A DNA stretch of 64,000 nt, from NCBI RefSeq assembly GCF_002278925.1, contig NZ_NCJH01000006.1, positions 1-64,000 on the forward strand, written 5' to 3'. The notes beneath the pieces were generated by a model. That model did no database searches and was not told where the DNA came from. It saw only the letters and a program-made list of their open reading frames with translations. This document shows positions 1 to 64,000 of this stretch, piece by piece. The stretch comes from Polaromonas sp. 39-63-25. GTDB taxonomy: Bacteria > Pseudomonadota > Gammaproteobacteria > Burkholderiales > Burkholderiaceae_C. Made by a program: the position numbers and the translations under genes. Numbering within the stretch: position 1 is the first letter of the stretch; every line of letters starts with the position of its first letter.

Positions 1-103
1 CTCGACAAAAGCGGGGTCTCGCTCGAACTCGCCTTCGGCTCAGACAATCGCGAGCCCTGATCCGCTTTTGCCTGCGCTCCTCGGCCCAGCCCGACGGGTT
101 GGG
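1..103 (-). repeat. Structured dispersed repeat, inverted copy A (cut by window start)
   Basis: Read on the minus strand, this segment aligns along its whole length with 201-300. The shared blocks include GCCGAGGAGCG, GGATCAGG, GCGATTGTCTGAG and GCGAGTTCGAG. It is therefore a head-to-head partner of copy B. Its internal stem arms are AAAAGCGG and CCGCTTTT, whereas copy B uses different bases that still pair. The window begins inside the element, so its outer end is not visible. A short open frame ending in TGA at 58-60 is explained by this repeat and is not called as a gene. Confidence 0.75.
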
Positions 104-134
104 AGAAATACAAATACCAATACCAATTCGAGGA

Positions 135-163
135 GGCGAGGACGCGCTTTGCGCGTCCTCGCC
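135..163. repeat. Perfect 13-bp stem-loop between inverted repeat copies
   Basis: Arms 135-147 and 151-163 are perfect reverse complements around a TTT loop. A hairpin in the same relative place (5184-5210) precedes the other plus-oriented repeat copy. It shares the inner GACGCGC but has a different outer stem, so both sides changed together. It has no T-tract and follows no gene, so it does not look like an ordinary terminator. Confidence 0.7.
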
Positions 164-200
164 GGAGCCCGACTGCGTACCCGAACCCGCTCCCGACCCC

Positions 201-440
201 ACCACCCTTCTGGCTGCGCCGAGGAGCGGAGGTCCAGCCGGATCAGGACGGGCGATTGTCTGAGCGAAGCGAGTTCGAGCCCGGCCCCGGCTGGACCGAG
301 CACCGCAGGTTGCCCCCGTAGCGCAAGCGAAGGGGGTCGCAGACAGCAGGGTCGCCTTTCTTTTGCTTCCTTTTCTTTGGCGAGACAAAGAAAAGGGAGT
401 TGCCGCCGGGCAACCCCCGGCTTGCTGGCCAACCACCAAA
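201..440 (+). repeat. Structured dispersed repeat, copy B
   Basis: It starts with ACCACCC and contains successive hairpins. The stems are 232-241 with 287-296 (10 bp), CCCCC 313-317 with GGGGG 332-336, 369-379 with 386-396 (11 bp, GCGAGA loop), and a CCGGG/CCCGG hairpin near 406-420. The same order of blocks recurs at 5241-5465. No convincing protein is encoded. Similar sequences are, to my knowledge, common between genes in Comamonadaceae, but this could not be searched here. The stretch 441-592 up to the next gene shows nothing else recognisable. Confidence 0.75.
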
Positions 441-592
441 GCTATCCACACCAAAAAACCAATCACCCATCAGCCAGATATTCACAACGATAGAGTCCCC
501 ACCCCAAACCCGCAGCAGCACCAGGCTCCCCCGGCAGTTACCATGTCGCCACAACAACACTGCCGGCAGCCTGATGCCGAGGAGGGAAATTC

Positions 593-1900
593 ATGCAACG
601 CATCGTCATCGTCGGCGGGGGCGCAGGCGGGCTGGCGCTGGCCACGCAACTGGGCAAGCGTCTGGGCAAAAGGGGCCAGGCTGAAATCACGCTGGTGGAC
701 GCCGCACGCACCCATGTGTGGAAACCGCTGCTGCACCAGCTGGCGGCCGGCAGTTTTGACACCCACGCCGAGGAGATCGAGTACCTGGCCCAGGCGCGCT
801 GGAACCATTTCAAATTCCGCCTTGGCCGACTGGAGGGTGTGGACCGTGCCGCCAAGACCGTGCAGCTGGCCGCCAGCCACGACGAGGCCGGGCGCGAGAT
901 CACGCCGGCGCAGCAGCTCGGCTACGACACGCTGGTGATTGCGGTGGGCAGCCAGACCAACGACTTCGGTACCCCGGGCGCGGCCGAACACACCATCAAA
1001 CTGGACAGCCCGCAGGCGGCCAAACGTTTCAACGACCGCCTGATCAATGCCTGCATACGCGCACAGGCCGTGCCGCGCAGCGCCGGCAGCGGCCGCCTGA
1101 CGGTGGCCATTGTCGGCGGCGGTGCCACCGGGGTGGAACTGGCCGCCGAGCTCCATGCCTCGGCCAAGGTGCTGGCCAACTACGGCTTTGACCACATCCA
1201 CCCGGAAAAGGACTTGCAGATCGTGCTGGTCGAAGCGGCGCCGCGCCTGCTTGCGCAACTGCCCGAGCGGCTGAGCGACGCGGCCCTGCGCGAACTGCGC
1301 AAGCTGGCCATCGAGGTGCACACCAATGAAAAAGTGGTGGAAGTCACCGCGGACAGCCTGAAGATGGCGAGCGGCAAGGTGATTTCCTCCAGCCTCTCGG
1401 TCTGGGCGGCCGGCGTGAAGGCAGCGGACTTCCTCAAAACCCTGGGCGGCGATGCCCCCCTGGAGACCAACCGGCTCAACCAGCTCGTCGTCAGCGGCAA
1501 CCTGCAGACCACGGATGCCAGCATCTACGCCTTCGGCGACTGCGCCGCCTGCCAACAGCCCGACGGCACCTGGGTGCCGCCGCGCGCGCAGGCCGCCTAC
1601 CAGCAGGCCATGTACCTGGTCAGGGCGCTGCCGCGGCTGCAGCGCGGCGAGCCGGTTTCCCCCTTTGTGTTCCGGGACCAGGGTTCGCTGGTGTCGCTGT
1701 CGGAGTATTCCTCGGTCGGCAGCCTGATGGGCAGCCTGACCAAAGGCAGCTTTTTCATCGAGGGGCAACTCGCCAAGATCATGTACTGGGCGCTGCACAA
1801 GCAGCACCAGCTGGCGCTGGGCGGCTGGAAAAAAACCGCCCTGATCACGCTGTCGGAAATGATTGACCGCACCTATCGTCCGCGCATCAAGTTGCACTGA
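593..1900 (+). CDS. ndh: Type II NADH dehydrogenase (NDH-2)
   Basis: This 435-residue flavoprotein is expected to sit on the inner face of the membrane and pass electrons from NADH to quinone without pumping protons. The N-terminus has the FAD-binding GGGAGG loop (residues 7-12). A second Rossmann motif, VGGGATGVELA, lies near residues 175-185 and should bind NADH. A YAFGDCA motif near residue 312 is the usual second FAD contact. The C-terminal part is the amphipathic membrane-docking region typical of the family. A GAGGAGGG ribosome site precedes the ATG by about 7 bases, fixing the start. It appears to be a single-gene unit behind a repeat-filled intergenic region. Length and motifs fit NDH-2 well. 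Confidence 0.93.
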   Translation: MQRIVIVGGGAGGLALATQLGKRLGKRGQAEITLVDAARTHVWKPLLHQLAAGSFDTHAEEIEYLAQARWNHFKFRLGRLEGVDRAAKTVQLAASHDEAGREITPAQQLGYDTLVIAVGSQTNDFGTPGAAEHTIKLDSPQAAKRFNDRLINACIRAQAVPRSAGSGRLTVAIVGGGATGVELAAELHASAKVLANYGFDHIHPEKDLQIVLVEAAPRLLAQLPERLSDAALRELRKLAIEVHTNEKVVEVTADSLKMASGKVISSSLSVWAAGVKAADFLKTLGGDAPLETNRLNQLVVSGNLQTTDASIYAFGDCAACQQPDGTWVPPRAQAAYQQAMYLVRALPRLQRGEPVSPFVFRDQGSLVSLSEYSSVGSLMGSLTKGSFFIEGQLAKIMYWALHKQHQLALGGWKKTALITLSEMIDRTYRPRIKLH

Positions 1901-1939
1901 TAATCAGACCACATCCCCATCAACCCACCGGAGAACGCC

Positions 1940-2083
1940 ATGGCAAAAGGACAGCAAAACAAGGACAAGATGGTCAAGAAGCCCAAGAAGGACACGGCCC
2001 CCCCGAAAGCGGTGTCGCCCGATGCGGTGCGCCCGACCGTGGTCACGCAAGTCCCCCTGCGCGGCAAGCTGAAAAACAAATAA
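1940..2083 (+). CDS. Small highly basic conserved protein (47 aa)
   Basis: This short frame runs from ATG 1940 to TAA 2081-2083, just downstream of ndh, with a GGAGAACGCC ribosome site directly before the ATG. The product is lysine-rich (MAKGQQNKDKMVKKPKKD at the start, RGKLKNK at the end) with no hydrophobic segment. Short basic proteins beginning MAKGQ with KKPKK motifs occur in many proteobacteria as conserved hypotheticals. Their function is unknown to me, and nucleic-acid association is only a guess from charge. The ribosome site and the clean stop support a real gene. Confidence 0.65.
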   Translation: MAKGQQNKDKMVKKPKKDTAPPKAVSPDAVRPTVVTQVPLRGKLKNK

Positions 2084-2105
2084 GGCAGTGCCCTCTTTAC
2101 CAGCC

Positions 2106-2193
2106 AGGGCCGCGGAACCGGCTTTGCCGGGCCGCAGGCGCAGCGCCCCCTCGGGGGGCAGCGAAGTACACGAAGTGACGAGCGTGGGGGCTC
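2106..2193 (+). repeat. GC-rich REP-like element, copy 1
   Basis: The block holds CCGGC-TTT-GCCGG, then a C-run/G-run palindrome, then an AGTACACGAAGTGACGAGCG segment and a terminal GTGGGGGCTC. The same series of blocks recurs at 50448-50556. The first stem differs by one compensated base pair between the copies (CCGGC/GCCGG versus CTGGC/GCCAG). It ends one base before the ATG of the next gene, so it supplies that gene's 5' leader. Confidence 0.75.
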
Positions 2194-2194
2194 C

Positions 2195-2700
<506 letters not shown>

Positions 2701-2726
2701 TCAAGGTACTTGCTGATGGGTCCATC

Positions 2727-3428
2727 ATGAATGCAGGTCGGCCGGAGATCCATGACCTTGCAGGTAATGACGGTGCGAGTGGCTTCGACCTCGTCCATGC
2801 CGATGCCGCCGTGCTGGTGCTGGTCAAACCCGCCGGCCTGCTGGCGGTGCCGGGCAAGGGCGAGGACAAGCAGGACTGCCTGAGCGCACGCGTCCAGGCA
2901 AGCTACCCCGACGCGCTGGTGGTGCACCGGCTGGACATGGCGACCTCGGGCCTGATGTTGATGGCGCGCAGCATCAGCATCCAGCGTGCCCTGGGCGCGC
3001 TGTTCGAACGCCGCGAGATCCACAAACGTTATATCGCCGTGGTCGATGGCCGGCCCACGGCCACACCCGGTGCCGGTCCCGGGGGCTGGAGCCTGATCGA
3101 CCTGCCCATCGTGGTGGACTGGCCGCGCCGGCCGCTGCGCATCATCGACGCCGAACGCGGAAAGGCCAGCCAGACGCGCTGGCGGGCCGTGGCGTTTGAC
3201 GCGCCCAGCCAAAGCACCCGCGTGGAACTCGAGCCCGTCACCGGCCGCTCGCATCAGTTGCGTGTGCACCTGCAGGCACTGGGCCACCCGATTCTGGGCG
3301 ACAGGCTGTATGCGCCCGAGGACGTGCAGGCCCGCGCGCCCCGGCTGCTGCTGCACGCCTGCGCGCTGGGTTTTGTGCACCCGGTCAGCGGCATGGCCCT
3401 GCAGTTCGACAGCCCGGCGCCGTTCTGA
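2727..3428 (+). CDS. rluA: Pseudouridine synthase RluA
   Basis: RluA makes pseudouridine at position 746 of 23S rRNA and position 32 of some tRNAs in E. coli. The protein (233 aa, close to the E. coli length) has the catalytic-aspartate motif HRLDMATSG near residues 71-79 and the KRYIAVVDG strand. It also has DLPIVVDWP and the C-terminal TGRSHQLRVH and LGHPILGDRLYAP blocks that distinguish RluA from RluC/D. There is no S4 domain, as expected for RluA. It is divergent from the c-subunit gene with 38 bp between starts, so the two share a promoter region. Confidence 0.92.
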   Translation: MNAGRPEIHDLAGNDGASGFDLVHADAAVLVLVKPAGLLAVPGKGEDKQDCLSARVQASYPDALVVHRLDMATSGLMLMARSISIQRALGALFERREIHKRYIAVVDGRPTATPGAGPGGWSLIDLPIVVDWPRRPLRIIDAERGKASQTRWRAVAFDAPSQSTRVELEPVTGRSHQLRVHLQALGHPILGDRLYAPEDVQARAPRLLLHACALGFVHPVSGMALQFDSPAPF

Positions 3429-3493
3429 CCAGGGCGCCGGGCCGGAACTTCAGCGCCTGCTTCGCATCCCATGCTGATCACCGGAGACCGTCG

Positions 3494-4141
3494 ATGCGCC
3501 CTGCCTCACCACCCCTTTCCCCCGCCGCCGTGCTGCGCCGCCGCACCGTGGCTGCCGCCCTGGTGGCAGCGCCTGTGCTGTGGCTGGGCCCGCGCGCCCA
3601 GCCGGCCGCCAGCCGCCGCGCCACACCGGCGCAAACCGAAGGACCGTATTACCCGGTGGTCCTGCCCCGGGACAGCGACCATGACCTGCTGCGCAACGGG
3701 GCGCTCAATTACCCCGAAGGGCAAAGCGCCTGGATCGAGGGCAGCGTCAGCGACCTGGCCGGCAAACCCGTGGCCGGCGCGCAGGTCGAGATCTGGCAAT
3801 GCGACCACGCTGGCCACTACCATCACCCCGGTGACGGCGACCGGGCCGACCGCCGCTTCCAGGGCTTTGGCCGGGTGACAGTGGATGCCGAAGGCCGCTA
3901 CCGCTTTCGCACCCTGCGCCCGGTGGCGTATGCCGGGCGCACACCGCACATCCACGTCAAGGTCAAACTCGGACAGCGGGAACTGCTGACCACCCAGCTG
4001 TATGTGGCCGGCGACCCCGGCAATCCGCGCGACTTCCTGTGGCGCAGCCTGGGCGAGGCCGACCGGGCTGCCCTGACCGTGCCCTTTGCGCCGGGCAGCG
4101 ACGGCCTGCAGGCCCGCTTTCCCATCACTCTGGCCGCCTGA
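3494..4141 (+). CDS. Secreted intradiol ring-cleavage dioxygenase-like protein
   Basis: This 215-residue protein belongs to the protocatechuate 3,4-dioxygenase/catechol 1,2-dioxygenase family of non-haem Fe(III) enzymes. An arginine-rich start followed by a hydrophobic stretch and ATPAQTEGPYYP suggests Tat or Sec export. The family core is visible: WQCDHAGHYHHP carries a Tyr ligand, and the VAYAGRTPHIHVKV block carries the second Tyr and both His ligands. Canonical cytoplasmic dioxygenases lack a leader, so this is one of the exported homologues whose substrate is unknown. No aromatic pathway genes are adjacent. Start chosen at ATG 3494, preceded by GGAGACCGTCG. Confidence 0.82.
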   Translation: MRPASPPLSPAAVLRRRTVAAALVAAPVLWLGPRAQPAASRRATPAQTEGPYYPVVLPRDSDHDLLRNGALNYPEGQSAWIEGSVSDLAGKPVAGAQVEIWQCDHAGHYHHPGDGDRADRRFQGFGRVTVDAEGRYRFRTLRPVAYAGRTPHIHVKVKLGQRELLTTQLYVAGDPGNPRDFLWRSLGEADRAALTVPFAPGSDGLQARFPITLAA

Positions 4142-4191
4142 ATCGCCGGGACACGGAACGGCGTCACCGTTTGTCGGTAACATTGCCAGCC

Positions 4192-4947
4192 ATGACCCAA
4201 CACCTATTTATCCTGACCGGCGCCTCCCGCGGCATGGGCCTGGCCATGGCGCGCAAGCTGCTCATGCCGGGCAACACACTTCTGTGCATTTCACGCAAGG
4301 CCAATGAGACGCTGGCCGCGCAGGCCAAAATCGCCGGCACGCCGCTCCTGCAGTGGACGCTGGATCTGGCGCGAAGCGCGGACGCCAGTGCGCGGCTCGA
4401 ACAATGGCTGCGCGAGCAGGCCCACGCCGGTTTTTCCAGCGCCGTGCTGATCAACAATGCCGGCATGATTCCGCGCATCGGCCCGCTCAGCGACGCCGAC
4501 GCCGACGACCTGCGCCTGGGGCTGCGTGTCGGCCTGGAAGCACCCATGCAGCTGACCGCGGCTTTTCTGCGCGCCACCGAAAGCTGGCCGGCGCGGCGCA
4601 AGGTGCTCAATATTTCGTCGGGACTGGGACGCAAGGCCATGGCCTCGCAGTCCATCTATTGCGCGGCCAAGGCCGGCATGGACCACTTCACGCGCTGTGT
4701 GGCGCTCGAAGAAGCGCTCAAGCCCAACGGCGCAGCGGTCTGCTCGCTCGCGCCTGGCGTGATCGACACCGACATGCAGGTCCAGCTACGCAGCGCCGAC
4801 GCGTCGGCCTTTCCCGACCAGCACAACTTCATCAGCCTCAAGGACAAGGGCCAGCTCACGTCGCCCGACGAAGCCGCCGCGCGCATCCTGGCCTACCTGG
4901 CCCGGCCGGACTTTGGCAGCCAGCCGGTGGCGGATGTGCGCGACTGA
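4192..4947 (+). CDS. Short-chain dehydrogenase/reductase (sepiapterin/benzil-reductase-like)
   Basis: This is a 251-residue classical SDR using NAD(P)H. The TGASRGMG cofactor loop is at residues 9-16, NNAG near residue 89, and a Ser followed by YCAAK (Tyr-x3-Lys) near residues 161-165. APGVIDTDM is the usual PG motif. The longer open frame extends upstream into the dioxygenase gene, but ATG 4192 places the Rossmann strand (HLFILTGAS) at the N-terminus as in other SDRs. The substrate cannot be told from sequence. A single-gene unit is likely, followed by a long repeat-rich gap. Confidence 0.85.
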   Translation: MTQHLFILTGASRGMGLAMARKLLMPGNTLLCISRKANETLAAQAKIAGTPLLQWTLDLARSADASARLEQWLREQAHAGFSSAVLINNAGMIPRIGPLSDADADDLRLGLRVGLEAPMQLTAAFLRATESWPARRKVLNISSGLGRKAMASQSIYCAAKAGMDHFTRCVALEEALKPNGAAVCSLAPGVIDTDMQVQLRSADASAFPDQHNFISLKDKGQLTSPDEAAARILAYLARPDFGSQPVADVRD

Positions 4948-4963
4948 TTCCAGAACGCTACGG

Positions 4964-5012
4964 CTTTGATAGCTGCTTACGCTTTCAAGCCATTGGCTGA
5001 GGGCCTATTTCG
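4964..5012 (+). repeat. TAGCTG-type dispersed repeat, copy 1
   Basis: This matches the pattern TTTGATAGCTGC-(T)-CGC, about 8-12 variable bases, GGGCT/GGCTGA, GGCC and a T-rich end. Eight copies are recognised in the window (4964, 5549, 13029, 15184, 18844, 22478, 31661 and 54839). This one follows the SDR stop codon by 16 bases. Confidence 0.7.
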
Positions 5013-5183
5013 TTCGCAAGCTCTCGGCGGGAATTTTTTCGGCGTCACGCTGCGTCTGTGGTCCGCTTTGGACAGTAGGCGCAACTCCCCACGCCCTCCC
5101 CTCGCCCCGCTGGGCGATGGCGGGGAGCTTCATTTGGCCGCGTGTGCTACCGCCGCGTGCAAACATCACGGCCGCGTAAGACC

Positions 5184-5210
5184 GACATGACGCGCTTCGC
5201 GCGTCATGTC
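5184..5210. repeat. Perfect 12-bp stem-loop ahead of structured repeat copy C
   Basis: Arms 5184-5195 and 5199-5210 pair perfectly around TTC. It occupies the same position relative to the downstream repeat as the 135-163 hairpin. The inner GACGCGC/GCGCGTC is shared, while the outer ACAT/ATGT differs but still pairs. Confidence 0.7.
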
Positions 5211-5240
5211 TCCCCGCATCCGTTGCCGCATTCTTGCCCT

Positions 5241-5465
5241 ACCACCCGTCGGGCTGGGCCGAGCAGCGCAGATGGAGGCGGGATCAGGGCCGCAGTTGTC
5301 CGAGCGCAGCGAGTTCTGCGGACCCCCGCCGCAATCGAGCAGCGCAGGTTGCCTGGAGCGAAGCGGAAGGACCCAGACAGTCGGGTCGCCTTTTCTTTGG
5401 TGACTTTCTTTTGGCGACACAAAAGAAAGTTACTTGCCGCCGGGCAACCCCCGGCTTGCAGGCAA
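5241..5465 (+). repeat. Structured dispersed repeat, copy C
   Basis: This has the same order of blocks as 201-440: ACCACCC, GGGCTGGGCCGAGCAGCG, GGATCAGG, GAGCGCAGCGAGTTC, GCGCAGGTTGCC, GGGTCGCCTTT and GCCGCCGGGCAACCCCCGGCTTGC. The AT-rich hairpin is ACTTTCTTTTG (5403-5413) with CAAAAGAAAGT (5420-5430), against CCTTTTCTTTG/CAAAGAAAAGG in copy B. The differences are matched on both arms. Around it, 4948-5646 holds no credible gene. Besides this element it contains two TAGCTG-type repeats and the 5184-5210 hairpin. Confidence 0.78.
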
Positions 5466-5548
5466 ACTGCAGCGCTTCAAAAAAATGAGTAGTGAGCAAA
5501 CACATGGATTCCGGATCACGTCCGGGATGACAGCCTGAAAGATGGGTT

Positions 5549-5607
5549 GCTATAAACTTAATAGCTGTTCGCGCCCACCGGGTATGGGCTACAACCCGAT
5601 TTAATGC
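5549..5607 (+). repeat. TAGCTG-type dispersed repeat, copy 2
   Basis: It reads TTGCTATAAACTTAATAGCTG, then TTCGCGCCC, a spacer, GGGCTACAACCCGATTTAATG. The block order is that of the other copies, with the longer 5' TTGCTAT-AAT extension also seen in reverse at 54839-54897. It sits 39 bp beyond the 3' end of the uspA gene. Confidence 0.65.
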
Positions 5608-5646
5608 CAAATCCGGCAAGATCAGACAGTCCCCCGAGCGAAGGAC

Positions 5647-6084
5647 TCAGTCGCGCACCACCAGAATCGGCAAGTGCGCATGCGCCAGCACCTGCGCTGC
5701 GACGCTGCCGAGCACGAGCTTTTCCAGTCCGCGGCGCCCGTGCGAACCCAGCACGATCAGGTCGGCACCGACAGCACCGGCGGTCTCCAGAATGCCGCGG
5801 TAAATCGCGTGGCCTTCGATGATGGAGGCCTTGACCGTCACACCTGCGGCTTCCAGCACCTGCGTGGCGCCCTGGAGGGCTTCGTTGGCTTCCGCCGTGG
5901 CCGCCCCGAGGTACTGGGCCTGGCCGTAGGCGAAATCGGTGCCGACCCCGCTGAAGGCGTAGGGATCGATCACGTAGATCACCGTCACCGTGCTTTTGAA
6001 AGCCTGGGCCAGCCCGCAGGCCTTCTCGACCGCCATCATCGAGGTGGACGAGCCGTCGACCGGCAGCAGGATGTGTTTGAACAT
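5647..6084 (-). CDS. Universal stress protein (UspA family)
   Basis: This 145-residue single-domain Usp starts MFKHILLPVDGSS and ends with the nucleotide-binding G-2x-G-9x-GS pattern (LGSHGRRGLEKLVLGSVA) followed by PILVVRD. That motif places it among ATP-binding Usps. Family members act in the cytoplasm during starvation, redox or respiratory stress; the specific role here is unknown. The open frame can start nine codons earlier, but the ATG at 6084 has a GAAGGAAG ribosome site 8 bases upstream and gives the usual family N-terminus. It is followed on the same strand by nothing and preceded by the DUF427 gene, 40 bp away, so the two may be cotranscribed. Confidence 0.9.
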   Translation of the reverse strand: MFKHILLPVDGSSTSMMAVEKACGLAQAFKSTVTVIYVIDPYAFSGVGTDFAYGQAQYLGAATAEANEALQGATQVLEAAGVTVKASIIEGHAIYRGILETAGAVGADLIVLGSHGRRGLEKLVLGSVAAQVLAHAHLPILVVRD

Positions 6085-6124
6085 GATCAGGCTTCCTTCA
6101 GAAAAACGCACTCGGGCCGGGACA

Positions 6125-6406
6125 TCAGGGTTCGATCTTCACACCCTTCCAGAAAGCCACATGGCCCTTGATGTTGTCGGCCTCGGGTTTCGGGTCGGGG
6201 TAATACCAGGCGGCGTCGGTGTTCATCTCGCCATTGACCAGCAGCGAGTAGTAGCTGGCCTGCCCTTTCCACGCACACATGGTGTGGTGGTTGCTGAAGG
6301 TGATGTAGTCGCGGTTGAGCGAACTTTCGGGGAAATAGTGGTTGCCTTCGAGCACCACGGTATCGTCGCTTTGCGCAATCACTGCGCCGTTCCAGATAGC
6401 CTTCAT
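6125..6406 (-). CDS. DUF427 domain protein
   Basis: This 93-residue protein is a compact beta-rich DUF427 domain. It has a WNG.VIA.SD opening, EGNHYFP, the CAWKG motif and a PDPKPEADNIKGHVAFW ending. The biochemical role of the family is unsettled. The invariant Cys-x-Trp-Lys-Gly is present. Start chosen at ATG 6406 (MKAIWNG), with GAAAGAAG just upstream. Upstream frame extension is low-complexity and unlikely to be translated. Confidence 0.88.
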   Translation of the reverse strand: MKAIWNGAVIAQSDDTVVLEGNHYFPESSLNRDYITFSNHHTMCAWKGQASYYSLLVNGEMNTDAAWYYPDPKPEADNIKGHVAFWKGVKIEP

Positions 6407-6535
6407 GTCGCTTCTTTCATGGGTTGCCGGGGTCCGCCGTGTGCGGAGGGGGAAAAGGATAAAAAGGGGAAAGGGGGTTGCCTGCCAACAATCTTCGCAC
6501 ACTCTGCAGGGAATGCGAGGCCGGCCGGGAAAAGG

Positions 6536-6578
6536 AAAAAGACAAAAAGAAAAGCGTGATGGTCACCCATCACGCTTT
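6536..6578 (-). terminator. Rho-independent terminator of the glycine-zipper gene
   Basis: Arms 6551-6562 and 6567-6578 form a perfect 12-bp stem with a TCAC loop. On the minus strand it is followed by TCTTTTTGTCTTTTT. It lies 43 bp past the stop of the glycine-zipper gene at 6622, in the right orientation. Confidence 0.85.
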
Positions 6579-6621
6579 GACGCAGTTCTGTGCAGGATCA
6601 CGCCGCCGCAGCGGCGACCCA

Positions 6622-7338
6622 TCAGGCCATGCGCAGGTTGTTGCCTTCAACAATCACGCGGGAGCCGACGGGAATCGAGCTGGACACTTCCACGGTGCGG
6701 ACAGAACCGTCGTTCATGCGCACACGCACCTGGTAGACGGTGACCTTCTTCATGTTTTTCTCGATCTGGTTGCCGGCAAACGCACCGCCGGCGACGCCCA
6801 GCACCGTCATGGCCGTCTTGCCGCTGCCGCCGCCCACCTGGTTGCCCAACAGGCCGCCAACCACGCCGCCCGCAACGGTGCCCAGGCCGACGGTGGTGTT
6901 GCCCACGGCGACACCGTTGACCTCGCCCTGGCGCTGCACGGCCGTCACGGCTTCCACCGTGCCGCAGTCGGCGCAAACCACGGGCTTGGGTGCCGGTGCC
7001 TGGGCCACGACCGCAGGCCGCGGCTGGACGACCGGTTTGGCCGGCGCCGGCCTGGCAGTGGTCGTACTGGTCGTACCGTTACTGGCCAGCTTGGCCGGGG
7101 TGCTGGTCGTTCCATTGCTGGCCAGCTTGGCAGCCGTGCTGGACTGTGTTGTGGGGGCTTGGGCCTCGGTGCCGCCCGGCTGCGCATCCGAGCGATTGAC
7201 CACCAGCGCGGCGGCGAGCGCCATCACCGTGACCCCGAGCACGGCCACAATCGCGATCAGCGATTTGCTGTGCTGCATGCGTTGCGAAAAGGCGGGCTGG
7301 CTGCCGGGGGTGGCTGGTGTCTGGTTATTTGTATCCAT
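6622..7338 (-). CDS. Glycine-zipper 2TM-domain membrane protein
   Basis: This 238-residue protein is probably anchored by one N-terminal helix (SLIAIVAVLGVTVMALAAALVV, about residues 27-48). A Pro/Ala/Thr-rich linker follows, then a Cys pair (CADCGTVEAV, about 130-139). Next comes a glycine-zipper segment (GGVVGGLLGNQVGGG ... GVAGGAFAGNQIEKN) as in the SlyB/Rickettsia 17-kDa superfamily. The end is a small beta domain (YQVRVRMNDGSVRTV). Unlike SlyB there is no lipobox. The linker carries a tandem duplication of KLASNGTTST (repeat unit 12 residues). Start ATG 7338 has AAGGAG 8 bases upstream. A strong terminator follows, so it is monocistronic. A cell-envelope role is inferred. Confidence 0.83.
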   Translation of the reverse strand: MDTNNQTPATPGSQPAFSQRMQHSKSLIAIVAVLGVTVMALAAALVVNRSDAQPGGTEAQAPTTQSSTAAKLASNGTTSTPAKLASNGTTSTTTARPAPAKPVVQPRPAVVAQAPAPKPVVCADCGTVEAVTAVQRQGEVNGVAVGNTTVGLGTVAGGVVGGLLGNQVGGGSGKTAMTVLGVAGGAFAGNQIEKNMKKVTVYQVRVRMNDGSVRTVEVSSSIPVGSRVIVEGNNLRMA

Positions 7339-7505
7339 GATGGGTACTCCTTGGTTGAGCCTCAGTTGTAACCAACTCATGTGAACGCGGATGTAGGACG
7401 ACGTGACATTCGTAAGGGAAGGTTAGCGCGACCCATCTCAAAGCGTGCGTTATTGCGCACTTGCGAACAGCTTCACCCGCGGCTCACCGCGGCTTGACCT
7501 GCGCT

Positions 7506-8021
7506 TTACACGCCGCCGTGCGGGTGGGTCGGATCAATCCACAACACCTGCTCGGGCTTTTCGGCCGGCGCAATATCGAGGTTGATGGCCACCGCCTCGC
7601 CGTCGCTGCGGCAAAGCACACACTCGAGCAGTTCGGTCGGACTCGCGTTGATTTCCTGGTGCGGCACATAGGGCGGCACATAGATGAAGTCGCCCGGGCC
7701 CGCCTCGGCGGTGAACTCCAGATGCTCGCCCCAGCGCATGCGGGCACGACCCCTGACGACATAAATCACGCTTTCCAGATGGCCGTGGTGGTGCGCACCA
7801 GTCTTGGCGTTGGCATGGATGGTGACGGTGCCGGCCCAGAGTTTTTGCGCACCGACGCGGGCGAAATTGATGGCCGCCTTGCGGTCCATGCCGGGCGTGG
7901 ACGGCACATTGCCGTCCAGCTGGCCTCCGGGGATCACGCGCACACCGTCGTGTTTCCAGTCGGTGCCTTCGGGCGCGTGGCTGTGCCCGTGAGGATGGCT
8001 GTGGCCGGTGTCGTGGCTCAT
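7506..8021 (-). CDS. Cupin-domain protein with His-rich N-terminus
   Basis: This 171-residue single cupin has the two metal-binding motifs in canonical form. G(A)HHHGHLESVIYVVRG (motif 1, two His plus Glu) lies near residues 75-90, and PPYVPHQEIN (motif 2, His) near 115-125. The N-terminus HDTGHSHPHGHSH may bind metal. Substrate or enzyme type cannot be inferred; some homologues are annotated as oxidoreductase- or isomerase-like cupins. It is the last gene before a 167-bp gap; the serine hydrolase gene upstream on the same strand ends 28 bp away. Confidence 0.8.
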   Translation of the reverse strand: MSHDTGHSHPHGHSHAPEGTDWKHDGVRVIPGGQLDGNVPSTPGMDRKAAINFARVGAQKLWAGTVTIHANAKTGAHHHGHLESVIYVVRGRARMRWGEHLEFTAEAGPGDFIYVPPYVPHQEINASPTELLECVLCRSDGEAVAINLDIAPAEKPEQVLWIDPTHPHGGV

Positions 8022-8049
8022 GGTGTGTCTCCGAGAAAAAAACCAGTTT

Positions 8050-9231
8050 CTAGTCCAGCAGGGCAGCGTACACCAGGCTGCGAAACAGCGGCCGGTAGTG
8101 GTCGCGCTGGTTGGGCGCCTGGATCATCAGCACGGCATACAGGTCTTCGGCCGGGTCCACAAAAAACGTGGTGCCGGCGATACCGCCCCAGTAGTACAGC
8201 CCCTTCGAGCCGGGCACGGACGCGATGCCGGTGGCGGTGCGCACGGCAAACCCGAGACCGAAGCCATAGCCGGGCGGCAACACGTCACCCGTGACGGGGA
8301 TGGCGCCCAGATGGTCGGCGGTCATGAAGTCCACGGTACGCGAACCCAGCAGGCGCACGCCATCGAGTTCGCCCCGGTTGCGCATGAACTGCAGAAAACG
8401 CGCGTAATCCATGGCCGTGGACAACAGGCCACCGCCGCCGCTTTCCATGGCCGCCGCACGGCGCGGCTCCAGCACGCGCATCGGCACGCCGCCGTCCGGG
8501 TCGTGGGCAAAGGGCTCGGCAATACGCGGGTGATCGGTCTCGGCCACCGAGAAACCGGTGTCGTGCATGCCCAGGGGAATGAAGATGTGGCGGCGCAGGT
8601 ACTCGCCCAGGGTCTGGCCGCTGAGCACTTCGACCAGCCGCCCCAGCACGTCCGTCGCGCGGCTGTATTCCCAGACGCTGCCGGGCTGGTACATCAATGG
8701 CAAACCGGCCAGCACCCTGGAAAACTCCGCGTTGCTGCGCTCGCGCGAGCCCATCTGCAGCCTGGCGTACTGGCGCTGCACGTCGGCGTTTCCCAGAAAT
8801 TCATAGGTCAGGCCGGCCGTGTGCCGCAGCAGGTCCTGCACGGTGGCGGGCCGGTGGACATCGTCCAGCGTCACCTGGCCGTTTTGTTCCACCGCGACCT
8901 TCTGGTTGGCAAATTCCGGCAGGTGCCTGGCCACCGGGTCACTGAGCAGCAACCTGCCCTGCTCCACCAGCATCATCACCGCGACCGACACCACGGGTTT
9001 GGTCATGGAGTAGATGCGGAAAATCGAATCACGGGTCATCGGGCTGCCCGCAGCCGGGTTCTGCCGGCCCAGGCTTTCGAACAGGGCCACCTTGCCGCGG
9101 CGCGCCACCAGCACCACCGCGCCGGGCAGTCGCCCGCGGTCAATGTCGGCCTGCAGCACGGCCAGCAGGCGCTGCAAGCGGTCAGGGCACAGGCCCACCT
9201 CGGCGGGCGCGGCAAAAGCCAGTTCGGTCAT
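8050..9231 (-). CDS. Serine hydrolase, class C beta-lactamase/EstB family
   Basis: This 393-residue protein has the beta-lactamase (PF00144) fold. The nucleophile motif is SMTK (Ser-x-x-Lys) in RIYSMTKPVVSVA near residue 68. YSRATDVLGRLVEVLSG carries the Tyr of the YxN-equivalent motif, and GVPMRVLEP and GGIAGTTFFVDP are typical C-terminal blocks. There is no signal peptide, so a cytoplasmic esterase is more likely than a periplasmic beta-lactamase. ATG 9231 is chosen over earlier in-frame starts because it lies only 10 bp beyond the stop of the methionine synthase gene, indicating cotranscription. Substrate unknown. Confidence 0.83.
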   Translation of the reverse strand: MTELAFAAPAEVGLCPDRLQRLLAVLQADIDRGRLPGAVVLVARRGKVALFESLGRQNPAAGSPMTRDSIFRIYSMTKPVVSVAVMMLVEQGRLLLSDPVARHLPEFANQKVAVEQNGQVTLDDVHRPATVQDLLRHTAGLTYEFLGNADVQRQYARLQMGSRERSNAEFSRVLAGLPLMYQPGSVWEYSRATDVLGRLVEVLSGQTLGEYLRRHIFIPLGMHDTGFSVAETDHPRIAEPFAHDPDGGVPMRVLEPRRAAAMESGGGGLLSTAMDYARFLQFMRNRGELDGVRLLGSRTVDFMTADHLGAIPVTGDVLPPGYGFGLGFAVRTATGIASVPGSKGLYYWGGIAGTTFFVDPAEDLYAVLMIQAPNQRDHYRPLFRSLVYAALLD

Positions 9232-9241
9232 GCTGCCCGCC

Positions 9242-10276
9242 TCAGGCGCCGTAACGCTCGCGCGCCAGCGCCGCACCCTGGGCCAAGGCCTGCAGCTTCT
9301 TCAGGGCCACGTCGCGGTCCATGGGCGCCAGGCCGCAGTTGGTGCAGGGCAGCAGGCGGTTTTTCGGCACGTACCTGAGGGCTTCGCCGATGGTGTCGGC
9401 AATCTGCTCGGGGGTTTCAATCTCGTCGCTCGCCACGTCGATCACACCGACCATCACGTCCTTGCCTTCGAGCAGGGCCATCAGGTGCGGCGGTACATGC
9501 GAGTGGTAACACTCGAGGCTGACCTGCTGGATGCTGCTTTTCGCCAGCGCGGGAAGGATTTGCTCATACTGGCGCCATTCTTCGCCCAGTGTTTTCTTCC
9601 AGTCGTCGTTGGCCTTGATGCCGTAGCCGTAGCAGATGTGCACCGCCGTCGTGCAGGTCAGGCCCTGCGCGGCACGCTCGAGCGCCTTCACGCCCCACTC
9701 GGCGGCGTCTTTCATGTAGACGTTGAAGGCCGGCTCATCGAACTGGATGATGTCCACGCCGTCGGCCTGCAGCGCCAGCGCTTCCTGGTTCAGCAGCTCG
9801 GCAAAGGCCATGGCCATCTTCACGCGGTCGCCATAAAACTGGTCGGCCACGGTATCGACGATCGTCATCGGTCCGGGCAGGGTGAACTTGATCTTTTTCG
9901 TCGTGTGGGCGCGCAGCAGCTGCGCCTCGGCCGCATGCACACGCCCCTTGAGCTTGAGCGCGGACACGACCTGCGGCACCATGGCGTCGTAGCGGTTGTT
10001 GCGTATGCCCATCTTGACCTTGTGCTCGAAGTCGATGCCTTCGACCTGCTCGAGAAAGCCGTGCACAAAATGCTGGCGCGACTGCTCGCCATCACCAATG
10101 ACGTCCAGGCCGGCATCCTCCTGCGCCTTGATCCAGAGCAGCGTGGCATCGGCCTTGGCCTGGGCCAGTTCGGCGCCTTCGGCCTTCCACTGCGGCCAGA
10201 GTTTGTGGGTTTCCGACAGCCAGGCAGGTTTGGGCAGGCTGCCGGCAATGGTGGCGCTGAACAGGGGTGAAGTCAT
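9242..10276 (-). CDS. MetE-core methionine synthase (MesD-like, folate-independent type)
   Basis: This 344-residue protein corresponds to the C-terminal catalytic barrel of MetE only. The zinc ligands are visible: His and Cys in AVHICYGYG, a Glu in SLECYHSHVP and the last Cys in CTNCGLAP. The start (AGSLPKPAWL) and DGEQSRQHFVHGFLE match the short 'core MetE' proteins. From memory these belong to the MesD class, reported to make methionine without the MetE N-terminal folate domain and usually working with a DUF1852 partner (MesX). No DUF1852 gene is in this window. The upstream gene is an LLM flavoprotein 55 bp away. The functional class is an inference from sequence resemblance; transfer of a methyl group to homocysteine or a related thiol is well supported by the zinc site. 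Confidence 0.78.
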   Translation of the reverse strand: MTSPLFSATIAGSLPKPAWLSETHKLWPQWKAEGAELAQAKADATLLWIKAQEDAGLDVIGDGEQSRQHFVHGFLEQVEGIDFEHKVKMGIRNNRYDAMVPQVVSALKLKGRVHAAEAQLLRAHTTKKIKFTLPGPMTIVDTVADQFYGDRVKMAMAFAELLNQEALALQADGVDIIQFDEPAFNVYMKDAAEWGVKALERAAQGLTCTTAVHICYGYGIKANDDWKKTLGEEWRQYEQILPALAKSSIQQVSLECYHSHVPPHLMALLEGKDVMVGVIDVASDEIETPEQIADTIGEALRYVPKNRLLPCTNCGLAPMDRDVALKKLQALAQGAALARERYGA

Positions 10277-10288
10277 GGTGGGGTCCTC

Positions 10289-10320
10289 GGGTTGTTGTCT
10301 GATGGGGTTGTTGTCTGATG
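10289..10320. repeat. Tandem duplication of a 17-bp unit before the methionine synthase gene
   Basis: GGTTGTTGTCTGATG occurs twice in direct orientation with a 17-base period, between the LLM gene and the MetE-core gene. It lies about 13-44 bases upstream of the latter's ATG on the minus strand. It may simply be a recent slippage product in the leader. Confidence 0.6.
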
Positions 10321-10331
10321 AAGTGATGGGT

Positions 10332-11360
10332 TCAGGCCTGGCCGGCCGGAGGTGGGGTGCTGCCAAACGCCTGCGCCAGCAACTCATAGGAACGGCGGCG
10401 CGCCACCGGGTCATGCGTCCAGGTGATGACCACCAGCTCCTCTACCTGCAGGCTGTCGGACAGCGCACGCAGCTTGCCGGCCACCTGCCCGGCACTGCCG
10501 ACCAGCGCCGTGCGCCGCAGCCGTTCGGTCTCGGCCTGCTCGGCCGCGCTGTAGGGCCGCTGCGCGACTTCCGTCGGTGACTGCAGCGGCCCCAGCGCGC
10601 CCTGCTGGCGGTCGATTTTCCAGCGCTCGCGGCTGGTGAAAAGCTGCCAGGCTTCGGCTTCGGTCTCAGCGGCCAGTGCCCACACACACAGTGCGGCCTG
10701 CGGCTCGGGATGTTGCGGGCTGGGCCGGTACAGCTCGCGGTAAATGGCCAGCGCCTCTTCGGCCCCCTGGCCGTCGGTGATGAAATACGCAAACGCATAA
10801 GGCAGGCCGTAATGCGCCGCCAGTTGCGCGCCGTAGTTCGAGCTGCCCAGCATCCACAGCGTGGGCGCGCCCGGCCCGGTCGGGTTGGCAGTCACGCCGC
10901 GGCCCGGGTGGCCTTCGGGCAGATCAACGCCGCTGACCCAGGCCTGCAGCTCGCGCACCTGGCGGGGAAAATCATCGGCCGCATGGCGCGCATTCGGGTT
11001 GAGCAGCTGGGCGGTGCGCCCGTCCGAACCCGGCGCACGACCGACACCAAGGTCGATGCGGCCCGGGGCCAGCGCCTCCAGCACGCGGAATTGCTCGGCG
11101 ACCTTGAGCGCCGAATAATGCGGCAGCATCACGCCGGCACTGCCGATGCGAATGCGCTGCGTGGTCGCGGCGATGGCGGCCATCAGCACCTCGGGCGCGC
11201 TGCCGACAATCGTCGGGTGGCTGTGGTGCTCGCTGACCCAGAAACGCTCGTAACCGAGGCCCTCGCAGTGCTGAGCCAGCGCCAGCGTTTCGCGGATGGA
11301 GGCGTCTTCGCTGCGGCCGGTGACGGCAACGGACTGGTCGAGAACGGACAATCGGATCAT
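10332..11360 (-). CDS. LLM-class flavin-dependent oxidoreductase
   Basis: This 342-residue luciferase-like monooxygenase family protein has VLDQSVAV at the start, the family motif RFWVSEHHSHPTIVGSAPEVLMAAIAA, and IRIGSAGVMLPHYSALKVAEQFRVLEALAPGRIDLGVGRAPG. These are hallmarks of the MsnO8/YhbW group that uses FMNH2 and O2 or F420-like chemistry. The substrate is unknown. It is the first gene of a probable three-gene unit (LLM, MetE-core, serine hydrolase) on the minus strand. Start ATG 11360 gives the standard MIRLSVLDQS N-terminus. Confidence 0.88.
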   Translation of the reverse strand: MIRLSVLDQSVAVTGRSEDASIRETLALAQHCEGLGYERFWVSEHHSHPTIVGSAPEVLMAAIAATTQRIRIGSAGVMLPHYSALKVAEQFRVLEALAPGRIDLGVGRAPGSDGRTAQLLNPNARHAADDFPRQVRELQAWVSGVDLPEGHPGRGVTANPTGPGAPTLWMLGSSNYGAQLAAHYGLPYAFAYFITDGQGAEEALAIYRELYRPSPQHPEPQAALCVWALAAETEAEAWQLFTSRERWKIDRQQGALGPLQSPTEVAQRPYSAAEQAETERLRRTALVGSAGQVAGKLRALSDSLQVEELVVITWTHDPVARRRSYELLAQAFGSTPPPAGQA

Positions 11361-11462
11361 GCATGAACTATAGCCAGCCTGAGGTGCCCGGACACGCGGG
11401 CGGACAAAGGTCTGTTCCAATAGGGGGTTACCACCCGCCCCTCACCCAACCAGCAGACCCCC

Positions 11463-12020
11463 ATGGCACTCAAAGCCACCATCTACAAAGCACAACTGGC
11501 CATTGCCGACATGGACCGCGGCGTCTACGCCGACCACAACGTCACGATCGCGCGCCACCCTTCCGAGGCCGATGAACGCATGATGATCCGCCTGCTGGCC
11601 TATGCCCTGAACGTGACGGCCGACGACAACAAAGGCAAGCTGGAGTTCGCCAAGGACCTGTGGGATGTCGACGAGGCGGCCCTGTGGCACAAGGACTACA
11701 CCGACCAGATCCTGCACTGGATCGACGTCGGCCAGCCCGACGACAAGCGCCTGATGCGCGCCGCCGGACGCGCCGAACGCGTCACCGTCTACAGCTTTGC
11801 CAGCAGCACGCCGGTTTGGTGGAAGACCATCGAAAGCAAGCTCACGCGCGCGGCCAACCTGGTGGTCTGGCAGATCGAGGCGGCGCAAAGCCAGGCGCTG
11901 GCCAGGCTGGCCAACCGCACCATCCAGCTGCAGGTGACGATTCAGGACGGCACGGTCTGGATGAGCACCGGCAGCGAGTCGGTCGAGATCACGCCGATCC
12001 GGCTCACGGCTGGCGGCTAG
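11463..12020 (+). CDS. yaeQ: YaeQ family protein
   Basis: This 185-residue protein is full length for YaeQ, with MALKATIYKAQLAIADMDRGVY, ETHPSE-like HPSEADERMM and WIDVGQPDDKRLMRA blocks. YaeQ has a fold related to restriction-endonuclease-like enzymes, and its cellular role is unclear (it was once linked to RfaH suppression). It is monocistronic and converges on the K+ channel gene with an 11-bp gap. Confidence 0.92.
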   Translation: MALKATIYKAQLAIADMDRGVYADHNVTIARHPSEADERMMIRLLAYALNVTADDNKGKLEFAKDLWDVDEAALWHKDYTDQILHWIDVGQPDDKRLMRAAGRAERVTVYSFASSTPVWWKTIESKLTRAANLVVWQIEAAQSQALARLANRTIQLQVTIQDGTVWMSTGSESVEITPIRLTAGG

Positions 12021-12031
12021 AACTCACGCCG

Positions 12032-12925
12032 TCAGGATGCCTCGCCGGCCTGCTGCTGGTAAGGCGGCAGCCGGGCACCGCAGTTGAAGCAGAAATTCGC
12101 ATCGGCGGCGTGGCCTTCGGTCAGGCATTCGTGGCAGGTGCGCGTGGTCGGCGCCTGGCCAGAATGCATGCGGCGCTGCGCTGCCATCTCCGCCGTCACG
12201 ATGCCGGTCGGCACGGCCAGAATGCCCCAGCCCATCAGCATCATGAAAGAAGCGATCAACCGGCCCAGATCGGTCTTGGGCGCGATGTCGCCGAAACCCA
12301 CGGTAGTGACGGTGCTGATGGCCCAGTAAACCGAGGTCGGAATGCTGGTAAATCCGTTGGTCTGGCCCTCGACCACATACATCAGCGTGCCCAGGACCAG
12401 TACCACCATCAGCACGGCCGACAGAAACACCAGGATCTTGCGCCCGCTGGCGGCGAGGGCACTCACCAGGAACTGGTATTCCGCGACATAGGCCGCGAGC
12501 TTGAACACCCGGAATATACGCAGCAACCGCAGCACACGCACATCGATGAGGGCATGCAGCTCGGGGACAAACAGCGCCAGGTAGGTCGGCAATACAGCCA
12601 GCAGATCGATGATGCCGAAAAAGCTGGTCGCGTACTTCAGCGGCCGGCGCACACACAGCAGGCGCGCGATGTACTCGACGGTGAACAGCAGCGTGAAAAC
12701 CCACTCCGCGGAGGTCAGTGCGTGGCCATAAACCAGGCGCACGGCCTGCACGCTGTCAGCCATCACCACGGCAATGCTGAGCAGGATGACGGCGATCAGG
12801 GCCTGGTCGAACAGGCGTCCGGCGCGAGTGTCCGCTTCAAAAATGATGGTGTACAGGCGCAGCCGCCAGCCGGCCAGCGGCTTGTCGTGCAAGGGATCAG
12901 AGATGGGCGGTGAAGGTTTTTCCAT
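12032..12925 (-). CDS. Voltage-gated-type K+ channel with C-terminal zinc ribbon
   Basis: This 297-residue inner-membrane ion channel has six predicted helices. The S4-like helix carries regularly spaced arginines (RVLRLLRIFRVFKL), and the selectivity filter is TVTTVGFGD, so K+ selectivity is expected. After the last helix (GILAVPTGIVTAEM) there is a cytosolic tail ending in two Cys pairs, CHEC and CFNC, 16 residues apart, which form a zinc-ribbon-like module. Typical bacterial Kv-type channels stop before this. ATG 12925 is used; an in-frame TTG four codons earlier is less likely. Confidence 0.86.
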   Translation of the reverse strand: MEKPSPPISDPLHDKPLAGWRLRLYTIIFEADTRAGRLFDQALIAVILLSIAVVMADSVQAVRLVYGHALTSAEWVFTLLFTVEYIARLLCVRRPLKYATSFFGIIDLLAVLPTYLALFVPELHALIDVRVLRLLRIFRVFKLAAYVAEYQFLVSALAASGRKILVFLSAVLMVVLVLGTLMYVVEGQTNGFTSIPTSVYWAISTVTTVGFGDIAPKTDLGRLIASFMMLMGWGILAVPTGIVTAEMAAQRRMHSGQAPTTRTCHECLTEGHAADANFCFNCGARLPPYQQQAGEAS

Positions 12926-13028
12926 GAGCGCAAGCAACGCCTCTGGAGCGTCGCACCTGTTCGAAGTCCGGGAGACGAACCTTAACCGATGTTGCCGGGC
13001 ATGGGCTCCGGCTTTTCCAGATTGCTCT

Positions 13029-13080
13029 TGTTTTGATAGCTATCTGCGCCCGCCCGACAAGGGCTACAGGCACTTTTCAT
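13029..13080 (+). repeat. TAGCTG-type dispersed repeat, copy 3
   Basis: TTTTGATAGCTATCTGCGCCCG, a short spacer, GGGCTACAGGCACTTTTCAT. It fills the gap between the channel gene and the acyl-CoA synthetase gene, ending nine bases from the latter's stop codon. Confidence 0.75.
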
Positions 13081-13089
13081 GCACAAACT

Positions 13090-14838
13090 TCAGGCGGTGG
13101 CGACTTCCGCCTCCTGCAGGGTCCGCCACATCACCTTGCCCGAGCCGCTTTTCGGCAGGGCATCGACAAGCTGCACAACACGCGGGTACTTGTAGGCGGC
13201 CATGTTCTCCTTGCACCAGTCGATGATGTCCGCCTCGCTGACCTGCCCCTTGTGGCTTTGCCGCAGCACCACCACCGCCTTGACGGTCTCGCCGCGGTAG
13301 GCGTCGCGCGTGGAGATGATGCAGGCCTCCTGGATGGCCGGGTGCTTGAACATCAGCGCCTCCACCTCGGCCGGCCAGACCTTGAAGCCCGACGCGTTGA
13401 TCATGCGTTTGAGCCGGTCGGTGATGAAGAAGTAGCCCTCTTCGTCAACGCGCCCGAGGTCGCCCGAACGGAAGAAAGATTTGCCGTCGATCTCGATGAA
13501 CGCGGCGGCGGTGGCCTCGGGCCGCTTCCAGTAGCCTGAGAAATTCTGTGGCCCGCACATGATGATTTCACCCTGCTCGCCCAGCGGCATTTCCCCCAGG
13601 CTCAAGGGGTCGATCACGCGCGCATCCACATTGAGAAAAGGCACACCCAGGCATTGCTGCTTGGTGGCGTCGGGCGGGTTGCTGTGCGAGGGTGCGGCGG
13701 TTTCGGTCAGGCCGTAACCTTCGGCAAAGCGCAGGCCGTACTGCTCCCACAGGCGCTGGGCCACGGCCTGCGGCATGGCCGCGCCGCCACCGCCGATGTA
13801 GACCAGGCTGCTCAGGTCGAACTCCGCGAAGTTCGGGCTGGCAAGCAGGTCGATCACCATGGTCGGAATGTTGGTCCAGTGCGTGACGCGCCATTTGGAG
13901 ATCAGCCGGCCCGCCAGTTCGCGGTCCCAGCGCGGCATGATGACCAGCGTTGCGCCGCCGTAGATCGAAGCATGCATGACCGAAACCATGCCGGTGATGT
14001 GGAACATGGGCACGACCGAAAGCACGGTGTTTTCCGGCGTGCTGTTGCCCCACAGGCAGCTGGCCACCGCGTTGTGCATGATGCTCGCATGGGTGTGCAT
14101 GCAGCCCTTGGGCAGCCCGGTGGTGCCGCTGGTGTAGGGCAGCACCGCCAGGTCCTGCGGTGTCGCCGTGTGGTCGGGCAGCCGGCCCTGCGCGCCCTGC
14201 GCCAGTGCCTCGGCCCAGGACGTGACCTGGCAATCACCGGCCGCGGGCGCCGGGTGCTGCGTGCCCAGCCACTCCTGCCAGGCCGGCGGCAACGCGGCCG
14301 CCTCGGCCTGCACATCAAAAGCATCGCTGTAATGCGTGACGATCAGGTGTTGCAGCTGCTGCCCGGGCGGCAGCTGGACATTGGCCTTGACCAGTTCCGG
14401 TGCCAGGTCCGCCGCGGTGATGGCCACCCGGGCGTCCGGGTCGGTGATGTAGTGCTTGAGCTCCTCCGCGCGGTTCATCGGGTTGACCGGCACCACCACG
14501 GCGTCGGCCCGCAGGATCGCAAAGTGGGCAATCACCCATTGCGGGCAGTTCTGCATGTCCAGCACCACCCGGTCGCCTTTTTTGACGCCCATCTCATGCA
14601 GTGTGGCCGCCAGGCGCTCGGCTTTGTCCAGCACCTCGGCGTAGGTGAAGACACGTCCGAAAAACACCAGTGCAGCCTTGTTCGGGTAACGCAGCGCGCT
14701 GACCGCCAGGTTGTGCCACAGCGAGGTGGCCGGAGCCGAGATGCGGTGCGGCAGGCGCTTGGGCCAGACCTTGTAATGCAGGTCATGGGGAGGGGCTGGA
14801 TGAGTCGCTGCCGGTGCAGCGGTGGGGTGGTCGGACAA
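13090..14838 (-). CDS. AMP-dependent acyl-CoA synthetase (long-chain fatty acid-CoA ligase type)
   Basis: This 582-residue adenylate-forming enzyme should activate a fatty or other carboxylic acid to its CoA thioester using ATP. The P-loop-like motif YTSGTTGLPKGC lies near residue 220, YGLTETA near 385, and RSGDLG...GYFFITDRLKRMINASGFKVWPAEVE near 460-500. The C-terminal lysine motif is PKSGSGKVMWR. Residues 1-25 are Pro/Ala-rich and not conserved. Which acid is used cannot be told. It is flanked by TAGCTG repeats on the 3' side. Confidence 0.9.
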   Translation of the reverse strand: MSDHPTAAPAATHPAPPHDLHYKVWPKRLPHRISAPATSLWHNLAVSALRYPNKAALVFFGRVFTYAEVLDKAERLAATLHEMGVKKGDRVVLDMQNCPQWVIAHFAILRADAVVVPVNPMNRAEELKHYITDPDARVAITAADLAPELVKANVQLPPGQQLQHLIVTHYSDAFDVQAEAAALPPAWQEWLGTQHPAPAAGDCQVTSWAEALAQGAQGRLPDHTATPQDLAVLPYTSGTTGLPKGCMHTHASIMHNAVASCLWGNSTPENTVLSVVPMFHITGMVSVMHASIYGGATLVIMPRWDRELAGRLISKWRVTHWTNIPTMVIDLLASPNFAEFDLSSLVYIGGGGAAMPQAVAQRLWEQYGLRFAEGYGLTETAAPSHSNPPDATKQQCLGVPFLNVDARVIDPLSLGEMPLGEQGEIIMCGPQNFSGYWKRPEATAAAFIEIDGKSFFRSGDLGRVDEEGYFFITDRLKRMINASGFKVWPAEVEALMFKHPAIQEACIISTRDAYRGETVKAVVVLRQSHKGQVSEADIIDWCKENMAAYKYPRVVQLVDALPKSGSGKVMWRTLQEAEVATA

Positions 14839-15301
14839 GTCGGGGCTCCAGTTTCACTTCAGGCGGGCCTCCAGCCTACCCCGGCTACGCTGTCATTGCA
14901 TCGGGGAAGCTCCGTATAAAAAGCTGTCGCCTCAGCGACCGAGCCTGACCATGATGAAGCCGGAGACCTCTCCCCGAGGGGGCCGCCAGAAAAGCACAAC
15001 AACAACCACACGGAAACACCCTGTCACGTCTTCGCTCCCCTCCTGCCCTCCAATGACGTGTGGCAGCCCGGCCGCGTCGGCGAAACGATGTGACCGTACC
15101 GTCCGGTGCAGGACCGCGCTCAAGCGGCGCGCGTTTGCCGCCATCCGGGCACAATCAGCGAATAACCAGACGGCAGTCACTCTGTTTTTGATAGCAGTCT
15201 GCGTCCGTCTGTATTGGGCTAAGGCCCTGTTTTATTGATTATTTCCAGCACCTGCCCCGTGTACGTCAAACGCCCGGGTGCTGTCTGCCCACCTGCATCC
15301 C
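14839..15301. other. Intergenic region, 463 bp, no credible gene
   Basis: This separates the divergent acyl-CoA synthetase and MFS genes. Possible frames on both strands are Arg/Gly-rich without family features. It contains one TAGCTG-type repeat at 15184-15236. GTATAAAAAGC near 14915 is AT-rich and could belong to a promoter, but no convincing -35/-10 pair was found. Confidence 0.5.
15184..15236 (+). repeat. TAGCTG-type dispersed repeat, copy 4
   Basis: TTTTTGATAGCAGTCTGCG, TCCGTCTGTATT, GGGCTAAGGCCCTGTTTTATTG. It has the same block order as the other copies, with one changed base block (TAGCAGTCTG for TAGCTGCTTG). It lies 66 bp upstream of the MFS start codon, so it may sit within that promoter region. 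Confidence 0.72.
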
Positions 15302-16468
15302 ATGCCGCCTGTTCTTTATCTCTTCGCCCTGTGCAACCTGGTCATCGGCAGTGGCGCGTTTGTGCTGGGCGGCATTCTGGTGCCGCTGAGCGAGTCGCTC
15401 CACGTCAGCCTGGCCGCAGCCGGCCAGGCCATGACGGCCTATGCGGTGTCCACCGCGCTGCTGGCGCCGGTCTTGATCATTGCCACCGCACGCTGGCCGC
15501 GCAAACGTGCCGTGCAGCTGGCGCTGGCCCTGTTCGCCGCCGGCTGCCTGGTGTGCGCGCTGTCGGGCAACCTCGTCATGCTGCTGCTGGGCCGGGTGCT
15601 GATGGGCGCCGGAGCGATGTTCAGCGCCGCGGCTTCAGCGCTGGCTGTCAGCCTGGTGGCGCCGGCACTGCGCGGCCGGGCCCTGTCCATCACCTTTCTG
15701 GGCATGAGCATCAGCTATGCGGTGGGCGTGCCGGTCGGTGCCTGGCTCGGCTTTGAATACGGCTGGCGCGTGCCGGTCTGGCTCTCGGCCGGCGCCAGCC
15801 TGGCGGCTCTGGTGGCGGCCAGCTGGCTGCTGCCCGCCAACATGGCTTCGGCCGGTGCCAATTTTGCCGGCTTCGGCGCGGCGGCGCGGCAACCGGCCGT
15901 GCTGCGCACCTGGCTGCGCACCCTGCTTTATTTCGTGGCGATTTTCAGCGTGTTTGCCTACATCGGTCCGGTGCTGCAGGCGCTCAACACCATGAGCTCG
16001 ACGCAGCTGTCCATCACGCTGGCGGTGTTCGGCCTGGCCGGGGTGGCCGGCACGCTGTCGGGTGGCTGGGCCAACGACCGCTTCGGCTCACTACCGACCA
16101 TGCGCGTTCAGCTGGCCGTGCTGGTGACCACCATGGCCGTGCTGCCGCTCACGCGTGGCCATCTGTACGCCACCATGGCGACACTCGTCGTCTGGGGCAT
16201 TGCGGGTTTCGGCGTGATGGCGCCGCAGCAAAGCCGCCTGGCCGGCATGGCACCGGCCCAGGCGCCGCTGCTGCTGAGCCTGAACGGCTCCATGCTGTAT
16301 GTGGGCACGGCACTGGGCGCCGTCATCAGCGGCGCCATGCTGGACCACCTTCACCTGTCGCAACTCGGCTGGGTCGGCGTGCCCTTCGGCCTGCTGGCGT
16401 TGCTGACGCTGGTTTTTGAACCCGCGCATGTGCGGCCCGTGGCCGACACCACTGCACACTCCGCCTGA
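15302..16468 (+). CDS. MFS transporter (arabinose/sugar efflux-like, 12 TM)
   Basis: This 388-residue major facilitator protein has about twelve hydrophobic helices. Helix 1 is PVLYLFALCNLVIGSGAFVLGG. The cytoplasmic loop 2-3 signature region ARWPRKRAV and GRVLMGAGAMF follow. It resembles the AraJ/YdhP-type exporters (PF07690) that often show broad specificity. Start ATG 15302 (MPPVLYLF) puts helix 1 at the N-terminus; an upstream GTG would add eight unhelpful residues. It lies 11 bp ahead of the DsbA-like gene, so the two are probably cotranscribed. Substrate unknown. Confidence 0.85.
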   Translation: MPPVLYLFALCNLVIGSGAFVLGGILVPLSESLHVSLAAAGQAMTAYAVSTALLAPVLIIATARWPRKRAVQLALALFAAGCLVCALSGNLVMLLLGRVLMGAGAMFSAAASALAVSLVAPALRGRALSITFLGMSISYAVGVPVGAWLGFEYGWRVPVWLSAGASLAALVAASWLLPANMASAGANFAGFGAAARQPAVLRTWLRTLLYFVAIFSVFAYIGPVLQALNTMSSTQLSITLAVFGLAGVAGTLSGGWANDRFGSLPTMRVQLAVLVTTMAVLPLTRGHLYATMATLVVWGIAGFGVMAPQQSRLAGMAPAQAPLLLSLNGSMLYVGTALGAVISGAMLDHLHLSQLGWVGVPFGLLALLTLVFEPAHVRPVADTTAHSA

Positions 16469-16479
16469 AAGAACACGCC

Positions 16480-17145
16480 ATGACCACACCCTCTTCCGCA
16501 CTATCCCTGATCTACGTCGGCGACCCGATGTGTTCCTGGTGTTACGGCTTTGGCGTGCCGCTGGGGCAGTTGCTCGAACGTTTCCCCGAGCTGCCGGTGC
16601 AACTGGTGCTGGGCGGCCTGCGCGCCTACAACACGCAGGTGATGGACGCCGCGCTGAAAGACAAGCTGCGCAACGCCTGGGCAGAAGTCGGCAGGCGCTC
16701 CGGCCAGCCGTTTTCACAGGCGCTGTTCGAGCGCGAGGATTTCATCTACGACACCGAGCCGGCCTGCCGCGCGGTCGTCACGGTGCGCCAGCATGCGCCG
16801 GCGATGGCCCTGCACATGTACCACGCGATCCAGCAGGCCTTTTATGCCGAAGGACGCGACGTCACCAAGGCAGCGGTGCTCGGTGAAATCTGGGACGAGG
16901 TGCATGGCCGCAGCAAGGAAGCCTGGGGCCACATTGATTTTTTGCGCGACTTCGAGAGTGAAGCCATGCGCCAGCAGACAAGAGACGATTTTGCGCAGGC
17001 GCAGCGCTGGGGCATACGCGGCTTTCCGGCATTGCTGGCCGTGCGTGATGGCCAGGCCCAGTTGCTGGCCAGCGGCTACACCGAGGCCGATGTGCTCATC
17101 GAGCGACTGGCACCACTGGCCAACCCGCCGGACGACACACCCTAG
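16480..17145 (+). CDS. DsbA-family (FrnE-like) thiol oxidoreductase
   Basis: This 221-residue thioredoxin-fold protein has an active site CSWC at residues 18-21 in the setting YVGDPMCSWCYGF. The cis-proline loop RGFPALLAV lies near residue 180. A long helical insertion between them is as in DsbA/FrnE proteins. No signal peptide is visible, so it probably acts in the cytoplasm on disulfides or as a glutathione-type transferase. Its TAG stop (17143-17145) shares a CTAG tetranucleotide with the TAG of the convergent cadR. Confidence 0.87.
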   Translation: MTTPSSALSLIYVGDPMCSWCYGFGVPLGQLLERFPELPVQLVLGGLRAYNTQVMDAALKDKLRNAWAEVGRRSGQPFSQALFEREDFIYDTEPACRAVVTVRQHAPAMALHMYHAIQQAFYAEGRDVTKAAVLGEIWDEVHGRSKEAWGHIDFLRDFESEAMRQQTRDDFAQAQRWGIRGFPALLAVRDGQAQLLASGYTEADVLIERLAPLANPPDDTP

Positions 17146-17615
17146 ACATGGCGCTTTTTCGGCGCCGGTTCCGCCGGGACCGAGGCCTGCGCATCGGCCA
17201 GCTCGTGCAGCGCTTCGATGATGTGGCAGTGGGCGTCGGTTCCGTCGCAGCGGTTGCGCAGCGCCTTGAGGTCTTTTTCCAGCGCCTTCAATTCCGCCAG
17301 CCGCGCGCGCACATGGCCCAGGTGCCCGTCCAGCGCGCCGCGTGCGGCCGCGCAATCGGTCTTGTTGTTCAGGTCCAGCCCCAGCAGGGTACGCACCTCG
17401 GCCAGCGACATGTCCATGGCCCGGCACAGGCGGATAAAACGCAGCTGATGCACGTCGCCTTCGCTATACAAACGATAGCTGTTGTCGCCCCGTCCGAGCG
17501 GGCTGAGCAGGCTTTCCTTCTCATAAAACCGGATGTTCGCGGGGCTGACGCCGCTTTGCCGCGCGGCTTCACCGATCTGGTAACCCCTGGGCGCGGAGGG
17601 ACTTGATACAGGCAT
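17142..17615 (-). CDS. cadR: Cd(II)/Pb(II)-responsive MerR-family regulator CadR
   Basis: This 157-residue MerR-type regulator has a winged helix-turn-helix (GYQIGEAARQSGVSPANIRFYEKESLL), a dimerisation helix and a C-terminal metal loop. The three metal-binding cysteines are Cys88, Cys123 and Cys130. With an 11-residue N-terminal extension these correspond exactly to Cys77/112/119 of CadR/PbrR proteins. The tail ends in KKRHV, shorter than the His-rich tail of some CadRs. It diverges from the CDF-type transporter gene and should bind the 17622-17642 dyad between them. Confidence 0.93.
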   Translation of the reverse strand: MPVSSPSAPRGYQIGEAARQSGVSPANIRFYEKESLLSPLGRGDNSYRLYSEGDVHQLRFIRLCRAMDMSLAEVRTLLGLDLNNKTDCAAARGALDGHLGHVRARLAELKALEKDLKALRNRCDGTDAHCHIIEALHELADAQASVPAEPAPKKRHV

Positions 17616-17618
17616 CGC

Positions 17619-17649
17619 TTGACCTTGAAGTGACTTGAGGGTTTCCAAT
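17619..17649 (+). promoter_or_regulatory. MerR-type promoter/operator of the CDF transporter gene
   Basis: -35 TTGACC (17619-17624) and -10 TCCAAT (17644-17649) are separated by 19 bp, the long spacer characteristic of MerR-family promoters. The dyad ACCTTGAAG-TGA-CTTGAGGGT (17622-17642, 7 of 9 pairs) fills the spacer. CadR should twist this promoter into an active form when metal is bound. The transporter ATG is 36 bp downstream. Confidence 0.8.
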
Positions 17650-17685
17650 CATGCCATCAACCCGATGTTTCTGGAGAACCCCTCG

Positions 17686-18324
17686 ATGTCTGCCCACTGC
17701 TGCGACCACGACGCCACCGCCGCCCAAGCCAACAGCCCGCGCTACCGGAAAATTCTCTGGATCGCGCTGCTCATCAACTTCGCCATGTTTGCGCTGGAAA
17801 TTGCGGCGGGCTTTCGCTCCGGCTCGGTGTCGCTGCTGGCCGATGCCATCGACTTTTTCGGCGATGCCGCCAACTACGGCGTGAGCCTGGCGGTGTTGTC
17901 CCTGGGCCTGGTCTGGCGTGCTCGCGCGGCGCTGCTGAAGGCTTCCAGCATGCTGGCCTTCGGCGTGTTTGTGCTGGTGCGGGCATGGTGGGCGGCCAGC
18001 CAGGGCGGTACGCCCGAGGCCTTGACCATGGGCGCGATCGGCCTGCTTGCCCTGATCGCCAATGTGTCGGTCGCTGCCCTGTTGTATGCGTACCGGGAAG
18101 GGGATGCCAACATGCGAAGCGTCTGGCTGTGCTCGCGCAACGACGCCATCGGCAACCTGGCCGTGATGCTGGCCGCGCTCGGCGTGTTCGGGACCCAGAG
18201 CGCCTGGCCCGACCTGGCGGTGGCGGCGGTCATGGCCAGCCTGGCCATCTGGGGCGGCTGGTCGGTGATGCAGCAGGCGCGGCGCGAGTTGCAGGCCGGC
18301 CGCTTGTCCCAAAAGCCGGTATGA
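17686..18324 (+). CDS. Short CDF-type cation transporter (no C-terminal domain)
   Basis: This 212-residue protein carries the six-helix Cation_efflux domain only. Ordinary CDF exporters are about 300 residues with a cytoplasmic metallochaperone-like domain that is absent here. Metal-binding acidic residues are seen in LLADAIDFFGDAANYG (TM2) and SRNDAIGNLAVM (TM5, with Asn in place of the usual His). The N-terminus MSAHCCDHD could bind metal. It is controlled by CadR through the adjacent MerR-type operator, so Cd/Pb/Zn efflux is the expected function. It overlaps the next gene by four bases (ATGA), indicating translational coupling. Start ATG 17686 has TGGAGA upstream. Confidence 0.88.
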   Translation: MSAHCCDHDATAAQANSPRYRKILWIALLINFAMFALEIAAGFRSGSVSLLADAIDFFGDAANYGVSLAVLSLGLVWRARAALLKASSMLAFGVFVLVRAWWAASQGGTPEALTMGAIGLLALIANVSVAALLYAYREGDANMRSVWLCSRNDAIGNLAVMLAALGVFGTQSAWPDLAVAAVMASLAIWGGWSVMQQARRELQAGRLSQKPV

Positions 18325-18701
18325 ACAACCTCACGCCCGCGCAGCGCCGCCGGCTTTTCATGGCGCTGATGCGCAGTTTCAGCACGGCCGACTCTGCAGA
18401 CGTCGCTGATCGCTGGGCCTGGCTCGAAGCCGCGCATGTGGTCGGGCAGCAGCAATTCGCCCTGCACTGGGCCTCGCATACGGCGATGCTGCGCTTCGCG
18501 CTGCAAACCCGGGACTTGGGCGAGGCAGCGGGGCAGGTGCAGCGCCTGGCCCTGGTCCCGCTGGGCCACCTCCTGCGGCGCCTGCCCGCCGGCAACAGCG
18601 ACCGCGCCACCGTCAGCGCGTTGGCGCCCATGCCGGTTGATGCGCGTTTGAGCCGGCTGATCCGGCAGGCTGCCGAGATGGCCGAATCGCGTTGCTTTTG
18701 A
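18321..18701 (+). CDS. DUF3703 family protein
   Basis: This 126-residue protein has the DUF3703 pattern: WLEAAHVVGQQQ, a following SHTAMLRFALQTRDLGEAAGQ and the ending RLPAGNS...VSALAPMPV. The family is recurrently found beside metal-efflux genes, as here, but has no assigned biochemical role. It is translationally coupled to the CDF transporter by an ATGA overlap (18321-18324). It has no signal peptide or membrane segment. Confidence 0.82.
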   Translation: MNNLTPAQRRRLFMALMRSFSTADSADVADRWAWLEAAHVVGQQQFALHWASHTAMLRFALQTRDLGEAAGQVQRLALVPLGHLLRRLPAGNSDRATVSALAPMPVDARLSRLIRQAAEMAESRCF

Positions 18702-18725
18702 ACTTTCCGCCTGCCGCCGTATCAT
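18698..18725 (+). promoter_or_regulatory. Candidate sigma-70 promoter of the copper operon
   Basis: TTGAAC (18698-18703), 16-bp spacer, TATCAT (18720-18725). The expected transcription start about 7 bases on coincides with the ATG at 18732. There is no ribosome site there, so the first gene may be translated from a leaderless message. The -35 overlaps the stop codon of the DUF3703 gene. Confidence 0.5.
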
Positions 18726-18731
18726 CTACCT

Positions 18732-19172
18732 ATGCGCCGTCCCTTGTTCATTGCCATGATCTTCCTGCTGCTCCTGCGCGGCTGGGTGGGCGATGCCATG
18801 GCCACTGGCATGGCCGCCGGCCATCTGCAACAAGTTTCTCCCGCTACAGAATCAGTAGCTGCGCACGCCCATGAATCATGGGCTGACGACCATTTTGACC
18901 ATGACATGGCAATGGAGCCGGCAGCATCCATGACGCATTCGGCGACTCCTCCGGATTGCGCAGGACACGCCTCCGGCCAGACTTCCGACCCCATGGGCGC
19001 CACCGGGCACTGCGACTCCTGCGCCGCCTGCCAGGCCTGCAACACGGTGGCGCTGTCGCCGGTGACAGCCAGCACTGCCTCCCTTGCCGTTTCCCCTGCA
19101 CTGCCGCACTCGCCGGCCGCGCAATTTGCCAGCGCCTTCGCGACGCTGGGCCAAAAACCACCCATTTCCTGA
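18732..19172 (+). CDS. Exported Cys/His/Met-rich protein of copper cluster
   Basis: This 146-residue protein has a signal-peptide-like start (PLFIAMIFLLLLRGWVGDAMA) and a metal-rich body: HAHESWADDHFDHDMAM and HCDSCAACQACN. It resembles the DUF2946-like small exported proteins that accompany copper-resistance genes. Binding of copper in the periplasm is an inference from composition and position. Residues about 38-56 are encoded by a TAGCTG-type repeat (18844-18899), an unusual insertion within a gene. It heads the plus-strand run that continues to the CusF-like gene. There is no ribosome site before the ATG. Confidence 0.7.
   Translation: MRRPLFIAMIFLLLLRGWVGDAMATGMAAGHLQQVSPATESVAAHAHESWADDHFDHDMAMEPAASMTHSATPPDCAGHASGQTSDPMGATGHCDSCAACQACNTVALSPVTASTASLAVSPALPHSPAAQFASAFATLGQKPPIS
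18844..18899 (+). repeat. TAGCTG-type dispersed repeat, copy 5, inside a coding sequence
   Basis: GCTACAGAATCAGTAGCTGCG, CACGCCC, an 8-base spacer, GGGCTGACGACCATTTTGA. It matches the 54839-54897 copy (reverse strand) across GCTA-(4)-AATCAGTAGCTG. It is read in frame by the Cys/His-rich exported protein. Confidence 0.65.
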
Positions 19173-19283
19173 CCTCCAGGCCCGTAGTGGGTCTGTACTT
19201 GTCATCCGGCACGGGCAGCCTGCCCTTTTTGCCGGATTCGCGCGATTTTTCCTATCGCCCCGCTTGTCCCTCAGGAGATTTTT

Positions 19284-19598
19284 GTGACCTTCCGTATCCT
19301 TTTTTGCATGCTGCTCCTGCCGCTGGGCAGCGTCCATGCGCAGGGCGCACCGGCCCCGCAGGCCGCCGACCCCGCGGCGCCCGTGCCGACGGTGAGCTAC
19401 CGCTCCGTGTTTGCCGACCTGCCCACCGGCGTGGAAGCTGGCCGGGAGGACTGGAAAAAAGCCAACAACGACGTCGGCCGCTTCACGCGCGGCCATATCG
19501 ACATCCTCAAGTCGGAGCAGCAGCAGGCAGCGCCAGCGGCCCCTGCGGCCACGCCGGATACCGCCCCACCTGCGGCGGCCCATCCCTACAAACATTGA
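19284..19598 (+). CDS. Small exported protein preceding the TolC-like gene
   Basis: This is a 104-residue protein with a cleavable signal peptide ending in VHAQG. A conserved middle reads YRSVFADLPTGVEAGREDWKKANNDVGRFTRGHIDILK, and the Ala/Pro-rich tail ends HPYKH. Similar short proteins often directly precede TolC-like genes in betaproteobacterial copper clusters. No function is known to me. The start is GTG 19284 with CAGGAG upstream. It lies eight bases before the TolC-like gene and is clearly cotranscribed. Confidence 0.75.
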   Translation: MTFRILFCMLLLPLGSVHAQGAPAPQAADPAAPVPTVSYRSVFADLPTGVEAGREDWKKANNDVGRFTRGHIDILKSEQQQAAPAAPAATPDTAPPAAAHPYKH

Positions 19599-19606
19599 GC
19601 TTCACC

Positions 19607-21025
19607 ATGCTTTCATTCCAGAAATCCGCAACGGCCCTGCTGGCGGTCGCGACACTGGCCGGCTGTGCCAGCCTGTCGCCCGACGGCAACCAGACGGACA
19701 TCAACACCCTGACCGCCGGCAAGACAGCGGGCATCAACGCGCCGGTCGGGCGCGGCGACAGCGCAGAAACCCGCGACGCGGTGACCCGGCTGCTGGCCGG
19801 GCCGCTGACCACCGAATCGGCCGTGCGTATTGCGCTGCTGAACAACCCGGGCATCCATGCTTCCATGGCCACGCTGAACATCAGCGATGCCGACCGTGTG
19901 CGCGCCGGCACGCTGCCGAACCCGCATTTCTCGATTGGCCGTTTCGTCGAAGGCAGCAAGGTGGAGATCGAGCGCGGCATCGGCTTCAATGTCATCGGCC
20001 TGCTCACCCTGCCCTGGCGCGCCAAATACCAGAACCAGCAGCATGAGGTGGCCAAACTGCAGGCGGCGCAGGAGGTCGTCAAACTCGCATCTGACACGCG
20101 CAAAGCCTGGATCAACGCCGTCGCCGCCCAACAGACCGCCAGCTACATGAAAGATGCCAAGGAAGCAGCCGAGGCCAGCGGTGAACTGGCCCGGCGCCTG
20201 GCACGTGTGGGCAACTGGAGCAAGCTGAACCAGGCGCGCGAGCAGGCCTTTGTTGCCGATGCCGCAGCGCAGCTGGCACGCAGCCAGAACGCAGCTTATG
20301 CCGCACGCGAAAAACTCATACGCCTGATGGGCCTGTGGGGTGCACAGACGCAGTTCACGCTCAGCGAGCGCTTGCCGGATCTTCCGAAAACCATTGCCGA
20401 CATGCCGGACATCGAGGCTAGAGCCCTGCGCGATCGCCTCGACGTGCGCGCCAGTGTGGCGCAGGCAGGCTACGTCGCCGACAACATGGGCTTGACCCGC
20501 AGCACAGGCTTCATCAACGCCCTCGATGCCAAATACTCACGCAACACCACCTTTGACAACGCCACCGGCGACAAGGAGATCAAGCGCGGCTGGGAGCTGG
20601 AGTTGCCACTGCCGATTTTTGACTGGGGCGGCGCCAGCAACGCACGCGCGCAGGGCCAGTACATGCAGTCGGTCGCGCGTGTGCGCGAGACGGCCATCCA
20701 GGCCCGCTCCGAGGCGCGCGAAAGTTACCACGCCTGGCGCACCGCGCATGACCTGGCGCTGCATTACCGCAACGAGGTCGTGCCGCTGCGCAAGTTCATC
20801 AACAACGAGCTGCTGCTGCGCTACAACGGCATGCTCTCCAGCGTGTTCGAGCTGCTGGCCGATACGCGCACCAGCATCACGGCGGTCAACGCCAGCATCG
20901 AGGCGCAGCGCGACTTCTGGCTGGCCGATACCGACCTGCAAACCACACTGACAGGGACCTCCGCCGGCATGGCGCCCCTGGCCGCCGGCGCTGCTGCCGG
21001 CAGCAGCGACGCCAAAGGACATTGA
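19607..21025 (+). CDS. TolC-family outer-membrane efflux lipoprotein
   Basis: This 472-residue protein has a lipobox (ATLAGC, Cys20) and the two-repeat TolC/OEP organisation with long helices rich in Ala, Gln and Arg. Family landmarks include LLNNPGIHASMATLNIS, a LPNPHFSIGRF strand, WELELPLPIFDWGGASNARAQ and RYNGMLSSVFELLADTRTS. It should form the trimeric outer-membrane duct of a tripartite exporter. No RND pump (CusA-like) or adaptor (CusB-like) gene lies in this cluster, so its inner-membrane partner must be encoded elsewhere. It ends one base before the multicopper oxidase ATG. Confidence 0.88.
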   Translation: MLSFQKSATALLAVATLAGCASLSPDGNQTDINTLTAGKTAGINAPVGRGDSAETRDAVTRLLAGPLTTESAVRIALLNNPGIHASMATLNISDADRVRAGTLPNPHFSIGRFVEGSKVEIERGIGFNVIGLLTLPWRAKYQNQQHEVAKLQAAQEVVKLASDTRKAWINAVAAQQTASYMKDAKEAAEASGELARRLARVGNWSKLNQAREQAFVADAAAQLARSQNAAYAAREKLIRLMGLWGAQTQFTLSERLPDLPKTIADMPDIEARALRDRLDVRASVAQAGYVADNMGLTRSTGFINALDAKYSRNTTFDNATGDKEIKRGWELELPLPIFDWGGASNARAQGQYMQSVARVRETAIQARSEARESYHAWRTAHDLALHYRNEVVPLRKFINNELLLRYNGMLSSVFELLADTRTSITAVNASIEAQRDFWLADTDLQTTLTGTSAGMAPLAAGAAAGSSDAKGH

Positions 21026-21026
21026 C

Positions 21027-22445
21027 ATGAACATCAACAACGAACGCAGACGATTTTTTGCCGGCGCAGCCGCTGCCACAGCGACTGCGGTGGCCGCCAG
21101 CGCGGTCAGCCGCGTTGCCATGGCTGCCCTGCCCGAGCCGGTGCTGCAGGGCAAACCCGACACCATGCCGCCGCTGGTCCCCAGCACCGGCCGGCCCTAC
21201 AACCCGGTGGTCACGCTCAACGGCTGGACGCTGCCCTGGCGCATGAATAGCGGCGTCAAGGAGTTTCACCTGGTGGCCGAGCCGGTGGTGCGCGAGATGG
21301 CGCCCGGTTTCAAGGCCAACATGTGGGGCTACAACGGGCAAAGCCCCGGCCCGACCATCGAGGTGGTGGAAGGCGACCGCGTGCGCATTTTTGTCACCAA
21401 CAAGCTGCCCGAACACACCAGCGTGCACTGGCACGGTCAACGCCTGCCCAATGGCATGGACGGCGTCTCAGGCCTGACGCAGCCGGCCATTCCGGTCGGC
21501 AAGACTTTTGTCTACGAGTTTGTCGCGCGGCGGCCCGGCACCTTCATGTACCACCCGCACGCCGACGAGATGACACAGATGGCCATGGGCATGATGGGTT
21601 TCTGGATCACCCACCCGAAGGCGAAACACCCGCTGATCGACGAGGTGGACCGCGACTTCGTGTTCCTGCTCAACGCCTACGACATTGACCCCGGCAGCAT
21701 GACACCCAAGATCATGACCATGACGGACTTCAACCTGTGGTCGTGGAACAGCCGGGTCTTTCCGGGCATCGACACGCTCAATGTGCGCAAGGGCGACAAG
21801 GTGCGCATACGCATGGGCAACCTGACCATGACCAACCACCCCATCCACCTGCACGGCCACGAGTTCATGGTCACCGGCACCGACGGCGGGCCCACGCCGA
21901 AATCGACACGCTGGTACGAGGTCACCACCGACGTCGCGGTAGGCCAGATGCGGCAGATCGAGTTTCTGGCAGACGAGGAAGGCGACTGGGCCTTCCACTG
22001 CCACAAGAGCCACCACACCATGAACGCCATGGGCCACGATGTGCCGACCATGATAGGTGTGGACCACCGCGGCCTGATCAAGAAGCTGCAGAAGGCCGTG
22101 CCCGACTACATGGTCATGGGCGAACGCGGCATGGCCGACATGGGCGAGATGGAGATGGAAATCCCCGAAAACACCGCCCCCATGATGACCGGCACCGGCC
22201 CCTTCGGCCCGGTCGAAATGGGCGGCATGTTCAGCATGCTCAAGGTGCGCAAAAACCAGAAACCCGGTGACTACAAGGACCCGGGCTGGTACAAGCACCC
22301 GGCCGGTACCCAGGCCTATGAATGGACGGGCGCATTGCCCGACGCGACGCGGCCACGTCTTGGCAGCAAGGCCATGCCGGCGACCTCACCGGGCCCCGTG
22401 ACACAGGTCCAGATCCGCAAACCTTCCGGCCATGCCGGCCACTGA
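21027..22445 (+). CDS. Two-domain multicopper oxidase (copper oxidase)
   Basis: This 472-residue protein is exported by Tat (ERRRFFAGAAAATATA). All four copper motifs are intact: HWHG (about residue 133), HPHADE (about 177), HPIHLHGHE (about 271) and HCHKSHHTMNAM (about 324), the last matching HCHxxxHxxxxM of a type 1 site with Met. The first and last motifs are only about 190 residues apart, as in two-domain laccases, which work as trimers. The three-domain CueO/CopA layout is longer. After residue 345 there is a Met-rich extension (MGERGMADMGEMEMEIP). Oxidation of Cu(I) in the periplasm is the expected role from context. It is in operon with TolC-like and cupredoxin genes. Confidence 0.9.
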   Translation: MNINNERRRFFAGAAAATATAVAASAVSRVAMAALPEPVLQGKPDTMPPLVPSTGRPYNPVVTLNGWTLPWRMNSGVKEFHLVAEPVVREMAPGFKANMWGYNGQSPGPTIEVVEGDRVRIFVTNKLPEHTSVHWHGQRLPNGMDGVSGLTQPAIPVGKTFVYEFVARRPGTFMYHPHADEMTQMAMGMMGFWITHPKAKHPLIDEVDRDFVFLLNAYDIDPGSMTPKIMTMTDFNLWSWNSRVFPGIDTLNVRKGDKVRIRMGNLTMTNHPIHLHGHEFMVTGTDGGPTPKSTRWYEVTTDVAVGQMRQIEFLADEEGDWAFHCHKSHHTMNAMGHDVPTMIGVDHRGLIKKLQKAVPDYMVMGERGMADMGEMEMEIPENTAPMMTGTGPFGPVEMGGMFSMLKVRKNQKPGDYKDPGWYKHPAGTQAYEWTGALPDATRPRLGSKAMPATSPGPVTQVQIRKPSGHAGH

Positions 22446-22459
22446 TTCAAAGAACACCC

Positions 22460-23047
22460 ATGACGACACGTTTTACTCTCAAATTGATAGCTGCCAGCGC
22501 TTTATTGGTGGGGGCTGGAGGCACATTTGGCCAACATGTTCACGCGCCCACGCACAATGCCAGCCCTTATGCCGGCCAGCAGACCCGGGAGATCAAGACC
22601 CTCTCGTCTGCCCAGACCGCCGACCTGCTCGCCGGCAAGGGGATGGAGCTGGCCAAGGCCGCCGAACTCAACGGCTACCCCGGGCCCATGCACACGCTGG
22701 AGCTGGCCGCGCAACTCGAACTGAGCGCTGAGCAGAAGCAGGCCAGCGAAGCGCTGATGAACCGCCACAAGGCGGAGGCCCGAGACCTGGGCGCGCAACT
22801 GGTGCAGGCCGAACGTGCGCTGGACCAGGCTTTTGCGTCGCGCCAGATCGATGCGACCCGGCTGGCGGCCCACACCGACAGCACAGGCCGGTTGCAGGCC
22901 TTGCTGCGCAAGTCGCACCTGGACACCCATCTGCAGCAAACCGCGCTGCTGACACCGACGCAGATCTCCCGTTATGCGCAACTGCGCGGTTATGCCGGGC
23001 CTGCCGACAACGCAGCGCCGGCCGCCGCCTCCACCCACAAGCACTGA
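22460..23047 (+). CDS. Periplasmic Spy/CpxP-like protein with repeat-derived signal peptide
   Basis: This 195-residue exported protein has a signal peptide MTTRFTLKLIAASALLVG followed by GAGGTFGQ. Mature residues are His-rich at both ends (HVHAPTHN, STHKH). The helical middle ELAAQLELSAEQKQASEALMNRHKAEARDLG resembles LTxxQ-type Spy/CpxP/CnrX-like metal-stress proteins. A chaperone or metal-sensor role is inferred. Codons for residues about 7-25 coincide with a TAGCTG-type dispersed repeat, which thus encodes the hydrophobic core of the signal peptide. It lies 14 bp after the multicopper oxidase stop. Confidence 0.75.
   Translation: MTTRFTLKLIAASALLVGAGGTFGQHVHAPTHNASPYAGQQTREIKTLSSAQTADLLAGKGMELAKAAELNGYPGPMHTLELAAQLELSAEQKQASEALMNRHKAEARDLGAQLVQAERALDQAFASRQIDATRLAAHTDSTGRLQALLRKSHLDTHLQQTALLTPTQISRYAQLRGYAGPADNAAPAAASTHKH
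22478..22533 (+). repeat. TAGCTG-type dispersed repeat, copy 6, encoding a signal peptide
   Basis: CTCAAATTGATAGCTGCCAG, CGCTTTATTGGTGG, GGGCTGGAGGCACATTTGGCC. It is a near-consensus copy, very like 13029-13080 and 31661-31725. It is translated in frame as LKLIAASALLVGAGGTFG in the CpxP-like protein. Confidence 0.72.
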
Positions 23048-23065
23048 TTTGAAAGAGACATGTTC

Positions 23066-23566
23066 ATGAAAAAATTTCACCCTCTCCTCGCCGCGCTGCT
23101 GCTCGCGGGCACCACCACCTTGAGCCTTGCCCATGGAGACGATCCGAAAACGCACAAGGCAGCTGCAGCCATCAAGGAGCAGAAGGAATGGGGCATCGCA
23201 GGTGACGCCAGATCGGTCACGCGCACCGTGACCCTGACCATGGACGACAACATGCGTTTCACGCCCGACAAGCTGGACTTCAAGCAGGGCGAGACCGTGC
23301 GTTTTGTCATCCGCAACAAAGGCAAGCTGCTGCACGAGCTGGTCATCGGCACGAAAAAGGAGCTCGATGAACATGCTGCCCTGATGCTGAAGTTTCCCAC
23401 CATGCAGCACGATGAACCTTACATGGCCCACGTCGGCGCTGGCAAGCGCGGTGGCCTGATCTGGACCTTCAACCGCGCCGGCGAGTTCGACTTTGCCTGC
23501 CTGATCGCCGGCCACTACCAGGCGGGCATGATCGGCAAGATCAGTGTCACCGCGGCATCCCGTTAA
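23066..23566 (+). CDS. Periplasmic cupredoxin (plastocyanin/azurin-like)
   Basis: This 166-residue exported type 1 copper protein has a signal peptide MKKFHPLLAALLLAGTTTLSLA. Ligands are His in KLLHELVIG and the Cys/His/Met set in FACLIAGHYQAGM (Cys144, His149, Met154). The mature part begins HGDDPKTH. It probably carries Cu or electrons to or from the neighbouring multicopper oxidase. ATG 23066 is preferred over ATG 23060 because the AAAGAGA ribosome site is then at a normal distance. Confidence 0.9.
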   Translation: MKKFHPLLAALLLAGTTTLSLAHGDDPKTHKAAAAIKEQKEWGIAGDARSVTRTVTLTMDDNMRFTPDKLDFKQGETVRFVIRNKGKLLHELVIGTKKELDEHAALMLKFPTMQHDEPYMAHVGAGKRGGLIWTFNRAGEFDFACLIAGHYQAGMIGKISVTAASR

Positions 23567-23586
23567 ACATCACTCCAGGAGAAATC

Positions 23587-24054
23587 ATGCAAAGAAGATT
23601 TTTTATTCAAACCGTGGTCAGCCTCGCCGGCACTTCCCTGCTGGCGCCTGCATTGATGGCCCAGACCCGGCCGCAGGTCGAAGTCTGGAAAGACCCCAAC
23701 TGCGGTTGCTGCAAGGACTGGGTGATCCACATGGAAGCCAACGGTTTCGATGTCAAGGTCCACGACAGCGGCAACGCCGCTGCGCGCAAGCGGCTGGGCG
23801 TGCCCGACAAGCTCGGCTCCTGCCACACCGCACTGATCGGCGGCTACGCCATCGAAGGCCATGTGCCGGCACGCGAGGTGCATCGCCTGCTCAAGGAACG
23901 CCCGGTTGCCGTCGGTCTGTCGGTACCCGGCATGCCGGTCGGCTCGCCCGGCATGGATGGCGCCATTTACGGCAACCGAAAGGACCCGTATGACGTGGTG
24001 CTCATCAGCCGCAGCGGGACGACCCGCGTTTATCAAAGTTATCACCGCGCCTGA
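23587..24054 (+). CDS. DUF411 metal-binding exported protein
   Basis: This 155-residue protein has a twin-Arg or Sec leader (MQRRFFIQTVVSLAGTSLLAPALMAQ) and the DUF411 core: VWKDPNCGCCKDW (Cys-x-Cys-Cys), LGSCHTALIGGYAIEGHVPA and PGMPVGSPGM. Family members bind copper or related metals in the periplasm and are typical of copper clusters. It sits between the cupredoxin and CusF-like genes with 20-bp gaps, so it is in the same operon. Confidence 0.92.
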   Translation: MQRRFFIQTVVSLAGTSLLAPALMAQTRPQVEVWKDPNCGCCKDWVIHMEANGFDVKVHDSGNAAARKRLGVPDKLGSCHTALIGGYAIEGHVPAREVHRLLKERPVAVGLSVPGMPVGSPGMDGAIYGNRKDPYDVVLISRSGTTRVYQSYHRA

Positions 24055-24074
24055 GCGCATTCAAGGGAATTGAC

Positions 24075-24362
24075 ATGAAACACTTCACCACACTGATCGC
24101 CACCCTCGTGACCTCGGCCGCGTTCGCGCAGGCCGCCCTGCCCGTCTCTGAAGCCGAAGTCCGCAAGGTCGACAAGGACGCCGGCAAGATCACCCTCAAA
24201 CACGGCGAAATCAAGAACCTGGACATGCCGCCGATGAGCATGGTGTTCCAGGTCAAGGACAAGGCCCTGCTCGACAAGGTCCAGGCCGGCGACAAGGTCA
24301 GCTTCACGGCCGACAAGGTCAACGGTGCCTATACGGTGATGTCGATCGAGCCGGCCAAATAG
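24075..24362 (+). CDS. CusF-like periplasmic copper-binding protein
   Basis: This 95-residue protein has a signal peptide ending AFAQA and a single small beta-barrel CusF/CopZ-type domain. The copper site motif is KHGEIKNLDMPPMSMVF, giving His and two Met ligands. The Trp that caps Cu(I) in E. coli CusF is replaced by Met here (DMPPMSM versus NWPEMTM in memory). It is the last gene of the plus-strand copper operon. It should hand Cu(I) to an exporter or to the multicopper oxidase. Confidence 0.9.
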   Translation: MKHFTTLIATLVTSAAFAQAALPVSEAEVRKVDKDAGKITLKHGEIKNLDMPPMSMVFQVKDKALLDKVQAGDKVSFTADKVNGAYTVMSIEPAK

Positions 24363-24668
24363 ACACGAGCTCGAGGCCAGCGAGTGCCGGAAAGCCGTAT
24401 TCGCATTGGCAGGATTGATACGGGTCTTCAGTGGCGTGCTGCAATGGCGCAACCGGTTTGCGCCCTGCCCACTCGGTCCGGCGCTGCGCCGAGCCTGCAT
24501 GCGCACCCGGAAAGTTTCACCCCGGGTATAGGGTGTGAGCGCGGTGATCTATCTCCCGGGTGGCTGGTTTGCATTCATTCAGCCGTGGCTGGACACGTTC
24601 TGACTGTGCTACCTGCGACCCGCTTTCTCACAGGTCACGCATCAGCCCTGAAATCCGGCCCAGGCACG
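24363..24668. other. Intergenic region between convergent copper operons, 306 bp
   Basis: No credible gene was found. A dyad CACCC-N8-GGGTG lies at 24518-24535. With no gene starting nearby it is more likely a structural or relict site than an operator. No clear Rho-independent terminator was seen. Confidence 0.45.
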
Positions 24669-25703
24669 TCACGGTCTCACGCTGACCCCGTTGGGCCCTT
24701 TGCCAACGAGTACGGTTGCCACCACACTGCGCTTCCTGATATCGATCACCGACATGGATCCAGCGTAGGTGTTCGTGATGTACGCGTACCGTCCTTCCCG
24801 GTCCATCGCCACGCCGTGGCTGCCGGATCCGGTTTCAACGGTCTTGACCACCTCGAAACTTCCCAGATCAATCATGCTGACGGTCTTTCCGGGTTTTTTG
24901 CGCGTGCCCTGGTTGGCAACAAGCAAGGTGGTGGAATCCGGCGTTGCGAACAACTGAATGGGGACCGTTCCGACGGCGATCCTGCGCAAGACCTTGCGGG
25001 TGGCAGGATCGATCACCGCAACCGCGTTTTCCACGGACAGTGAAACAAAAGCCAGACGCCCGTCGGGTGTGAACCCAACCTGGGCAGGGCCTTTGCCCAC
25101 CGGTATTTGCGTCACTTCTTTTTGACTGGCCGTATCCACCACGGATACCGTGCCCCCCTTGAGGTTTGCCACATAGGCCTGCGTGCCGTCCGGGCTGAAT
25201 CGAATGCCGTGGGGAAATTTCCCGACCGCTATCGTTGACACCGGGCGTTGCGTCGAGGCGTCTATCACGCTCACCGTGTTGTCGCCGCCGTTGGTGACGT
25301 AGGCAAAGCGGCCATCCGGTGTCAGCACAACATGCGCTGGATGCAAGCCTACCCCTACTTTCGAAACCACCGCATCGGTCGCGGTATCAATCACCCAGAC
25401 GGCACCAACACCCATGGCCTGATGTTCGTCCTTGCCCATGCCTTGATGCGCAGCAGCATCTGCGACAGGCTCCCCATTGTTGGTCACCCACAGCCGCGTG
25501 CCATCCGGTGAGACTTGCACGTTGTGCGGCTTTGCGCCTACACGCACCTTGGCGAGCGTCTTGAACGACGCAGCGTCCAGCACGCTGACCGTGTCGGCCT
25601 CCTCGTTCGCTACATACACCTTGTCTGCCGCCAAGCAGACACCCGCGACACCCCATCCTGACAGCATTGCCGCCATCACCAGCCAGTTTCTGATTCCAGA
25701 CAT
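24669..25703 (-). CDS. Secreted YVTN-family beta-propeller protein
   Basis: This 344-residue protein has a signal peptide (MAAMLSGWGVAGVCLA) and about seven propeller blades of the YVTN type. The repeating signature is V-x-PDG-x-x-AYVTN/YVAN...VSVID, for example FAYVTNGGDNTVSVID and AYVANLKGGTVSVVD. An insertion with His/Met (AAAHQGMGKDEHQAMG) after blade 1-2 may bind metal. Such propellers act as binding scaffolds or electron-transfer partners; its partner is unknown. AAGGAG lies 7 bases upstream of the ATG. It is last in the minus-strand copper-associated set. Confidence 0.85.
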   Translation of the reverse strand: MSGIRNWLVMAAMLSGWGVAGVCLAADKVYVANEEADTVSVLDAASFKTLAKVRVGAKPHNVQVSPDGTRLWVTNNGEPVADAAAHQGMGKDEHQAMGVGAVWVIDTATDAVVSKVGVGLHPAHVVLTPDGRFAYVTNGGDNTVSVIDASTQRPVSTIAVGKFPHGIRFSPDGTQAYVANLKGGTVSVVDTASQKEVTQIPVGKGPAQVGFTPDGRLAFVSLSVENAVAVIDPATRKVLRRIAVGTVPIQLFATPDSTTLLVANQGTRKKPGKTVSMIDLGSFEVVKTVETGSGSHGVAMDREGRYAYITNTYAGSMSVIDIRKRSVVATVLVGKGPNGVSVRP

Positions 25704-25738
25704 GATTACTCCTTGTTAAAAATCCCGTTGCATCCCGG

Positions 25739-26200
25739 GCCATGCGTGTCACGCACCACTCTGCGTAAGCTTGGCCCAGGAGTTTTCCCAGCCAGCGCCC
25801 TGCCAGGCCGGTTGGAGCGCTGTAGTCAATCCAGACACGCAAGCGGGTACCGGTGGCAGCCGGGGAAAGTTCGAATCCCATGCGGTACCGTCCGATCACC
25901 AGCACGCGCGGCTGATCGCGCGTTTCCCAGGTTCTCCGGACAGGAGGCTCATAGTGGGTAACAGCTTCCTCCACATGCAAAGACACACCGAGAACCCGGC
26001 CTGTCATGCGTATCACTGATCCGACCGCCTGGCCCCGCTGGCTGTCGAACTCAGTTTTCATCGTTGCGCCCGCCATCATGAGAGACCGTTTCTCCATGTG
26101 CGCGGACAGCCGTCTGATCGTCCAGCCACGCGAAGACGGCTGCGGAATCTGCGGCAATCCCGACCAGCGCTTCCCGATGAAGCTGGAACGGTGCACTCAT
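25739..26200 (-). pseudogene. Frameshifted SRPBCC (polyketide cyclase-like) gene
   Basis: Two frames must be joined to rebuild an SRPBCC protein. From ATG 26200 the first frame gives MSAPFQLHREALVGIAADS, continuing to FAWLDDQT, the usual N-terminal strand and helix. Near 26100 the homology switches frame to LSAHMEKRSLMMAGATMKTEFDSQ and continues through RMGFELSPAATGTRLRVWIDY to EWCVTRMARDA. The junction looks like the loss of two bases. After MARDA the frame has no stop for another 350 bp and runs into the YVTN gene in a different register, so the 3' end also appears altered. It is either a pseudogene or a pair of sequencing errors. The family binds hydrophobic ligands. Confidence 0.65.
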
Positions 26201-26248
26201 GCACGGTTGCTCCGCGGGCCATGGTGATGCGTGTTCAGTCCCATCCCC

Positions 26249-26497
26249 TTAACCCGCACCTTGGTTCGTGCGCTCCGGCTCGTCTCGCCGATGCTTATGG
26301 CCGCCATGGCCGTGTCCATGCATCAGGTGCATCAGCGGGCAGGCCAGCAAAAGCAGGTACGGCCAGTAGCCCAGGACATGGCCCCAGTGCTCACGCAGCA
26401 GGTAGAAGCCGGCAATCAGGGCGGCCGTTGCGACCGCCATGCCGGCAGGGCGACGCCAGAACGAAGGCGCCTGTCGATCATTGTCAAACGGGTCCAT
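26249..26497 (-). CDS. DUF2933 small membrane protein
   Basis: This 82-residue protein has two adjacent hydrophobic segments (AGMAVATAALIAGFYLLREH and LGYWPYLLLLACPLMHLMHG) and a His-rich end (HGHGHGGHKHRRDE). It matches DUF2933, a family found in heavy-metal resistance clusters. The CPLMHLMHGHGHGGH stretch could bind metal at the membrane. It is 12 bp downstream of the Tat-exported protein gene, so cotranscribed. Confidence 0.85.
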   Translation of the reverse strand: MDPFDNDRQAPSFWRRPAGMAVATAALIAGFYLLREHWGHVLGYWPYLLLLACPLMHLMHGHGHGGHKHRRDEPERTNQGAG

Positions 26498-26509
26498 GAT
26501 GACTCTCCT

Positions 26510-26959
26510 TCAAAGTAGCCAGCGAAAAATACGGGGGGCGGATTCACCCGGTCGCACAATCCTGAGTTCAATCACGCCCGGTCGTGGCGCCGGAACATCG
26601 AAGGTCAACACCCCTTCGCGGTGATGGCCGCCGGCTGGTGCGCCCTGCCAGCTCGAAGGCTTGAATGTGCGTCCCTCGTCGGTCGCCAGGGTGGCGCTGC
26701 GGGTCAGGTCATCGCTCAGGTCAGCACTGTGCGTATCCAGCACAACCATGAACTCCCACCGGCTGTCCGGGCTTCCGAACGACTTCGGGGTCACCTTGAT
26801 CGTCACGCCCTGATCGCTCGTCGACCGTGTGGCCATCCCTTCAGGACTTGCCTGAGCCATCACACCCCAAGGCACTGTCGCCAGCACAAGGCCAGCGCAG
26901 GTCAGCGCACCAGCGAACAAGCTACGCCGACTCAATGGGCAGTCTCGTGTGTCAAACAT
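26510..26959 (-). CDS. Tat-exported small beta-rich protein of copper cluster
   Basis: This 149-residue protein has a twin-arginine leader, SRRSLFAGALTCAGLVLATVPWGVMAQA. The mature domain reads VTIKVTPKSFGSPDSRWEFMVVLDTHSADLSDDL and ends in a strand-rich VIELRIVRP. It looks like an Ig-like or cupredoxin-like sandwich but lacks a clear Cys/Met copper site. I do not recognise a named family. GAGGAG lies 6 bases upstream of ATG 26959; earlier in-frame codons are not supported. Confidence 0.68.
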   Translation of the reverse strand: MFDTRDCPLSRRSLFAGALTCAGLVLATVPWGVMAQASPEGMATRSTSDQGVTIKVTPKSFGSPDSRWEFMVVLDTHSADLSDDLTRSATLATDEGRTFKPSSWQGAPAGGHHREGVLTFDVPAPRPGVIELRIVRPGESAPRIFRWLL

Positions 26960-27135
26960 GTCGATCTCCTCAGGAAATAATCTGTGCTGAAAATGCGGCG
27001 TACTGGCGTAAAGTAAACGCAGGCGTAGGCGCAACGCGCGTCCCCAAGCCCAATCACCTGGAGATGGCGCCCTGGAACGGAAGTGGACGGCAGGTATGCG
27101 GAGCGCGAGGTTCCGGGCCAGCCGTCAGAAGGCGG

Positions 27136-27576
27136 CTAAAGTGCCAGCCGTGAATAGCGGACCCGGATGGGCCGCTCGGGTAAGGCGGGCTGGACGTCGT
27201 CCATTCGCCAAGTCGTCGGAGCAACAGGCGTTGCCGCTGTCCAGAGAATTGACATGAGAGGCGCCGGGCCAGGATCTGCCTGGGTCGCCGTCAAGTCCCG
27301 CTTGGGCAAGGAATGCGCGCCATCGTCGCAGGCCTTCAGGCACGGGGCCTTGGCAACATGCGAGTCGTCGTGGTCAGCCACAACGCCCGCATGACCTGCG
27401 GAGACAAGGGGGGCCTGCACGGTTTCGGATAATTCGAAGGGTGCAGCGTGGGTGTGCGTGACGCGCGCTTCCAGCAAGCACGCATTGGCAACCCCTGAAA
27501 CCAGCGCAAACAGCCACCCCAGCAACACCAGGAATGCGGTGCGGCGTTTGGTACGGGTGTTGAGAGAAAGCTTCAT
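27136..27576 (-). CDS. Exported Cys/His-rich protein (DUF2946-like) behind FNR box
   Basis: This 146-residue protein has a signal sequence (RRTAFLVLLGWLFALVSGVANAC). Scattered His/Cys pairs follow: THTHAAP, DHDDSHVAKAPCLKACDDGAHSLPK. It resembles the small secreted proteins found with copper genes, though its role is unknown. It is the first of the minus-strand genes running to the YVTN propeller, but about 175 bp separate it from the next one. A perfect FNR-type box lies 53 bases before its ATG with a -10 at the right distance, so oxygen limitation may induce it. Confidence 0.7.
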   Translation of the reverse strand: MKLSLNTRTKRRTAFLVLLGWLFALVSGVANACLLEARVTHTHAAPFELSETVQAPLVSAGHAGVVADHDDSHVAKAPCLKACDDGAHSLPKRDLTATQADPGPAPLMSILWTAATPVAPTTWRMDDVQPALPERPIRVRYSRLAL

Positions 27577-27601
27577 GGAGGTACAGGTTTCGATTCGTTC
27601 A

Positions 27602-27642
27602 TGCTACCGGGGTCCCGCGATGGCTGATTGATATGCATCAAA
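27602..27642 (-). promoter_or_regulatory. FNR/Anr-type class II promoter
   Basis: TTGAT-ATGC-ATCAA (27629-27642) is a perfect FNR-family dyad. On the minus strand a TAGCAT -10 element lies at 27602-27607, centred 31 bp from the dyad centre. That is the spacing of class II FNR promoters (dyad at -41.5). This predicts a start near 27594 and an 18-base leader to the ATG at 27576. The rest of 27577-27956 shows no gene; the box is 315 bp from the plus-strand ATPase gene. Confidence 0.75.
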
Positions 27643-27956
27643 CAGTTGAGGCATGTGGGTACGTCCCTCCGCTGCCACCCTGCGGGATTCTTGTGCACAT
27701 TCCTGCCCGGCTTTTGCGTTTTCGTGCAGGCGAGACCGAGACCGTTCGATCCATCGAACCCCCACATGATGTCGCCATGCAAACAGCCATACGTCCTGCG
27801 GTGCAGCCTCGGCCGCTGATCGGCGGCGTGATCACCGCAATGGCACGGGGCTTGATGTAACGCAAGCGGCAGGCCATCCCGTTCGCCGAGGCTGCGGCTT
27901 GCGGGCCGGGGTGGCCGATTTTTGCGCTACCCTGACGGCAACAACCTGCCCTTCCC

Positions 27957-30656
27957 ATGACCGCCAAGACCCTCTCCTCACACAGCGGGCCTGCGCCCGC
28001 CTCTCCACTGTGGCATGCCTTGCCGGCCGGCGAGGTCCTGGCCCAGCTGGCTTGCGACCCCGCCGTCGGGCTCAGCGCCGCAGACGTGGAGCAACGACGC
28101 GCGCGCGAAGGCGCCAATACCCTGCCCGAAGCGCAGCGCCGCTCGATGCTGGCCGTGTTTGCGCGCCAGTTCAGGAGCCCGCTGATCTACATTCTGTTTG
28201 CCGCCGCGGTCCTGGCGGTTGCGATGGCGCATTACGGCGACGCCGTGGTCATCCTGGCCGTGGTGCTGGTCAATGCCGTGGTCGGCACCTTCCAGGAAGG
28301 CCGCGCGGAACGCTCGATGGCCTCGTTGCGCCGGCTGGCGGCGCTGCGGGTGCGGGTGTTACGCGACGGGCAGGAGGCATTGGTCGAGGCGCGTGAGCTG
28401 GTGCCGGGCGATCTGCTGCTGCTGGCCGCCGGCGACGCGATTGGTGCCGACGCCAGGCTGATCGAGGAAGCCCAGTTGCAGGTCGCCGAGGCCGCACTGA
28501 CCGGCGAGTCGGTTCCGGTCAGCAAGGCGGTGGCGCCACTGGCCGAGTCCACCGGGCTGGCGGACCGCCGCAACATGCTGTTCTCCGGCACCTATGCCAC
28601 CGCCGGCCGCGCGCGCGCGGTGGTCGTGGCCATCGGCAGCCACACCGAAGTCGGCCGCATTGCCGGGCTGACCGAAACCGCAGCCGATCCCCAGACACCG
28701 CTGGAGCAGCGCATCGCGCAATTTGGCCGCGCGCTGGTCGTCGCCGCGCTGGTGCTTTTTGTCGCGGTGGTCGCGCTCGGGATGTTCCGGGATCTGCCGC
28801 TGGCCGATGTGCTGATGGTGGCCATCAGCCAGATGGTGTCCATGGTGCCCGAAGGCCTGCCGGTGGCCATGACCATTGCGCTGGCCGTCGGCATGCAGCG
28901 CATGGCGGGGCGCGGCGCCATCATCCGCCGCCTGTCGGCCGTCGAGACCCTGGGTTCGACCACCGTGATCTGCACCGACAAGACCGGCACACTGACACGC
29001 AACGAAATGACGGTCAGCGCCTTGTGGCTGCCCGGCGGGCTGGAGGTGTCCGTCAGCGGCACCGGCTATGCGCCCGAGGGCCGGTTGAGTTCCGATGATG
29101 CGGCCCTGCTGCCGCTGCTGCAGGCTGCCGCGCTGTGCAACGACGCGCAGCTGCTGCCACCCGAGGAGGCGCGCACGCAGTGGTCGGTGCTGGGCGACCC
29201 GACAGAAGGAGCGCTGAAGGTGCTGGCTGCCAAGGCGGGCATCAATCTGGAACAACTTGCCCGCGAGGCGCCGCGCGAGGCCGAACTGGCCTTCGATGCC
29301 GACACCCGCATGATGGCCACGCGCCATCGCTTCGCCGGCGCACCGCGCCGCGTGTTCATCAAGGGCGCGCCCGAAGTGCTGCTGCACCTGTGCGCGGCCG
29401 ACGGAACGGCCGTGATCCACGCGGCCCGCGCGGCCGCAGACGCCATGGCCGCACGCGCGCTGCGGGTGCTGGCCTTTGCCGTGGTGGAAGACGATGTGCT
29501 GGACCCCGAGGCCGGTTTCGACGCGCTGGCCGGGCGCGCCCACCTGCTCGGCCTGGCCGGGCAGATCGACCCGCCGCGCGAGGAGGTCAAGGCCGCTGTC
29601 GCCGAATGCCGCGCGGCCGGCATCCGGCCCGTCATGGTGACCGGCGACCACAAACTCACCGGCCTGGCGATTGCCCGTGAGCTCGGCATCGCGCGTGACG
29701 GTGACCGTGCGGTGGACGGCGCCGAGCTCGAACGCATGAACGAGGCGGACCTGCGCGACGGGCTCGATCTCATTTCCGTCTTTGCGCGTGTGCATCCGGC
29801 GCAAAAGCTGCGCATCGTCGAAGCCCTGCAGGCACACGGCGAGGTGGTGGCGATGACCGGCGACGGTGTCAACGACGCACCGGCGCTGGCGCGCGCCGAT
29901 GTCGGTGTGGCGATGGGCATCACCGGCACCGAGGTGGCCAAAAGCGCGGCCAAGATCATCATCACCGACGACAACTTCGCCACCATCGTCGGCGCGGTCG
30001 AGCAGGGGCGCGTGGTTTACGGCAACCTGAAAAAAGTCATCCTCTACCTGTTCGCAACCTCCATCGACGAGGTCGTGGTGCTGCTGCTGGCCCTGCTGGC
30101 CGACTACCCGCTGCCGCTGGCGGCGGTGCAGATCCTGTGGATCAACATCGTGACCGAGGGCACACTGACGGTGAACCTGGTGATGGACCCCCCCGACGGC
30201 GACGAGATGAAGCGCACACCGGTACCGCGCAACGACAGGCTGGTGGACCGCGCCATGCTGGGCCGGGTGCTGCTGATGTCGGCCACCGCCGTGCTGGTCA
30301 CCTTCGGCTGGTTCGTCTGGCGGCTGGGGCAGGGCTTGCCGATTGAGCTGGTGCGTACCGAAACCTTCACCGTGCTGGCGATGTGCCAGTGGTTCAACGT
30401 GCTCAACTGCCAGTCGGCCACCCGCTCGGCATTCCGGCTGGGCCTGCTGAAAAACCCCTGGCTGCTCGGCGGCCTGGCCCTGAGCATCGCGCTGCAGGTG
30501 CTGGTGCTGTATGCCCCGTTCATGAACACCCTGTTCTACACGGTGCCGCTGGCGCCCGCCTCCCTGCTGCCCTTGCTGCTGCTGGCCAGCAGCGTGTTGT
30601 GGGCGGAAGAACTGCGCAAGTTCGTCGTTCGCCTGCGCCAGAAGCGGACCGCATGA
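27957..30656 (+). CDS. P-type cation-transporting ATPase (P2/Ca2+-ATPase-like)
   Basis: This 899-residue inner-membrane pump has the N-terminal cation-ATPase domain (WHALPAGEVLAQLACD), TGES of the actuator near residue 181 and PEGLP in TM4 near 300. The phosphorylated Asp is in DKTGTLT near 341, KGAPEV near 468 and GDGVNDAPAL near 634. TM4 PEGLP without a CPx motif, and no heavy-metal domain, exclude Cu/Zn/Cd P1B pumps. Ca2+/Mn2+ or another hard cation is more likely. It is coupled by an ATGA overlap to a Na+/Ca2+-type exchanger gene, which supports calcium or a similar divalent ion. No ribosome site is obvious before ATG 27957. Confidence 0.92.
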   Translation: MTAKTLSSHSGPAPASPLWHALPAGEVLAQLACDPAVGLSAADVEQRRAREGANTLPEAQRRSMLAVFARQFRSPLIYILFAAAVLAVAMAHYGDAVVILAVVLVNAVVGTFQEGRAERSMASLRRLAALRVRVLRDGQEALVEARELVPGDLLLLAAGDAIGADARLIEEAQLQVAEAALTGESVPVSKAVAPLAESTGLADRRNMLFSGTYATAGRARAVVVAIGSHTEVGRIAGLTETAADPQTPLEQRIAQFGRALVVAALVLFVAVVALGMFRDLPLADVLMVAISQMVSMVPEGLPVAMTIALAVGMQRMAGRGAIIRRLSAVETLGSTTVICTDKTGTLTRNEMTVSALWLPGGLEVSVSGTGYAPEGRLSSDDAALLPLLQAAALCNDAQLLPPEEARTQWSVLGDPTEGALKVLAAKAGINLEQLAREAPREAELAFDADTRMMATRHRFAGAPRRVFIKGAPEVLLHLCAADGTAVIHAARAAADAMAARALRVLAFAVVEDDVLDPEAGFDALAGRAHLLGLAGQIDPPREEVKAAVAECRAAGIRPVMVTGDHKLTGLAIARELGIARDGDRAVDGAELERMNEADLRDGLDLISVFARVHPAQKLRIVEALQAHGEVVAMTGDGVNDAPALARADVGVAMGITGTEVAKSAAKIIITDDNFATIVGAVEQGRVVYGNLKKVILYLFATSIDEVVVLLLALLADYPLPLAAVQILWINIVTEGTLTVNLVMDPPDGDEMKRTPVPRNDRLVDRAMLGRVLLMSATAVLVTFGWFVWRLGQGLPIELVRTETFTVLAMCQWFNVLNCQSATRSAFRLGLLKNPWLLGGLALSIALQVLVLYAPFMNTLFYTVPLAPASLLPLLLLASSVLWAEELRKFVVRLRQKRTA

Positions 30657-31660
30657 GCCTGCTCGTACTCGTCCCGCAGTTCCTGCTGTGTGCGGTGCTG
30701 ATCGCCGGCGCGGGTTATGTGTTGTGCCAGAGTGCCGACCAGATCGCCAAAGCCACCGGACTCACGGGCGGCTGGATGGGCCTGGCGCTGCTGGCCACCG
30801 TGACCTCGCTGCCCGAGCTGGCCTCGGGCATCAGCGCCGTCACGGTCATCAATGCGCCCAACCTGGCCGTAGGCAATGCGCTGGGCGCCTGCGTGTTCAA
30901 CCTCGTGTTCCTGGTGGTGATCGATGCCTTGCAGCCGCGCCAGCCGATCTACCGCCATGCCAGCGCGGCGCACCTGCTGTCTGCCGCCTTTGGCGTGGTC
31001 ATGCTGGGCTTTGTCGCCATGAGCCTGCTGCTGCCTGCCGCCACACCGGCCATGCTGCATCTGGGGCTGTACAGCCCGGTGCTGCTGGCGCTTTACCTGC
31101 TGGCGCTGCGCAGCGTCTTCGGACACGAGCAGTCGTTGCGGCAGAAGCCGGATCGCGATGCGACCTCCGGACCAACGCCGCCACTGAGGCGGCAGTGGAT
31201 CCGCTTCGGACTCGCAGCGCTGGTGGTGCTGGCGGCCGGCAGCTGGCTGCCCGCCATCGCCGACCAGCTGGCCCAGGCCATGGGCTGGAGCCGCAGCTTT
31301 GTCGGCACGCTGTTCATGGCGCTGGTGACCACGCTGCCCGAAATCGCGGTCACGCTGTCGGCCCTGCGCCTGCGTGCGCTCGACATGGCCATCGGCAACC
31401 TGCTCGGCAGCAACCTGTTCAACGTGACCATTCTGGCGATCGACGACCTCTTTTACACCCGCGGCCCGCTGCTTGCCGACGCCGCACCCGTGCATGCGGG
31501 CACGGCGGTCGCCGCCGTGGTCATGAGCGGGCTGGTGATGATCGGGCTGGTGATGCGGCCCCAGGGGCGCGTATTGCGTTTTGCCAGCTGGGTCAGCGTG
31601 GGCCTGCTGGCCACCTACCTGCTCAATGCGGTGCTGGTGTTCCTGCACGGCGGCTCCTGA
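30653..31660 (+). CDS. Na+/Ca2+ exchanger-family antiporter
   Basis: This 335-residue membrane protein has two homologous halves of about five helices. The alpha-repeat ion motifs are TVTSLPELASG...GNALGACVFNL in the first half and VTTLPEIAVT...GNLLGSNLFNVT in the second, diagnostic of the CaCA superfamily. It should move Ca2+ or a related cation against Na+ or H+. A cytoplasmic loop between the halves is Arg-rich. Its ATG overlaps the ATPase stop (ATGA), so the two are made together. The longer open frame into the ATPase gene is a shadow. Confidence 0.9.
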   Translation: MSLLVLVPQFLLCAVLIAGAGYVLCQSADQIAKATGLTGGWMGLALLATVTSLPELASGISAVTVINAPNLAVGNALGACVFNLVFLVVIDALQPRQPIYRHASAAHLLSAAFGVVMLGFVAMSLLLPAATPAMLHLGLYSPVLLALYLLALRSVFGHEQSLRQKPDRDATSGPTPPLRRQWIRFGLAALVVLAAGSWLPAIADQLAQAMGWSRSFVGTLFMALVTTLPEIAVTLSALRLRALDMAIGNLLGSNLFNVTILAIDDLFYTRGPLLADAAPVHAGTAVAAVVMSGLVMIGLVMRPQGRVLRFASWVSVGLLATYLLNAVLVFLHGGS

Positions 31661-31725
31661 CGCTATCAATAATCTAGCTGGCGGCGCAGATGGAAATTGG
31701 GCTGCAGCCTGTTTTTATGCTGAAA
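31661..31725 (+). repeat. TAGCTG-type dispersed repeat, copy 7
   Basis: It begins directly after the exchanger stop codon: CTATCAATAATCTAGCTG, GCGGCGCAGATGGAAATT, GGGCTGCAGCCTGTTTTTATG. It is followed at 31728-31758 by a separate imperfect inverted repeat (ATGCCCGCC...GGCGGG...CATGT) just before the TAXI gene, which could act as a weak terminator. Confidence 0.72.
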
Positions 31726-31772
31726 AGGACATGCCCGCCGTAGTCTGGGCGGGTCCATGTTAAGGTGCCGGC

Positions 31773-33128
31773 ATGCCAAAAACCATACGCTACACCCTGC
31801 TGTCGCTGCGCGATCTGGCCGTCTCTGCCGGCCCCTTCGTGGTGCTGGCCGCCACGCTGCTGGTGCTGGCCTATTGGTGGCTGGACCCGAACCCGCCCAA
31901 ACGTGTCACGCTGGCCACCGGTCCCGCGCAAAGTGCGTATGAGGAATTCGGCAAACGTTACGCCCGCATCCTCGCCAAAGACGGCATCACCGTGGAGCTG
32001 CTGCCCTCCGAAGGCTCCGCGGCCAACTTGCAGTTGCTGCGCGAAGGCAAGGCCGATCTCGGTTTTGTGCAGGGCGGCACCAGCGCCACCGATGTGGACA
32101 CCGACGAGGATCTCGAATCGCTGGGCAGCCTGTTCCTTGAGCCGGTGTGGCTGTTCTATCGCGAAGAGGCCGCACGCAAAGTCGCGGCGGCACCCCCCGG
32201 CAACAGCGGCCAGGGCGCGGACGCCGGCGCGGTGCTGGCCTCGCTGACGCAACTGCAGGGCCTGCGCGTCAACGTCGGCACGCCCGGCAGCGGTGTGCCC
32301 AACCTGATGAACAAGCTGCTGGAAAGCAACCGCATCGAGCCCGGCGCGCTGAAGATTTCCCAACTCGAACAGACCCCCGCCACCGTTGCCTTCCTGCAGG
32401 GCGAACTGGACGCGATTGTGTTTGCTTCGGCGCCTGAATCGCTGATGGTGCAGATGCTGCTGCAGACACCGGGCATCAGGCTGATGGACTTTGCCCAGAG
32501 CGAAGCCTACTCCCGGCGCTTCGCCTTCCTGAGCCCGGCCGTGCTGCCGCGCGGGGTGGTGGATCTAGCCGGCAACATTCCGCCGCAGGACGTGCGCCTG
32601 GTCGCGCCCACCACCACCTTGCTCACGCGTACCAGCACCCATCCGGCGCTGCTGCAGCTGTTTGCGCTGGCCGGCAACGAGATCCACGGCAGCGCCGGCT
32701 GGTTCAAGCGCGCCCGCGAATACCCCAATGTCAAGAACAACGAACGGCCGGTGGCCAAGGAAGCCGAGCGAAGCATCCAGGCCGGCGCGCCGCTGTTGCA
32801 GCGCTACCTGCCGTTCTGGGTGGCCAACCTGGTCGAGCGCATGTGGCTGGTGATGGGCATCATCATTGCGGTGCTGCTGCCGCTGTCACGCATCGTGCCA
32901 CCGCTTTACGAGTTTCGCGTGCGCTCACGTATCTTCCGCTGGTACGGCCAGCTGCGCCATATCGAGATGCGGGCGGAAGAAACCGGGGGCACCCCGGAAC
33001 TGCTCGAAGAGCTGAACCAGCTCGAACGCCGCGCCGAAAAAATCAGCGTGCCGCTGTCCTACGCCGACGAGCTTTATGCGCTTCGCAACAATATCCAGCT
33101 GGTGCGCCAGAAGCTGCAGAAACGGTAG
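31773..33128 (+). CDS. Membrane-anchored TAXI-family solute-binding protein (orphan)
   Basis: This 451-residue protein contains a TAXI TRAP solute-binding domain: VTLATGPAQSAYEEFGKRYARIL, GKADLGFVQGG, LRVNVGTPGSGVPNLMNKLL. It has an N-terminal uncleaved helix (about 19-38). Unlike secreted binding proteins, it has a second helix near residues 350-370 (WLVMGIIIAVLLPLSRIVPPLYEF). A roughly 80-residue cytoplasmic tail of charged helices (LEELNQLERRAEKISVPL) follows. No TRAP permease gene is adjacent. A sensor or adaptor role is possible; ligand unknown. Confidence 0.83.
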   Translation: MPKTIRYTLLSLRDLAVSAGPFVVLAATLLVLAYWWLDPNPPKRVTLATGPAQSAYEEFGKRYARILAKDGITVELLPSEGSAANLQLLREGKADLGFVQGGTSATDVDTDEDLESLGSLFLEPVWLFYREEAARKVAAAPPGNSGQGADAGAVLASLTQLQGLRVNVGTPGSGVPNLMNKLLESNRIEPGALKISQLEQTPATVAFLQGELDAIVFASAPESLMVQMLLQTPGIRLMDFAQSEAYSRRFAFLSPAVLPRGVVDLAGNIPPQDVRLVAPTTTLLTRTSTHPALLQLFALAGNEIHGSAGWFKRAREYPNVKNNERPVAKEAERSIQAGAPLLQRYLPFWVANLVERMWLVMGIIIAVLLPLSRIVPPLYEFRVRSRIFRWYGQLRHIEMRAEETGGTPELLEELNQLERRAEKISVPLSYADELYALRNNIQLVRQKLQKR

Positions 33129-33156
33129 CCGTATTGTCCTGTCCTGGTCGATGCCG

Positions 33157-36100
33157 TCACATCCCCTGCTGGACCGGGCCATCGGCAGGCCAGCCATCGT
33201 TGCGCAAAAACGCGGCGCAATCGGCCGGCAGCAGGGGGCGGGCGTACAGAAAGCCCTGCGCGTCGTCGCACTGCAGCGCCTGCAGGAACTCCGCCTGCGC
33301 CTCGGTCTCGACGCCCTCCGCGATGACTTTCAGCCCGAGGCTGTGGCCCATGCTGACCACCGCCTGGACGATGGCCCTGCTCTCCTTGTCCCCCGGCAAC
33401 GCGCTGATGAATGACTGGTCGATCTTGAGACGGTGGAGAGGAAAGCGTTTGAGGTAGCTGAGGTTCGAATAACCGGTACCGAAGTCATCAATGGCGAATT
33501 TCACGCCTAATCTGGCCAGACTCATCAGCTTCTCGCGCACGACGTCTGTTCCCTGCATGACGATGCTTTCGGTCACTTCCAGCTCGAGATGGCCCGGCTC
33601 AAGCCCGGTCTGCGCAAGGATCTGCATGACCGTGGCAACAAAAGTGGGTTGCCGAAACTGCGGCGCGGACACATTGACCGCCAGGGTCCCGCATGCAATG
33701 CCCTCCCGCACCCATTGCGCCTGCTGCAGGCACGCGGCCTCCAGCACCCAGCGTCCAATTGAAACAATGAGGCCGATCTCTTCCGCAATGGGAATGAAGT
33801 CGTCGGGCAGCATCTCGCCGTGGACCGGATGTTGCCAGCGCACAAGTACTTCCACGCCGACGACCGCCAGCGAACCCAGTGCCACCTGCGGCTGGAACTG
33901 GAGAAAAAGCTCGTTGCGCTCGATGGCCCGTCTCAGGTCGGTTTCCAGCATGAGACGCTGGCGGGTATGGGCATTCATCTCCTGCGAATAGAACTGGTAA
34001 CGGTCCCGCCCCATTTCCTTGGCGGCATACATGGCAGCGTCGGCGTTGCGCAGCAAGGTATCCATGTCGCTGCCGTTGTCCGGGTAACACGCGATACCGA
34101 TGCTTCCGGTCACGGACAGTTCCACCCCCCCGACGGTCACCGGCTCGGCGATCGACGCGATCAGCTTCTCGGCGACCCGGGCTGCATCCCTCTCGCTGTC
34201 GACTTCCGGCAGCACTACCAGGAACTCGTCCCCGCCCTGCCGGCTCACCGTGTCGGACGCCCGTACAGCGGCGCTCAATCGGTGAGCCACTTCCTGAAGC
34301 AACTTGTCCCCAAAATCGTGTCCGAACGAATCGTTGACGTTCTTGAACCGGTCCAGATCCATGTACATCACGACAAGCCGTTTCCCCGAACGCTGCGCCT
34401 CTGCCAACGCAACCGAAAGGCGGTCCTTGAGGAGCGCCCTGTTGGGCAGGTCGGTCAGGGGATCGTATTGGGCGAGGTGCGCCAGTTGTTCTTCCCCACG
34501 GTTTCGGTCCATGGCCGTGGCAAGGATATTGGCAATGCTCTGCAGAAAATCGAGATTGTCCGCACTGAACTGGCGCGGTTCGCGCGAGTACACACCGAGT
34601 ACGCCGCACAGGCCCTCGCTGCCGACGATGGCCACATCCAGACCGCTGACGATGCCGTGTGCACGAAGAATTTCAGAAGCCGGATCCTGCGCGTCGCCGG
34701 CGTGGCTGTCGATGACCCACGATTGGCGCGGCGAAATCCCCCCGGCAAGCCGGACATTGACATCATCCAGGCCGGAGATGCGCCGACCCACCCAGTCGGG
34801 ACCCCAGCCCACGCCCGCCTTCAGGACAAAAGATCGGTCGCTGGGGACGAGTTGCATCACCTTGCTGTACGCCACGCCGAGGCCCTGGGCCATCGCAGCG
34901 GCAGCCCCCGCAAACAGGTGGTCAGGGTCAGCCTCGGAGAGCGCAGAGCGGCCCAGCGACGCGATGATCTCCTGCTGGAGAGCCCGATCGCGCAATGCCT
35001 GCTCGTCACGCTTGCGCGCTGAAATGTCCTGCACCGAAATGGCCAGGCCGTCGCGCAGAGGCACCGCCTGAAACCGCATCCACCGGGGTCCACCGGGAAG
35101 GGCATTGGTCTCGGACTCCCCCTCTAAAGGCGACCCTGTCATGGCGGCGCGCAGGAATTTTTCCAGGACACCGCTGCCCTTGTCAAAGGGCAGGATTTCA
35201 GCTGCCCTTTTCCCGATGAATGTGTTCGCAACCTCGCCAAACATGGCCTTTGCGCGCCCGTTGGTGTGGGTGCACTCCAGGTCAACCACCTGGCCTGTCT
35301 CATCCTTGAGGCTGCGGAAGAAAAACAAAACGTCCACGGTGGCATTGGACGCGGCGCGAAACAGATCTTTCGCGCCCACCAGGCTGGATTCCAGCCAAAT
35401 GCGCGTTGCATTGGCTCGTTGCACAGCAATCGCCAGTGCAAGGTGTTTGACGGCCTCCTTGAGAAGAACAATTTCCTCCACGTCGAAGGCGTCTGCCTCC
35501 TGCGCACAGATGCTGACGGAACCGATCAGGGCGCCATCGACAATCAACGGAAAGGAAGCGCCTGAAGCAAAGGAATGTTGCCCGGCAAGATCGCGAAGCG
35601 CTTGCGCTGTCGTTCCGGAAAAAATGTCACGGATAACGACTGGATCATCACTGGAGGCAACGTTGCTGCCGTAGGTCTGGCGCAATGCCCTGCTCCACAG
35701 CACTTGCAGGATCTGCGCGGATGGGGCGTCCAGCCCCCATTGGGCAACAGGCTCCTGGCGATCGCCCGCGCCCTGTGAATACGACACCCAGGCCAGCCGG
35801 TAGCCGCCACCGTCCACCAGCGCACGACAGGTGTCCTCGGCCAGCGCGATGTCGTCCTTCCCGCCCGCCCGCTCCCGGGCACCAGCGGCCAGCACGCGCA
35901 GCGCCCGGCTTCCGCGCAGGGTCTGGCGCAGGGACGACAGCGACTGCGCCATGTCGTCGAAAGCAGCTGCCAGCTGGCCGAACTCATCGCTCGAGTGGTT
36001 CAGGCCACTGCGGGCGCTCACGTCCCCCTGCCCAAGACGGCGGGCCGCTTTCGCCAGGGCCTCGACAGGCCTGACCAGAAGCCGGTTGCCCCCCCAATAA

Positions 36101-37017
36101 ATCGCGCCGAAAACGCCCGTCAGCAAGGCGATGGCCAGCCCCAGCGCCCAGGAAAATTGCTGCTCCACGAGCCCATCGGCATATTGCCTGGGAATACCGA
36201 TCCAAAGCAGTATCGGTCCGCCGGTGGTTTCAGCGAATCGCGTCACGGCAACAACCCGCTTCTCGCCGTCGAATCCAGTGTCCTCGGCGACCTGTTCCTT
36301 GCCCGGCGCAATCAGTGACTTGAAGAAGGACGTTTCCGTTATGCGCCGACCGGCCCATCCCTCGGGATCAGGAGAATGGGAGAGCACGGTTCCATCGGCG
36401 GCGATCAGGCCGATCCGGGACCCCGGGGGAAAACGGTCACTGCCGATTTCGCTGTTGAGCCAGGCGAGATCGAAAACCACCATCACCACACCCAGGACCT
36501 TGTCGTTGTTGTCCCGTATCGCCATGTAAAACGGCAAGCCCAGTCTTCCACTCATGCCGGCGGGGCGTGCTTCTCCGACAACGACATTCGGGGTCAGGAG
36601 CGCCCGATGAAACTCGGGATGAGCACTGAAATCGACCTCCGGGTCATTCTTCAGCGTACTGCAGACCGTCTCGCCGACAGGCAGGATGAGCAGCATCTTG
36701 GCGATGTGCCTGGCTTCCCGCATGCTGTCGGACAGCTTGCGCAGACAGGTGGACGAGACGGTAAGCACCGGCCTCTGCGAGGCTTGTGCGAGGCTGGTGG
36801 CGAGCAACCGGGTATGCTCGATGACGCCGGTTTTCTGGAGCACTATCACAGCCGCCGCATCGCGGACACGCTGGCGCATTTCCTGGAGATGAAAATCCTT
36901 GTCGCTGACGGCCTGATACCCCAGGAGACCCAGCAAGAAGGCAAACGGGACGCAGACCAGCAGGAGGACGCGACCTCTCAGCGAATTCAGGAACGGTGAC
37001 AATGCCCCAAAGCCCAT
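33157..37017 (-). CDS. Membrane GGDEF-EAL c-di-GMP signalling protein with Cache, HAMP, GAF and PAS domains
   Basis: This 1286-residue sensor has TM1 about 14-36, a periplasmic Cache-like domain (about 40-280), TM2 about 285-305 and a HAMP with RPVEALAKAARRLGQGD (about 310-360). GAF (about 385-545), PAS (about 550-685) and a second GAF (about 690-855) follow. The GGDEF site is intact near 926-930 and preceded by an RASD inhibitory I-site. The EAL domain keeps the metal ligands: EVLVRW in place of EALxR, ELEVTES, DDFGTGYSNLSYLKRFP near 1178 and EGVET near 1236. Both synthesis and breakdown of c-di-GMP are therefore plausible. It lies immediately downstream of the tad locus on the same strand, suggesting control of pilus-based adhesion. 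Confidence 0.92.
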   Translation of the reverse strand: MGFGALSPFLNSLRGRVLLLVCVPFAFLLGLLGYQAVSDKDFHLQEMRQRVRDAAAVIVLQKTGVIEHTRLLATSLAQASQRPVLTVSSTCLRKLSDSMREARHIAKMLLILPVGETVCSTLKNDPEVDFSAHPEFHRALLTPNVVVGEARPAGMSGRLGLPFYMAIRDNNDKVLGVVMVVFDLAWLNSEIGSDRFPPGSRIGLIAADGTVLSHSPDPEGWAGRRITETSFFKSLIAPGKEQVAEDTGFDGEKRVVAVTRFAETTGGPILLWIGIPRQYADGLVEQQFSWALGLAIALLTGVFGAIYWGGNRLLVRPVEALAKAARRLGQGDVSARSGLNHSSDEFGQLAAAFDDMAQSLSSLRQTLRGSRALRVLAAGARERAGGKDDIALAEDTCRALVDGGGYRLAWVSYSQGAGDRQEPVAQWGLDAPSAQILQVLWSRALRQTYGSNVASSDDPVVIRDIFSGTTAQALRDLAGQHSFASGASFPLIVDGALIGSVSICAQEADAFDVEEIVLLKEAVKHLALAIAVQRANATRIWLESSLVGAKDLFRAASNATVDVLFFFRSLKDETGQVVDLECTHTNGRAKAMFGEVANTFIGKRAAEILPFDKGSGVLEKFLRAAMTGSPLEGESETNALPGGPRWMRFQAVPLRDGLAISVQDISARKRDEQALRDRALQQEIIASLGRSALSEADPDHLFAGAAAAMAQGLGVAYSKVMQLVPSDRSFVLKAGVGWGPDWVGRRISGLDDVNVRLAGGISPRQSWVIDSHAGDAQDPASEILRAHGIVSGLDVAIVGSEGLCGVLGVYSREPRQFSADNLDFLQSIANILATAMDRNRGEEQLAHLAQYDPLTDLPNRALLKDRLSVALAEAQRSGKRLVVMYMDLDRFKNVNDSFGHDFGDKLLQEVAHRLSAAVRASDTVSRQGGDEFLVVLPEVDSERDAARVAEKLIASIAEPVTVGGVELSVTGSIGIACYPDNGSDMDTLLRNADAAMYAAKEMGRDRYQFYSQEMNAHTRQRLMLETDLRRAIERNELFLQFQPQVALGSLAVVGVEVLVRWQHPVHGEMLPDDFIPIAEEIGLIVSIGRWVLEAACLQQAQWVREGIACGTLAVNVSAPQFRQPTFVATVMQILAQTGLEPGHLELEVTESIVMQGTDVVREKLMSLARLGVKFAIDDFGTGYSNLSYLKRFPLHRLKIDQSFISALPGDKESRAIVQAVVSMGHSLGLKVIAEGVETEAQAEFLQALQCDDAQGFLYARPLLPADCAAFLRNDGWPADGPVQQGM

Positions 37018-37121
37018 CGATGCCCGCCAATCAGGTAAAGCAATTCACCGAAGGGAAAACTGCGTTATCCGACAGTATGCCGGACAGCGGGCACGGCTCC
37101 CATGCCCGCGTTCAGCAGGGA

Positions 37122-37373
37122 CTATTTGATCGCCGGATTGGCAGACGCCTGCGGGGCCGCGGCAGCTGCCGCCTGCGGCGCGGGTGGCAGGCGCTTGCCC
37201 TGCTCTGCGACCTTCTTGTTGAGTGAAATGATCTGCATTTGCGTGGCGACGAGGACCGCATTGGTGCGGTACAGCCCGATGAGGGCGAGGACGAGCGCAA
37301 GCAGCGCGATCGTGAAACCGGCCGTTGTCCAGATAGGGAGATTTTTCGGGTCGATGATAGGTTGGTCGTTCAT
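37122..37373 (-). CDS. Small single-pass membrane protein at tad locus end
   Basis: This 83-residue protein has one helix (LPIWTTAGFTIALLALVLALIGLY). A coiled-coil-like stretch (VLVATQMQIISLNKKVAEQGK) and an Ala/Pro tail follow. I recognise no family. CAGGAG lies 6 bases before ATG 37373. It is 50 bp after the TadD gene, so it is probably the last gene of the tad operon. Confidence 0.65.
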   Translation of the reverse strand: MNDQPIIDPKNLPIWTTAGFTIALLALVLALIGLYRTNAVLVATQMQIISLNKKVAEQGKRLPPAPQAAAAAAPQASANPAIK

Positions 37374-37423
37374 GAGAAGCTCCTGGTTAAAAAAATGAAA
37401 GGTCAAAAAGCCGGTTGAAAAAG

Positions 37424-38557
37424 TCACTGATTGAGCGGCCCCCCTGATGGACTTGCAGCCGTCAACTTGACTGGCACCTGCGCGTCCGCCACAACCGCCG
37501 CTGCAATGCCCGGAAAATCCTTGCCAAGCAACACGCGTACGCTGGCGTTGCGCTCCAGAACAGGCACGCGCGCCAGCGGCAACTGCGCAGGCAGACCCGC
37601 GTTGACATCGCGCGCCACCTGTTCGGCGCCAGCGACGTACTCGATGCGCGAAGTGACCACGCCGTAGGGTTTGTCGTTGGTGAGCCGCGGACGCTCCATC
37701 CCGTGCGGTGCAAGCAGGTTCCAGACCCGCTTCGCAAGCCCGGTCGCACCATTTCCGTTGGCAATCTCGATGCGGGCCTCGGCCGCAATCCTGTTTGCCG
37801 TGGCAGCCGGGGACGGCACAACCGCGACGCTGCGCGGGTAGACTTCGATACGGTCTTGCGCGGCCGCAGCAGTCCGGGTGCCGGCTGCAGTTGCCGTTGC
37901 AGGCTGCGCTGCCGTGGAACTGCGCAACGCCCACATGCCGTCGGAGATGCGATCAAGCCGCATCGTCACGTCGGGTACAGGGGCGGACGCAAGCGCCTGC
38001 GCTGGCGCGAGGACCACCGCGACCGGTTGCGCGGCTGCCTGGGGAACCGTGGGCCGCTGCACATCGGTGCGCAGGCCCAGCCTCTCCCGCGCCACCGCCA
38101 GGTTCGCGGTGATCAGGGCATCCTTCGGCGCCAGCGCGAGGGCACGCTCAAACGAGGCGAGCGCCTCTTCCAGCCGCCCACTGCCCATCAGGTGATAGCC
38201 GAGATTGTTGTGTACGCGCGCCGTGTCGGGTGCGATCTCAAGCGCAGCCCTGAGCTGCTGCTCGGCAAGCTCCGGTCGCCCCTGCTGCGAATAGGTCACG
38301 CCAAGCGCGTTGTGCGCGTCCACATGGTCCGGGTTCGCCTTGAGCACCTGACTGTACGCAGCGATCGCCTGCTCGTAACGGCCCTGTCCCTGAAAATAGC
38401 GGCCCGTCTGGTACAGGGCCTGTGAATCGGCGCCATGGCGCACAGTCTGCATGGGCCGAACATAGGGCCCGGCGAATTGCTCCTGTCCGGGCGACGCGCA
38501 ACCCATGACGGCACCGGCGCCGACGATCAATGACACGATGGTCCTGAACCTGGGCAT
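37424..38557 (-). CDS. tadD: TadD-like TPR lipoprotein with LytR-C domain
   Basis: This 377-residue lipoprotein has lipobox VMGC and three to four tetratricopeptide repeats (ALYQTGRYFQGQGRYEQAIAAYSQVLKANP and following units, about residues 45-150). A Pro/Ala-rich linker leads to a C-terminal LytR_C-like domain (RIEIANGNGATGLAKRVWNLL ... VRVLLGKDFPG). In Tad systems TadD is thought to help secretin/pilus assembly. ATG 38557 has an AGGAGGT ribosome site. An in-frame ATG at 38638 also has an AAGGAAA site but would bury the lipobox 27 residues deeper. Confidence 0.85.
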   Translation of the reverse strand: MPRFRTIVSLIVGAGAVMGCASPGQEQFAGPYVRPMQTVRHGADSQALYQTGRYFQGQGRYEQAIAAYSQVLKANPDHVDAHNALGVTYSQQGRPELAEQQLRAALEIAPDTARVHNNLGYHLMGSGRLEEALASFERALALAPKDALITANLAVARERLGLRTDVQRPTVPQAAAQPVAVVLAPAQALASAPVPDVTMRLDRISDGMWALRSSTAAQPATATAAGTRTAAAAQDRIEVYPRSVAVVPSPAATANRIAAEARIEIANGNGATGLAKRVWNLLAPHGMERPRLTNDKPYGVVTSRIEYVAGAEQVARDVNAGLPAQLPLARVPVLERNASVRVLLGKDFPGIAAAVVADAQVPVKLTAASPSGGPLNQ

Positions 38558-38652
38558 GGTGACCTCCTGTCGATCCGCCTTGACGCAGGCATGGGCCTTC
38601 CGGGGCGGCTGGGAACGCGCGTGAGCATGGGAGTTCATGGTGTTTTCCTTGG

Positions 38653-39600
38653 TTATTGGCCGGTAAGTCGGGGAAGCAGGATCCGGTACACGCTGATCAC
38701 CGCCGGCCCGAGCAGAACCGTGAGCAACGCAGGAAATACGCAAAAAATCAGCGGCACCAGCAACTTGACCGGGAGCTTGGCGGCAGACTCCTCGGCGATC
38801 AACCGCCTTTTGGTTCTGAGCGTCTCCGAATGCACCCGAAGCGACTCGGCGACACTGGTACCGAAGCGATCGGCCTGCACAAGCGTCGCGACCATCGCAT
38901 CGATGTCCTCGAGCGATACGCGCAACGCAAGACTGCGCAAGGCATCGGCACGCGAGGCGCCCGCACGAAGCTCAAGGCTGACCAGGTGAAACTCCTCCGA
39001 AAGCGCAGAACTCTCCAGCTCCATTTCACGTCCCACCCGCTCGATCGCGGCGTCCATGCCCAAGCCCGCCTGTACGCAGACACGCATCAGGTCGAGCGCG
39101 TCCGGAAATGCCTCGAACAGTTCGCGTTGGCGGCGCGAGATGATGTGCGCCAGCACGACATTCGGCAGGTAGTACCCCAAGGCCGCCAGAAAAACCAGGA
39201 GGGCGAGCAGCGGGGTCGCCTGGAGTTCGACCGGGAAGGTCCAGACGTAAAACAGCTGCACGGCCGGAAGTGCGAAGGTCAGGACAGTCTTGGCGCCGAA
39301 GTAGGCAATGGGTGCTGTCGTCGTGCGGAATCCCGCGTTGTAAAAGCGCAGGCGCAGCGGAGATTTTTCCCAGGCCCCCTTGGGCAGCGAAGGCCTCGCA
39401 AATGGCGTCAGCCAGCGTGCAACAGCCCCCGACAGCGATGCCGCAACGCCCGGCCGCGGCGATGAATCCGGATGGGCACCACCGAGCGCCTCGACACGTT
39501 TGTCGAGTGCCGTTGGCAGCAACTGGCGCAGGACCAGGTAGCAGATCAACGCGACAATCACAAACACCACGGCGAAAAAGACAGGTTGGAAATTCGTCAT
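38653..39600 (-). CDS. tadC: Tad pilus inner-membrane platform protein TadC
   Basis: This 315-residue polytopic protein has the type II secretion F domain. An N-terminal helix FFAVVFVIVALICYLVLRQL is followed by the F-domain signature FPDALDLMRVCVQAGLGMDAAIERVGREM, then SFLR-like ESLRVHSETLRTKRRLIAEESAAKLPVKLLVPL and a final helix. It pairs with TadB to form the platform on which the TadA ATPase drives Flp pilus extension. It lies 15 bp after tadB. Confidence 0.92.
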   Translation of the reverse strand: MTNFQPVFFAVVFVIVALICYLVLRQLLPTALDKRVEALGGAHPDSSPRPGVAASLSGAVARWLTPFARPSLPKGAWEKSPLRLRFYNAGFRTTTAPIAYFGAKTVLTFALPAVQLFYVWTFPVELQATPLLALLVFLAALGYYLPNVVLAHIISRRQRELFEAFPDALDLMRVCVQAGLGMDAAIERVGREMELESSALSEEFHLVSLELRAGASRADALRSLALRVSLEDIDAMVATLVQADRFGTSVAESLRVHSETLRTKRRLIAEESAAKLPVKLLVPLIFCVFPALLTVLLGPAVISVYRILLPRLTGQ

Positions 39601-39615
39601 TTTTATGTTCCTCCG

Positions 39616-40590
39616 TCAGATGCGGATCTTCACCAGCCGCCACATCCACCAGACGCCCACCAGCATGAGGGCCAGCGCGATGCCGACCATGCGAAGACCC
39701 AGCGGATCGGTCCACAGCTTCGAGATGAATTCACGATTGACCAGGCTGATCGCGGCCGCCAGCACGAACGGCATGAGCGTGAGGATCCATGCCGAAATAC
39801 GTCCTTCGGCCGAGAGAACCCGGATGGTTCCGACCAGCTTTTGCCGCTCACGGATCAGCGCCGCGATGGACGTGAGGATCTCGGCGAGATTGCCGCCGGT
39901 CTCACGCTGGATCACGACTGCGATCACGAAGAAGCGCAGATCTCCACTGGCGACGCGCGAGGCGAGGTTGCCCAGCGCTTTCTCTGAAGGAATCCCGAAG
40001 TTGATTTCATCAAAGACCGTATGGAACTCCTGCGCAATCGGCTGCGGTCCTTCGGTACCCACCAGGTGCAGCGCGCTTGAGAAGGCGTGGCCGGCCTGCA
40101 TCGCGCGGGCCATCAGGTCGAGCGCATCGGGCAACTGCTGCTCAATGAGGCGCATGCGTTGCATGCGGCGGCGCTGGATATAGCCAATCCAGAGAACGAT
40201 CGGAAGCATGGCAGCGCCCGCGCTCAACAACAGAGGCAGTCCGGCGAGCGCAAGCACCATGCCGACGGCAAACGCAAGTCCGGCCGCGATGCCGAGTACC
40301 TCCGCCACACTCAGGTTCATTCCGGACTGCACCAGAAACCGGTCGAATACATGAATGCGCGGCAGCTTCAACAGGAGATGCTCGATAGTGGAAACATCGC
40401 TCAGCAGCCGCTTCCTGACAAGCGGCGCCGCAACACTGTCGTTGCCCGTGGCGGAAAGCGACTGCAGGCGCTGCTGGATACGGCGCGCCTCGGGACCGCG
40501 GTAAGCGTTCCAGGTCAGATACAGTCCTTCCAGGAACAGCACCACCGCGAGGAAGGCAAGCACCACAAAAATGGAGTAGAGCGGATCCAT
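39616..40590 (-). CDS. tadB: Tad pilus inner-membrane platform protein TadB
   Basis: This 324-residue type II secretion F-domain protein has an N-terminal helix (YSIFVVLAFLAVVLFLEGLYL), paired helices at about 100-140, and the F domain LPDALDLMARAMQAGHAFSSALHLVGTEG. FVIAVVIQRETGGNLAEILTSIAALIRERQKLVGTIRVLSAEGR is followed by two final helices. Start ATG 40590 (MDPLYSIF) lies 4 bp after the ATPase stop, so translation is coupled. Confidence 0.92.
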   Translation of the reverse strand: MDPLYSIFVVLAFLAVVLFLEGLYLTWNAYRGPEARRIQQRLQSLSATGNDSVAAPLVRKRLLSDVSTIEHLLLKLPRIHVFDRFLVQSGMNLSVAEVLGIAAGLAFAVGMVLALAGLPLLLSAGAAMLPIVLWIGYIQRRRMQRMRLIEQQLPDALDLMARAMQAGHAFSSALHLVGTEGPQPIAQEFHTVFDEINFGIPSEKALGNLASRVASGDLRFFVIAVVIQRETGGNLAEILTSIAALIRERQKLVGTIRVLSAEGRISAWILTLMPFVLAAAISLVNREFISKLWTDPLGLRMVGIALALMLVGVWWMWRLVKIRI

Positions 40591-40594
40591 GGCA

Positions 40595-41953
40595 TCAATC
40601 CTGGTAACGGGCCGGATCGAAGAGATCCTCGGCCAGCCCGATTCCACGGGTCAGCAGCCGCTGCGCAAACTTCGGCCGGATGCCGGTGGCGCGAAAGCGC
40701 CCCTGCACGGATCCGTCCTGCGTGACGCCGGTCTGATCGAAAAGGAAGATCTCCTGCATGGTGATGATGTCGCCTTCCATGCCTGTGATCTCCTGCAGGC
40801 TGGTGACCTTGCGCCGGCCATCGGAAAGGCGTGAAATCTGAACCACGACCGACAGCGCCGAACTGATCTGCTGGCGCATGGTGCGCGGGTTCGCCTGCAT
40901 GCCTGTCATGCCAAGCATGTGCTCCAGCCGGGTCAGCGCGTCGCGCGGCGTATTCGCATGGACGGTCGTCATCGAACCTTCGTGACCGGTATTCATTGCC
41001 TGCAGCATGTCAAGCACCTCGGCGCCCCGCACCTCGCCAACAACGATCCGGTCCGGACGCATGCGAAGGCTGTTCCGGACCAGGGCGCGCTGGGTCACCT
41101 CGCCCTTGCCCTCGATGTTCGGCGGCCGGGTCTCCAGCCGCACCACATGCGGCTGCTGCAGCTGCAGCTCGGCAGCGTCCTCGATCGTGACAATCCGCTC
41201 GTTGGGCGGAATCGCACCGGAAATCACGTTCAGCAGCGTGGTCTTGCCGCTTCCGGTGCCCCCCGAGATCAGCAGGTTGATCCGGCCCTTGACCAGGCCC
41301 GTGATCAGGTCAGCCATTTCCTGCGTGAGGGTGCCGAACTTGAGCAGGTCTTCCATGGTGTAGGGAACCACCGAGAAGCGGCGGATCGACAACACCGGGC
41401 CATCGAGCGCGAGCGGCGCGATGATGGCGTTCACGCGGGAGCCGTCCGGCAGGCGCGCATCAACCATGGGACTCGACTCGTCAATCCTGCGTCCGATGCG
41501 CGAGACGATCTTGTCGATGATGCGCATCAGGTGCTCCACGTTGTCGAAATGCACGTCGGTGGCCTCCAGCCGTCCGCGCCGCTCGACATAGACCTTGCCC
41601 GGGCCGTTGACCAGGATGTCCGAGATGGACGGATCGGCCAGCAAGGGCTCGATCGGCCCCAGTCCCATCACCTCGTTCTGGATCGATTCGACGATCCTGC
41701 GGCGTTCGCTCTCGTTGACGGCTATGTGGCCTTCGTCGAGCAGCCGTTCAGCGAGAACCTTGAGCTCGCCGCGCAAGCGCTCGGGCGGCATGCTCTCCAT
41801 GGTGCGCAGATCGACCAGCGACAGGATTTCCTTGTGGATGCGCGACATGATCGATGCCGTGCCGCGCAATGAGTCAAGCGGCATTTTCCCGTTGTCCGCG
41901 GGCTTCGCCGCGATCTCCGGCTTGACTTGTTCTATTTTTTCCCTGAGCGACAT
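40595..41953 (-). CDS. cpaF: Tad secretion ATPase TadA/CpaF
   Basis: This 452-residue AAA-type hexameric ATPase powers Flp pilus assembly. Walker A is GGTGSGKTT near residue 229, the Asp box [10 protein letters not shown], Walker [15 protein letters not shown], and the His box [12 protein letters not shown]. The N-terminal CpaF domain [30 protein letters not shown] is intact. It is a cytoplasmic protein docking on TadB/C. It lies between tadZ and tadB in tight spacing. Confidence 0.95.
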
Positions 41954-41985
41954 GATTTTCCCTTTCGTTGCCTACGTACCTTCGA

Positions 41986-43164
41986 TCAGCCCTGCTCGCC
42001 GAGTAGTCGGCCAATCCAGCTGTGCCCACTCCCCGCAGGCTTTCCGACAAGCTCGTCAGCGATCTCGCGCAAGCCGCGCACGACCGGATTTTTGGGATGG
42101 GCCTTTGCCAGCAGAACGCCGGTATTCAGCGATTCGGACACCTCGGCAAAGCTGTTCGGAATCGTGTAGTCCACCTTCAAGCCGATCGTCTTTTCAATCT
42201 GCGACAGCTCGATCGCGACATGCTTGTCGTAACGATTCACAATCAGGCGCAACTTGCTGTCCGGGCAATCGAGCGAGCGAAGAATGCCCAGAGAGCGCTT
42301 CAGGTCACGCAGATGCGGCACCGTGGCTTCGAGCACTACAAAGATGAAATCGGCCATGTCGATCGCCTTCATCGACACAGTCGCATCGGGTGTGCGCACC
42401 AGGTCGATGACCACGAAATCGTGGTGTTCACGCGCGACCTCGAGCACCCGGCCCATCTGTTCGGCCGTGACTCCGTATCCTTCTTCCGGACCGTCTGGCG
42501 CCGCGAGCAGAAACAGGTTGGGTGCAACGTTGAGCATGCTGGCGGCGAGCAGCTTTCCGTCCAGGCGGCTGACCTGTTTCGCGACCTCGCTGATATTCGT
42601 CTTTCCGTGACTGTCGCTCATGAAGAACGAAGCTTCGGCCAGCACAAAGTCAAGATCGATCAGCGCGGTCCTTTTCTGGTGCGCGGTGGCGAGCAGGTAA
42701 GCCAGATTCGTGGCGAGAACTGTTGCCCCGCTACCGGGCTTGACCGACATGAACGCGATCACGCGGCCCCGACCTGCCTCAGACGGGACCGCCTGCTGGC
42801 GCTGCGCCACGTGCCGCAACGCGTCTGTGAGTTCGCCCGCTTTGGGTGGCGACTGCAGCACCTCGCGGACGCCGGCCCGCATCGCGGCGATCAGCACGTT
42901 GGCATCCCCGCTGGTGCTGAGCATGATCACCGCGAGCGACGGATGCGTTCTGGTCAGCGCCTCGAGCGTGACCAGGTCGTCGCCGGGCTCCGCGCCCGCG
43001 CTGTCCACAATCAGGAGGTCGCCGCCCATATCGGCGAGCAGCGACGAGAGCGGCTGGTTGCCTTTTCGCAACAGCGCCTGCGCGACCTCGTAGCCCTCGG
43101 CTTCAGCAGCGCTGCGAAGTTCTTCGAGCAAGCTCCCGGTTCTGGAAATGATGGTTGCTTTCAT
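41986..43164 (-). CDS. tadZ: TadZ/CpaE-type pilus localisation ATPase
   Basis: This 392-residue protein has an N-terminal receiver-like domain (about 1-120) and a MinD/ParA-like domain. The deviant P-loop is VKPGSGATVLATN: the signature lysines of MinD (KGGxGKT) are replaced, as usual in TadZ/CpaE. DLDFVLAEASFFM and DFVVIDLVRTPD are the Walker B region. It helps place the Tad machine at the cell pole. Start ATG 43164 (MKATIISRTG) is chosen over a codon 11 residues upstream. Confidence 0.9.
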   Translation of the reverse strand: MKATIISRTGSLLEELRSAAEAEGYEVAQALLRKGNQPLSSLLADMGGDLLIVDSAGAEPGDDLVTLEALTRTHPSLAVIMLSTSGDANVLIAAMRAGVREVLQSPPKAGELTDALRHVAQRQQAVPSEAGRGRVIAFMSVKPGSGATVLATNLAYLLATAHQKRTALIDLDFVLAEASFFMSDSHGKTNISEVAKQVSRLDGKLLAASMLNVAPNLFLLAAPDGPEEGYGVTAEQMGRVLEVAREHHDFVVIDLVRTPDATVSMKAIDMADFIFVVLEATVPHLRDLKRSLGILRSLDCPDSKLRLIVNRYDKHVAIELSQIEKTIGLKVDYTIPNSFAEVSESLNTGVLLAKAHPKNPVVRGLREIADELVGKPAGSGHSWIGRLLGEQG

Positions 43165-43183
43165 GGCGTGTTGAATTTCATGG

Positions 43184-43594
43184 TCAAGTGGCGCCAAGGG
43201 CCTCTACTGGATAGGTCGTGGAGAAAGGCGGCATCGGAATCGTCCCGGGCAGGAAGAACACCAGGGGCCGGAACGCATGGTTGACGCTCACCCGTACAAA
43301 ACGACAGGTGCCGCGCACACAGGCAGCGCCCGGAAAGTTGCCGTCGATCGAGTATTCGATGGCGACGTTGCCGGCTTCAAGCTCGGGCATCATCAGGCGC
43401 ATCTCGGCAAGCACCGCGGCCGAGTCGCCGACCGCGACAATCGCGGCGGTACGTGCGCCGCGCCGCGTCGCGTCCACGGCCGAATTCCACTTGAACAACG
43501 CGCGCCCGAACTCGATCAGCCCGAAGAGAAGAAAGATCACCAGAATCACGACGAGCGCAAACTCGACGGCGGCAGCTCCGCGCTGGCGCTTCAT
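43184..43594 (-). CDS. TadE/F-like pseudopilin (second)
   Basis: This 136-residue protein has a short basic leader and processed-type helix: QRGAAAVEFALVVILVIFLLFGLIEFGRALF, then an exported Cys-containing domain (CVRGTCRFVRVSV). The G-AAAVEF site matches TadE-like pseudopilins cleaved by the Tad prepilin peptidase. It overlaps the upstream tadE by four bases (43591-43594), so it is translationally coupled. Confidence 0.88.
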   Translation of the reverse strand: MKRQRGAAAVEFALVVILVIFLLFGLIEFGRALFKWNSAVDATRRGARTAAIVAVGDSAAVLAEMRLMMPELEAGNVAIEYSIDGNFPGAACVRGTCRFVRVSVNHAFRPLVFFLPGTIPMPPFSTTYPVEALGAT

Positions 43595-44019
43595 GACGCC
43601 CCCTGCCGCATGGTGCTCGAAATCGGACCGAACACCATGTTCGTCACCACAAGTGGAACGAGCGACGAGAACGGAAACCCGGTGACCGTGACGCGCACCA
43701 GGTCAATGGCGCCGTGGCCGGTTTCGACGCCCGCCTCGTAGGTGATCTGGACCATGCCGGCTGCCATGCCCGGCACCAGGGCTTCTCCGCCGCACCCGGT
43801 TTCTCCATGAACCGCGAGGCAACGCGCCTGCGCTTCACCCTCCCCGCGCGACTGCATCGAGAGGTAGCGCGACGCGTCGCGCGTCGACTTGAGCAGGCTG
43901 TTGTAATAGTAGAAGGCGCGCCCAAGCTCGGTCATGCCGAAGGTCATGATGACCAGGGGTATCAGCAAGATGGCCAGCTCCACCGCCGCCACACCCCTGA
44001 ATTTATGGATGGCTTTCAT
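43591..44019 (-). CDS. tadE: TadE-like pseudopilin
   Basis: This is a 142-residue protein with FRGVAAVELAILLIPLVIMTFGMTELGRAFYYYNSL near the start, the TadE pattern of a Gly-type cleavage site followed by a helix with Glu. The mature domain contains two Cys (RCLAVHGETGC). Needed for Flp fibre formation in other species. Start ATG 44019; overlaps the next gene by an ATGA. Confidence 0.88.
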   Translation of the reverse strand: MKAIHKFRGVAAVELAILLIPLVIMTFGMTELGRAFYYYNSLLKSTRDASRYLSMQSRGEGEAQARCLAVHGETGCGGEALVPGMAAGMVQITYEAGVETGHGAIDLVRVTVTGFPFSSLVPLVVTNMVFGPISSTMRQGAS

Positions 44020-44030
44020 CTCGACCGTCC

Positions 44031-45311
44031 TCATTTCACCAAGGCCGGTACGGGCGGGCCGAAGTCGCCGGGAAAGCCTGCAGTCCCGCAGGCGCCCTGA
44101 CTCATGAGCCCGCGATACTCCAGCTGGACGTCGTTGCCGGGATCGTCGATCGGGCTGGTCATGAAGGCGCAGGCATAGTCAAGCACCGCCATGTTCTTCT
44201 TGTTGGGCGCCCATTGCTGGCAGGCGATGACCGGCACAAACACCATCCGCCTGTCCTGGCCTTTGCTCGCGTGCAGCGACTGGGCGAGCGGCGCAGGGTT
44301 ACCCGGAAGGTTCACCGGTTTTCCGTTCTTCTCGACGAGCGCCGAGGGGTTGTAGGGGTCATGCGTGATGTTCTTGCGCGGCAGATAGTCGGCATAGGCG
44401 TTCTGGGGCGGCGGTGCGGGCCAACTGCCCGGAATCGTGACGCCCTTGTTGTCGGTGCGATCCGGTGTGTAGGCATAGCCGGTGCGATCTGGCGGATACA
44501 GGTCAATGTCGTTATAGGGGCTCGCGTAGAGGCCGAAGCGCGTGTTCCAGGCCTTCGCGACGCCGGTCGTCACGCCGGGTTCGGCGTCGACGCGGTTCGG
44601 CCCCAGGTTGCACATGCCCGCTCCCGCCAGAATTTCGCCGAGATCGCGCCCACCCTGCTCACCTTCGAAGCGGATCCAGTCGTAGTTACCCTGCGTCGCG
44701 CTTCCCGCGGACAGCCGCCCCGAGTACCAGGTGCCGGTGACAAAGCCGAGGTTCGGCGTGCCGGGTGCCGCTGTGCTGCACATCGCGATCGGGATCGCGC
44801 ACATGCTTTGTCCGCCAACCGGTCTTGCGACGGCCTCGGCGCTCAGGCTCCAGTCCGTCACGCCCGTGATCGCCATGAACCAGAGCACGATGCTCTTGAG
44901 ATTGCTCTCGTGCGGTGCGCAACGCACGTATCTGGTTTGCGGCGTGATCACCCGCGCGAAAGGTCCGTCCCGGGCCTCGCTGAAGGTCACATCGGCGTCC
45001 TGGATGTCGACCGCATCCTTCTGCAGATCGACCCGATTGCGGTTGCCCACGGTCCTGGCCGCCGACGTGGCGCGGTCAAGCGCGCCGGCGCTCAGGTCAT
45101 TCAACTCGCGCGCGCCGCTGAGCGCACAGGCGTCCGCGGCGTTCTGCAACTCGCTCTTCGCGACGTACAGATGCCCGATATCGAGTACCAGGCCAAGCAT
45201 GAGGACGAGGGGAATCACCGCAAGAGCGACGAGCACGGCCACCGCACCCTGCTGGCGGCTCCGTGGCTTTTGCCCCGTGCAGTGAACACGTTCGTTGGTC
45301 ATTTTCTGCAT
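44031..45311 (-). CDS. tadG: TadG-like pilus assembly protein (Tad/vWF-type)
   Basis: This 426-residue protein has a TadG N-terminal signature: RQQGAVAVLVALAVIPLVLMLGLVLDIGHLYVAKSELQNAADACALSGA. A long exported region with several Cys follows. The vWF domain common in TadG is not obvious. It probably forms the minor envelope part of the Flp system. ATG 45302 (MTNERVH) is an alternative start three codons in. Confidence 0.87.
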   Translation of the reverse strand: MQKMTNERVHCTGQKPRSRQQGAVAVLVALAVIPLVLMLGLVLDIGHLYVAKSELQNAADACALSGARELNDLSAGALDRATSAARTVGNRNRVDLQKDAVDIQDADVTFSEARDGPFARVITPQTRYVRCAPHESNLKSIVLWFMAITGVTDWSLSAEAVARPVGGQSMCAIPIAMCSTAAPGTPNLGFVTGTWYSGRLSAGSATQGNYDWIRFEGEQGGRDLGEILAGAGMCNLGPNRVDAEPGVTTGVAKAWNTRFGLYASPYNDIDLYPPDRTGYAYTPDRTDNKGVTIPGSWPAPPPQNAYADYLPRKNITHDPYNPSALVEKNGKPVNLPGNPAPLAQSLHASKGQDRRMVFVPVIACQQWAPNKKNMAVLDYACAFMTSPIDDPGNDVQLEYRGLMSQGACGTAGFPGDFGPPVPALVK

Positions 45312-45338
45312 TCGTGAAGGCTGAGCCCAAGCGTTCCG

Positions 45339-45617
45339 TTATTGCCCGGAGGTGCCGCTACCGACACCGATATTGAGCACATTCACGGGCGCTGGCGGAA
45401 CGTCGAAGGATTTCTGGTAGCGGTCTATCGACGATTTCGCAGCCTGGCCATCTGCCCCGGCGGCCGGACGCGGACGCGAAGCGGCATCGGGGTCGATCAC
45501 CTGCTGGGCCTGCGCGCGCCTGACGGCCTGGCCGAAGTTGGCGTCAACTGCCGAGGGATAACTGACGCAGCCGGTCGATAGAACCGCTGCAATCGCCAGA
45601 AGGATGGGGGTACGCAT
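45339..45617 (-). CDS. Small Tad-locus lipoprotein
   Basis: This 92-residue protein has signal RTPILLAIAAVLSTGC (lipobox LSTGC, Cys19). VSYPSAVDANFGQAVRRAQAQQVIDPDAA and a Gly/Ser/Thr-rich end follow. It lies between the secretin and tadG genes. It may correspond functionally to the CpaD/RcpB lipoprotein, but it is much shorter. GGAGACT lies upstream of ATG 45617. Confidence 0.75.
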   Translation of the reverse strand: MRTPILLAIAAVLSTGCVSYPSAVDANFGQAVRRAQAQQVIDPDAASRPRPAAGADGQAAKSSIDRYQKSFDVPPAPVNVLNIGVGSGTSGQ

Positions 45618-45655
45618 GGGGAGACTCCTTGGTGGATTTTTCACGTGTTGGCGAT

Positions 45656-47146
45656 TCACTTGAGCTGAAAACCGCCGGACTGCGCACCGGGTTGGGCTGC
45701 AGGTGGTTCAGAGGCTTGAGGCTTTGCCTCGCCTTCCAGTCTGCCGCCGAGGAAGAACTCGCTGCGGCTGGGCTGGATGAAGCTGTCAGTCGGCAACGCG
45801 TAGTCTTGCGGCAGCGGCTTCACCAGACGCGGTGTGACGATGAACAGCAACTCGGAGCGATCCGTCTGAAACTCGCTGCTGCGGAACAAGGCGCCCAGAA
45901 CGGGCACTTCACCCAGAACGGGGAACGCCTTCACCGCTTCCGTGACATTGCTCTTGATCAGGCCGCCGATCGCGAAACTCTCGCCGTCACGCAACTGCAC
46001 CGTGGTCGACGCACGCCGTGTCGTGATGGTGGGCAACACGCTGGTCTGCCCTCCCGTCCTGACCGTGGTGCCTACCTGGGACAGCTCGGAAACCTCTGGC
46101 GTGACACGCAGGTTGATGAGGCCATCTTCAAGCAGGGTCGGCGTGAAGCGCAAACCCACACCAAACTCCTTTTCCTCCAGCGTGACCGTGGCCGCGCCGC
46201 TTGCGCCCGATTGCGGCACCGGGATGAAAATCTTCCCGCCCGCCAGGAAGGCGCCTTCCTGGCCGCTCATCGCCATGATGGTCGGCTCGGCAAGAATCTT
46301 GACGAGACCGTTCCTGACCTCTGCATCGAGGGAAAGCGCCGTACTGCCACTCGCCCGCGCGGCAGTCAGCGAGCCCGCAGCACCGGTCAGCAACTGGGTC
46401 AGCAGGGTAAAGCGGGTATTGCCGATGCTGCGCGTTGCGTTGAGCTGGGCGCCGAGCTTGTCCAGCAGGGTTTTCGACACCTCCGCAACCTTGACCTCAA
46501 GCATCACCTGCTGCGAACCCTCGACCCTCAGCAGGTTCACCACTTTCTTGCCTCCGCCATAGACTTCGGCGAGTGCGACCAGGCGCTGCACCTTCATGGG
46601 GTCGCTCACGCGACCACCCAGCACCACCGAGTCGCCCAGGGATTCGACCGTCACTGACGTTTCCGACGGAATGAATTCGTTGAGCCGGCTCTTGAGCGTG
46701 GCCGTGTCGACACCGACCACCACGTCCATGATCGTCGTGGGCCCACCCTTGGTCCATACGAACACGTTGGTTGAACCGATTTTCCGGCCAAGCAGGTAGA
46801 CCTCTTTCGGGTTGATCAGCATCACGTCGGCAATGTCCGGATTTCCGACGGACAGCCGCGCAGCGTCGGCGGGCAGACGGATCAAGGCCGTTTTTCCGAC
46901 CGTCAGGCGCAGTGAAGGCGCCACTTCGGTTGGACCGGCGTAATGAGCGTTCTGCGGCGTGATCGAGGCTGGCGCTTTGGAGACCTGCGCCGCCACCGGG
47001 GGCGCAGCCGCCGGAACGGCCACAGGCTTGGCGGGTGCGACCGGCCCGGCCGCGAACGCCGCCGTGCAGAGCAGGCAGGCGAAGGCCAGCGCAGTCATCG
47101 CAAGCGGTGACGAGCGCGAGGAAACAGGGGCAGCTTTTCTATTCAT
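45656..47146 (-). CDS. cpaC: Tad outer-membrane secretin CpaC/RcpA
   Basis: This 496-residue secretin has a signal peptide (TALAFACLLCTAAFAAG), an Ala/Pro-rich linker, an N-terminal pilus-binding domain (LRLTVGKTALIRLPADAARLSVGNPDIADV) and a BON domain (TVESLGDSVVLGGRVSDPMKVQRLVALAEV). The C-terminal secretin barrel (EEKEFGVGLRFTPTL ... FAIGGLIKSNVTE ... VPVLGALFRSSEF) ends in VTPRLVKPL. It forms the outer-membrane pore for the Flp pilus. Start ATG 47146. Confidence 0.93.
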   Translation of the reverse strand: MNRKAAPVSSRSSPLAMTALAFACLLCTAAFAAGPVAPAKPVAVPAAAPPVAAQVSKAPASITPQNAHYAGPTEVAPSLRLTVGKTALIRLPADAARLSVGNPDIADVMLINPKEVYLLGRKIGSTNVFVWTKGGPTTIMDVVVGVDTATLKSRLNEFIPSETSVTVESLGDSVVLGGRVSDPMKVQRLVALAEVYGGGKKVVNLLRVEGSQQVMLEVKVAEVSKTLLDKLGAQLNATRSIGNTRFTLLTQLLTGAAGSLTAARASGSTALSLDAEVRNGLVKILAEPTIMAMSGQEGAFLAGGKIFIPVPQSGASGAATVTLEEKEFGVGLRFTPTLLEDGLINLRVTPEVSELSQVGTTVRTGGQTSVLPTITTRRASTTVQLRDGESFAIGGLIKSNVTEAVKAFPVLGEVPVLGALFRSSEFQTDRSELLFIVTPRLVKPLPQDYALPTDSFIQPSRSEFFLGGRLEGEAKPQASEPPAAQPGAQSGGFQLK

Positions 47147-47187
47147 GATGTGCTCGCAATTTACGTTAGGGGTCAGGCCACGGGGCG

Positions 47188-48033
47188 TCATTCGGTGCTT
47201 CTCTTCAGGCCGCGAATCACTTCAACCGTCTCTGGCGCAGGCGCCACGACGGCTCGCCGCACTGCCGGCGTTCCGGACTTCGCCACCGGTTTTGGTGCAG
47301 CCCCTGCGTTCGGATCTCCGAGGCGCTTTTCCACGGCAGCGGGCCCCTGCTTGAGCAGATCGTTCTTGCGCGCGCCGGTGGTTGTGACGCTGGCTTTGTC
47401 GCTCTGGCTGCGCAGCACCAGCGAAAGGGAGCCTATGCTGCGTGCGAGGTCAATCTGCTCGGCCTGCTGCGGCGTCACTTCGAGCGTGACCGCATTCACC
47501 ACGCGCGGCTTGGTGTCGCCGGTCGCAACGTCCTGGGCGACGGCAAGCACGAGAATGCGCTCAAGCACGATCTTCGAGACCGGGCGATTCGCGTCATCGG
47601 GGGTGTTCACCATCACGTCAACATAATTGCCCGGCAGCGCGAAACCCGCGACGCCAACAATCTCGTTGACCTTGACCGTGATTGCGCGGTTGCCCTGGCC
47701 GAGCACGGCCGAAAGGCCGCCTTTCTCGCCCGGAGGCGCGAGCCTGGCAGCGACGATAGGCTCGCCGCGCAATACCTGGGTATTGATCACGCGCTCGTAA
47801 ATTTTCTCAGGCGCGGAAAACGGCTCCTTGAGCGAAGCGCCCGCCGGCCAGTCAACGAGCTGGAGCATGTCGGCGCGCAGCCGCGTGCCGACCTCGAGGT
47901 CGCGCGCCGCAACGACGACCTTGGTCGTTGCGATACTCGCCTGCCGGGCGACCCATTGGGCGGCGACCATGACGGCGACGGCTCCCACCACGATCGAAAC
48001 CAGGATGGCCAGCAAGGGCCTTGCGTTCTTCAT
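47188..48033 (-). CDS. cpaB: Tad pilus assembly protein CpaB/RcpC
   Basis: This 281-residue protein has an N-terminal membrane anchor (LLAILVSIVVGAVAVMVAAQWVA) and an SAF domain (VVVAARDLEVGTRLRADMLQLVDWP). The RcpC/CpaB domain contains NRAITVKVNEIVGVAGFALPGNYVDVMVN. It spans the periplasm and works with the secretin. It is located between the peptidase and secretin genes, the usual order. Confidence 0.92.
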   Translation of the reverse strand: MKNARPLLAILVSIVVGAVAVMVAAQWVARQASIATTKVVVAARDLEVGTRLRADMLQLVDWPAGASLKEPFSAPEKIYERVINTQVLRGEPIVAARLAPPGEKGGLSAVLGQGNRAITVKVNEIVGVAGFALPGNYVDVMVNTPDDANRPVSKIVLERILVLAVAQDVATGDTKPRVVNAVTLEVTPQQAEQIDLARSIGSLSLVLRSQSDKASVTTTGARKNDLLKQGPAAVEKRLGDPNAGAAPKPVAKSGTPAVRRAVVAPAPETVEVIRGLKRSTE

Positions 48034-48083
48034 ATCATTGATCCTTTCTTGTCTTCATGGCGCGGCGCTTGATACGCTTGCAC

Positions 48084-48641
48084 CTAGAAAACGTTCTTCC
48101 AGCCAAACTTGTTACTCAGCAGCCCATGCGCGACCGCTCCAGCGGCTATCGCGAAGGCATAGGGAACACGAACTGCACTCACAGGGAAATCGCCATCACG
48201 CGGCAAACTCCCGCCCGCCACCCGGCCCATGCCAGTGGAGAGTCCGGTGCGAAGATTCATGAGCACCGCGCGGAGACTGCGCGTACGGATGGCCCAGACC
48301 AGCGACATCAGGCCGCCCGCGAGAAAGGTCACCAGAACAACACCAAACACCCCCGGAAATCCAACGAATGCACCGACCGCCGCGAGCAGCTTCACGTCGC
48401 CCGCCCCCATGACCCGCAGAAGGTAAAAGGGCAGCAGCACAACGAGACCTGCCACCAGCCCGGCCACCGCGTTACCGAAACCTGTGCCACCGGGAAACAC
48501 CGAGAGCACCATGGCGGCCACCGTCCCGAACAACACGACCCGATTCGGGATGCGCCGCACCGTCGCGTCTAGCCACACGGCTACAACGAGCATGACCGCG
48601 TACGCGGCAAACCACAACGCGTGGGTCAGGTCGGGATTCAT
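48084..48641 (-). CDS. tadV: Flp prepilin peptidase TadV/CpaA
   Basis: This is a 185-residue polytopic aspartic protease of the A24 family. The catalytic aspartates are in WLDATVRRIPN and the GxGD motif MGAGDVKLLAAVGAF. It lacks the N-methylase domain of PilD, as normal for Tad peptidases. It removes the leader from the two Flp pilins and the TadE-type pseudopilins. It overlaps the upstream pilin gene by ATGA (48638-48641). Confidence 0.92.
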   Translation of the reverse strand: MNPDLTHALWFAAYAVMLVVAVWLDATVRRIPNRVVLFGTVAAMVLSVFPGGTGFGNAVAGLVAGLVVLLPFYLLRVMGAGDVKLLAAVGAFVGFPGVFGVVLVTFLAGGLMSLVWAIRTRSLRAVLMNLRTGLSTGMGRVAGGSLPRDGDFPVSAVRVPYAFAIAAGAVAHGLLSNKFGWKNVF

Positions 48642-48868
48642 AGCCCATCCAAACAACTTGCCGGGTTCACGAAACAAGCCGCCAGCCTGTCATACACGGC
48701 CCCAAGCGACGTGCCGACCACCACGAAGCCGACAACAATGACCAATGCGATCAACGAGGCCACGAGCGCATATTCGATCGACACTGCCCCCTGCATTCGC
48801 ACCGACAGAAACGGCAAAACCCGCTGTTGCGGAAAAGTGGGCCGCAGTGCGCTGTGACGATGTTTCAT
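48638..48868 (-). CDS. Second Flp-type pilin with long leader
   Basis: This 76-residue prepilin has a cleavage site QG-AVSIEY (Gly27, Glu at +5). Helix ALVASLIALVIVVGFVVVGTSLG follows, then a C-terminal CFVNPASC loop. The basic leader of 27 residues is about twice that of Flp1. Start ATG 48868 (MKHRHSAL) is favoured; a shorter leader from ATG 48796 (MQGAVSIEY) would be too short. It is translationally coupled to the peptidase gene. Confidence 0.85.
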   Translation of the reverse strand: MKHRHSALRPTFPQQRVLPFLSVRMQGAVSIEYALVASLIALVIVVGFVVVGTSLGAVYDRLAACFVNPASCLDGL

Positions 48869-48908
48869 GGGTCGGTGGGAATGAGGGACCGTGACGCAAT
48901 CGGGCCGT

Positions 48909-49094
48909 TTACAGAGCGCAGCTGGCAGGCGTCTTGATGCAGGTCGCGATGGCAGTGAACAGATCATTGATGCTGGTGCCGAGTGCCGTGGCGCCTGCAA
49001 TGATCACCACGGCGATCAGTGCAGCAAGCAGACCGTATTCAATGGCAGTGGCGCCGCTCTCGTCGGCAATGAAGGTTTTTACGAAGTTTTTCAC
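48909..49094 (-). CDS. flp: Flp/Fap type IVb pilin (major)
   Basis: This is a 61-residue prepilin with leader MKNFVKTFIADESG, cleavage before ATAIEY (Glu at +5) and helix GLLAALIAVVIIAGATALGTSI. A short CIKTPASC end follows, matching the CxxxPASC of the second pilin. The start is GTG 49094 with AGGAGA 8 bases upstream. It should be the main subunit of bundle-forming Flp pili. It is the first gene of the tad operon. Confidence 0.93.
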   Translation of the reverse strand: MKNFVKTFIADESGATAIEYGLLAALIAVVIIAGATALGTSINDLFTAIATCIKTPASCAL

Positions 49095-49885
49095 TTGGGT
49101 TTCTCCTGAAGCAATGAAATCAAAAATCCCGCCCTGGAGGCGAGTACCGGATTTGCACAGGGTCGGGATTTGCCTTTGGGGCTTCTCCTTACACCTTGTT
49201 GCAGATGCGACTTTGCGCCTTGCATGAAAACTTTTGATTGATAAAAGTCAATTGGAGGTGTGTATGCACACTTTTGGGGATCCAGGGCTCAACGTCGCCC
49301 GGCGAGAAGCGCGCTTCGGATGGCCAGTGGTTTGAGGGGTGATTTTTCAGCCACCATGCAGTGAAAACACCGCAGGGTGCGGTCCACAGGGACATGAGGA
49401 CGATGGGGGTACTGGAAGCCGCTGTCGCTGCAGGATCTTGCGCAGGCTGCGCTCACACCCCATGCGTTGCGCGATTGAAACTTTCGTTCAAACATGGCTC
49501 GCACCCGCGTTTTTCTGCGGTCATCCACGCCTTGATTCGGAGTTGAGGGTTCGGAGCCACTGTGGTAGCCCGACAGTGCTGCGCGGCACAAAACTGTCTT
49601 GCCCAAACGGCCTTGACGGGACACGGCTCACAAAAACAATGCTTGCCGGAGGCGTGATCGAACTGCTGTGCAAGTTCCTCAGTGGACAGGCTGCTCGTGT
49701 TGAGCCGTTCCCGGGGAACAGACCGGATTCCTGGCCACCTTTTCAGGACGCGGCGCAGGGGTAATTGCAGCAGAATTTTGGCAGCAGGGGCCGGGGGGAA
49801 GCGGGGGCCGGGAAATCAGCCGCCGGCAACCATCGGGCATTCATGCATCGGCACGGGTGTGGAGAACCCGGTCGACCGCTTTACC
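49095..49885. other. Intergenic region upstream of flp, 791 bp
   Basis: This is the longest gene-free stretch in the window, separating the tad promoter region from the DUF1415 gene. Frames of up to about 140 codons exist on both strands but have no family features and lack ribosome sites. It contains the flp leader (AGGAGA site) and the dyad at 49238-49251. No repeat of the three families was found. A regulatory RNA cannot be excluded. Confidence 0.5.
49238..49251 (-). promoter_or_regulatory. CRP/FNR-family-like dyad upstream of flp
   Basis: On the minus strand TTGAC-TTTT-ATCAA differs by one base from the FNR consensus. It lies about 150 bp before the flp start. No well-placed -10 was identified, so it may be used as a distant site, or TTGACT may be a simple -35. 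Confidence 0.4.
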
Positions 49886-50428
49886 TCACAGCCCCAGCGC
49901 CTTCCAGCCTGTGTGACCCAGCTTTTCCAGCGTCTGGATGTTGACGTCGAAAATGGCATCGGCCTCGGGGAAGGCCTCGACCGCACGCTCCACGCTGTCT
50001 TCGCGCAACAGGTGCAGGATGGCAAACGGTGCGCGGTTGGTGAAGTTGCCGATGTCGTCGGGCTCGGTGCCCTCGAACTGGAACTTCGGATGAAAACTGG
50101 CCAGCTGGATCACCCCTTCAAGCTCGTGCTCGTCCACCACACCTTCGGCAATTTCCAGGAAATCATTGAAGTCCAGGAAGTCATCGAACAGCGTGGGATG
50201 GATCAGCAGCGTGGTGTCGATCTCTTCGGCCGGCGTGGCCACCAGCAGGTCGAGTTCCCTGTCGAGATCTTCGAGCAGATCGTCGGCATGGCGCGCATGG
50301 CTGACCACCAGGCGCACCTGGTTCTTGACATACACCGCCTTGGCAAACGGGCACAGGTTCAGGCCAATCACGGCTTTTTCGAGCCAGTGCCGGGTCGCCG
50401 CAAGGATCGCTTCGTCAGTCACGCCCAC
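49886..50428 (-). CDS. DUF1415 family protein
   Basis: This 180-residue protein matches DUF1415: WLEKAVIGLNLCPFAKAV near the start, then TLLIHPTLFDDFLDFNDFL, VIQLASFHPKFQFEGTEPDDIGNFTNRAPFAILHLLRE and a VNIQTLEKLG end. Function is unknown; one conserved Cys (Cys26) lies in NLCPFAK. The start is GTG 50428. It is separated from ettA by a REP-like element. Confidence 0.88.
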   Translation of the reverse strand: MGVTDEAILAATRHWLEKAVIGLNLCPFAKAVYVKNQVRLVVSHARHADDLLEDLDRELDLLVATPAEEIDTTLLIHPTLFDDFLDFNDFLEIAEGVVDEHELEGVIQLASFHPKFQFEGTEPDDIGNFTNRAPFAILHLLREDSVERAVEAFPEADAIFDVNIQTLEKLGHTGWKALGL

Positions 50429-50447
50429 TCCAGCTCTCGATCCAAGC

Positions 50448-50556
50448 AGGGGCCGCGGGTCTGGCTTTGCCAGCCCGCAGGCGCAGCGGCCCCCTTGGGG
50501 GGCAGGGAGCTACACGCAGTGAGCGACCGTGGGGGCATTAGCATCACCGTGGGGGC
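50448..50556 (+). repeat. GC-rich REP-like element, copy 2
   Basis: Second copy of the 2106-2193 element: GGGCCGCGG, CTGGC-TTT-GCCAG, CCGCAGGCGCAGCGGC, a C-run/G-run palindrome, CTACACGCAGTGAGCG and GTGGGGGC. The terminal CACCGTGGGGGC block is partly duplicated, with a GCATTAGCAT spacer. It abuts the ettA stop codon. Confidence 0.78.
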
Positions 50557-52218
<1,662 letters not shown>

Positions 52219-52555
52219 CGGGATTAACTTCTCTTAAGGGGAAAACAACGCAGGGAACCTGACCGGACCGGCCTGCAAGGCAGGCTGGCCGGCGGTGATG
52301 CTGCAAACAAAAACCACACGCCTTAGCTGGGGGGCAGGCACCCTGAATCAAGGCGCGTTTCTGGCGTGAACCCCCCGATTATCGTTCCATGCGACAATAC
52401 ACGGGTTGCTGGCTCCAGTTGCCTGCAGCAATTAGGCACACCTTCGGTGACAGTTTGGGTGCCCAGCCTGACTTTTTTACCCGTCTGCCTTTCACTGGCG
52501 GAGGCTTCAACAGCCCCCGACTGGCCGATCTTTGGCACCTCCGCGTGCACCATCA
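52219..52555. other. Intergenic region between ettA and rhlE, 337 bp
   Basis: This is the divergent promoter region of ettA and rhlE. No gene or repeat is seen. GACAATAC near 52391 could be a -10 for rhlE, without a clear -35. That would leave a leader of about 150 bases, as often seen for cold-induced helicase mRNAs. Confidence 0.4.
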
Positions 52556-54256
52556 ATGACTTTTGAAAATCTGAACTTGGCCCCGGCCATTCTTAAAGCC
52601 GTGCTTGAGCAGGGCTATACCGTTCCCACCCCGATCCAGGCCCAGGCCATTCCTGCCGTGCTGGCAGGCGGCGACCTGCTAGGCGGCGCCCAGACCGGCA
52701 CCGGCAAAACCGCAGCCTTCGTGCTGCCCATGCTGCAGCGCCTGTCGTCCGAGCCGTCCCTGAAAAACAAGCGCGGCGTCAATGCGGTGCGCTGCCTGAT
52801 CATGACGCCGACGCGCGAACTCGCCGCCCAGGTGGAAGAAAGCGTCCGCGTCTACGGCAAATACCTTGAACTCTCCTCCATGGTGATGTTCGGCGGTGTC
52901 GGCATGGGCGCGCAAATTGAAAAACTGCGCCGCGGCGTCGACATTCTGGTGGCCACCCCCGGCCGCCTGCTGGACCACGCCAGCCAGGGCACGCTGGATC
53001 TGAGCCAGGTGCAGATCCTGGTACTCGACGAAGCCGATCGCATGCTGGACATGGGCTTCATCCACGACATCAAGAAGGTGCTGGCCCTGGTGCCCAAGCA
53101 GAAGCAGACGCTGCTGTTTTCCGCCACCTTCAGCGACGAGATCCGCGACCTGGCCAACGGCCTGCTGCGCGACCCGCTGCACATCCAGGTGACCCCGCGC
53201 AACACCACGGTGCAGCGCATCACGCAGACCATCCACCCGGTCGGCCGCGGCAAGAAAAAAGCGCTGCTCACGCACATCATCAATGAGCACAACTGGAGCC
53301 AGGTGCTGGTGTTCACACGCACCAAGTTCGGCGCCAACAATGTGGCCGAACACCTGACAAAAAACGGCATCCCCGCGATGGCACTGCACGGCAACAAGAG
53401 CCAGACCGCCCGCACCCAGGCACTGCAGGACTTCAAGAGCGGCAGCATACGCGCGCTGGTGGCCACCGACATTGCCGCCCGCGGCATCGACATCGACGAG
53501 CTGCCACACGTCGTGAACTATGAAATCCCCAACGTCAGCGAAGACTATGTGCACCGCATCGGCCGCACCGGCCGCGCCGGCAACAGCGGCGAGGCCGTGA
53601 GCCTGGTCTGCCTGGACGAGGAAGGCTTCATGCAGGACATCGAGCGTTTCACCAAGCAGAACATCGAAAAAGTCATCGTGCCCGGTTTTGAAGCCGAGCC
53701 CGGCGAAAAAGCCGAGCCGCTGGCCATGGGCCGCCAGACCATCTGGGGCGGCCTGGGCAAACCGCCGAGTCGTGACGTGATGCAGGCCGCCGCCAAGGCA
53801 GCTAGATCCGAAATGATGACGCGTATCCGCGAGAACAAGCCCCAGGCAGGCCGAGGCGCCGGCAATGGCGGCGGCGGCAACGGTGGTGGCAATGGTGGTG
53901 GACGCGGCCGCAGCGGCGGAGGCGGCAATGGTGGTGGTCGCAGCCAGCCCCAGGGCGGCCAGCCGCGCCAGAATTCGGGCTACGCACAAGGCGGCCAGCC
54001 TGCGCAGCAGCAGGCACGCAACCCGAATGCCCAGCCTCCCCGTCCACGCAACACCCAGGAGCGCGACGATGATGCCCAACCCGCCAGCCATGTTTCCTCA
54101 GGCTTCCCTTCCTCCGGCCAGCCCACAGGCGGCAACCGCGGCAACTACCGCGGCGGCGGCCGGCCAGCCGGTGGCGGCGGACGCTCGGGTGGCCCTGGTG
54201 GCCGGAGCAACGGGTCTGGTCGGTCGGGAAATTCTGGCTCGTTTACTGGCCGATAA
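52556..54256 (+). CDS. rhlE: DEAD-box RNA helicase RhlE
   Basis: This 566-residue helicase has a Q motif (FENLNLAP...GYTVPTPIQ), motif I AQTGTGKT, Ia [14 protein letters not shown] ([13 protein letters not shown]), III SAT, and the C-terminal [11 protein letters not shown]. After about residue 390 comes an RhlE-type tail. From about 430 a long Gly/Asn/Arg-rich low-complexity region ([21 protein letters not shown]) is typical of RNA-binding extensions. It helps ribosome assembly or RNA turnover. The last 86 bp overlap, out of frame, the start of the next gene. ATG 52556 gives the standard MTFENL start. Confidence 0.93.
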
Positions 54257-54827
54257 AAGCTGGTCGGCGGTCCACTGCGTGGGCCGCCGCAAACCTGATT
54301 CCGTGCACCCCTCGCTGGTGGTGCATCTGACCGATTCGCTCACTGAGTTCCCAGCCCCGCCGGTGGACGATGTCTTCATCGCGCTGGGCACCACCATCAA
54401 GGTGGCGGGCAGCCAGCAGGCGTTCCGGGCGGTCGATTTCGACGCTGTCGTGGCCCTGGCCCGATCGGCGCGTGCCGCCGGCGCAACCCGCCTGGGCATC
54501 GTCAGCGCCATGGGCGCCGACACCGAGTCCCCTGTTTTTTACAACCGCGTCAAAGGCGAGATGGAAGACGCTGTCAGCCAGCTCGGCTACAACAGCGTGG
54601 TCTTCGCACGCCCCTCGGTTCTGGCGGGCGACCGCGCGGTCCTGGCACAGGCCACCCGCCCCGGCGAACAGCTCGCCCTGGTCGCCATGCGCCTGCTCAA
54701 GCCGCTGATCCCGCGCAACTACCGCGTGGTTGCAGCGGCCGACGTCGCCGCGGCGCTGGTGAACGCCGTCAAGGCCGGTCAGCCGGGGCGCCGCGTGTTG
54801 CTCTCGGGTGAGCTGCAGTTCTCCTGA
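54171..54827 (+). CDS. NAD(P)-binding Rossmann protein (NAD(P)H-binding/epimerase-like) overlapping rhlE
   Basis: This is a 218-residue atypical SDR of the type annotated NAD(P)H-binding or oxidoreductase HTATIP2-like. Rossmann loop [14 protein letters not shown] (codons 54204-54224 for GATGLVG) is followed by [16 protein letters not shown] and [25 protein letters not shown] with Tyr-x3-Lys. The cofactor loop lies inside the rhlE coding sequence in another frame. GTG 54171 is the nearest plausible start; ATG 54090 in the same frame would add 27 low-complexity residues. No ribosome site is evident, so translation is probably coupled to rhlE. Substrate unknown. Confidence 0.82.
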
Positions 54828-54838
54828 AAATTAGCGGC

Positions 54839-54897
54839 CTTTTTGGCCTCCAGCCATTGACAGACGGGCGCCTTCAGCTACTGATTCAATAGCAATG
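54839..54897 (-). repeat. TAGCTG-type dispersed repeat, copy 8 (reverse)
   Basis: On the minus strand it reads TTGCTATTGAATCAGTAGCTG, AAGGCGCCCGTCTGTCAAT, GGCTGGAGGCCAAAAAGGCC. It is the only copy in this window in reverse orientation. It fills the gap between the Rossmann gene and the convergent cupin gene. Confidence 0.72.
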
Positions 54898-54918
54898 GGT
54901 GCTTTGCCGGCATGCCTT

Positions 54919-55302
54919 TCAGCCCTGCAGAAACAGCGTCACCAGCGGGTCCGGCCCGACCTGGCGGCTCCAGTGGCCGTGGATGGCCGCGTCAAACGCG
55001 GCGCCCGGCGGCAGCAGATCGGCCGAATAAAAATGCTCCCCGGGCTTGAACACGCGCGATGTGCCGTCCTGCAGGCCGATTTCCATCTGGCCGCCGAGAA
55101 TGACCACCCACTGCGGTGTCCCCGTGCAATGAAACTGGCTGCGAAACCCCACCGGGCTGTGGCGCAGCTGGTAACCGGTGGACGGCATCAAGGGCGACAA
55201 CAGCGCTTGCGGCGACCCTTCGGTCAGCGCCAGCGGCTCCTCGCGGAATCCGGCACGGCCATCGGGACCGGTGTAGAGCGTGGTCTTGGTGAAAACAGTC
55301 AT
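54919..55302 (-). CDS. Cupin-domain protein of sugar-acid cluster
   Basis: This 127-residue single cupin has FHCTGTPQWVVILGGQMEIGLQDG as motif 1 and KPGEHFYSADLLPPG as motif 2. Metal ligands are only partly conserved (one His in motif 1). It is the last gene of the minus-strand sugar-acid transcript, 33 bp after gntK. It may be a sugar-acid epimerase or a binding protein; not assignable. ATG 55302 used; a TTG two codons earlier is possible. Confidence 0.72.
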   Translation of the reverse strand: MTVFTKTTLYTGPDGRAGFREEPLALTEGSPQALLSPLMPSTGYQLRHSPVGFRSQFHCTGTPQWVVILGGQMEIGLQDGTSRVFKPGEHFYSADLLPPGAAFDAAIHGHWSRQVGPDPLVTLFLQG

Positions 55303-55335
55303 GGGCAATCCGTGAAAAGTAAATGAAGGGTGCGT

Positions 55336-55848
55336 TCATGCGCCGGTGGCTCGCCGCCAGGCAAGCACAGCGGCCACGATATCTTCGGGCCGGCTGGCCA
55401 AGTCGAAGCTTTGTGCATTTTCCTCCGGGCCGGGCGCTTCCAGCGTGCTGAGCTGGCTGGCCAGCAGCGACAGCGGCATGTAATGGCCGGTCCGCGCGGC
55501 CATGCGGGCCGCGAGCAAGGGGTAGTCGCCCTGCAAATGGAGAAAACGGGCGTCGGGCGCACCGCGCCGCAGGATGTCGCGGTAGGAGCGCTTGAGCGCC
55601 GAGCACGACAGCACCAGGCCGCGCCCGGCCGCCTGCGCCTGCTGGAGCCGACCGGCCAGCGTTTGCAGCCAGCCCTCGCGGTCCTCGTCGCTCAGCGCCA
55701 CCCCGGCGGCCATGCGCGCCACGTTGCTGGCGGGATGCAGGCTGTCGCCCTCCAGGAACTCCAGGCCCAGGGCGGCCGCCAGCTGGGCGCCCACGGTGCT
55801 TTTGCCGCAGCCGCTGACCCCCATGACCACAAAAATATCGGAACACAT
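55336..55848 (-). CDS. gntK: Gluconokinase
   Basis: This 170-residue P-loop kinase of the GntK/IdnK family has Walker A MGVSGCGKST (residues 9-18), the substrate motif EGDSLHPASNVARMAAGVALSDEDREGWL, and VLSCSALKRSYRDILR with FLHLQGDYPLLAARMAARTGHYMP. It phosphorylates D-gluconate (or a close aldonate) at C6. In this cluster it may act on an aldonic acid imported by the TRAP system. It lies 37 bp after the enolase-superfamily gene. Confidence 0.92.
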   Translation of the reverse strand: MCSDIFVVMGVSGCGKSTVGAQLAAALGLEFLEGDSLHPASNVARMAAGVALSDEDREGWLQTLAGRLQQAQAAGRGLVLSCSALKRSYRDILRRGAPDARFLHLQGDYPLLAARMAARTGHYMPLSLLASQLSTLEAPGPEENAQSFDLASRPEDIVAAVLAWRRATGA

Positions 55849-55885
55849 CTGCGTCACATTCTGCCTTCTCGATCGACGCTGGCGA

Positions 55886-57103
55886 CTAAGCCGACCAACG
55901 CACCGTGGCGTCGGCGCGTTGGTGCAGGTCGGGCAGCAGCTCCAGCCCCAGGCCGGGTTTGCCGTTCAGGCTGAGCATGCCTTGGGTCACCGTGGGCAGC
56001 TCGGTCACGAGTTCCTTGTACCAGCCGGTGTAGAAGGCGCGCACGCTTTCCTGGATCAGGGCATTGGGTGCGTGCAGGGACAGGTGGCTGGACGCCGCCC
56101 AGACCACCGGCCCGGTGCAGTCGTGCGGCGCCACCGGCAGTTGCCAGGCGTCGGCCATGGCCGCGATCTTGCGCGCCTCGGTCAGGCCGCCGCACCAGCT
56201 CAGGTCCAGCATGGCGACACCGGCCACGCCGGTCTGCAGGTAGTCCTTGAAACCCCATTTGTAGCTCAGCGTTTCGCTCGCGCAGATCAGCGCGTCGCAG
56301 TCTTTCGAATACTGTTTGAGCAGGTCCAGCGAATCCATGCGGATCGCGTCTTCGTGCCAGAAGGTGTTGAAGGGCTTGAGTGCGCGCGCGATCTTCTGCG
56401 CCATCGGCAGCCGCCACAGGCTGTGGAACTCCACCATGATGTCCATCTGCTCGCCGACCGCAGAGCGGATCTTGCGAAACGGCTCCAGCGCCAGGACCAG
56501 GTCCGCGTTGCTGATGTATTGCCCATCGCTTTTTTCGGCCGCCGGATCGAAGGGCCAGATCTTCATCGCCGTCACGCCTTCGGACAACAACGATTCGGCC
56601 AGTTCGTCGGCACGGTGCAAAAACCCTTCGAGGTCTTCATACGGCCCGGCATTGGCCTGCTTCGCGTCACCGATGCCCCAGTTGGCGCTGGTCTGGTTGA
56701 CGGTGCTGCGCACGTACTGGTAACCGGCGCAGGTGTTGTAGATGCGTATGCTGTCGCGGCTCTTGCCGCCCAGCGCCGTGTACAGCGGCATGTTGGCCGC
56801 CTTGCCGAAAATGTCCCACAGCGCGATGTCGATGGCCGAGTTGCCGCGCGTCTCCACGCCGGAGCCGCGCCAGCCGAGGTAGCCGGTGATGTCCTTGTTG
56901 CGCGCCTCGATGGCCAGCGGGTCCTTGCCGAGCAGCTTGGGGCCGGCCCACTCGTGGATGTAGGCTTCCACGGCCGCGGCCCCCATGAAGGTTTCACCCA
57001 GGCCGACCAGACCCCCGTCGGTGTAAATGCGGACCCAGATGATGTTGGGAAACTCGCCAAGGCGCAGGGTTTCGACTTTGGTGATTTTCAAAGTAGGCTC
57101 CAT
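55886..57103 (-). CDS. Mandelate racemase/muconate lactonizing enzyme family sugar-acid dehydratase
   Basis: This enolase-superfamily enzyme of 405 residues has a capping domain (ITKVETLRLGEFPNIIWVRIYTDGGLVGLGETF) and a TIM barrel. Catalytic elements are AMKIWPFD with the base Lys/Asp, metal ligands MVEFHS, HEDAI and ASETL, and PHDCTGP near the C-terminus (His-Asp base). The pattern fits acid-sugar dehydratases; the exact sugar cannot be told. It is flanked by a TRAP transporter and gluconokinase. The ATG at 57103 has no ribosome site and follows a terminator T-run. A TTG at 57091 (MKITKVETL) with GGAG 6 bases upstream is an alternative start that better matches family N-termini. Confidence 0.88.
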   Translation of the reverse strand: MEPTLKITKVETLRLGEFPNIIWVRIYTDGGLVGLGETFMGAAAVEAYIHEWAGPKLLGKDPLAIEARNKDITGYLGWRGSGVETRGNSAIDIALWDIFGKAANMPLYTALGGKSRDSIRIYNTCAGYQYVRSTVNQTSANWGIGDAKQANAGPYEDLEGFLHRADELAESLLSEGVTAMKIWPFDPAAEKSDGQYISNADLVLALEPFRKIRSAVGEQMDIMVEFHSLWRLPMAQKIARALKPFNTFWHEDAIRMDSLDLLKQYSKDCDALICASETLSYKWGFKDYLQTGVAGVAMLDLSWCGGLTEARKIAAMADAWQLPVAPHDCTGPVVWAASSHLSLHAPNALIQESVRAFYTGWYKELVTELPTVTQGMLSLNGKPGLGLELLPDLHQRADATVRWSA

Positions 57104-57137
57104 AAAAAAGGCCGCAAGAGCAAACCCCTGCGGCCTT
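57104..57137 (-). terminator. Rho-independent terminator between dctP and the dehydratase gene
   Basis: Arms 57108-57116 and 57129-57137 pair perfectly over 9 bp with a 12-base loop. On the minus strand a run of six T (57109-57104) follows. It lies 24 bp after the dctP stop and directly before the dehydratase ATG. It should partially end the transcript, keeping binding protein in excess over downstream enzymes. Confidence 0.8.
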
Positions 57138-57161
57138 GTGACGATACGACCAATGGGCCGC

Positions 57162-58163
57162 TTAACCGCCGCGCGCCTTCTTCAGCGCGTCCATCACCAT
57201 CTTGACCGGCTCGGCGCCAATCGTCGGAATGTTTTTGTCATAGACGGGTTTGACCTTGTCGAACATGCGTTTCTGCTCGGCTGATGACACTTCGTTGACG
57301 GTCATGGTTTTCTTGAGGTTGGTCAGGGACTTTTCATTGAGCGCACGGTTGGCAACGCGCTGGACCTTCTGGCCCTCCATCGCCGCTTCACGCAGCACGG
57401 CCTGCTCCTGCGGGTTCAGCTGGTCCCACAGCTTCTTGCTGTAGAGAATAAGGAAGGGCGTGTAGGCGTGGCGCGTGACGCTGAGGTACTTCTGCACTTC
57501 GTTGAACTTGGAGGTTTCAATGGTCACGAAGGGGTTTTCCTGGCCGTCGATGGTCTTGGTTTCCAGCGCGGTGAACACCTCGCCAAAAGCCATGGGCACG
57601 GCGTTGGTCCCCAGGGTTTTGAAGGTGTCGATGAAGATGTTGTTCTGCATCACGCGGACCTTGACGCCGTCAAAATCTTCCGCCCTGGCGACCGGCCGCT
57701 TGCTGTTGGTCAGGTTGCGGAAACCGTTCTCCCAGTAGGCCAGGTTGATCAGGCCGGCTTCTTCCAGCTTCTTGTTGAAGTAGGCGCCAGCGGGGCCGTC
57801 GAGCACCGCGTCGGCTTCCTTCTCGTTGGCAAACAGGAAGGGCAGATCGAAAGCACCGAGCTCCTTGACGATGCCCACCAGCGGTGAACTCGAGGTGCAA
57901 ACCATCTCCTGCGTGCCGGCGCGCAGCGCCTGCGTGGCCGGCAGGTCGCCGCCTGCGGCGCCGCCCCAGAAGGCATTGATCTTCATCTTGCCGCCTGTCT
58001 TGGCGGCCAGCACTTCCTGCATCTTCTTGACGCCGACGCCGACCGGATGGTCTTCGTTGACACCGTTGGTGAACTTGATCGTGCGGTCGGCAAACTGCGC
58101 GAAGCTCGAAGTGGCCACCAGCAAGGCGGCTGCGGCCAGGGCCAGGGTTCTGCGTTTGAACAT
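57162..58163 (-). CDS. dctP: TRAP transporter solute-binding protein DctP
   Basis: This 333-residue periplasmic DctP-family protein has signal RTLALAAAALLVATSSFAQ. IKFTNGVNEDHPVGVGVKKMQEVLAAKTGGK follows, then the carboxylate-binding region RPVARAEDFDGVKVRVMQNNIFIDTFKTLGTNAVPM with the conserved Arg (VRVMQN) that grips the acid group. It pairs with the adjacent DctQ/M. A sugar acid is the expected ligand from the neighbours. Confidence 0.93.
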   Translation of the reverse strand: MFKRRTLALAAAALLVATSSFAQFADRTIKFTNGVNEDHPVGVGVKKMQEVLAAKTGGKMKINAFWGGAAGGDLPATQALRAGTQEMVCTSSSPLVGIVKELGAFDLPFLFANEKEADAVLDGPAGAYFNKKLEEAGLINLAYWENGFRNLTNSKRPVARAEDFDGVKVRVMQNNIFIDTFKTLGTNAVPMAFGEVFTALETKTIDGQENPFVTIETSKFNEVQKYLSVTRHAYTPFLILYSKKLWDQLNPQEQAVLREAAMEGQKVQRVANRALNEKSLTNLKKTMTVNEVSSAEQKRMFDKVKPVYDKNIPTIGAEPVKMVMDALKKARGG

Positions 58164-58207
58164 GGTTGTCTCCTTTTATATAAACGACAGGGGTTGGGAA
58201 AGGGAAG

Positions 58208-59506
58208 TCACCGCATCAGCCACTTCAGCGGCTCGGTGACGATGGCGGGAAAAGCAATCAGCAGGGCCAACACGGACAGTTGCGCCAGCAGAAAGGGCAG
58301 CACACCCTTGAAGGCGGTGTCCATGCTGATTTTTGCAACGCCGCACACCACGTTGAGCACGGTACCCACCGGCGGCGTGATCAGGCCGATGGCATTGTTC
58401 ATGATGAACATGATCCCGAAATACACCGGGTCGATGCCGGCCTTGAGCACCACGGGCATCAGCACCGGCGTGAGGATCAGCACCGTCGGCGTGAAGTCGA
58501 GCGCGGTGCCGACGACCACGACGAGCACCATCATCACCACCATCAGCAGCATCTTGTTGTCCATGAAAGGCGTCATCATTTCGGCAACTTCCGTCGGAAT
58601 GTTGGCGACGGTGATCAGCCAGGCGCTGACCATGGCTGCCGCCACCAGGAACATCACCACAGCCGTCGTCTTGCCGGCCGACAGGATGAGACCGTAGAGT
58701 GCGGACCATTTGAGTTCGCGGTAGATGAACATCCCGACCACAAAGCTGTAGACCGCGGCGACCACGGCGGCTTCGGTCGGCGTGAAGACGCCGAACTTCA
58801 TGCCGCCAATAATGACAATGGGCAGGGTCAGCGCAAAACCACCCTCGGCCGTGATGTGCAGCCGGCCGGCCATGGACAACTTGGGCGCGGGTTGCACGTC
58901 TTCCTTGCGCGCCAGCCACCACCAGGTCAGGCCGATGGCCATGCCCATCAGCAGGCCGGGAACAATGCCTGCGAGAAACAGCTTGGTGATGGACACATTG
59001 CCGGCCACGCCGAAAATGATCAAGCCGATCGACGGCGGAATCACCGGCGCAATGATGCCGCCCGAGGCAATCAGGCCGGAAGCGCGGCCCACGTCGTAGC
59101 CGGCAGCCCGCATCATGGGAATCAGCAGCGCGGCCAGCGCGGCGGTGTCGGCAATCGCCGAACCCGACAGCGAGGCCATGATCACCGCGGCGATCACCGT
59201 GACGTAACCGAGGCCCCCGCGGTAATGCCCGACCCAGGCCATCGCCAGGTTCACAATGCGGCGGCTGATGCCGCCGGCATTCATGAATTCACCGGCCAGC
59301 AGGAAAAACGGCACAGCCAACAGCGGGAAGTTGTCGGCACCGTCGACAAACCGCTGGGCCAGGATCTGGCTGTCGAACGTGACAAGGCCGCTGGTGGCAG
59401 CAAGGAAAGCCATCAGCGTGACGCCGCAGACCAGCAGCGCATAGGCAATCGGCATGCCAATGGCCATGGCGGCCAGCAGGCTGAGAATAAAAACGCTGAC
59501 GGTCAT
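58208..59506 (-). CDS. dctM: TRAP transporter large permease DctM
   Basis: This 432-residue DctM/SiaM-type protein has about twelve helices. It starts SVFILSLLAAMAIGMPIAYALL and includes the family blocks VPFFLLAGEFMNAGGISRRI and SGSAIADTAALAALLIPMM. AAGYDVGRASGLIASGGIIAPVIPPSIGLIIFG and a second-half repeat around GLITPPVG follow. It couples substrate import to the Na+ gradient. ATGA overlap with dctQ (59503-59506). Confidence 0.94.
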   Translation of the reverse strand: MTVSVFILSLLAAMAIGMPIAYALLVCGVTLMAFLAATSGLVTFDSQILAQRFVDGADNFPLLAVPFFLLAGEFMNAGGISRRIVNLAMAWVGHYRGGLGYVTVIAAVIMASLSGSAIADTAALAALLIPMMRAAGYDVGRASGLIASGGIIAPVIPPSIGLIIFGVAGNVSITKLFLAGIVPGLLMGMAIGLTWWWLARKEDVQPAPKLSMAGRLHITAEGGFALTLPIVIIGGMKFGVFTPTEAAVVAAVYSFVVGMFIYRELKWSALYGLILSAGKTTAVVMFLVAAAMVSAWLITVANIPTEVAEMMTPFMDNKMLLMVVMMVLVVVVGTALDFTPTVLILTPVLMPVVLKAGIDPVYFGIMFIMNNAIGLITPPVGTVLNVVCGVAKISMDTAFKGVLPFLLAQLSVLALLIAFPAIVTEPLKWLMR

Positions 59507-60066
59507 GCCTTGCTTCCCTGCATCTGTTTTTCGACGTCGGCCAGGCCTTCGGTTTCGACCACCTGCACCAGCTCTTCCTCGCTGATGCGCCCCGTCACCA
59601 GCCGGACCAGCACGTTGAGATTGATGATGGCCATCACCACGCTGACGACATAGCCGATGCCGTAAATCCAGATCATGGAAATGCCGACCACCGGCGAAAC
59701 ATTGGTGACCTGCAGTTCGTGCATCTTGAAAGTGCCCATGAAGAAGAGCACATTGCAGAACAGCATCAGTGCTTCGCTGAGGAAGAGGCAGACCTTTTTG
59801 CCAAGCACCGGCAGGTGTTTGATCAGCGTGTCCACGCCCAGATGCCCGCCTTCGTGCATGGCCAGCATCGCACCGATGTAGGTCAGCCAGATAAAGAAGT
59901 ACCTCGACATTTCGTCGGAGACGGAAATGCCCGAATTGAACGCGTAACGCAGCACCACATTGCCGAACACCATGATGACCATGGCCACCATGCAGACGAC
60001 CACCAGCAGCTCCAGCAACTTGAAGAACCAGTGGATCGCCGCATCCATCGTGTTTTGAAAATTCAT
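59503..60066 (-). CDS. dctQ: TRAP transporter small permease DctQ
   Basis: This 187-residue four-helix DctQ protein has ELLVVVCMVAMVIMVFGNVVLRYAFNSGISVSDEMSRYFFIWLTYIGAMLAMHEGGHLGVD, the standard DctQ motif, then two more helices. The cytoplasmic tail is acidic (ISEEELVQVVETEGLADVEKQM). It is the first structural gene after the regulator, 27 bp away. Confidence 0.93.
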   Translation of the reverse strand: MNFQNTMDAAIHWFFKLLELLVVVCMVAMVIMVFGNVVLRYAFNSGISVSDEMSRYFFIWLTYIGAMLAMHEGGHLGVDTLIKHLPVLGKKVCLFLSEALMLFCNVLFFMGTFKMHELQVTNVSPVVGISMIWIYGIGYVVSVVMAIINLNVLVRLVTGRISEEELVQVVETEGLADVEKQMQGSKA

Positions 60067-60093
60067 CTTTCGCCTATGGTCTGGTGAGATGGC

Positions 60094-60837
60094 TCAGGCC
60101 GCCTTGAGCTGCCGTGCGGGACTGCTGAGGATGGGCAGGCGGCGGCGCGAGGCCAGCACCTCTTCGATGTCCTCTTTCGCGCCGTCGATCAGCACGCGGA
60201 TCGCGCGCTCGGCTTCGTCGGGCTGGTGCGCGATCACCGCGTCCAGCACGGCACGGTGCAGCGGCAGGGAGTGGGTCGGGCCGTCCTTGCGGCGTGTGGA
60301 AATTTCAAAGCTGGTGCGCAGCAACGCCCCCAGCGCCTTGCTCATCTGCACCAGCATGCGGTTGCGGCTGGCGCGCAGCAGGCCCTGGTGGAAACGCAGG
60401 TCGTGCGTGACATAGTCGCCGCCCTCTTCGACGGCATGTTTCATGCCGGCGTAAGCGGCCTCGACCTCGGCAATGTCCTGCGCCGTGGCGCGCTCCGCCG
60501 CCAGGCGCATCGCGGCAGGTTCCACCACGCGGCGCAGGTCCTGCAGGTCGCGCAAAAATTCGGGGGTCAGCCCCGCCTTGGACTGCCAGATGATGACGTC
60601 GGGGTCGAACCAGTTCCAGTGGTCCTCCGACAACACGCGGGTGCCCACCTTGGGCCCGGTGGTCATCAGGCCCTTGGCAATCAGCGACTTCACGGCCTCA
60701 CGCACCACCGTGCGGCTGACACCGAGCTCCTGGCACAACACCGGCTCGGGAGGGATCGACGCGCCCACGGCATACCGGCCCGCAACAATGGCTTCGCCAA
60801 GGTGGTCAACCGTATTGCCGTGAACGTTTTTGATCAT
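60094..60837 (-). CDS. GntR-family (FCD/FadR type) transcriptional regulator
   Basis: This 247-residue regulator has an N-terminal winged helix (AIVAGRYAVGASIPPEPVLCQELGVSRTVVREAVKSLIAKGLM) and a C-terminal FCD ligand-binding domain. The metal-site residues are Asp/His in THDLRFHQGLL and PLHRAVLDAV. It probably senses a sugar acid or its 2-keto-3-deoxy product and represses both the TRAP/dehydratase unit and the divergent dehydratase gene. The 82-bp intergenic region holds candidate operators. Confidence 0.92.
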   Translation of the reverse strand: MIKNVHGNTVDHLGEAIVAGRYAVGASIPPEPVLCQELGVSRTVVREAVKSLIAKGLMTTGPKVGTRVLSEDHWNWFDPDVIIWQSKAGLTPEFLRDLQDLRRVVEPAAMRLAAERATAQDIAEVEAAYAGMKHAVEEGGDYVTHDLRFHQGLLRASRNRMLVQMSKALGALLRTSFEISTRRKDGPTHSLPLHRAVLDAVIAHQPDEAERAIRVLIDGAKEDIEEVLASRRRLPILSSPARQLKAA

Positions 60838-60919
60838 TGCCGCCTGTTTAGTGGTTATTACTAGGATTCGCGGCGCAATGGTATGACGATAATATGTTTA
60901 TCAATTAAGGATTTTCCCT
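60838..60919. promoter_or_regulatory. Divergent promoter/operator region of the sugar-acid cluster
   Basis: Two dyads are visible: TAGT-N7-ACTA (60849-60863) and GATAA-N5-TTATC (60888-60902). The second overlaps a TAATAT that could be the -10 of the plus-strand dehydratase gene. GntR/FCD regulators bind such short palindromes. AAGGA precedes ATG 60920 by about 7 bases. Confidence 0.5.
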
Positions 60920-62662
60920 ATGACCGACCCCAAGACCCCCCGGAAGAAACCCGAAGAGCTACGCAGCCAGCAATGGTTTGGCCGCCAGGACCGCGACGGT
61001 TTCGCCTACCGCAGCTGGGTCAAGGGCAAGGGTGTGCCGCACGACCAGTTCGACGGCCGGCCCGTCATCGGCATCTGCAACACCTTCAGCGAACTGACAC
61101 CCTGCAACAGCCACTTCCGCACGATTGCCGAGCAGGTCAAGATCGGTGTGTACGAGGCCGGCGGTTTCCCGCTGGAGTTCCCGGTCATGTCCTTGGGCGA
61201 AACCCTGCTGCGCCCGACCGCCATGCTGTACCGCAACCTCGCCAGCATGGACGTCGAGGAAAGCATTCGCGGCAACCCGATCGACGGCGTCGTGCTGCTG
61301 ATGGGTTGCGACAAGACCACGCCGTCGCTGGTCATGGGTGCGGCCAGCGTGGACCTGCCCACCGTGGGCGTCAGCGGCGGCCCCATGCTCAGCGGCAAGT
61401 GGCGCGGGCAGGAGCTCGGTTCGGGCACCGGCGTCTGGAGCATGAGCGAGCAGGTGCGTGCCGGCACGCTCAAGCTCGCCGACTTTTTTGAAGCCGAAAG
61501 CTGCATGCACCGCAGCCACGGCCACTGCATGACCATGGGCACGGCCTCCACCATGGCCAGCATGGTCGAGGCGCTGGGCATAGGCCTGCCGGGCAACGCG
61601 GCCTACCCGGCCGTCGATGGCCGGCGCAATGTGCTGGCGCGCATGGCCGGACGCCGTGCGGTCGAGATGGTGCATGAAGACCTGATACTCTCGAAAATCC
61701 TCACACGTGAAGCGTTTGAAAACGCCATCAAGACCCTGGCCGCGATTGGCGGATCGACCAACGCGGTGATCCACCTGATTGCGATGGCCGGCCGCATCGG
61801 CGTGAAACTCACAGTGGACGACTTCGACCGCCTGGCCAGCGAGCTGCCCTGCCTGGTCAACCTGCAGCCGTCCGGCAAGTTCCTGATGGAAGATTTCTGC
61901 TACGCCGGCGGCCTGCCGGTGGTCATGAAGGAAATCGCGCAGCACCTGCACACGGGCGCCATCACCGCCAATGGAAAAACCATAGGCGAGAACATTGCCG
62001 ATGCACAGAACTACAACACCGAGGTGATCCGTCCGCTGGCCACGCCGTTCAAGGACAAGGCCGGCATTGCCGTGCTGCGCGGCAACCTGTCGCCGCGCGG
62101 CGCCGTCATCAAGCCGAGTGCGGCGACGCCCGCACTCATGGTGCACACCGGCCGTGCGGTAGTGTTTGAAAACATCGAGGACTTCCACGCCCGCATCGAC
62201 GACGAAGACCTCGACATCGACGAGACCTGTGTCATGGTGCTGAAAAACTGCGGTCCCAAGGGTTACCCCGGCATGGCCGAAGTCGGCAACATGCCGCTGC
62301 CGCCCAAGGTGCTGCGCAAGGGCATCACCGACATGGTGCGCATCAGCGACGCCCGCATGAGCGGCACCGCCTACGGCACGGTGGTGCTGCACACGGCGCC
62401 CGAAGCGGCGGCCGGCGGCCCGCTGGCGATTGTGCAGAACGGCGACCTGATCGAACTCAACGTGCCCGAGCGCAAGCTGCATCTGCATATCAGCGACGAG
62501 GAGCTGGCGCGCCGCCTGGCCGAATGGAAAGCACCCCCGCCGCCGCTGTCCTCGGGTTACTGGAAACTGTATGTTGACCATGTGCTGCAGGCCGACGAGG
62601 GCGTGGACCTGGACTTCCTGGTCGGCAAACGCGGCTCCTTCGTGCCGCGCGACAACCACTGA
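60920..62662 (+). CDS. IlvD/Edd-family aldonate dehydratase (L-arabinonate dehydratase-like)
   Basis: This 580-residue Fe-S dehydratase of the IlvD/Edd family converts aldonates to 2-keto-3-deoxy acids. Cluster ligands fit L-arabinonate dehydratase: Cys62 (TPCNSH), Cys130 (MGCDKTTP) and Cys203 (SHGHCMTMG), with Lys132 as the Mg-bound carbamylated lysine candidate. IGGSTNAVIH and the C-terminal MRISDARMSGTAYG-type motif are present. Members also act on D-galactonate or D-fuconate. The linked dgoK, which phosphorylates 2-keto-3-deoxygalactonate, fits one of these substrates. It is divergent from the regulator. Confidence 0.9.
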   Translation: MTDPKTPRKKPEELRSQQWFGRQDRDGFAYRSWVKGKGVPHDQFDGRPVIGICNTFSELTPCNSHFRTIAEQVKIGVYEAGGFPLEFPVMSLGETLLRPTAMLYRNLASMDVEESIRGNPIDGVVLLMGCDKTTPSLVMGAASVDLPTVGVSGGPMLSGKWRGQELGSGTGVWSMSEQVRAGTLKLADFFEAESCMHRSHGHCMTMGTASTMASMVEALGIGLPGNAAYPAVDGRRNVLARMAGRRAVEMVHEDLILSKILTREAFENAIKTLAAIGGSTNAVIHLIAMAGRIGVKLTVDDFDRLASELPCLVNLQPSGKFLMEDFCYAGGLPVVMKEIAQHLHTGAITANGKTIGENIADAQNYNTEVIRPLATPFKDKAGIAVLRGNLSPRGAVIKPSAATPALMVHTGRAVVFENIEDFHARIDDEDLDIDETCVMVLKNCGPKGYPGMAEVGNMPLPPKVLRKGITDMVRISDARMSGTAYGTVVLHTAPEAAAGGPLAIVQNGDLIELNVPERKLHLHISDEELARRLAEWKAPPPPLSSGYWKLYVDHVLQADEGVDLDFLVGKRGSFVPRDNH

Positions 62663-62677
62663 TTCACAAGGCTTGAC

Positions 62678-63679
62678 ATGAAATTACTCATCACAGGCGG
62701 CGCCGGTTTTGTGGGCGCCAGGCTGGCCCGCGCAATTCTTCAAAAGGGCCAGCTCGATGGCCAGACCGTTGACGAGCTGCACATTGCCGACATGTTTGCC
62801 CCGCCGGCCGATCTGGCGGCCGACACGCGGGTGCGGGTGCACACCGGCCCGCTGCTCAACCAGTCGGTCCTGTTTGCCAGCGGCTTCGACGCCGTATTCC
62901 ACCTGGCCTCGGCCGTGTCGGGCGAGTGCGAACTGGACTTCGACCTGGGCCTGCGCTCCAACCTCGACAGCACCCGCCTTCTGCTCGACGGCCTGCGCCA
63001 GGCCGGCAATGCCCCGCGCCTGGTGTTCGCCAGTTCGGTGGCGGTCTTCGGCCCGGATGTATCCAACCCGCTGCCAGACCTCGTGAGCGACCACACCCTG
63101 CCGTCGCCGCAGACCTCCTATGGCATGCACAAGCTGGTGTGTGAACACCTGATAACCGACTACACCCGCAAGGGTTTTGTCGACGGCCGGTCGGCGCGCC
63201 TGATGACCGTCACCGTGCGCCCGGGCAAACCCAACGGCGCGGCGTCCTCGTTTTTCAGCGGCATCATCCGCGAGCCCCTGGCCGGCGTGGAAACCACCTG
63301 CCCGGTGGATGCGAGCGTCACGCATCCCGTGTCATCGCCGTCGAACACGGTGCATGGCCTGATTACCGTGTTCGAGGCCAGCCAGCAAGCCATGGGCGGG
63401 CGGCTGGCGCTCAACCTGCCGGGCCTCAATGTCAGCGTCGGTGAGATGCTGCAGGCCCTGGAAGAGGTCGCCGGCCCCGAGGTCCGCCGGCGGGTGCGTT
63501 TTGAACGCGACGAACGCATCGCCGGCATCGTCGCCAACTGGGCGCGCGGCGCCAGCGCCGGTCGGGCGCACGCCCTCGGCCTGAAGCCCGACGCTTCCTT
63601 CAAGGCCATCATTGAACAGTACATCGAGGATTGCCGCAGCCCCGCCTACCCGGCCGATGCCCTGCAGGGCATGTCCTGA
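62678..63679 (+). CDS. denD: D-erythronate dehydrogenase-like epimerase-family enzyme (DenD)
   Basis: This 333-residue extended SDR has a TGGAGFVG Rossmann loop (residues 6-13), LVFASSVAVFG, and the catalytic SYGMHKL (Tyr-x3-Lys). The C-terminal part (RPGKPNGAASSFFSGIIREPLAG) is characteristic of DenD proteins, which oxidise D-erythronate to 2-keto-D-erythronate. Substrate here is inferred; a related sugar acid is possible. It is 15 bp after the dehydratase gene. Confidence 0.85.
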   Translation: MKLLITGGAGFVGARLARAILQKGQLDGQTVDELHIADMFAPPADLAADTRVRVHTGPLLNQSVLFASGFDAVFHLASAVSGECELDFDLGLRSNLDSTRLLLDGLRQAGNAPRLVFASSVAVFGPDVSNPLPDLVSDHTLPSPQTSYGMHKLVCEHLITDYTRKGFVDGRSARLMTVTVRPGKPNGAASSFFSGIIREPLAGVETTCPVDASVTHPVSSPSNTVHGLITVFEASQQAMGGRLALNLPGLNVSVGEMLQALEEVAGPEVRRRVRFERDERIAGIVANWARGASAGRAHALGLKPDASFKAIIEQYIEDCRSPAYPADALQGMS

Positions 63680-63726
63680 ACCATGCCCACCGGCAGGCCT
63701 GACGCCGCTCCCTGCACGCAGCCCGC

Positions 63727-64000
63727 ATGAACGGCCGACGATTGCTGGCCGTGGACTGGGGCACCTCGTCGCTGCGCGGCGCGTTGGTGGCGCCTGACGG
63801 TCAGGTGCTGGAAGAACGCGCCCTGGCACGCGGCATTCTCAGTGTGGCGGCAGGCGAATTTCCGGCGGTTTTTGAAAACGCGTTTGGCGACTGGATGACG
63901 GCCGGCACCTTGTGCCTGATCTCGGGCATGGCCGGCAGCCAGCAGGGCTGGCGGGAAGCGCCCTACTGCGCCTGTCCGGCGGGTTTCAGCGACATCGCCG
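63727..64000 (+). CDS. dgoK: 2-dehydro-3-deoxygalactonokinase, 5' part (cut by window end)
   Basis: The first 91 codons are present. The start MNGRRLLAVDWGTSSLRGAL carries the nucleotide-binding DWGTSSLR of the DgoK family. LARGILSVAAGEFPAVF and LISGMAGSQQGWREAPYCACPAG follow, all typical of DgoK. The enzyme phosphorylates 2-keto-3-deoxygalactonate in the DeLey-Doudoroff route. An aldolase (dgoA) may follow beyond the window. 47 bp after denD. Confidence 0.85.
   Translation, partial: MNGRRLLAVDWGTSSLRGALVAPDGQVLEERALARGILSVAAGEFPAVFENAFGDWMTAGTLCLISGMAGSQQGWREAPYCACPAGFSDIA

Follow-up and report, generated by a model that had tools for sequence, protein, structure and literature searches.

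A dispersed gammaproteobacterial repeat whose halves covary as a triple-helix pseudoknot

The window analysed here, a stretch of 64,000 nucleotides from Polaromonas sp. 39-63-25, opens with related hairpin-rich copies and raises the question of what kind of element changes its stems from copy to copy and still keeps them paired. The initial annotation had described three such copies, and both direct reading of the sequence and a covariance model (R1, built from 26 copies of the window's own genome) bear this out (Table 1). All three positions held; the limits 201–440 and 5241–5465 proved slightly wide and are given by the model as 218–421 and 5258–5455, two copies that belong to the training set, while the copy at 1–85 is independent of it. 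The hairpins said to precede the copies (135–163 and 5184–5210) are both perfect on direct reading. Overlooked had been that the copies at 1–85 and 218–421 are the two halves of a single inverted unit, that a pyrimidine block 5′ of the AT-rich hairpin (357–364; 5391–5398) changes together with that hairpin, one copy having TTTCTTTT and AAAGAAAA, the other TTTTCTTT and AAAAGAAA, and that the TCGCC before this block pairs with the hairpin loop.

Table 1. Positions of the repeat copies and their predicted parts in the window (CM, covariance model)
Feature	Position	Strand	Sequence or detail	Basis
Half-element, subtype A	1–85	–	truncated by contig start	CM R1 87.9 bits, E 4.5e-22
Stem A of the 1–85 copy	7–14 / 62–69		AAAAGCGG / CCGCTTTT	sequence
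Inverted-pair centre	104–200		hexamer-like variable arrays RRRTRC / GNNYYC (by eye) flanking hairpin 135–163	sequence, own-copy alignment
Centre hairpin, perfect	135–163		GGCGAGGACGCGC-TTT-GCGCGTCCTCGCC	sequence
Half-element, subtype B	218–421	+		CM R1 215.3 bits, E 6e-56 (copy in model)
Stem A region, subtype B	233–295	+	encloses stem B and inner hairpin	sequence, covariation
Stem A arms, subtype B copy	233–241 / 287–295	+	TCCAGCCGG / CCGGCTGGA	sequence
S1, 5′ strand	352–356	+	TCGCC, partner 379–383	compensated S1 types across families
Y1, predicted third strand	357–364	+	TTTCTTTT, parallel Hoogsteen match to purine arm 387–394	
S2, AT-rich hairpin	369–396	+	Y2 CCTTTTCTTTG 369–379, loop 380–385, R CAAAGAAAAGG 386–396	
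S1, 3′ strand	379–383	+	GGCGA; G379 also in S2 closing pair	
Tail	399–421	+	two mutually exclusive hairpins, TTGCC/GGCAA and GCCGGG/CCCGGC	sequence, variants among copies
Left module of solo form	5087–5183	+	replaces B half; GC-rich hairpin, CATTTGGCCGCGTGTGCT...GTGCAAACAT	
Head hairpin, perfect	5184–5210		GACATGACGCGC-TTC-GCGCGTCATGTC	sequence
Half-element, subtype A, of solo unit	5258–5455	+		CM R1 198.7 bits, E 1.6e-51 (copy in model)
S1, 5′ strand	5386–5390	+	TCGCC, partner GGCGA 5413–5417	
Y1, predicted third strand	5391–5398	+	TTTTCTTT, parallel match to AAAAGAAA 5421–5428	
S2 hairpin	5400–5433	+	arms ACTTTCTTTTG 5403–5413 / CAAAAGAAAGT 5420–5430; Y2 5404–5413, R 5420–5429	
Tail hairpins	5434–5455	+	similarity among copies fades shortly past end	

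The S2 hairpin of the solo unit is extended by GTGAC/GTTAC with one G-U pair within, and RNAalifold chooses GCCGGG/CCCGGC for the tail. The tail motif matches twice in the window (≤3 mismatches) and in none of 100 shuffles. The left module at 5087–5183 is common to solo copies and is also present in a relative's remnant.

The window copies are members of a dispersed chromosomal repeat family of Gammaproteobacteria (in the GTDB sense, which includes the former Betaproteobacteria), with hosts that include many bacteria from soil and water. A query of 5170–5470 returned 52 BLAST rows in its own genome, four of them the head palindrome only, on the opposite strand, and in eight other genomes covariance-model matches ranged from 0, in the single-contig genus-mate G448, to 57, in G031; because this model scores sequence as well as structure, the copies it finds are biased towards the training form. 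Across the class, 96 of 370 sampled genomes contain matches, spanning 59 family labels, and copy numbers in this survey are at least those counted as it scored the best 6 or 12 candidates per genome. The unit in most of the genomes examined closely is a head-to-head inverted pair of two subtypes with halves of ∼200 nt, located in intergenic space; the own genome has 7 inverted pairs only, and solo forms prevail there. Five plasmid records match, three being Pasteurella records that match 57 nt around the AT block. Phage records and E. coli genomes gave 0 matches to the element, Rfam at gathering threshold gave 0 in the window and 0 in 20 diverse loci, and its 4 weak hits in window positions 1–5600 (E up to 1) all lie off the copies.

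Covariation was read from three alignments, A2 (the best 150 of 159 matches from 100 loci, with about ten edge loci excluded), A3 (137 of 137 matches from 83 loci, with overlapping own loci excluded) and A4 (the best 150 of 154 matches from 100 of 107 loci, L271–L377), while A5 served the orthologous-pair comparison only. Part of the A2 loci were fetched by a pattern fixing portions of Y1, S1 and Y2; the own-genome set and the class-survey loci are free of that pattern. Stem A varies freely and encloses further hairpins. Taking the copies with both anchors (71 of 139 and 145 of 238), we found 43 distinct arms in the 71 class-wide copies, with 455 of 497 pairs Watson–Crick (92%) against a shuffle maximum of 218 (44%), and in the second set 894 of 1015 against a maximum of 529.

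Covariation shows that in each half the strand reading outwards folds on its own; an H-type pseudoknot occupies its 3′ part and contains a triple helix like that of telomerase RNA. The five bases before Y1 pair with the beginning of the hairpin loop as stem S1, the AT-rich hairpin is S2, and Y1, which runs between the two, is predicted to lie in the S2 major groove as a pyrimidine-motif triple helix of ∼7–9 layers. Of 406 unique copies 315 passed the filter (≥8 Watson–Crick bp in the AT-rich hairpin, loop of 5–7), and S1, in the register set by Y1, is Watson–Crick at 1364 of 1575 positions, the loop strand's first G counting towards S1 as well as S2, whereas 1000 shuffles reach at most 1117. 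In the subset of 110 copies lacking GGCGA the count is 373 of 550, and shuffling yields 273 at most. Ten compensated types are fully complementary and seen at least twice: TCGCC/GGCGA (189), CGGCC/GGCCG (13), TGTCC/GGACA (8), TGGCC/GGCCA (6), TGTGC/GCACA (5), TGCCC/GGGCA (4), TATCC/GGATA (3), CCTGC/GCAGG (3), CCACC/GGTGG (2) and CGCGC/GCGCG (2).

The third strand follows a parallel Hoogsteen code. With the register set by S1 alone (281 of 315 copies have a unique S1 register), Y1 places T opposite A in 1567 of 1628 positions (96%), C opposite G in 300 of 325 (92%) and G opposite T in 9 of 10, these nine cases coming from three families. A full 7/7 match is found in 254 copies and, after shuffling, in 95 at most; for the divergent-S1 subset the figures are 59 of 78 and 27. 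The layers would thus be U.A-U, C+.G-C and occasional G.U-A (T for U if the strand is ssDNA). The code fails beyond the core, where R position 9 has G opposite G in 196 of 207 copies, indicating that the triplex ends there or changes. Since the shuffles keep the phylogeny, independent changes are fewer than these copy counts; selection for structure, one of the two explanations first offered for the matched arms, is supported by covariation far above shuffles in stem A, S1 and the third strand.

Telomerase RNA has an H-type pseudoknot whose loop 1 pyrimidines occupy the stem 2 major groove and form U.A-U triples there. The element fits the same fold class: its S1 and S2 covary, and loop 1 matches the purine strand of S2 by the Hoogsteen code, the triples being here deduced from covariation. 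Telomerase RNA is, however, single-copy and eukaryotic, whereas the element is a dispersed bacterial repeat with additional C+.G-C and rare G.U-A layers. A search for a telomerase-type fold in a bacterial repeat found no description in the freely accessible literature, so an earlier one is possible, and six conserved strings of the element did not occur in the literature searched.

The second explanation first offered, that one arm serves as the template for its partner, would have template switching or gene conversion keep the arms matched without selection. Modules have probably been swapped between copies, and among the orthologous pairs listed the module differences do resemble conversion, so that some paired changes may stem from it. 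It cannot explain the whole pattern, because base-paired copying gives only direct or inverted copies and Y1 and R form a mirror repeat, agreeing in parallel even where G stands opposite T. With an excess of G-U pairs and persistence across the 59 family labels also against it, arm-copying is largely refuted and in our judgement barely tenable.

That G-U excess bears on the strand that folds. G-U outnumbers A-C by 45:4 in stem A (42:4 on distinct arm pairs), by 14:3 in S1 and by 247:14 at the first S2 break, the last being weaker on distinct S2 contexts (22 versus 8), which implies that selection acts on one single strand, RNA or ssDNA. A generic helix scan was uninformative (G-U 104 and A-C 60, compared with 49 and 30 after shuffling). 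RNA folding of a window copy gave z = –3.20 for the plus strand, with 0 of 200 shuffles as good, and z = –1.47 for the minus strand, with 17 of 200 as good; RNA is a possible folding strand, alongside ssDNA.

This strand bias disfavours the earlier suggestion of a nucleoid or replication site, in which, as has also been proposed for BoxC, double-stranded DNA would act as a cruciform, H-DNA, gyrase, nucleoid or replication-arrest site. According to the passages of PMC4666352 that describe it, BoxC (PIT) of E. coli is an intergenic chromosomal repeat of 34–37 nt, G/C-rich, with a single strand able to form an intrastrand triplex of the purine motif (class II); it comes in two subtypes, of which E. 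coli K-12 carries five inverted A+B pairs, and is reported there as absent from transposons, phages and plasmids. The element shares the intergenic location, the intrastrand triplex (here from covariation), the two subtypes and the inverted pairs. It differs in lacking a G/C-rich purine-motif triplex: its code is T.A-T and C.G-C in parallel, a pyrimidine motif in the class IV order Y1-Y2-R (classes as given in PMC4666352), A/T-rich, pseudoknotted and within a ∼200-nt half. An intrastrand triplex is possible in DNA, and BoxC arrests DNA polymerase in vitro with no effect in vivo (work cited in PMC4666352), but G-U far above A-C on one strand is unlike a site in which both strands fold, and H-DNA has no need of S1-loop pairing. 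We regard a double-stranded site as very improbable.

The genomic setting speaks to mobility. Aligned units in G172 and its genus-mate G289 have common ends and differing flanks. Among relatives the element is distributed patchily, and orthologous sites lack it; the gene pair around 5258–5455 is almost gapless (∼10 and 45 bp) in two relatives. By eye, no target-site duplication was seen in 11 aligned copies. Terminal inverted repeats were seen in copies of G172 and G289, but their motif also matches elsewhere in G172, as does its reversed control (22+18 versus 16+14), and so says little. Copies sit at gene 3′ ends. The flanking gaps of 83 elements are convergent in 37, tandem in 43 and divergent in 3, in comparison to 26, 113 and 47 control gaps (Fisher p 2e-9 for convergent versus divergent), a count that pools own, genus and pattern-found loci with some from other families, takes elements with a called gene on both sides and uses genes from a codon model trained on the window. 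A first gene caller (57 convergent, 51 tandem and 11 divergent of 119) misplaced strands in the window and was discarded.

Such placement would also suit a host-useful cassette for RNA 3′ ends, in which the triplex knot stabilises or ends the mRNA by resisting nuclease or polymerase. A transcript would cross the antisense half first and then make the distal half in folding orientation, so that both convergent genes could end in a knot; the inverted pairing would serve both directions, and the strand-specific fold with G-U fits as well as the convergent bias and the near absence from divergent gaps. The patchy presence (0 matches in G448, 57 in G031) and the lack of a strong orientation preference among solo copies in tandem gaps (10 versus 6) nevertheless make this reading rather unlikely.

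REPs are palindromes of 20–40 bp with an associated transposase. As dispersed structured intergenic units in alternating orientation the copies resemble REP/BIME elements as outlined in parts of PMC8266576 and PMC2817692, but their halves are far longer and a RAYT link was not found. Movement by RAYT (Y1 transposases), as for REP/BIME, would accord with inverted pairs of two subtypes, a 3′-end bias and single-strand hairpins, and RAYT is present in 77 of 96 element genomes versus 178 of 274 others (Fisher p 0.007). It is, however, near-universal in the genus (60 of 61), including genomes where BLAST found no element, and no Y1_Tnp match was obtained in 19 of the 96 element-bearing genomes, from 16 family labels (genomes at least 90% complete, so that a few genes may be missed), which does not support RAYT as an obligate partner. 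In the own genome the single PF01797 gene lies apart from the copies: of 8 element or REP-like strings searched for, none occurs within 1.5 kb on either side. The RAYT connection that the initial annotation suggested is therefore weak at best, and we consider RAYT-driven movement improbable. Among the MITE-like repeats of Pseudomonas fluorescens, the described portion of PMC2718517 lists R200 (320 bp) and R26 (352 bp), which are similar in size range, and several families there have tail-repeat-tail placement; this comparison is by description. One Pseudomonas contig matches the element itself.

We favour, with a probability of roughly 0.6, a mobile repeat that is non-autonomous and depends on its fold to spread. 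A mobilising factor would recognise the folded single strand (RNA or ssDNA) during copying of the unit, copies losing the fold would stop spreading, and the 3′-end placement would be where insertions harm least. The bounded, dispersed units, their uneven occurrence and the orthologous sites that lack them support the non-autonomous mobile unit that had been among the first suggestions; no transposase or reverse transcriptase linked to the element was found, which we count against the mobile-repeat reading. The wider proposal of a class-wide mobile RNA or ssDNA family that spreads via a telomerase-type triplex pseudoknot, recognised by an undescribed protein, is tentative, at less than even odds.

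Triple helices found in nature are scarce and difficult to demonstrate, and here three-strand covariation comes from hundreds of copies in dozens of families, so that evolution itself reveals a base-triple code. Should movement require the fold, a mobiliser not yet described would be implied, and if fold-dependent spread is true the element would become the first known case of a repeat family propagating via such a fold, and would offer a very large collection of naturally occurring triplex variants, G opposite T-A inversions among them. If the element instead acts in mRNA it would be a widespread two-way 3′-end element. Both readings are testable in Comamonadaceae that are culturable and non-pathogenic.

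An internal gene was considered for two G433 pairs with a long spacer and rejected, as each of them carries an IS110-like gene, located identically in the two; they are 2 of 11 fetched G433 pairs, as judged by spacing. Finally, contig ends of the own draft genome fall inside copies and long open frames run across them, so the copies probably break assemblies and cause spurious gene calls.

The initial annotation had claimed a repeat family whose hairpin stems covary among three copies in the window, and direct reading of the sequence found every stem it named. Trained on 26 own-genome copies, a covariance model matches the window at three places (see table). The own genome is a 4.83-Mb draft in 54 contigs, several of whose ends lie inside element copies; BLAST with one copy returned 52 rows there (4 being the head palindrome alone, on the opposite strand) and gave seven head-to-head pairs, the remaining copies being solo. 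Each pair joins half-elements of subtypes A and B around a centre hairpin, and in solo A copies the left module is a different one. Among the model matches listed for other genomes, head-to-head inverted pairs account for 22 of 24 in G433, 14 of 16 in G436, 10 of 11 in G024 and 14 of 21 in the distant G172. Either side of the centre hairpin, in the window (104-133 and 170-205) and other own copies, lie hexamer arrays (RRRTRC / GNNYYC, by eye) that keep a six-base rhythm with variable sequence.

Element copies and units in the window
Feature	Position	Strand	Remark
Element copy	1-85	-	Covariance model match; window start falls inside copy
Element copy	218-421	+	Covariance model match
Element copy	5258-5455	+	Covariance model match
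Inverted pair	1-440		
Solo unit	5087-5455		

RNAalifold predicts 54 pairs from the 26 own copies, 18 of them with both sides changed. Stem A varies most freely (43 distinct arms among 71 class-wide copies), and 455 of its 497 pairs in these copies are Watson-Crick (shuffle mean 183, maximum 218), as are 894 of 1015 in another copy set (shuffle maximum 529), the offset being picked once per set to give the best pairing. Together these data bear out the proposed covariation.

Upstream of the AT-rich hairpin S2 (Y2-loop-R, R being the purine arm) lies a pyrimidine block, Y1, which is antiparallel-complementary to R in only 41 of 217 copies and matches it in parallel in 193 under a strict rule (shuffle maximum 105), or in 204 if the trailing G of R is disregarded. 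All 35 own-genome sites, where no pattern was used to select copies, have the parallel match (shuffle maximum 26). A pattern without Y1 found sites in 5 of 369 genomes and its reversed control found none in the 369; the four genomes besides our own hold 19 such sites, with a matching Y1 in 15 of the 15 read. With the register set by the pseudoknot stem S1 alone (281 copies), A in R is answered by T in Y1 in 1567 of 1628 cases, G by C in 300 of 325 and T by G in 9 of 10, these nine representing three R types in five genomes and three families (f27, f186 and f82). G opposite a T-A pair is the known pyrimidine-motif solution to that inversion. A perfect seven-layer match occurs in 254 of the 281 copies (shuffle maximum 95). 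At R position 8, T stands opposite A in 237 of 246; R position 9 is mostly G and is faced by G of Y1 in 196 of 207, so that the code ends there.

S1 is formed between the five bases preceding Y1 and the first bases of the hairpin loop, a loop 6 nt long in 309 of 315 copies. Scored in the register set by Y1 and with loops of 5-7 nt admitted, S1 has 1364 Watson-Crick pairs out of 1575 (shuffle maximum 1117). The hairpin closing pair also uses the first G of the S1 loop strand, which leaves four of the five pairs to S1 alone. The 110 copies with a loop other than GGCGA give 373 pairs (shuffle maximum 273), and ten fully complementary forms were each counted at least twice. Y1 follows S1 without a gap, lies alongside R in parallel orientation starting at the S1-S2 junction, and is connected back to Y2 by a short turn, frequently GGTTA. 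The telomerase RNA pseudoknot is arranged in this way too. We consider the pseudoknot/triplex fold very likely real (probability roughly 0.93). In five fetched loci (L052 1109-1386, L038 1358-1638, L257 1495-1756, L259 1778-2036 and L260 1844-2095) the AT-rich block is partly replaced by a different stretch rich in hairpins, GCGAAGTGAGCGAA...CCCCGCGCG or the like.

G-U outnumbers A-C by 45 to 4 in stem A (42 to 4 as distinct arm pairs), by 14 to 3 in S1 and by 247 to 14 at the first break of S2, where distinct contexts number just 22 to 8; a generic helix scan was uninformative. Pair column 156/187 of the 26 own copies reads U-G 13, G-U 7 and U-A 6. Folded as RNA, two plus strands have z-scores of -3.99 and -3.20, equalled by 0 of 200 shuffles, and one minus strand has -1.47, equalled by 17 of 200. 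The G-U excess and the z-scores indicate that one strand is folded: the folded form is a single strand, either RNA or ssDNA.

Model searches of eight genomes gave 0, 11, 17, 18, 20, 27, 37 and 57 matches. Within the class Gammaproteobacteria 96 of 370 sampled genomes, our own included, match at E 1e-3 or better, under 59 family labels; in a sample of the phylum 54 of 397 match, 53 of them inside the class and one, weakly (E 6e-5), outside. Matches listed from an exact-pattern scan of named genomes include Variovorax, Acidovorax, Polaromonas, Rhodoferax, Thiobacillus, Dechloromonas, Gallionella, Methylobacter and one Pseudomonas. The phage records and E. coli genomes searched had no match; five plasmid records did. 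Three of these (H3-H5) are Pasteurella multocida records of 260-325 kb, with similarity limited to 57 nt around the AT block.

Ten aligned units from G172 and one from its genus-mate G289 have common ends and differing flanks, with no target duplication evident by eye in these 11. In a second half-type most copies have the three strands CTTTTTT/CTTTTTTC/GAAAAAAG, and loci L198 and L217 have CTCTTTT/CTTTTCTC/GAGAAAAG; L202, in which the hairpin is of the new form and Y1 of the old, is from its sequence an apparent intermediate. The window's own site lies between SDR-like and UspA-like genes (names by eye). At the orthologous site the element lies next to the UspA-like gene in G004, where the contig ends, and is a remnant with an internal deletion in G017, and in G009 and G005 the gap measures about 10 and 45 bp; a model search of the wider gaps in G014, G021, G024 and G019 found no element. 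Comparison of this site in our own genome (G000) and G004 shows two stems altered in both arms and a tail module that differs as one block. Two further pairs among the orthologous ones listed, G000 L006/G032 L434 and L039/G004 L426, have all three triplex strands changed in concert. Selection and copy-to-copy conversion are probably both at work.

Two inverted pairs of G433 contain a near-identical gene (L250 2272-3312, L251 2158-3198) with the look, by eye, of an IS110-family transposase. In both pairs it is inserted at one and the same site in the head of the B half, adjoining CTTCTG, so the repeat serves as a target site.

A RAYT near the copies, a neighbourhood raised in the initial annotation, did not materialize: the single RAYT (PF01797) of our own genome lies away from them. 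RAYT is present in 60 of 61 genus genomes, some of these without a BLAST match to the element, and class-wide in 77 of 96 element genomes versus 178 of 274 others (p 0.007), going undetected in 19 of the 96. No other mobiliser candidate came up incidentally. By a codon-model gene caller, the gaps holding 83 elements (own genome, genus and other fetched loci) are 37 convergent, 43 tandem and 3 divergent, versus 26, 113 and 47 for control gaps 50 bp or longer. We regard the element as likely a mobile repeat; that its fold serves propagation is, in our judgement, somewhat probable, and service to the host less likely.

Rfam has no match to the element and we found no description of it in the open-access literature searched. 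Intrastrand triplexes in bacteria are already known from BoxC/PIT repeats, whose A+B inverted pairs are strikingly like those of the element but whose triplex is of a different class; class IV motifs make up 4% of hits in that triplex survey, the parts of which consulted here describe no class IV repeat family (PMC4666352). The P. fluorescens repeats R200 and R26 (PMC2718517) are possible relatives.

On each strand the element is traversed by long open frames (window 40-493 and 5142-5619), a probable source of spurious hypothetical proteins. Two further palindromic repeats, of GGATCCCGGATCAAGTCCGGGATGAC type and TTCGACAGGCTCAGCCCGAACGG type, often lie just past the tails, as in window 5504-5531 and beside many own copies. 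A separate GC-rich, hairpin-like repeat pair (window 2090-2158 and 50433-50501) is 77% identical over 69 nt.
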